Virus record (IMG/VR): IMGVR_UViG_3300020472_000207
Coordinates: 1-20,863 of that record
Reading direction: 5' to 3' (one strand)
DNA: 20,863 bases
Source of the DNA: a virus
Below are positions 1-20,863 of this stretch, in pieces (position 1 is the first letter of the stretch; each line of letters opens with the position of its first letter). Position numbers and translations under genes: made by a program. The notes under the pieces were generated by a model. The model was not told the origin of the DNA. It did no database searches and saw only the letters and a list, made by a program, of their open reading frames with translations.

Positions 1-569
1 TGAGCCTCTATTAATAGATTCTGTCCTTCTTGTAGGAAGTCTTTATCTATATCAAGATACAAACGATCACGACGCTGAGTATATCTAAACTGCTGGAATG
101 AACCATTGTTTAAAACCATATCTAGAGTTTCTAGATATTGCTTGGTCATAAAGTAGTTTAAGATATCAAGGGATCCAAAAGCATATAGATCATTTAAGAA
201 CATTCTATATTCAATACCAAATAAGTTAGAACGAATGGAGTTACCCACCATTCCAAAAACTTTATGAATACCAACTACATGAGATGGTATAGGTATATAA
301 TTTGTTGCTTCATTCCAATTAGTAGTTACTGCACCTTCAACCTTAGAAGTAGTTACAGTTGCTGCAAGACGAGTTTTATCATCAGCAGTTATCTCATGAT
401 AAAGATAACAACGCTCCATGCCATTGTAACAATTCTCTTGAAAGAACTGAAACGAGTCGTCAATTACATTGTTTACTTGCTCATCATCAACATTTATTTG
501 CAAAACAGGTTCGCCAAGTTGCCTCTTGCAATATGTGATGAGTTCAGCTTTAGAACTTGGAGATGCCAT
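1..569 (-). CDS. gp13: T4 gp13-like neck (head completion) protein, 3'-partial
   Basis: Reading from an ATG at 569 there is an open frame of 189 codons that runs off the left edge with no stop, so the C-terminus is missing; T4 gp13 is roughly 300 residues. The N-terminus reads MASPSSKAELITYCKRQLG followed by EPVLQINVDDEQVNDVIDDS. This [E/K]L..YC.R.LG.P[V]..[I]NV..[D/E]Q..D.ID pattern is what I know from gp13-like neck proteins of T4-like marine phages. Later visible stretches are SHVVGIHKVFGM, GIEYRMFLNDLYAF and MTKQYLETLDMVLNNG. In T4, gp13 acts with gp14 to close the filled head and form the tail-joining neck. It lies downstream of fiber genes, as is usual in cyanomyoviruses. It is preceded by a hairpin with a T run and by a candidate late promoter, and the only Shine-Dalgarno-like stretch (AAGGGA) sits about 12 bases upstream in the hairpin arm. 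The family call is from memory of the pattern, not a search. Confidence 0.72.
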   Translation of the reverse strand, partial: MASPSSKAELITYCKRQLGEPVLQINVDDEQVNNVIDDSFQFFQENCYNGMERCYLYHEITADDKTRLAATVTTSKVEGAVTTNWNEATNYIPIPSHVVGIHKVFGMVGNSIRSNLFGIEYRMFLNDLYAFGSLDILNYFMTKQYLETLDMVLNNGSFQQFRYTQRRDRLYLDIDKDFLQEGQNLLIEA

Positions 570-576
570 TACACAC

Positions 577-608
577 AAAAATCCCTTCTTACCTATTTAG
601 GAAGAAGG
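577..608 (-). terminator. Hairpin plus T run before the gp13-like gene
   Basis: On the minus strand the arms CCTTCTT (602-608) and AAGAAGG (584-590) pair perfectly. An inner CCT/AGG stem continues past one bulged base around a four-base loop. The hairpin is followed by GATTTTTG, giving the layout of a rho-independent terminator, although the T run is only five long. It would end transcripts from the small upstream genes just before the gp13-like ORF. Because the 3' arm also contains the only purine-rich ribosome-binding candidate for that ORF, it could instead act as a translational control hairpin. Confidence 0.55.
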
Positions 609-614
609 AATTCG

Positions 615-622
615 TATTTATT
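615..622 (-). promoter_or_regulatory. Candidate T4-type late promoter (AATAAATA)
   Basis: The minus strand reads AATAAATA, which fits the NATAAATA form reported for cyanomyovirus late promoters; T4 itself uses TATAAATA. Initiation a few bases downstream would give a leader of about 40 bases containing the 584-608 hairpin before the gp13-like ATG at 569. The TAA stop of the 70-residue gene is bases 3-5 of the octamer. Confidence 0.5.
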
Positions 623-830
623 CTGTTGGTGTTTCTTCTGGTGTTTCTTCTGTTTTTGTTTCCTCTGGTTTATCTTCTAAAAGATTCAGAGTTTCTAAAC
701 CACCATCTAATTTAATTTTATACTCTTTTGCTTTGGATAGATTTGCTTCTAGTTCTCCAATTTGCTTTACTGTATTAGCAATTTGCTCTTCAAAATTTTT
801 TCTCAATGCTGCTGGATCCATAGTAATCAC
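618..830 (-). CDS. Small conserved-type coiled-coil phage protein with acidic tail
   Basis: This is a 70-residue frame from a GTG at 830, or 67 residues from the ATG at 821 (MDPAALRKNFEEQ). I prefer the ATG: no clear Shine-Dalgarno distinguishes the two, but the ATG gives a compact start and lies 29 bases after the end of the exact TATAAATA late promoter. The middle (IANTVKQIGELEANLSKAKEYKI) has the heptad spacing of an amphipathic helix and probably forms a coiled coil. The last 20 residues are a repetitive Glu/Thr/Pro tail (TEETPEETPTE) expected to be disordered. I recall similar small proteins near fiber and neck genes in cyanomyoviruses, but no function is known to me. The late promoter and neighbours suggest a virion or assembly role, possibly a chaperone, which is inference. 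Confidence 0.75.
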   Translation of the reverse strand: MITMDPAALRKNFEEQIANTVKQIGELEANLSKAKEYKIKLDGGLETLNLLEDKPEETKTEETPEETPTE

Positions 831-849
831 ATGTAATTGTGTATGATAT

Positions 850-857
850 TATTTATA
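850..857 (-). promoter_or_regulatory. T4-type late promoter (TATAAATA)
   Basis: The minus strand contains the exact T4 late promoter octamer TATAAATA, recognised in T4 by the gp55 late sigma factor with the gp45 clamp. It lies 29 bases upstream of the ATG at 821. The TAA stop codon of the 88-residue gene forms bases 3-5 of the motif. The exact match, correct strand and position at a gene junction make this a good candidate. Confidence 0.65.
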
Positions 858-1119
858 CCCCTTGACATTCCTCACAATCTTCCCCATTAAGAAGCTTCAG
901 TTCTTGACAGGCATCATTAGGTGTTGGCACAAGATGTCTAATCTGTTTTAAATCATCTAGTTCTTTCAATTTTGACTGAGGATCAATGATTTGATCGTCA
1001 ATTTGTTTTTCAATGTATACCAGAAAATCGTAATTTTCATACCTATCTCTGCGAACTTTTTCACATTGGTGGTTTTTTAAACTAGCAAAATAAACTAATT
1101 CTTCTACTGTAAGTTCCAT
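853..1119 (-). CDS. Hypothetical 88-residue phage protein
   Basis: I place the start at the ATG at 1119, giving MELTVEELVYFASLKNH and 88 residues. The frame can be extended to an ATG at 1209 (118 residues), but that would overlap the upstream 268-residue gene by 74 bases, and the extra N-terminus reads as out-of-frame translation of it. The protein looks helical and highly charged (KVRRDRYENYDFLVYIEKQIDDQI, then SKLKELDDLKQIRHL). It has four Cys, three of them near the C-terminus, where a CEEC pair is followed by QGV. I do not recognise the family. It follows the 268-residue gene after 16 bases, without a good Shine-Dalgarno sequence, so it is probably co-transcribed. Its TAA stop is embedded in the next late promoter. 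Unlike its neighbours it shows no beta-fiber character, so it could be regulatory or a chaperone. Confidence 0.7.
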   Translation of the reverse strand: MELTVEELVYFASLKNHQCEKVRRDRYENYDFLVYIEKQIDDQIIDPQSKLKELDDLKQIRHLVPTPNDACQELKLLNGEDCEECQGV

Positions 1120-1135
1120 AGTTATTAAAAATTTA

Positions 1136-1942
1136 TTAAAAGAAATCCATTTTGATTGATGGTACCTGACTAACACTACCATAAGGGGTATCAGAACAAC
1201 TAGATCCACCAGAGTCTGTTCTACTATATCTAGAACCAGATTCGTTTACCACTCTTGCTTGTCCATCAGGACGGTAGTTTCCTTGGTTTTGATGAGTACA
1301 ATATTCCATACAAATATTATTTGACCCATTCCATTCAAATGGAGTAGAGAAAGTAAAGGTTTGTTCACCTGAACTTTCCCATTGATCTACGTCAGTACCG
1401 TTACCAACAGAATAAACTGTTAATTTAGACTCTCCAGATATTGGTTGTCCTTGACTACCCCTACTAGCATTTGTGTGGAACATTCTGATATTAAGACCAC
1501 GAGCAGAATAACTGTCACTAATTGGGTTATTTACATAATGTTTTACATTTCTAAAGACAGCACCTTCTTCTCCTCCATTGTTTAATATATCACTTGCATT
1601 GTAAACAACGTTAAAGATATTTCTTCTGAACCAAATATTAATAGGATGTCCCTGTGAGTAGTTTCCATTAGTAGCACCTGAACTCCATCCATACGATAAA
1701 GTTCCAGAAGGTTGAGAGAAACCTGATTTAGTCTGATAGGTACCATCTCCTTTAGAGATGTATAACTTGTTATCACTACTATTGAAATAAATCTCACCCA
1801 TCACAGTTGAACCTGCGTCAGGCAAAGTAGAGTTATTGACAACGGGAAGACGCAACCTAGTTGGTTCCGTTCTTGGATTACCAAAAGTTAAACCAGTTGT
1901 CCCGTTAGTATGTTGAAATGTATTAACTTTTAAGACTGACAT
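1136..1942 (-). CDS. Tail-fiber-like structural protein with C-terminal beta domain
   Basis: This is a 268-residue protein starting at the ATG at 1942, three bases after the stop of the 66-residue gene. Residues 1-75 (MSVLKVNTFQHTNGTTGL, then RLRLPVVN and GEIYFNSSDNKLYISKGDGTY) resemble the whole 66-residue neighbour and the QxEGY modules of cyanophage fibers. This suggests a shared attachment or trimer-forming head. The rest is a Gly/Ser/Asn-rich beta domain. It contains FEWNGSNNICMEYC near residues 200-215 and ends SIKMDFF. The WNGSNNI[C/V].E.C type of stretch also occurs in bacterial cell-surface beta-sandwich proteins, which makes a binding or receptor-contact role plausible. Three Cys are visible: the CMEYC pair and SSCSD. 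The stop is a double TAATAA. Likely a small fiber or fiber-tip protein; the exact role is not known to me. Confidence 0.72.
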   Translation of the reverse strand: MSVLKVNTFQHTNGTTGLTFGNPRTEPTRLRLPVVNNSTLPDAGSTVMGEIYFNSSDNKLYISKGDGTYQTKSGFSQPSGTLSYGWSSGATNGNYSQGHPINIWFRRNIFNVVYNASDILNNGGEEGAVFRNVKHYVNNPISDSYSARGLNIRMFHTNASRGSQGQPISGESKLTVYSVGNGTDVDQWESSGEQTFTFSTPFEWNGSNNICMEYCTHQNQGNYRPDGQARVVNESGSRYSRTDSGGSSCSDTPYGSVSQVPSIKMDFF

Positions 1943-1945
1943 TTT

Positions 1946-2146
1946 TTATTTCCACTCAGAACCAGTATAAAAACTCATTTTTCCTGTACTACTATTGAAG
2001 ATCAATTCTCCTGCTACAGGACTAGAAGGAGTTCCATTAAAAACAGGAACTCTCATTCTTTGCATGTTCACTCTACCATTACTTTCAATAGTAAAAGCAT
2101 CTATTCCGCTTACGTTTTGTACAGCTGATAATTTTAATGTAGACAT
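1946..2146 (-). CDS. Short fiber-head-like protein, paralogous to the 268-residue neighbour's N-terminus
   Basis: This is a 66-residue protein from the ATG at 2146. It reads MSTLKLSAVQNVSGIDAF, then MRVPVFNG, and GELIFNSSTGKMSFYTGSEW, ending at Lys-stop. The same ordered blocks occur in the N-terminus of the 268-residue protein encoded next (MSVLKVNTF, LRLPVVN, GEIYFNSSDNKLYIS), so the two appear to be a tandem duplication in which this copy lacks the C-terminal domain. The gene is the first after the giant fiber and is preceded by an exact late promoter at 2180-2187. No Shine-Dalgarno sequence is apparent (the leader ends CCCCTAAAAAAATG). It may be an adaptor or capping peptide of a fiber. 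A decayed copy is possible, but the frame is clean and compactly spaced. Confidence 0.72.
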   Translation of the reverse strand: MSTLKLSAVQNVSGIDAFTIESNGRVNMQRMRVPVFNGTPSSPVAGELIFNSSTGKMSFYTGSEWK

Positions 2147-2179
2147 TTTTTTAGGGGTTTAACAGTGCTTACTTTTTAA

Positions 2180-2187
2180 TATTTATA
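2180..2187 (-). promoter_or_regulatory. T4-type late promoter (TATAAATA)
   Basis: An exact TATAAATA octamer on the minus strand lies 33 bases upstream of the 66-residue gene's ATG. It probably drives the 66-, 268- and 88-residue genes. The TAA stop of the giant fiber gene (2183-2185) is again bases 3-5 of the octamer. Confidence 0.65.
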
Positions 2188-5100
2188 ATATTGCCCAGAA
2201 ACTATTTGAACCGATGGTTACAGTGCTTCCACTAGTAATTGTAATAGGTCCTACACTATAAACTAGTTGGTTATTACCAATAGACTCACTAGAAGAAATT
2301 GTAGTTCTTTGTGCTTTAAGTGTTCCATAGCTATCTGACCATTGATCTTGACCATTGGCTTTCAATGATCCAGTAAGGTATATAGATCCACTAACATCTA
2401 AAGCTTCTTGTGGGTCTGAATTGCCTGTATTAATACCTACCTTTGTTCCTCTATAGATATCAGTTCCGTTAGGAGCTGCTGTCCATCTAGAAGTTACAAA
2501 CGCATTTCCATTCTTGTAAATCTCACCAGTGAAGTTGAAGTTACCTCCAACTGTAAGTGCCATGTTAATGCCATTGGCAGCGAATGTTGTGGAGTTAATA
2601 GCAACTCTGTTATTAGTTCCTTGAACTGCAATAGCAGGAGTTGATTTCCAAGTAGTAGCTCCACTAGGACCATCGTTAGAAGTAATCTCAAAGATATCAC
2701 TACCAATAAGACTGTTACCAACACGGAAGTTGCTTAAGTATCCACCAGAACCATCAGCACCACCAGTTGCACCAAGGAAGTAAAGTGGAGCACCATTGTT
2801 GTTACCTGCATTACGGATGTAGATACTTGTATCTGCGTAGATTTCACCATCAACTTTTAGTTTGTAGCTAGAATCAGGTGCTGTACCAATACCAGTGTCA
2901 CCAACACCAAACTGAACATCACCACCTGAGAACAGGGTCATGTAATCAACTAGGTCAGTAATAGTTGATTGAGGTGCATTAGGTTGACCACGGAAGACAA
3001 GGTGTGCAGTATTTGCTGCACCTGTATTGTTCTTACGAACAATATTCCAAGTGTAAGCAGCTCCAGAGTTCTGGAATGAAATACCTTGATCATTTTCATT
3101 GTCCATCACCCTTAGGTTTAGACAATTTAATTCAGTACCATTATTTGTGTATAAGTTAAACTTACCATCATTGCTATCAGGTGCTTTATCAATACCAACT
3201 CTATCTAATGAGTCATCTGCAAAGATTAGATTATCACCACATTTGAAATCATCAGCAACTGTGATATTGCTTAAGAAGTCTGCTCTACCAGATACATTCA
3301 ATGCTTGATTGGCAGCAACAACACCAGTAATGCTCAAAGCACCAGTCATTGTATCACCAGCTCTAAGAACATTATTAGATGCTGAACCTGTTAGAGAAGC
3401 AGTAATTGTTCCTGCAGAGAAATCTCCATTTGCATCACGAATAACACCAGTACCACCAACGTTAGATGAGTTGAAAGCAATGTTACCTTCGTTCCAAATT
3501 TTGTTACCATTAACAGTGAATGAGTTATTGTTTCCAACTTTTATTTCAAGACTACCACTACCATTGGTGCTGCCACCACCTGTAGCAATAATTGCTGAGT
3601 TATAATCAGAAGCTGTAAGTGCAGAAGATCTAAAGAAGATAGAAGGGTCAGATGATTGACCATCTTTTCTACCAAGTTTTAAACGAGCATTACCAGAAAC
3701 ACTTTCTCCACTAATAATTTCATGTGTTCCATCAATATCTCCATCTGCATTATCATCAACTTGTGAAATATTCCAATTTTGGAATTGGTATGCATTACCT
3801 ACACCACCAGTACCAACAAATTCTGCATCATCAAAGGAACTATAATCTCCATTAGTCAAACTACCAGTAATTAATGTGTAGTTATTAGCAGCATCATTGG
3901 TATCTTGATTTGGTTCTACCTTTGTGATACTAATTGAACCTCTAGCAATACCACTTGCTGTATACAGATTAACTGATTGACCAGCTACAAATGGTGATGT
4001 ATTTAATAGTTCGTCTCTAACAAGAACGTTAACTCTAACATTTCCAACCCAATCCATAACACGGATTTTGGTTAAGATATCTTTCTCTCTTTGGAGATTT
4101 GGTAATCTTTCATTACTTAATACTCCATAATCCATATGCTGAGCAGACTGATACCAAGTTCCTTGGCGACCATCCATCTTATCAGCGTCTAGACCACTTA
4201 ATGTGCCATCGTTACCTGAATGCCAGATCTCATGCCAGTTACCAAATGAGTTTGCTGGACTGTTGTAAGATCCACGAAGCCACATACCAGCACCAACATC
4301 AGCATTAGCATCTGTGAATGCAAGTTGTCTTACACCACCAAACGTAGCATCAAAGTCAGTACCACCATTTCTGATAGTCATTACAACGTGTCTTGATCCA
4401 CCATCTGCTAGACCATCAGCAGAGTTGTTCTTAGTATCAGCAATAATACCAGCAGCAAACTCATCAGGAGATGGGTTACCAGTTGGTGAGTTAGTTGATG
4501 TCTTAAGTCTTAATGTGCTACCAGACTGGTTAGCAATATTAATATTGTAAGTACCAGATAGTCTTTCTACTGGTAAAGTACCAGCATTCTGGTTTCCAGA
4601 GTTTAGATAGAATGTACCTTGTGCTCCATCAAGTGTATCAGCATCAAGACCAGAATCAGGACCAGTGTTTATTTGAACAGAACCATTTCCAGCAAGACCA
4701 ATCAAGAATTGCTGCTTGTAGAATCTAGCAACACCCAATGTTCCATATGGATCACCAGATGTGGTTAGATCACTAACTCTGTCAACGTCAATTGTTACGT
4801 TTGCATATTGACGAAGAACTGTTGTAACCTTACCTAAAAGATTAAGACCTGTTCCTCCACCAATTTCTGCTGGAGAAGATGATATAACAAAGTCAACATT
4901 TGAGCTTGCAGTATTTTGTCCATAATCTTGACCACCATTTACGATAGTACAGTCAGTAACTGAACCACTATTAACAACTATATTAACTCTTAGACCAGTT
5001 CCAGCACCACCAGTTAGAGGTAAGTTGAAATATTGTCCGTCAGTAAATCCAGAACCACCACTTTGAACAACAACTTCTTCAACGAAACCACCTTCTGTTT

Positions 5101-8100
5101 GAGAAGACTCAACTGTTAGTGGTGATTTACCTCTGTTAAATTCTAGAACTGTTCCAGCTGGAAGAGTTGCTGTTAGGAATTTATCAAGAGTAATAGTTGT
5201 TTCACCAGATTCAGTTAGAACACCATCAATATTTGTGTCTGCCTGAATACCAGTAATCTGATCTACCTCATGACCCTTAAGGAAATTAGAACTAGACTCA
5301 AAGATTAACTGAGAAGAACCACTATTTGCTTGAAGTTTTAATTGAGCAAAGTATCTTGTCTCAGGACCTTTAATTGTTTGTACAGCAGCTGAATATGACT
5401 GATCTCCTCTTAAGAAAGTAAAGGAGTTAGCAGCACTTTCTACACCAGCAGCGTTAGATGCTAAACGTGCTGTAGAAATAACACCTGATGTAATATCAGA
5501 TGCAGCAATCTGGTTAGTAGATAGAGATACCCAGTTATTGTTATTGTCAGCAGATGTGTTGATAACACGATTAATATTAATTGTCTCAGCAGGAAGATCA
5601 CTAGACAGAATAGTATCTGTGTCTACAATCTTAATGTTGTTTACAATATCACCATACAATCTACTTTCAATTAAAGTAGTTGCGGTTGCTTGAGTACCAG
5701 ATCCTGCAGGAGCAGCAATAGTAATAGTAGGTGGAGTAGTGTATCCTTTACCACCAACATATCCATTGAACAATTCAATGTTCATAATTACAACTTGACC
5801 ATTAGCAATGGTTGTTGTAATGTTTGCGTCTACGGCACCAGCTTGAGGGTTACCACCAGATACTGTTACAACAGGTGGAGTAATATATCCAGATCCAGAA
5901 TCGGTAATATTAACCTGATAAACAACACCCTGTCTGTATTCAGTTGCTTGAATCTTACCACCACTAATATTACCAGTGAAAACATCACTAATAGTAAACT
6001 GTAATGTTGGGTCAACTGCGAAAGAAGTAAACAAACTTTCGTTATCATTATTCAGGATATATGATGTTGTAGTATCCTGTTGAATTGCGATATCACCAGC
6101 TAATGCTCCTTCAATAGCAAGTCTTTCATTTTGGTTTGCAATAGTGTAAACCTGGAAAGGACGTAGAGGTGGAATTTGATCTTCTGAAATCTTACCAGAA
6201 TCGGTAAGTTCAACCAATGCTCTAGGAACTGGGTTAGTAGAGAATGGTTTGTTAATATAAGGTCCTAAAGCGTTAGTGATGAAGTCTTTAACTGCCTTCT
6301 GTGTAGGTAGTTTAGAGTCACTAGAGTTAGCACCACCAAGTGTATTGCTGTTATCAAAACCAGTAACAACAACATCACCACCTTTAAGTTTCAAGAATTC
6401 AACTTCAGAGATTGTAACCGTACCAGTAAAGGTAATGTTACCAGTTCTGTTTTCAATTCTTGCAAATGTACCAACCTTAAAGTCTCCTAGTTCGTCAGTA
6501 CCAGAAACGTATGTCCGACCATAGTCTTCCGATACCTGTTCGTTTGCTTCAATCTTAGTACCACCGTTTTCAGGTAAAGCAAGATAGCTAGTACCAGAAC
6601 CAGCGTATTCCCAAGTATGAGATGAGGAGTTAACAATAGATGGTCTATGTAACTTAACTGACTCACCAATCAAACTTGCTAGGGAAACTACTTGATCAGT
6701 AGTGCTATTCTTAAATTCTGCAGGACCACCAGAACCAGATTCTAGTGTTAATTGAGCAGAGAAAGGAGGACCAACTGTAACGCCTTCTACAGTATCAACA
6801 AAGTATTCAATTTCTGGGTTAACATTTTCAAATCCATCAATCTTAACAACATAATGCTCAAGTGGTTCTCTACCAAGACCACTTACAGTAAAGATTGTTC
6901 TGCCAGTAGGAGTAGAAGATACATTGGTAACAGTACACATATCAAAGATATATGGAGTTGCACTGAAACCTCTTGCTCTTAGAGAGTAGATACCAAAGTT
7001 AGAAGCAGAGTTAGTAACAGAAGCGTAACCACCAGACTCAGCAAGGATACCATCTGCAGTAAAAATACAGAAGACTGAAACCAACTGTACATAACCATCA
7101 TTAGTAATCTTGTATCCAATACCACCTTCAGAAACAATCGTGAAGGCAGATGCAACCATTGACTTACCCTGATTAGGGAACTTAGCAGTTCCATCTAGAT
7201 TCAATCCAGGGAATGGGCAGTTAGGTTGCTTAACTTTAGAACCATCAACCAGAGCACCACCGCCACCTAGCTTGGAGATAACAGATGAGTTCTGTGTATA
7301 TGGAGATGCCTCAATGATGGGATAGTCATCATAAGTTGCTTTAACAGTTACTTTATTACCATTGAAATCACTAATAACACTGTCTGCATAAGTGTATAAA
7401 CCTGCTGTATCTAATAGTGTTCCTTTATTCTTAGTAGTAGCACCAGGATCAATTGTGCTACTTAAGATATCATCAAGAAGACCAAATAATGTTGTAATTG
7501 AAGCAGCAGTAGAAGCACATAAAGGATTTCCAGCAGGATCTGCTAAGATAGTATTATCTGTAAATCTTGGAATTGGTGTGAATGAAGCTGTAGTTGGGTT
7601 TCCACTAGCATCATTCCAATTACGAATTGCCTCAATACATAGATCTCTTGCTGCAGTAAATGCATATCTAGTTGCTGGAAGTTCGCTTGTAGGAACACCT
7701 GTTAACTCTGTTCCTGTGAAATATAGTTCAGCGTAAGTAACAGTACCATCATTTCCACCAAGAACTAAATCTTTTAGTAACGCAGAAATTACAAGATTGA
7801 TATCTCTACGGCATTTACGCTCATCAACATTATTAAGAACTAATGATGGGAATTGATTTCTTGCATCATTGTATGCCTCATCTACAATATGATCTCTATT
7901 TCTAGCAATTAAATAAGCACCATCTAGAACAGTTCCAGAAGCATCGTTTGCTAATACATCTACAAACAGATATGATAGAGTATCAATGGCAGATTTGACA
8001 TTAATACATGCTCCAGCTGGAGTGGTATCATCAATAATAGTTGGGTCAAAGTATCTGTCAAGACTAGAATATACAGGAGTATAAACAGGATCAGATACAG

Positions 8101-11100
8101 TACCATTTCCAGTACGCCACTTACGCATTGCGTAGATAGCTAATTCTCTAGCATACTCAATAGCACGTACAGTTTGAATAATCTCAAAGTCAATAGTCTC
8201 ATCAATAAAATTATTTGTAGCATCAATATATTTCTTAGCACCATCAATAATATTATTGTTACTACCAAATTCTAAATCTTGTATAAGAGCATTAAGGAAG
8301 TGTCTAATATCTCTCCTACAAGTTTCATCACTAATTGGAATACTAAAGCTTGGATATTTTTTCTGTGTTGTTACACCTAGAATAGTACATTCAACTAAAA
8401 TATCAGCAATTTCAACAATACTATCTTCTGCAATTCCAGGAATTGATGTATTAACAGTAATAGTTGCATTACCAGTAATGAGATTATCATAAGTGAAATT
8501 AGTTACAGTGTAAGTAACACCACCAAATTTAACAGTACCACCACTAATATATGTGTGTGCAAAACTAGATGCACCTAAGAAAATCTTAAAGCTGCTACCA
8601 CCAGTAGATAGATTATTATTTGTTGTTCTTACAAATGTGTGAGCAGTTTGAGCCATAAACTTAACGGCGTCTGCTGCAGAACTTTCAAAATAATGCGTAG
8701 ATTGTGGTTCATATCTAATAGCATTAGATGTAGCACTTACAAAACTATGAACAGTAGTATTAGAAGAAACACCTACGTTTATAGTGATTGTACCATCTTG
8801 ACGTGAAATTGCATTCTCAGAAGCACTTACAAATGTATGAGTGCCAGTATAAGAAGAACTTCCAACGTTAATCTTAAATGTGTTTACGTCTATAACTGAA
8901 ATAGGAACCCATCTACCACTGATAGGATCAAATCCTGGACGAGGATAAGAACTACCAGGATCTGCTTTTCCAACATTAAGTGTAATTTTTGTTCCAGTTG
9001 TTGATACAATCTCTAATGATGTATTGTATGCAGGGTCAGTTGCACGAGGGTATGTGTGTTGAGATGCATTACCATCTTTATCACAAGTAAATGTTAATGA
9101 GTCAGGATCAAGTCTAACAGATGTTCCTTTCTTTGTAATACTATTAGCAGCACCACTTAAGAATGTATGTGCGGTTGTATTTGTGGAAGGTACTGTATCT
9201 AATACTTGTATATCAAAAGTATTTGAAGTTACATTAGAAACTGATATCCACTTACCACTGATAGGATCACCACCAGTCTGAACACCGTTAGCTGTAGCAG
9301 ATACAAATGTGTGAACAGAATTAATACTAATAGCACCTTGTCCACCATTAACATTAACTGTTATACTGTCTCCAGTAATTGCTGAAATTGTTAGATCAGT
9401 ATTGTAAGCATAGTCATTTCCATTTGCTCTAGGATATGAACTTTGATTAGTTGCTGATGCTACACCAACATCAACAGTTATAGTAGTTGCTGATGTTGCT
9501 GTAATAGCAATGTTCTCACCAGAAACAGGGTCAGTTGCACGAGGATATTGATGCTCTGTAGCATTATTATCAGCATCACAAGTAAATGTTAGACCGTTAT
9601 TAGCAATCTGGATTGTGTTAGCAGTAGTTAAACTATGAGAACCAATCTCCAGTACCATCTCACCCGTTGTTGGATTGTAAGAAGTACCAGTTGCAGCAGT
9701 AAATGGTCCCCCAACATTTGCTGTAATAGCACCAGCAGCACCAGTTACAAATGCATGAGTTCCAACAGCAGCAGGACATTCAAAGGTTAGTGAATTTGGA
9801 GCTAGTTTAATAGCATCTCCAACTTGTAATCCATGAGCACCAATGGTAAGTACCATATCACCACCAGCAGGATCGTAAGTAGCATTCGCTACTGTATGAT
9901 TCTTAGGACCACGAGGATAAGCAGTACCAGGATTACTAATACCAACATTAACTGTGATAGTTGTACCAGTTACAGCACTAATATCAATAGCTTCTCCTGC
10001 TACTGGGTCAGTTGGACGTGGATATGAATGAGTTGTATTATAACCGTCTGCATCACACTGGAAATCTAAAGACTCAGGAGATATTATTACTTGATTGGAA
10101 GTTGTTAAACTATGAGAACCAATAGTTATTTCTAATTCACCAGAACTAGGAGTATATGAAGCATTGGTTACATCAAATATAACACCTCCAACTGCAGTTA
10201 CTGCACCAGCTGCGGTACCACCAACATAGTTGTGATTACCAGTACCATAAGTACAACTGAATGTTACAGCACCATCATCTAATTTAACCTTATCACCATT
10301 TACAAAACCATGATTTGTAGATGTTGTGATACTCATAATACCCGTTGTTGGGTTATATGATGTACCAGTAGTAGGTGAAAATTCTGACTGACCTACAAGA
10401 CTGTGAGAACCAATGGTTAATTCTAATTCACCTGTATAAGGATCATAAGTTGCATCACTGACATCATGACTTACTGCAGGTGATGCACCTACATTAACAC
10501 TAAATGAAGTTGCACTAATGAAAGTAATAGATAAATTGGTTCCAGATACAGGATCACTAGGACGAGGATATTGATGCTCTGTAGCATTATTATCCATATC
10601 ACATGTAAATGTTAATCCATTATCAGCAATCTGTATATTAGCTCCATTGGAAAGATTGTGAGCACTTGCAAATGATAATACTAATAAACCAGAACTAGGA
10701 GTATATGTTCCACCATTGGGAGTTAAATCGGTTCCTCCAGTTAAAATGGAATCAGTAGCAGCAGTTACAAATGTGTGTGTATAAGTACCACCTGAAGTTA
10801 CTGCTCCACCAGTTGCACTAACAAATTGATGTGTGTAGTTACCACCTATAGCACAAGAATAAGTTAGAGAATTATCTGAAATCTTAACATAATCATCCTC
10901 AAGGAATCCATGGTCATTAACTGTGAATGTAATTTCACCATTTGATGCATCATATACAGCATTAGTTGGTGTGTGTAAACTAGCACCAACAGCAGTAATA
11001 GCAATTGATCTACTATCTGCATATGGATCAATACCAGAACGAGGATAAGTTTTAGGAGATGAAGGATCTTGTAAACAAGTAAATGTTAATGAATCATTAT

Positions 11101-14095
11101 CAATAGTAATATTACGACCTACACCTAAACCATGCTGTCCAATGGTAAATACCATGTCTCCTGTAGTAGGATCATATTCAGCGTAAGTTGGTTGGAAATA
11201 TTTGTCTGCAGGAGCTGCACCAATATTAACAGTAATGGAAGTTGATGTAGATGATGTAACTGGAATAGATCTTACAGCATAAGGATCTATTCCTACACGA
11301 GGATATTGCTTAGCTGCGTAACGATTATCCATGTCACATGTAAATGACAAGGACTCGCTATCAATAGTAACACTTCCTCCAACTGGTATAGAATGAGATC
11401 CAATCTCTAGAACTAAATCTCCAGTAGATGGATTATATGATGTCCCTCCCTGTGGAGTAAAAAATGCGTTTGCAGGTGAAATACCAACATTAACAGTAAA
11501 AGTATCAGCAGTTTTTGTTGTAATTGGAAGTGATCTTCCAGATGCTGGATCACCTGATCTAGGATAAGTATGCTCTGTAGCATTATTATCCATCAAACAA
11601 GTAAATGTAAGACTGTTATCTGCAATTAAGATACCAGTTCCAACATCAAATCCATGGTTAACCTTAGTAAATACTAAGTCTCCAGTTGTAGAGTTATAAG
11701 CAGCACTTGTAGGTGTTGCAGTGTTAGTAGGAGTACCACCAATTTCAGATACTGAATAATAATCTTTACTAAACTCATCATTAATTCTTCCTACAACTTC
11801 ATCAGCAATAAACTCTCTATTATTTCTAATTTGAAGAGAAGCATCTTGAAATCTTCTGGCTACAGGAGTTGCTTCTCCAAATTTAAATGGAGAGTTAAGT
11901 AGAGATAAAGTTACTGATTTAGAATAAGATTGAACTTGTGCAAATTGACCAGGATCATAATTATCGTTAGTTAGAGAAGGTAACTTCTTGGGAATAACAA
12001 AACGTCTAGATCTACCATCAGGATCTTCAATAACCTTATAAATTCTTTGCTTACCATTTAAACTTGATAAGTCTGGAGCTGATGTAGATAGATTTTGAAT
12101 TAAGATTTCTTCACCTTCTTTGAAGTCGTGAATGTTATCTGATTCAACTAATGGGTTTGTATAGAAAACAATACCACCAAGATCTTCAGGTGTTCCATAG
12201 TCTCCAAAACCACCAGTAGCAATTGCTGCTTGACCTTGTTGTGAGAAATCAATTCTACTAATTGGTAGTGGTGGATCTGTTAAATTAGGTCTGTTCTCAA
12301 ATACTACCTCACCTTCAGGTCTAATAGAAATTATGTCAGTTGTAACAAGAGAATATGTATCTCTTAAATAGGTAAACTCTAGAGTATCAGGACCATTATT
12401 AGCAGCACCAGTATCATGAGTTGGGTTATTTTCTCCAGAAGTACCAGCAACAGTTACGTTGTATACATTATCTTCTGTCCAAACAACAGTACCAACTGTG
12501 TATGCTGTACTTGGTTGAAATCTTTCAGCATTTGAACCAGCGAATACTAATGTTTCACCAGCGTTTACAGAACCTGATGTTTGTACAAAATCAAATTTAC
12601 CATTAACATACGCACTTGCTCCTGTAGTTTCATCAAATTGAACATTTCTAGATGTAACAATACCACCAGCGTTAACACCTTTTAGTTCAATACCAGCTAC
12701 TAGATTATTAAGACCACCGTTAGACTGGAATGTTGTTCTAAAAATTGAATCACCAAAAACCTGATGACCTACAGGGAATTGAGTTGTAGCATCTCCGTTC
12801 TGATCAAAATCATACGTAACCCTTTGCTTATCGTCAAAGACCATAGCAAAGTCCCAAGTAAAGGTATCAGCACCTTCTTGGTCTCTATAAGTAACACCAA
12901 TAACGTAGTTTTTATCACCAAACTTAACGATGTGCTTTCTTGGGTTTGCAGGACGGATAATAACAAGACGTAAGTTATCACCAACAATAGAAGCATCAGG
13001 TGGAAGAGACATTGGGTTGTCTTCCGTGTAATCACCACCAGCAACGATAATAGATTCTTTTACACCAGGAGTTTCCCATGCCAACTGACATGCTTTCTTA
13101 ATTGTTCTAACTGGGTTAACTGGAGAACGACCATCGTTATTATCATCACCAATTAATTGAGAAACGTAAATACGACCACCAACATCATTCGTTGCTAGGT
13201 TAAGTACGTATTCTGTAGTTGCAATCTTATCAGAACTATCACCTAATAGTGGAGTAATAGATCTTGGGTATATTCCAGATTCTCCACTTGTATTATAGAA
13301 AACTTCGTTTGGATCAGATACACGAAAACCGATATGTTTAAACTGAACACCAGGAACAGGATCATTTAATTCATTACCGTTAAGTGCAATTCCATCAACA
13401 TGAAGAGGTGGATCTACAGGATCTACTGATGTAGTACCAACGTTCATAGATTGGTATACGTTAGAACCACGATAAACAAACGTATTTTTTTGTAGTAACC
13501 TTTCTGGTGCCCATGGAACACCAGTATTATTCATAAAGGTTTTAAGATTTGGTGCCCTGTAAGCTGCGTCAGGAGTAACCAAATTATCAATGTCTAGGTT
13601 TAGAATTCTCGCCGTATCAGAAATGATAGACGTTGAAGTTCTAATAGCACCGTTAATATCAAGTTCGTAATCAACAGAGTCAAGGTATGCCGTTGCTGTT
13701 GCACCTACACCATTTCCTCCACTAATTGTAACTGTAGGAGCAGATGTATAACCAGCACCTACATTATCAATAAGAACACCAACAAGTCTTCCTTCGGGGG
13801 AAATAGAAGCGGAACCAGCTGCTTGGATTTGATTATCACCCTGCGGAGCACTAATAGTAACTGTAGGTTGAGTTGTATAACCAGAACCTGGATTAGTTAC
13901 CTCAATTCTATCAATTCTATTTCCAGTTCTATTAATACCAATACGAGGCGTTTTCGTACTAGGTTCAAGTAGGGCACGCAAGACCTCCTTTTCATCAGTG
14001 CCTGATCCAGATCTTAAGGTGATCTCCTGATCTCCAATAATTTCGGGAGCATTAGCTCTAATTTGCTCTTTGTCAGAATTAAACTTAAAGCTCAT
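2183..14095 (-). CDS. Giant tail-fiber-type virion protein (3970 residues)
   Basis: A single uninterrupted frame of 11.9 kb runs from the ATG at 14095, with GGATAG upstream as a weak ribosome site. Layout by residue: 1-70 head; about 70-137 two GSGY-type repeats (PTVTISGG); about 295-305 an IATTEYV linker; from 309 a pectate-lyase-like beta-helix entry (IYVSQLIGDDNNDG, then PVRTIKKAC). From about 795 to 1735 there is a long tandem array of beta modules (SLTFTCD..YPR). Residues 1920-2200 carry two helical CRRDI modules. From about 2256 the beta-helix resumes (SPYTQNSSVISKLGGGGAL, GKSMVASAFTIVSEGGIGY). PTQKAVKDF is near 2595, more GSGY repeats follow, then TLDGAQGTFYL near 3150 and KMDGRQGTWYQ near 3305. 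A final beta tip ends NSFWAIL. This is a cyanomyovirus-style host-contact fiber; the receptor is unknown. No frameshift or internal stop is seen. It is far longer than T4 gp37 or gp34. Confidence 0.85.
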   Translation of the reverse strand: MSFKFNSDKEQIRANAPEIIGDQEITLRSGSGTDEKEVLRALLEPSTKTPRIGINRTGNRIDRIEVTNPGSGYTTQPTVTISAPQGDNQIQAAGSASISPEGRLVGVLIDNVGAGYTSAPTVTISGGNGVGATATAYLDSVDYELDINGAIRTSTSIISDTARILNLDIDNLVTPDAAYRAPNLKTFMNNTGVPWAPERLLQKNTFVYRGSNVYQSMNVGTTSVDPVDPPLHVDGIALNGNELNDPVPGVQFKHIGFRVSDPNEVFYNTSGESGIYPRSITPLLGDSSDKIATTEYVLNLATNDVGGRIYVSQLIGDDNNDGRSPVNPVRTIKKACQLAWETPGVKESIIVAGGDYTEDNPMSLPPDASIVGDNLRLVIIRPANPRKHIVKFGDKNYVIGVTYRDQEGADTFTWDFAMVFDDKQRVTYDFDQNGDATTQFPVGHQVFGDSIFRTTFQSNGGLNNLVAGIELKGVNAGGIVTSRNVQFDETTGASAYVNGKFDFVQTSGSVNAGETLVFAGSNAERFQPSTAYTVGTVVWTEDNVYNVTVAGTSGENNPTHDTGAANNGPDTLEFTYLRDTYSLVTTDIISIRPEGEVVFENRPNLTDPPLPISRIDFSQQGQAAIATGGFGDYGTPEDLGGIVFYTNPLVESDNIHDFKEGEEILIQNLSTSAPDLSSLNGKQRIYKVIEDPDGRSRRFVIPKKLPSLTNDNYDPGQFAQVQSYSKSVTLSLLNSPFKFGEATPVARRFQDASLQIRNNREFIADEVVGRINDEFSKDYYSVSEIGGTPTNTATPTSAAYNSTTGDLVFTKVNHGFDVGTGILIADNSLTFTCLMDNNATEHTYPRSGDPASGRSLPITTKTADTFTVNVGISPANAFFTPQGGTSYNPSTGDLVLEIGSHSIPVGGSVTIDSESLSFTCDMDNRYAAKQYPRVGIDPYAVRSIPVTSSTSTSITVNIGAAPADKYFQPTYAEYDPTTGDMVFTIGQHGLGVGRNITIDNDSLTFTCLQDPSSPKTYPRSGIDPYADSRSIAITAVGASLHTPTNAVYDASNGEITFTVNDHGFLEDDYVKISDNSLTYSCAIGGNYTHQFVSATGGAVTSGGTYTHTFVTAATDSILTGGTDLTPNGGTYTPSSGLLVLSFASAHNLSNGANIQIADNGLTFTCDMDNNATEHQYPRPSDPVSGTNLSITFISATSFSVNVGASPAVSHDVSDATYDPYTGELELTIGSHSLVGQSEFSPTTGTSYNPTTGIMSITTSTNHGFVNGDKVKLDDGAVTFSCTYGTGNHNYVGGTAAGAVTAVGGVIFDVTNASYTPSSGELEITIGSHSLTTSNQVIISPESLDFQCDADGYNTTHSYPRPTDPVAGEAIDISAVTGTTITVNVGISNPGTAYPRGPKNHTVANATYDPAGGDMVLTIGAHGLQVGDAIKLAPNSLTFECPAAVGTHAFVTGAAGAITANVGGPFTAATGTSYNPTTGEMVLEIGSHSLTTANTIQIANNGLTFTCDADNNATEHQYPRATDPVSGENIAITATSATTITVDVGVASATNQSSYPRANGNDYAYNTDLTISAITGDSITVNVNGGQGAISINSVHTFVSATANGVQTGGDPISGKWISVSNVTSNTFDIQVLDTVPSTNTTAHTFLSGAANSITKKGTSVRLDPDSLTFTCDKDGNASQHTYPRATDPAYNTSLEIVSTTGTKITLNVGKADPGSSYPRPGFDPISGRWVPISVIDVNTFKINVGSSSYTGTHTFVSASENAISRQDGTITINVGVSSNTTVHSFVSATSNAIRYEPQSTHYFESSAADAVKFMAQTAHTFVRTTNNNLSTGGSSFKIFLGASSFAHTYISGGTVKFGGVTYTVTNFTYDNLITGNATITVNTSIPGIAEDSIVEIADILVECTILGVTTQKKYPSFSIPISDETCRRDIRHFLNALIQDLEFGSNNNIIDGAKKYIDATNNFIDETIDFEIIQTVRAIEYARELAIYAMRKWRTGNGTVSDPVYTPVYSSLDRYFDPTIIDDTTPAGACINVKSAIDTLSYLFVDVLANDASGTVLDGAYLIARNRDHIVDEAYNDARNQFPSLVLNNVDERKCRRDINLVISALLKDLVLGGNDGTVTYAELYFTGTELTGVPTSELPATRYAFTAARDLCIEAIRNWNDASGNPTTASFTPIPRFTDNTILADPAGNPLCASTAASITTLFGLLDDILSSTIDPGATTKNKGTLLDTAGLYTYADSVISDFNGNKVTVKATYDDYPIIEASPYTQNSSVISKLGGGGALVDGSKVKQPNCPFPGLNLDGTAKFPNQGKSMVASAFTIVSEGGIGYKITNDGYVQLVSVFCIFTADGILAESGGYASVTNSASNFGIYSLRARGFSATPYIFDMCTVTNVSSTPTGRTIFTVSGLGREPLEHYVVKIDGFENVNPEIEYFVDTVEGVTVGPPFSAQLTLESGSGGPAEFKNSTTDQVVSLASLIGESVKLHRPSIVNSSSHTWEYAGSGTSYLALPENGGTKIEANEQVSEDYGRTYVSGTDELGDFKVGTFARIENRTGNITFTGTVTISEVEFLKLKGGDVVVTGFDNSNTLGGANSSDSKLPTQKAVKDFITNALGPYINKPFSTNPVPRALVELTDSGKISEDQIPPLRPFQVYTIANQNERLAIEGALAGDIAIQQDTTTSYILNNDNESLFTSFAVDPTLQFTISDVFTGNISGGKIQATEYRQGVVYQVNITDSGSGYITPPVVTVSGGNPQAGAVDANITTTIANGQVVIMNIELFNGYVGGKGYTTPPTITIAAPAGSGTQATATTLIESRLYGDIVNNIKIVDTDTILSSDLPAETININRVINTSADNNNNWVSLSTNQIAASDITSGVISTARLASNAAGVESAANSFTFLRGDQSYSAAVQTIKGPETRYFAQLKLQANSGSSQLIFESSSNFLKGHEVDQITGIQADTNIDGVLTESGETTITLDKFLTATLPAGTVLEFNRGKSPLTVESSQTEGGFVEEVVVQSGGSGFTDGQYFNLPLTGGAGTGLRVNIVVNSGSVTDCTIVNGGQDYGQNTASSNVDFVISSSPAEIGGGTGLNLLGKVTTVLRQYANVTIDVDRVSDLTTSGDPYGTLGVARFYKQQFLIGLAGNGSVQINTGPDSGLDADTLDGAQGTFYLNSGNQNAGTLPVERLSGTYNINIANQSGSTLRLKTSTNSPTGNPSPDEFAAGIIADTKNNSADGLADGGSRHVVMTIRNGGTDFDATFGGVRQLAFTDANADVGAGMWLRGSYNSPANSFGNWHEIWHSGNDGTLSGLDADKMDGRQGTWYQSAQHMDYGVLSNERLPNLQREKDILTKIRVMDWVGNVRVNVLVRDELLNTSPFVAGQSVNLYTASGIARGSISITKVEPNQDTNDAANNYTLITGSLTNGDYSSFDDAEFVGTGGVGNAYQFQNWNISQVDDNADGDIDGTHEIISGESVSGNARLKLGRKDGQSSDPSIFFRSSALTASDYNSAIIATGGGSTNGSGSLEIKVGNNNSFTVNGNKIWNEGNIAFNSSNVGGTGVIRDANGDFSAGTITASLTGSASNNVLRAGDTMTGALSITGVVAANQALNVSGRADFLSNITVADDFKCGDNLIFADDSLDRVGIDKAPDSNDGKFNLYTNNGTELNCLNLRVMDNENDQGISFQNSGAAYTWNIVRKNNTGAANTAHLVFRGQPNAPQSTITDLVDYMTLFSGGDVQFGVGDTGIGTAPDSSYKLKVDGEIYADTSIYIRNAGNNNGAPLYFLGATGGADGSGGYLSNFRVGNSLIGSDIFEITSNDGPSGATTWKSTPAIAVQGTNNRVAINSTTFAANGINMALTVGGNFNFTGEIYKNGNAFVTSRWTAAPNGTDIYRGTKVGINTGNSDPQEALDVSGSIYLTGSLKANGQDQWSDSYGTLKAQRTTISSSESIGNNQLVYSVGPITITSGSTVTIGSNSFWAIL
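7560..8340 (-). repeat. Duplicated helical CRRDI module inside the giant fiber
   Basis: Two copies share the pattern CRRDI...[L/I]..L..DL..G.N......A..Y, and later [Y/F]...AR.L...A.R.W. Copy one begins CRRDIRHFLNALIQDLEFG (near 8270-8325), and copy two begins CRRDINLVISALLKDLVLGG (near 7760-7815). Both are predicted helical within an otherwise beta-rich protein. I recall similar C.RDI..DL.YGGN modules in other cyanophage fibers. Limits are approximate. Confidence 0.7.
8900..11710 (-). repeat. Tandem beta-module array inside the giant fiber
   Basis: About ten to twelve degenerate units of roughly 65-90 residues repeat a core of Y[N/D]P.TG[D/E][M/L]V.TIGSHSL, then [I/V].I..[N/E]SLTFTCD.DNN.TEH.YPR..DP, then an I.[I/V]T...T.[I/F].VNVG strand. 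Some units replace the YPR half with HTFVSAT..AV. At DNA level the 20-mer TGCTCTGTAGCATTATTATC (plus strand) occurs identically at 11571-11590, 10575-10594 and 9552-9571, which points to recent duplication or gene conversion between units. The function is probably a long beta shaft or a string of binding domains. Confidence 0.8.
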
Positions 14096-14149
14096 TTTCT
14101 ATCCAGCCTGCAGACTTTATTATTCTCTTTTCTATTTAGTAACTAAGAA
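14096..14149 (-). other. Short intergenic leader of the giant fiber gene
   Basis: Fifty-four bases separate the 169-residue gene from the giant fiber. The minus strand contains TACTAAATA, which departs from NATAAATA at its second base, and a GGATAG ribosome-site candidate before the ATG. No strong hairpin is seen. A weak late promoter here is possible but unsupported. Confidence 0.3.
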
Positions 14150-14659
14150 TCAAGTCCAGTCAATACTTACCACTTTTGCGTATGCAACCCATTTAATTGT
14201 ACGAGTTGTTCCTGCACGAGTTGCTGAATAACTGAAAGTATTTGCTGCACCAGATACAAATGGATTAATAGTCCAAGTCTGACCTGATGGAACAGAATCT
14301 TTGACAATAGTTGTCATTGTAGAAAGTTCAGTTACTACACCAGTATTAGATACTTGAAGAACAGTATCTAGTTTTGTGCAGATATTTCCAGATGCATTGT
14401 CATTAACACCAACAATAAAAGTTTCCACAAAATTAATTGTATTATTTGGTATGGAAACATTAGTATTGACATTATCTATAGAAAGAATTGAAGTATTAAT
14501 ACCTCTCATAATATAGTGAGAAGTAGAACTATCAGAATAAAATGAATTTTTTACTTCTAAACTATTGACGTTTTTGACATCCTTAAGTTCATTTACTAAA
14601 GTTGTATTACCAACAGAAAATCCTCCTGTTGAATCTAATGTTTTTATATTGACTGCCAT
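14150..14659 (-). CDS. Small virion structural protein (169 residues), unknown role
   Basis: The frame starts at the ATG at 14659, two bases after the stop of the 1445-residue gene, behind a good AAGAGGT ribosome site, so the two are translationally linked. The sequence is Ser/Thr/Asn/Val-rich and beta-like (MAVNIKTLDSTGGFSVGN, then VVTELSTMTTIVKDSVPSG, ending AYAKVVSIDWT). No Cys-rich motif, signal peptide or membrane segment is visible, apart from a lone Cys in GNICTKLD. The style matches small structural proteins between cyanophage fiber genes. The C-terminal stretch from QTWTINPFVSG to IKWVAYAKVV reads like a compact beta sandwich. It could be a fiber-associated tip, joint or chaperone. 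I do not recognise a named family. It uses a TGA stop, whereas the surrounding genes use TAA. Confidence 0.72.
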   Translation of the reverse strand: MAVNIKTLDSTGGFSVGNTTLVNELKDVKNVNSLEVKNSFYSDSSTSHYIMRGINTSILSIDNVNTNVSIPNNTINFVETFIVGVNDNASGNICTKLDTVLQVSNTGVVTELSTMTTIVKDSVPSGQTWTINPFVSGAANTFSYSATRAGTTRTIKWVAYAKVVSIDWT

Positions 14660-14661
14660 TT

Positions 14662-17600
14662 TTACCTCTTAGTGATGTGTGTTACAACAGTGACTTCAAC
14701 ATCATCTCCCGAAGTCAAATTACTATTTAATGTGAATGTTAGTCTAACTTGACTAGATTCATTAAAATCAAAAACGGTATCTAATAAATTATCTCCTGTT
14801 GTAATGTTGCCAAAATCTGTGAAGTAAATATTAGATCCATCATCAACTACAGAATACTCTACAAATTGTTTTTCTCCTGTTGTGGTATTTAATGCTGTTA
14901 ATTGAGCTTTTGCTGACTTAGCAGTTGTTGGATCATATAAAATAGCATCACCTTGATTAAGTGTACCTCTTTCTAGAACTACCTTTTTAGATATAATTTT
15001 ATAATCAGCAAGTTCAAGTTCTTTAAGTTCACTATCAAACAGTTTTACACCATTATATACACCAGATCCAAATCCTAAGTTATAGAAGATATCACCTTCA
15101 TCAGTAAGTCTTAATAATGGATCAGTTGTAAGACCAGAAGATAAACCAAGATCAAAATGCTGTTTGGTTGAGAATAAGAATGTTTCTGTAGTACTTGTAT
15201 TATCTAATGTAGTTGCTAGATTATCAAATGTAATTGTAGAAGCATTGATATTTAATTCATTTGATGTAAGAGAGTTTAAATTATCAACACTATAAAAATC
15301 AAGTCCAGTCTGTGTTAATTGAAGTGTATTAGAATTGGAGTTATAGAAATATAAGATATCTTCATCTGCGCCAGGACTTGATTCTGCCTGAACGTAAGTA
15401 TCCTGATCAATATCTTTAACACCACCTAGACCACCCCACTGTGCTCCGTTGTATCCTTCAAACTGACTGTCATCAGTATTGTATCTTACAGATCCTTGTG
15501 CTGCATTTCCTTTTTCGTTGTTGTTTCCAACAGGAAGAACTAAAGAAGTTTTAGCATCAATGGTTATTTTTTGTCCAGAGTTTGGTGATAATAATAAATC
15601 ACCAACATCTGTTGATATTGTATTTCCAGATAAACGAAGCTCGTTGTTAACAACTAAATCTGTAAATCCTAATGGATCAACCTGTAGTTCAGCAATTTCA
15701 TCAAATGTAAGGTTTGCTACAGCAGTTGTATAATAAGTAAGATCTACATCACCGTTTACTAAAGTTCCTGAAGTGTGAACTGGACTATTTCCAGATGTTC
15801 CTGTTAAATTGGTACCACTAGGATTAGCAACAGCAGTAACTTCGTAAATATTATTTCTATGTTTTAAATAATCACCTAGTGAGACTGAACTATTTGATAC
15901 CCACTCACTGTAATCAGGAGCAGTAATATTTGGTGATCTAATTTTCTTTACATTTTCAAATTCTAGATACTGTGGTGTAAATTTAACAGTATTAACACCG
16001 TCATTGTAGAACCACAATGTATTATCATTAGCACCAACAGTTTCTTCTGCTATGATGTATGTGTTACCATCTAGATCTCTAACACCACCCAATGATGACC
16101 AAGCAGATGATGTTGCAGAATAACCTTCATATTGATTAGTTTCAGTGTTAAATCTAATTGAACCATTATAAGATTCTGATACAATTGGTCTTTGATCAGT
16201 TGCACCTGCTGGAATAATAAGAGAACTAGTTGATGTTATCTTAATTTGACTAGTTCCTGAAGGTTCAAATTCAATATCAATTCCAGATAAAGAAGAGATT
16301 TTATTATCTTCAATTACCAATTGATCATTTGAATTGATTGTTCCAGTTGATTTTAATGCACCTGAAGTTGTAATATTTCCACTAACATTATCAACTTGAA
16401 CAGTTGTACCAATATTAAAGTCTCCTGTTAAAATTGACAGACCAGTTCCTGCATTAACATCAATTTTATTTGCTCCACCTACAGCAGAATCTGCATTGAT
16501 TGTATCAACAGTTAGAGTTCCTGTTTTTGAGGTAGTGGATGTTAAATTACCAATTGTTCCATTAGTAAAACCTAATGTTGTGCCGTTAACTGTTGTTGCG
16601 TTAACTATTCCAGTAGCAACCTCAAAAGAAATATTTGTAGTTTCTGTAATATCTGAGGATGAGAATTGTGCTCCAGTACCAAATACTTTAGGGTTAGATG
16701 GATCCACTACATATTTGTTTTCTACTCCACTAGGAGAGATTGCCATGCCAACATGTGGGGCACCTTGGGTTCCACAATAAACATATACTGGAGATGGAGT
16801 ACCACTTGATACAGTTAAAGTTAACGTAGAGTTTACGTTATCTCTTACAACACCAGTAATTAATTCAACACCTGTAAATGTAAGATCTGCTGAACCAGAA
16901 GCTGCTGGTAATGTATCTAATGTAATAGTGTTATTTCCAGAATCTACAGAAGCTACTTTTGTTCCTGTAGCAAGTTCACCATCTCTTACAACAGCATCAT
17001 CTGCAATAGTTACTGCTGTACCAACAAGAATTGAACCTACTCCTCCTGGAACTGAAACAACAAGGGAAGCACTATCAAGAACTCCCTGAGCTGTGGCTAC
17101 GTTATTTGTTCCGTCTAAAAATTGACTTAATCCAAAAATATGACCACTGTTTGAAGGATCTGAATAATCAAATTGATACTTACTATCAACATATACAGGA
17201 TCGTTATCCCATACATATGATCCATCAATTTTATATGCAAATTTTTGAACTGGATCACCATCAATAGTATAGTTAGTTGCAGCACCTGTAATAAGGAAGT
17301 CGTTTAAATCAAATGCAAGGGAAGCTCCTAATACAGCAAATCCTGTTTCCTGTCCACTACCGTTAGTATAGATTGCAATAATAGGAAGAATTTGTCCGTT
17401 TTGGAAATCAATAGTATCAGTTAACTGAAATGTACCTGCAGGTTCTGGGGTATCCATAATGATAACCTCATAACCATCTACAGTTACAACTTTTGGAATT
17501 GGATTTACAAGATCTCGTGCATCAACTGTAAGTACATCTCCTGGATCATATCCAGAACCTCCATCTGTAATGGTAATTGAGTCAACTACACCTAATTGAC

Positions 17601-18999
17601 TAACTGTATATTGTAAAGGTGTAGAAGGAGTTCCATATGGAGGAGAAAAGGTTAGTGTTACAGCTCCAGATCCAAATGCAATAACGTTAACGTTAATTAT
17701 TGTTGCATCAACAATTTCTTCAACTCTTACTATAGTTGGGTCTGTGCCTTCTTTAAGAGCACCTGCTCCACCAGTTTGTGTAACAATTGATCCAACTGCA
17801 ATCAAGGAACTATCAGGAACTGTAACGCCAAAGGATCCTTCAGTAACTGTTCCACTTACTCCTGTAAGATCACCAGATGGTGAAAGTACATCTCCTATTT
17901 GATAACCACTTCCATAAGCGTTAAGAATAAAATCTTGTACTGCTTCTGGATTATTATTAATCGTAAATGTTGGAGCTACAGCACCAGCATAGTTTCCAAC
18001 ATCTGTAAGGTTTACAGAAAGAACATCCCCGTTTTCATATCCTTGTCCACTATCAGAAATAGTAATTTCTTGCACTGCACCATTACCACCAATAGCACTA
18101 ACAGTGAATTGGAATCCAGCACCAGAAGCACCTACAATTAATGGATATGCAACAGCGTCTACAGTTAAAACATCACCAACAATATAAGATCTACCAGAAA
18201 TTGTAACCGTACAAGTAGTAACAACACCACCACTAACTACCATATTAACAGCAAGTTCTGCACCTGTACCTCCAGAAAGAGAGATACCATTATATCCACC
18301 ATCTACGTAATTAGATCCACCTGCTGTAATAGATGCTGTAACACTAAGGTCTCCGTTAAATACAATATTTGCTTTTGCACCTGTACCATTTCCACCAGTT
18401 AAAGGAACATCAGTAAAAGAAGTAGGAGCAAAATTAGATCCAGCAGTTGTAGTGGTTAAAGTTATTTGAGGAACACGCATGATTGCTGTAGCTCCTGTAC
18501 CATTTCCTCCTGAAAGGATTGCTACATGGTCACCACTTTTATACCCTACACCTGCTTGAGTAATAGCACCAGAAAACCCTGCAACTACAATGGTTGCTTC
18601 TGCATCAGTACCAGTTCCACCGTCAAGTCCTATTGTTGTAAAAGTTCCAGTATCATACCCAGATCCAGCAGCATCAATTACCATCCCTGCAGTATTCAGA
18701 GATTTGTTTATAACATTAAAATCTTTAAAACTAACAAAAGAATCTTCTTGAACATTAATAATTCTTTTACTTCCACTAACAAATCCAATAGCTTTAGGAT
18801 TGGGTTTATATAAACCTAAAGTTGAATCAGTAGTGAATGCTAATGACGGAACGTTTTTTGTACCGTTTCCAAGTTTTAAATTACCTGTAGAAAGATCACT
18901 TCCTCCATCAGAGATGTTAAAAATCGCATCTGCGATATTATTAATTTTCTGCCTTTGTAGCTCAAAGGTATCGGTACGCGCGACATTAATTGCTGGCAT
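14662..18999 (-). CDS. Large fiber-type virion structural protein (1445 residues)
   Basis: The start is the ATG at 18999, overlapping the end of the 68-residue gene by 14 bases. The N-terminus (MPAINVARTDTFELQRQKIN, then SDLSTGNLKLGNGT and PSLAFTTDSTLGLYK) is a head I know from large cyanomyovirus structural proteins. Residues about 110-490 carry about eight degenerate G.GY/GDVL repeats. The C-terminal half holds two copies of a module, GS[I/V]R[F/Y]NT...Q[Y/F]EGY..W..LGGV[R/K]D.D..TY, near residues 950 and 1170. Each is preceded by SL[I/V][I/L]P[A/V]G and followed by an [W/Y]FYN..[V/S]NT strand. The final domain ends VEVTVVTHITKR. No enzymatic motif, signal peptide or membrane segment is seen. 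It probably forms a tail or baseplate-attached fiber with the giant protein downstream. Which T4 protein it replaces cannot be told from sequence alone. Confidence 0.8.
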   Translation of the reverse strand: MPAINVARTDTFELQRQKINNIADAIFNISDGGSDLSTGNLKLGNGTKNVPSLAFTTDSTLGLYKPNPKAIGFVSGSKRIINVQEDSFVSFKDFNVINKSLNTAGMVIDAAGSGYDTGTFTTIGLDGGTGTDAEATIVVAGFSGAITQAGVGYKSGDHVAILSGGNGTGATAIMRVPQITLTTTTAGSNFAPTSFTDVPLTGGNGTGAKANIVFNGDLSVTASITAGGSNYVDGGYNGISLSGGTGAELAVNMVVSGGVVTTCTVTISGRSYIVGDVLTVDAVAYPLIVGASGAGFQFTVSAIGGNGAVQEITISDSGQGYENGDVLSVNLTDVGNYAGAVAPTFTINNNPEAVQDFILNAYGSGYQIGDVLSPSGDLTGVSGTVTEGSFGVTVPDSSLIAVGSIVTQTGGAGALKEGTDPTIVRVEEIVDATIINVNVIAFGSGAVTLTFSPPYGTPSTPLQYTVSQLGVVDSITITDGGSGYDPGDVLTVDARDLVNPIPKVVTVDGYEVIIMDTPEPAGTFQLTDTIDFQNGQILPIIAIYTNGSGQETGFAVLGASLAFDLNDFLITGAATNYTIDGDPVQKFAYKIDGSYVWDNDPVYVDSKYQFDYSDPSNSGHIFGLSQFLDGTNNVATAQGVLDSASLVVSVPGGVGSILVGTAVTIADDAVVRDGELATGTKVASVDSGNNTITLDTLPAASGSADLTFTGVELITGVVRDNVNSTLTLTVSSGTPSPVYVYCGTQGAPHVGMAISPSGVENKYVVDPSNPKVFGTGAQFSSSDITETTNISFEVATGIVNATTVNGTTLGFTNGTIGNLTSTTSKTGTLTVDTINADSAVGGANKIDVNAGTGLSILTGDFNIGTTVQVDNVSGNITTSGALKSTGTINSNDQLVIEDNKISSLSGIDIEFEPSGTSQIKITSTSSLIIPAGATDQRPIVSESYNGSIRFNTETNQYEGYSATSSAWSSLGGVRDLDGNTYIIAEETVGANDNTLWFYNDGVNTVKFTPQYLEFENVKKIRSPNITAPDYSEWVSNSSVSLGDYLKHRNNIYEVTAVANPSGTNLTGTSGNSPVHTSGTLVNGDVDLTYYTTAVANLTFDEIAELQVDPLGFTDLVVNNELRLSGNTISTDVGDLLLSPNSGQKITIDAKTSLVLPVGNNNEKGNAAQGSVRYNTDDSQFEGYNGAQWGGLGGVKDIDQDTYVQAESSPGADEDILYFYNSNSNTLQLTQTGLDFYSVDNLNSLTSNELNINASTITFDNLATTLDNTSTTETFLFSTKQHFDLGLSSGLTTDPLLRLTDEGDIFYNLGFGSGVYNGVKLFDSELKELELADYKIISKKVVLERGTLNQGDAILYDPTTAKSAKAQLTALNTTTGEKQFVEYSVVDDGSNIYFTDFGNITTGDNLLDTVFDFNESSQVRLTFTLNSNLTSGDDVEVTVVTHITKR
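14664..14670 (-). promoter_or_regulatory. Strong Shine-Dalgarno site (AAGAGGT) of the 169-residue gene
   Basis: The minus strand reads AAGAGGT, then AAAA and the ATG at 14659. The site sits in the last codons (Lys-Arg) and first stop base of the 1445-residue gene, implying translational coupling. It is the clearest ribosome site in the window and fixes this start. Confidence 0.7.
17520..18680 (-). repeat. GSGY-type repeats in the 1445-residue protein
   Basis: About eight degenerate units are marked by GSGYDTG, GVGYKSG, GSNYVDG, GRSYIVG, GQGYENG, GSGYQIG and GSGYDPG, plus a weaker GSNFAPT. They are followed by [V/I].LSGG.GTGA.A or by GDVLTV strands, with a period of about 35-60 residues. The same family occurs at both ends of the giant fiber (nt ~13700-13890 and ~4900-5910). 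Confidence 0.75.
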
Positions 19000-19192
19000 T
19001 TTTTACTAACTCTATAAGTAGGGACTTGATTTCAGAGACTTCAGTCTTCAACATATTTATGTCGTCTAACGCGGAACCTAACTGTTTTGACTTACGTCTT
19101 GCAGTGATCGCAGAATCGTCCAGATTGATGATGGCACCAGTGTTTTGGTCTCTTACCAAACCATCATGTCCTTCAACTTTGATATAGTCCAT
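18986..19192 (-). CDS. Small coiled-coil structural or assembly protein (68 residues)
   Basis: The start is the ATG at 19192, nine bases after the stop of the upstream structural gene. The N-terminal half (MDYIKVEGHDGLVRDQNTGA) looks like a small beta hairpin domain. The C-terminal half (ALDDINMLKTEVSEIKSLLIELVKNA) has heptad hydrophobic spacing and probably forms a coiled coil. I recall short proteins of this VEG..GL.RD..TGAI type near structural genes of T4-like marine phages, generally without assigned function. The last codons overlap the next gene's start by 14 bases, so translation is probably coupled. A role as a scaffold, chaperone or multimer linker for the adjoining fiber is inference. 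Confidence 0.75.
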   Translation of the reverse strand: MDYIKVEGHDGLVRDQNTGAIINLDDSAITARRKSKQLGSALDDINMLKTEVSEIKSLLIELVKNASN

Positions 19193-19201
19193 ACGCGGAA
19201 C

Positions 19202-20863
19202 TTAGAATGCAGCAACTGCTCTAATATCTTGAATCTTAGGTACAAATGCAGGATCAACACTACTCATTACAATTTTGATAGCAAAAGAAGAATACTCTTC
19301 AACATCCGATACACTATACTTAAGATCTTGATAAGAAGATTGTTTTTCAACAACACTTGATATAGTATTCTCTGTAGTTGCTAATTCTAAAGTATCAGGT
19401 TGTCCGTTACCATTGAATAATACCCAATCAATATCATCAAAGTTATCTTGACTAGATGCTTTCTTGAACTTATAAAGAACTTCAATATTAGAAATATCTT
19501 TAACGTTTGCCATTAAATGTACATCAATAGCAGTTGCTGGATTATTAATAACAACTTCTTTAGTTACATACTTAGCAACTGCAGAACCATTCTTAGAAGT
19601 ATTTTCTGCAACAAAGTCAACACCATTTGAATATGTAATCTTACCTACTTCCAAATAATTTGCTTCTTCGTCTGGTTGATTTGGATATTTGATAAAGTCT
19701 CCAATACGGAAAATATCTGCAATCTGATCAGCTACAACAGAATTTCTATTGTAGAAAGCATTATCAATAATTCTATCAGTATAGTTATCATTAATAGGTT
19801 TGATATCAACTCTAGCAGTTAATTCTTGAGTCTGACTATTCCAAATAACTGTCTTACCAGTAATAGTGTTGTCATATGTTTCAAGAATAACAGAAGGATT
19901 ACGTGCTACAATAGTAGAAGCATCTTCAATAGATGCAAATACTTGTGTTGGATTAGAATCAACAGTAACATTAGTTAAAGCAGTTTGATTTCCTAGATTT
20001 ACTTTCTCACCTTTTTGGAAGAATTGACTTGTCTTAACTCTAACATATACAACACTACCATTAACTCTTGCAATAGTTCCTGTTGTCTTAGAAGTCTGAC
20101 CTTCAATTGTTTGATTAGCTTGTAATTCAGTTCCAGCATTACCAGCAAGATCAAATTGATATACAGGATAAAATTCAATAACTTGATCTCTTCTACCAAA
20201 TCTGGTCTCTTGACCAGTAGCATTTTCAATCCTATTACTAATTGTTTTTACAGATGCACTTGAAAGGTCAATAATTGGACTCAAATGAGACACATTAGAC
20301 GATAATTGCATCTTATAATTTAGAGATGTTGAAATACTATTCAAAGTTTCATTAATATCAGAAGCAATCATCTTCTGATTTGTAAAGTAATGTGGTTCAT
20401 TCAAGAAAGTCTTTTCAAATTCAGTTTGAGAATAAGAAGTATAGTTAGTAGTTGTAGAATCTACAGGAACAACATTAGTTGTTTTTACAGAAACATCTAG
20501 AGAAGTTCCTGTAAATGTTAGATAATGAATTTGGGGGTATAAAGTTTCAAATTTTCTGTTGTGACTTGCGTATACAGAAGTACCACCACCAACAGAGTTT
20601 CCTGCAGCTTGAGATGGCGAATTAATATTATAAGAATCAACTCCAGAGTTAGTAACTTGGAATAAGTTACTATTAATAGTAGAGGCAGTAATACCACCTG
20701 TTTCTAATGCAGTTCTATAGAAAACATAAGAATTACCACTATCCTCAAAACCATGATCTCTGTGATTTACCTTAAGAACTAAGTTATTGTTCTTGAATAG
20801 TACAGATGTACTAGCAGAATTGGAGCTTGCATTTGTTTCAATTGGATTTGCATCCAACAGTTC
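19202..20863 (-). CDS. Virion structural protein (tail/baseplate type), 5'-partial
   Basis: The frame is open to the right edge: codons GAA CTG TTG GAT GCA precede the first candidate start, a TTG at 20857. The real start is therefore probably outside the window and this is the C-terminal 553 codons or so of a longer protein. Visible stretches are HRDHGF..SGNSYVFYRT, QMKI..SDINETLNSIS around the first third, QTSKTTGTIARVNGSVVYVRV, NDNYTDRIIDNAFYNRNSV, and DIFRIGDFIKYPNQPDEEANY. The end (KEVVINNPATAIDVHLMANV, then EVLYKFKKASSQ and FAIKIVMSSVDPAFVPKIQD, then IRAVAAF) matches a C-terminal style I know from large cyanomyovirus virion proteins near baseplate genes. No catalytic motif is visible. 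It is followed after nine bases by the 68-residue gene, so it belongs to the same transcription unit. A baseplate-to-fiber adaptor is a reasonable guess only. Confidence 0.75.
   Translation of the reverse strand, partial: ELLDANPIETNASSNSASTSVLFKNNNLVLKVNHRDHGFEDSGNSYVFYRTALETGGITASTINSNLFQVTNSGVDSYNINSPSQAAGNSVGGGTSVYASHNRKFETLYPQIHYLTFTGTSLDVSVKTTNVVPVDSTTTNYTSYSQTEFEKTFLNEPHYFTNQKMIASDINETLNSISTSLNYKMQLSSNVSHLSPIIDLSSASVKTISNRIENATGQETRFGRRDQVIEFYPVYQFDLAGNAGTELQANQTIEGQTSKTTGTIARVNGSVVYVRVKTSQFFQKGEKVNLGNQTALTNVTVDSNPTQVFASIEDASTIVARNPSVILETYDNTITGKTVIWNSQTQELTARVDIKPINDNYTDRIIDNAFYNRNSVVADQIADIFRIGDFIKYPNQPDEEANYLEVGKITYSNGVDFVAENTSKNGSAVAKYVTKEVVINNPATAIDVHLMANVKDISNIEVLYKFKKASSQDNFDDIDWVLFNGNGQPDTLELATTENTISSVVEKQSSYQDLKYSVSDVEEYSSFAIKIVMSSVDPAFVPKIQDIRAVAAF

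Follow-up and report, generated by a model that had tools for sequence, protein, structure and literature searches.

Phycobiliprotein-like modules in a large nested insert that appears to split the beta-helix of a giant cyanomyovirus tail fibre

A metagenomic viral fragment of 20,863 bases, referred to here as the window, carries on its minus strand a frame of 3970 codons (2183-14095) that is open throughout and encodes a giant tail fibre. The overall reading of this protein, to which we assign a probability of about 0.75, is that a beta-helix within it is split by a nested, length-varying cassette organized around a pair of phycobiliprotein-like modules. A single 3970-residue fibre gene at this position had been proposed in a preliminary description, which left the strand unstated, and the open frame bears this out. 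The product matches phrog_5342, a tail fiber protein family (E 0). Nothing useful came of scanning all 3970 residues with Pfam and NCBIfam. Related genes come from myoviruses of Synechococcus and Prochlorococcus, where they are giant fibre or structural genes. Downstream of the fibre gene there is a neck gene (head-tail adaptor), as is also the case in Syn1 and ACG-2014j. Elsewhere in the window, a 27-base unit is repeated in tandem over a short intergenic stretch (617-678). The main divisions of the fibre gene are as follows.

2183-14095, minus strand: giant tail-fibre gene, 3970 residues (open reading frame; phrog_5342; homologues annotated as tail fiber or structural protein)
13175-14095, minus strand: N-terminal region, residues 1-307, presumed baseplate-proximal anchor, a role inferred from position (conserved in close homologues)
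12863-13174, minus strand: first part of the beta-helix, residues 308-411, nodes 6-104 of the beta-helix HMM (split match, i-E 5e-24; N-part profile matches GH136 enzymes)
7358-12862, minus strand: entire insert, residues 412-2246, about 1,835 residues (missing in uninterrupted homologues; mostly 290-2,220 residues in about 115 interrupted ones)
6950-7357, minus strand: second part of the beta-helix, residues 2247-2382, nodes 103-219 (split match, i-E 1e-30)
2183-6949, minus strand: remainder of the fibre, residues 2383-3970 (last ~335 residues strongly divergent between near relatives)

The beta-helix HMM that reveals the split has 224 nodes and was constructed from 46 uninterrupted sequences of other cyanophage fibres; the residue numbering in its match tables starts one residue ahead of the Met. 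An earlier HMM constructed from eight proteins gives the same split (2e-18 and 2e-20). Neither matched piece is a complete domain, and each covers its own, abutting half of one profile. The two complementary pieces therefore indicate that approximately 1,835 residues are inserted into one right-handed beta-helix. As a sequence result, the split is confirmed to lie far beyond chance, and the nesting of some 1,800 residues inside one beta-helix is supported on the same basis, with co-folding across the insert being an inference. The net insert given by the split profile match agrees with the roughly 1800 nested residues previously put forward, and the strings taken as landmarks are found in place (IYVSQ at residue 309, SIVGD at 369, SPYTQ at 2264, and GKSMV at 2310). 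The borders needed partial correction, as entry into the beta-helix near residue 308 stands, but the exit lies near 411 and not 430, and the helix resumes near 2247 and not 2260. Among solved structures, the N-part profile matches beta-helix enzymes of family GH136 (7v6m, E 8.8e-5). Although the C-part profile has no match among PDB sequences, the C part still belongs to the common beta-helix profile.

Homologues without the insert occur in several cyanophages. The beta-helix halves are joined directly in P-SSM2 (617 aa), S-SRM01 (619 aa), and S-CAM9 (920 aa), and in S-SCSM2R the equivalents of residues 340-422 and 2253-2430 adjoin with three extra residues between them. The preliminary description had counted the lack of a middle in homologues as support for nesting, and these four phages indeed lack it at the insert site. 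Together with the split profile match, such insert-free homologues identify a beta-helix chain interrupted by foreign domains in one loop. Some are the gene's positional counterpart in phages of the S-SCSM2R type and the others represent a separate gene for a short fibre; none is a close homologue. The expectation that the two parts adjoin in related fibres holds in that uninterrupted homologues exist, but not among close homologues, every one of which has some middle. In P-SSM2 (region 4320-7338 of the locus compared) and in S-SRM01, the short uninterrupted gene adjoins photosynthesis genes, and in P-SSM2 a heme oxygenase is one gene away.

Interrupted homologues are more numerous and differ considerably in insert length. 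The S-T4 and ACG-2014f versions of the P-SSM2 short fibre gene carry approximately 290 (292 in S-T4) and 813 inserted residues, respectively, and each of these genes precedes a gene of about 340 bases. The match to the beta-helix HMM is likewise broken in about 115 other homologous ORFs or loci, nearly all around nodes 103-115, with inserts mostly of 290-2,220 aa (maximum 2,221), a few of about 50-110, and 409-522 in relatives of S-SCSM2R. These counts include near-copies; the tree of the flanks has 78 rows. On this tree the sister of the window is L009 (support 98/87), with inserts of ~1,837 residues in the window and 1,213 in L009. Sorted into ten classes, insert length requires 31 changes on the tree, where the minimum is 9 and shuffling gives 51.7 on average, and it is therefore inherited yet often changing. 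There is also a second insertion site, as helical modules in S-SCSM2R occupy another loop, past the N-terminal cap. In S-SCSM2R (3324-13535 in the locus compared) and DSL-LC03, the positional counterpart of the fibre gene has its beta-helix split by helical modules at this different loop.

Variation is also concentrated at the C-terminal end. The fibre of L009 is 87% identical to that of the window up to residue 3635, and only 35-61% beyond that. When near-identical relatives are compared, residues 3636-3970 (window 2186-3190) differ much more than the remaining fibre does. This end is likely the receptor-binding tip, a role that is inferred.

Predicted structures were obtained for one homologue of each kind. 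AlphaFold gave a pLDDT of 77.6 and a pTM of 0.65 for an uninterrupted homologue (L192, 620 aa, 26 sequences), and 80.6 and 0.71 for a window relative whose beta-helix is interrupted (L010, 1166 aa, 35 sequences). The best PDB match of the uninterrupted model is the long tail fibre of phage 7-7-1 (E 3e-6), and further matches are mainly pectin methylesterases, a rhamnogalacturonan lyase, and other beta-helix proteins. The probabilities of these beta-helix matches rise to 1.00, yet the TM-scores to solved enzymes are low, at about 0.2-0.3. When the strand assignments of the two models are compared on the profile nodes, 94 of 97 nodes agree on the N side (33 shared strand residues vs 12 expected), and agreement is weaker on the C side (78 of 105). 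Viral spike proteins also aligned with the interrupted model in Foldseek over long stretches, but at probabilities of 0.02-0.08, and were rejected as noise.

The insert itself has a layered organization, which is set out below.

11864-12862, minus strand: part A, residues 412-744, beta-rich domains (in all window-type homologues compared)
11753-11863, minus strand: opening helix pair of phycobiliprotein-like module 1, residues 745-781, cut off from the remainder of the module (contiguous in L069)
8381-11734, minus strand: beta-repeat array, residues 788-1905, approximately 11-13 units of 70-100 aa, nested in module 1
7928-8368, minus strand: remainder of phycobiliprotein-like module 1, residues 1910-2056, with CRRD at 1926-1929 (helical-module HMM, E 3e-17)
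7376-7927, minus strand: phycobiliprotein-like module 2, residues 2057-2240, with CRRD at 2095-2098 (PF00502, hhalign, and Foldseek)

One domain of part A weakly resembles carbohydrate-binding module 5/12 (CBM_5_12, E 0.048, under the cut-off). Ten units of the array are matched by a beta-repeat HMM at E < 1e-14. According to the homologue alignment, the array is absent from L010, L016, and L021, and in L009 it is 630 aa shorter, with flanking blocks that are 84-87% identical to those of the window. The helical-module HMM matches a contiguous module in L069 (residues 748-856, HMM 2-112), but in module 1 of the window the match begins only at node 22, at residue 1910. The first helix of module 1 precedes the array and the remainder follows it, and the array is therefore an insert inside the insert. 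Exactly two helical modules are present in 75 of the 77 insert-bearing ORFs. L016 has two and, in addition, an extra insert of about 424 aa, past the equivalent of residue 2192, that is not built of helical modules.

Helical modules in the middle had been recognized in the preliminary description, but their most striking point, the phycobiliprotein-like identity, was missed. Foldseek relates the model of the interrupted homologue (AlphaFold2, no templates) to phycoerythrins, phycocyanins, and related bilin proteins in the PDB with a probability of 1.00 and target-normalised TM-scores of 0.55-0.75; this is a predicted model, and of a close homologue of the window protein. When a profile of 54 diverse modules was searched against 177,635 PDB sequences, all 60 of the matches listed were phycobiliproteins (best E 3.3e-6), in an alignment that begins at residue 38 of phycocyanin alpha and includes the Cys-x-Arg-Asp motif. 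Pfam family PF00502 matches 23 of the 54 modules (best E 3e-5), and every other family matches at most one. In the window record the sole PF00502 match is module 2, at E 0.0018 and 12.2 bits, which does not pass the gathering cut-off of 22.2; it is therefore termed a divergent homologue and not a member of PF00502. As a single sequence in phmmer, module 2 has phycobiliproteins as its top four matches (best E 0.045). Alignment of the modules with 60 cyanobacterial phycobiliproteins in hhalign gives a probability of 96.4% and an E of 1.2e-9 over 62 columns, and the window's own row in this alignment is 27% identical. The score of 59.6 lies 18 standard deviations above that of 100 column shuffles (mean 11.9, SD 2.6, maximum 23.8), and with Cys-x-Arg-Asp masked it falls to 36.3. 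These profile comparisons show homology, and on them and the predicted model the helical modules are interpreted as divergent domains of phycobiliprotein fold. The sequence match is significant mainly over the ~62 columns, about one third of the module, with the fold of the rest coming from the model.

In phycobiliproteins the cysteine of this motif carries the bilin, and the arginine and aspartate contact it. Among 296 unique modules, the Cys is conserved in 94%, the Arg (+2) in 75%, the Asp (+3) in 94%, and the Gly (+18) in 95%, as compared with 98-100% for all four in phycobiliproteins. Outside Cys-x-Arg-Asp the modules diverge to approximately 20% identity. The strongest constraint on them is an N at +20 and a D at +14, neither of which is a phycobiliprotein feature. 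Phycobiliproteins have N-terminal X-Y helices through which alpha pairs with beta; in the model of the interrupted homologue, no such additional pair of helices can be seen between the tandem modules. A search of 50,697 phage records yielded 304 with modules, all cyanophages by name except for one marine virus record. The same helical modules appear in other giant structural ORFs of 3,300-7,300 aa, with up to 15 matches per genome; phages with such ORFs include S-RSM4, Syn1, ACG-2014j, S-PM2, Syn9, S-SM1, and P-SSM4, among others. Literature searches turned up no account of phage fibre domains that resemble phycobiliproteins or belong to PF00502, and to our knowledge relatives of phycobiliproteins have not been described in a protein of the virus particle.

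Several other accounts of these data have to be weighed. The N and C parts could be two independent, complete domains in an ordinary linear chain, and their separation in all close homologues would fit this. Such an arrangement is nevertheless highly unlikely given that each part matches its half of one profile with practically no overlap, that the halves are contiguous in the P-SSM2, S-CAM9, S-SRM01, and S-SCSM2R-type proteins, and that some 260 columns of the uninterrupted protein align with beta-helix enzymes. In a metagenomic fragment with a repetitive array, the long insert could also be an assembly artefact of collapsed or duplicated repeats. We regard this as scarcely credible, as the independent contigs L011, L012, and L020 have inserts of nearly the same length as the window (1837-1842 residues), cultured phages share the fibre architecture, and the frame contains no interruption. 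Convergence on a common helical fold is a different objection, directed at the modules, and it draws on how widespread the globin-like fold is and on the limited length of the significant match. Against it stand the phycobiliprotein identity of all 60 PDB matches listed, a score that exceeds every shuffle even with the motif masked, the passing of the PF00502 cut-off in three related phages (S-RSM4, DSL-LC03, and Sf-CH11, always within giant structural ORFs), and the restriction of the module to cyanophages among 50,697 phage records, which together leave mere convergence very improbable.

The reading that accounts best for these observations is the split beta-helix with its nested cassette. 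A pectate-lyase-like right-handed beta-helix of the tail fibre would form one folding unit, an inference as regards geometry that rests on the homology found, and the very large cassette would sit in one inter-coil loop. Its conserved core consists of part A and the tandem modules, which most likely derive from a cyanobacterial phycobiliprotein; here the homology is shown and the direction of transfer is inferred. The alignment shows the variable array nested in module 1, in the loop just ahead of the Cys-x-Arg-Asp helix. The module pair most likely acts as a conserved hub from which a side arm, itself inferred from topology, extends. The array, which has been repeatedly lengthened and shortened between close relatives, would set the length of the arm and present carbohydrate-binding-like surfaces to the host; adhesion is inferred, with no direct evidence. 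It is speculative that a trimer, with two modules in each chain, arranges all six in a ring like an (alpha-beta)3 disc. Points against this reading as a whole are that contact between the N and C parts across the insert is only inferred, that the C-side strand agreement is moderate, that the beta-helix TM-scores are low, that the module match is short, and that the window module falls under the Pfam cut-off.

Whether the modules also bind bilin is a separate question. CpeT belongs to a bilin-lyase family, and its purpose during phage infection is debated, including in phycobilisome-poor Prochlorococcus. One possibility is that the modules are functional bilin acceptors, in which the conserved Cys of the fibre carries a phage or host bilin, perhaps attached by the phage CpeT-type lyase, and this would yield a pigmented or light-responsive virion protein. 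The bilin-contact residues are strongly retained in modules that otherwise share little identity, and CpeT (PF06206) is found in 13 of 17 module-bearing cyanophages and in none of seven without modules (Fisher one-sided p 0.001, uncorrected for kinship; the 24 phages comprise 15 from the fibre search and nine reference genomes chosen by accession). Furthermore, in S-RSM4 (FM207411, 162121-177047) and Syn1 (GU071105, 19938-33236), no more than about 1 kb separates cpeT from another giant fibre gene that is rich in modules. However, only the Cys, Arg, and Asp pocket residues were compared, the constraints at +20 and +14 are foreign to phycobiliproteins, and the co-occurrence may merely mirror clades. 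The occurrence of bilin reductase genes was also compared with that of the modules, and no association emerged. T-type lyases reportedly act at Cys-153 and not at Cys-84, and phage CpeT has so far been assumed to act on phycobiliproteins or antenna proteins of the host (PMC10452541). With no binding data, functional acceptance of bilin is considered doubtful. The wider proposal that cyanomyovirus fibres carry captured, still bilin-binding phycobiliproteins, such that the virion is a biliprotein and the modules are a substrate of CpeT, is improbable on present evidence, with bilin binding itself being speculative. We know of no coloured virions. If the proposal were true, the fibre modules would be a substrate of the phage bilin lyase and possibly a use for phage-made bilins. 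In any case, they constitute a new, testable candidate substrate for phage CpeT.

Comparison with known systems places these features in context. The modules resemble phycobiliproteins (PF00502: phycocyanin, phycoerythrin, and allophycocyanin) in fold, profile similarity, Cys-x-Arg-Asp, and the Gly at +18, but differ in residing inside a phage fibre, in the divergence of the residues after the motif, and in the lack of a visible X-Y pair between them. Through an insert core homologous to phycobiliproteins, cyanophage virions are concretely linked to the proteins with which their hosts harvest light. Phage beta-helices with insertion domains have been described before, but those domains are small. 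The tailspike LKA1gp49 of Pseudomonas phage LKA1 has a right-handed beta-helix chain interrupted by an insertion domain beside the helix (284-370, between 181-283 and 371-675), and this 87-residue insert is one beta-barrel that shapes the active site (PMC5701251), whereas the insert of the window spans several domains, is nested, and varies in length. The long tail fibre of Agrobacterium phage 7-7-1 (PDB 9rkv) is trimeric with a beta-helical middle domain (PMC12796354); it is the closest structural match of the uninterrupted homologue, but has only about 590 aa and no reported insert. Finally, the short fibre gene of P-SSM2, S-SRM01, and S-CAM9 belongs to the same beta-helix family as the window fibre and is uninterrupted at the insert site. 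A nested insert of about 1,835 residues, varying in length and placed at a site that is empty in related genes, shows the way in which fibres of this kind grow.
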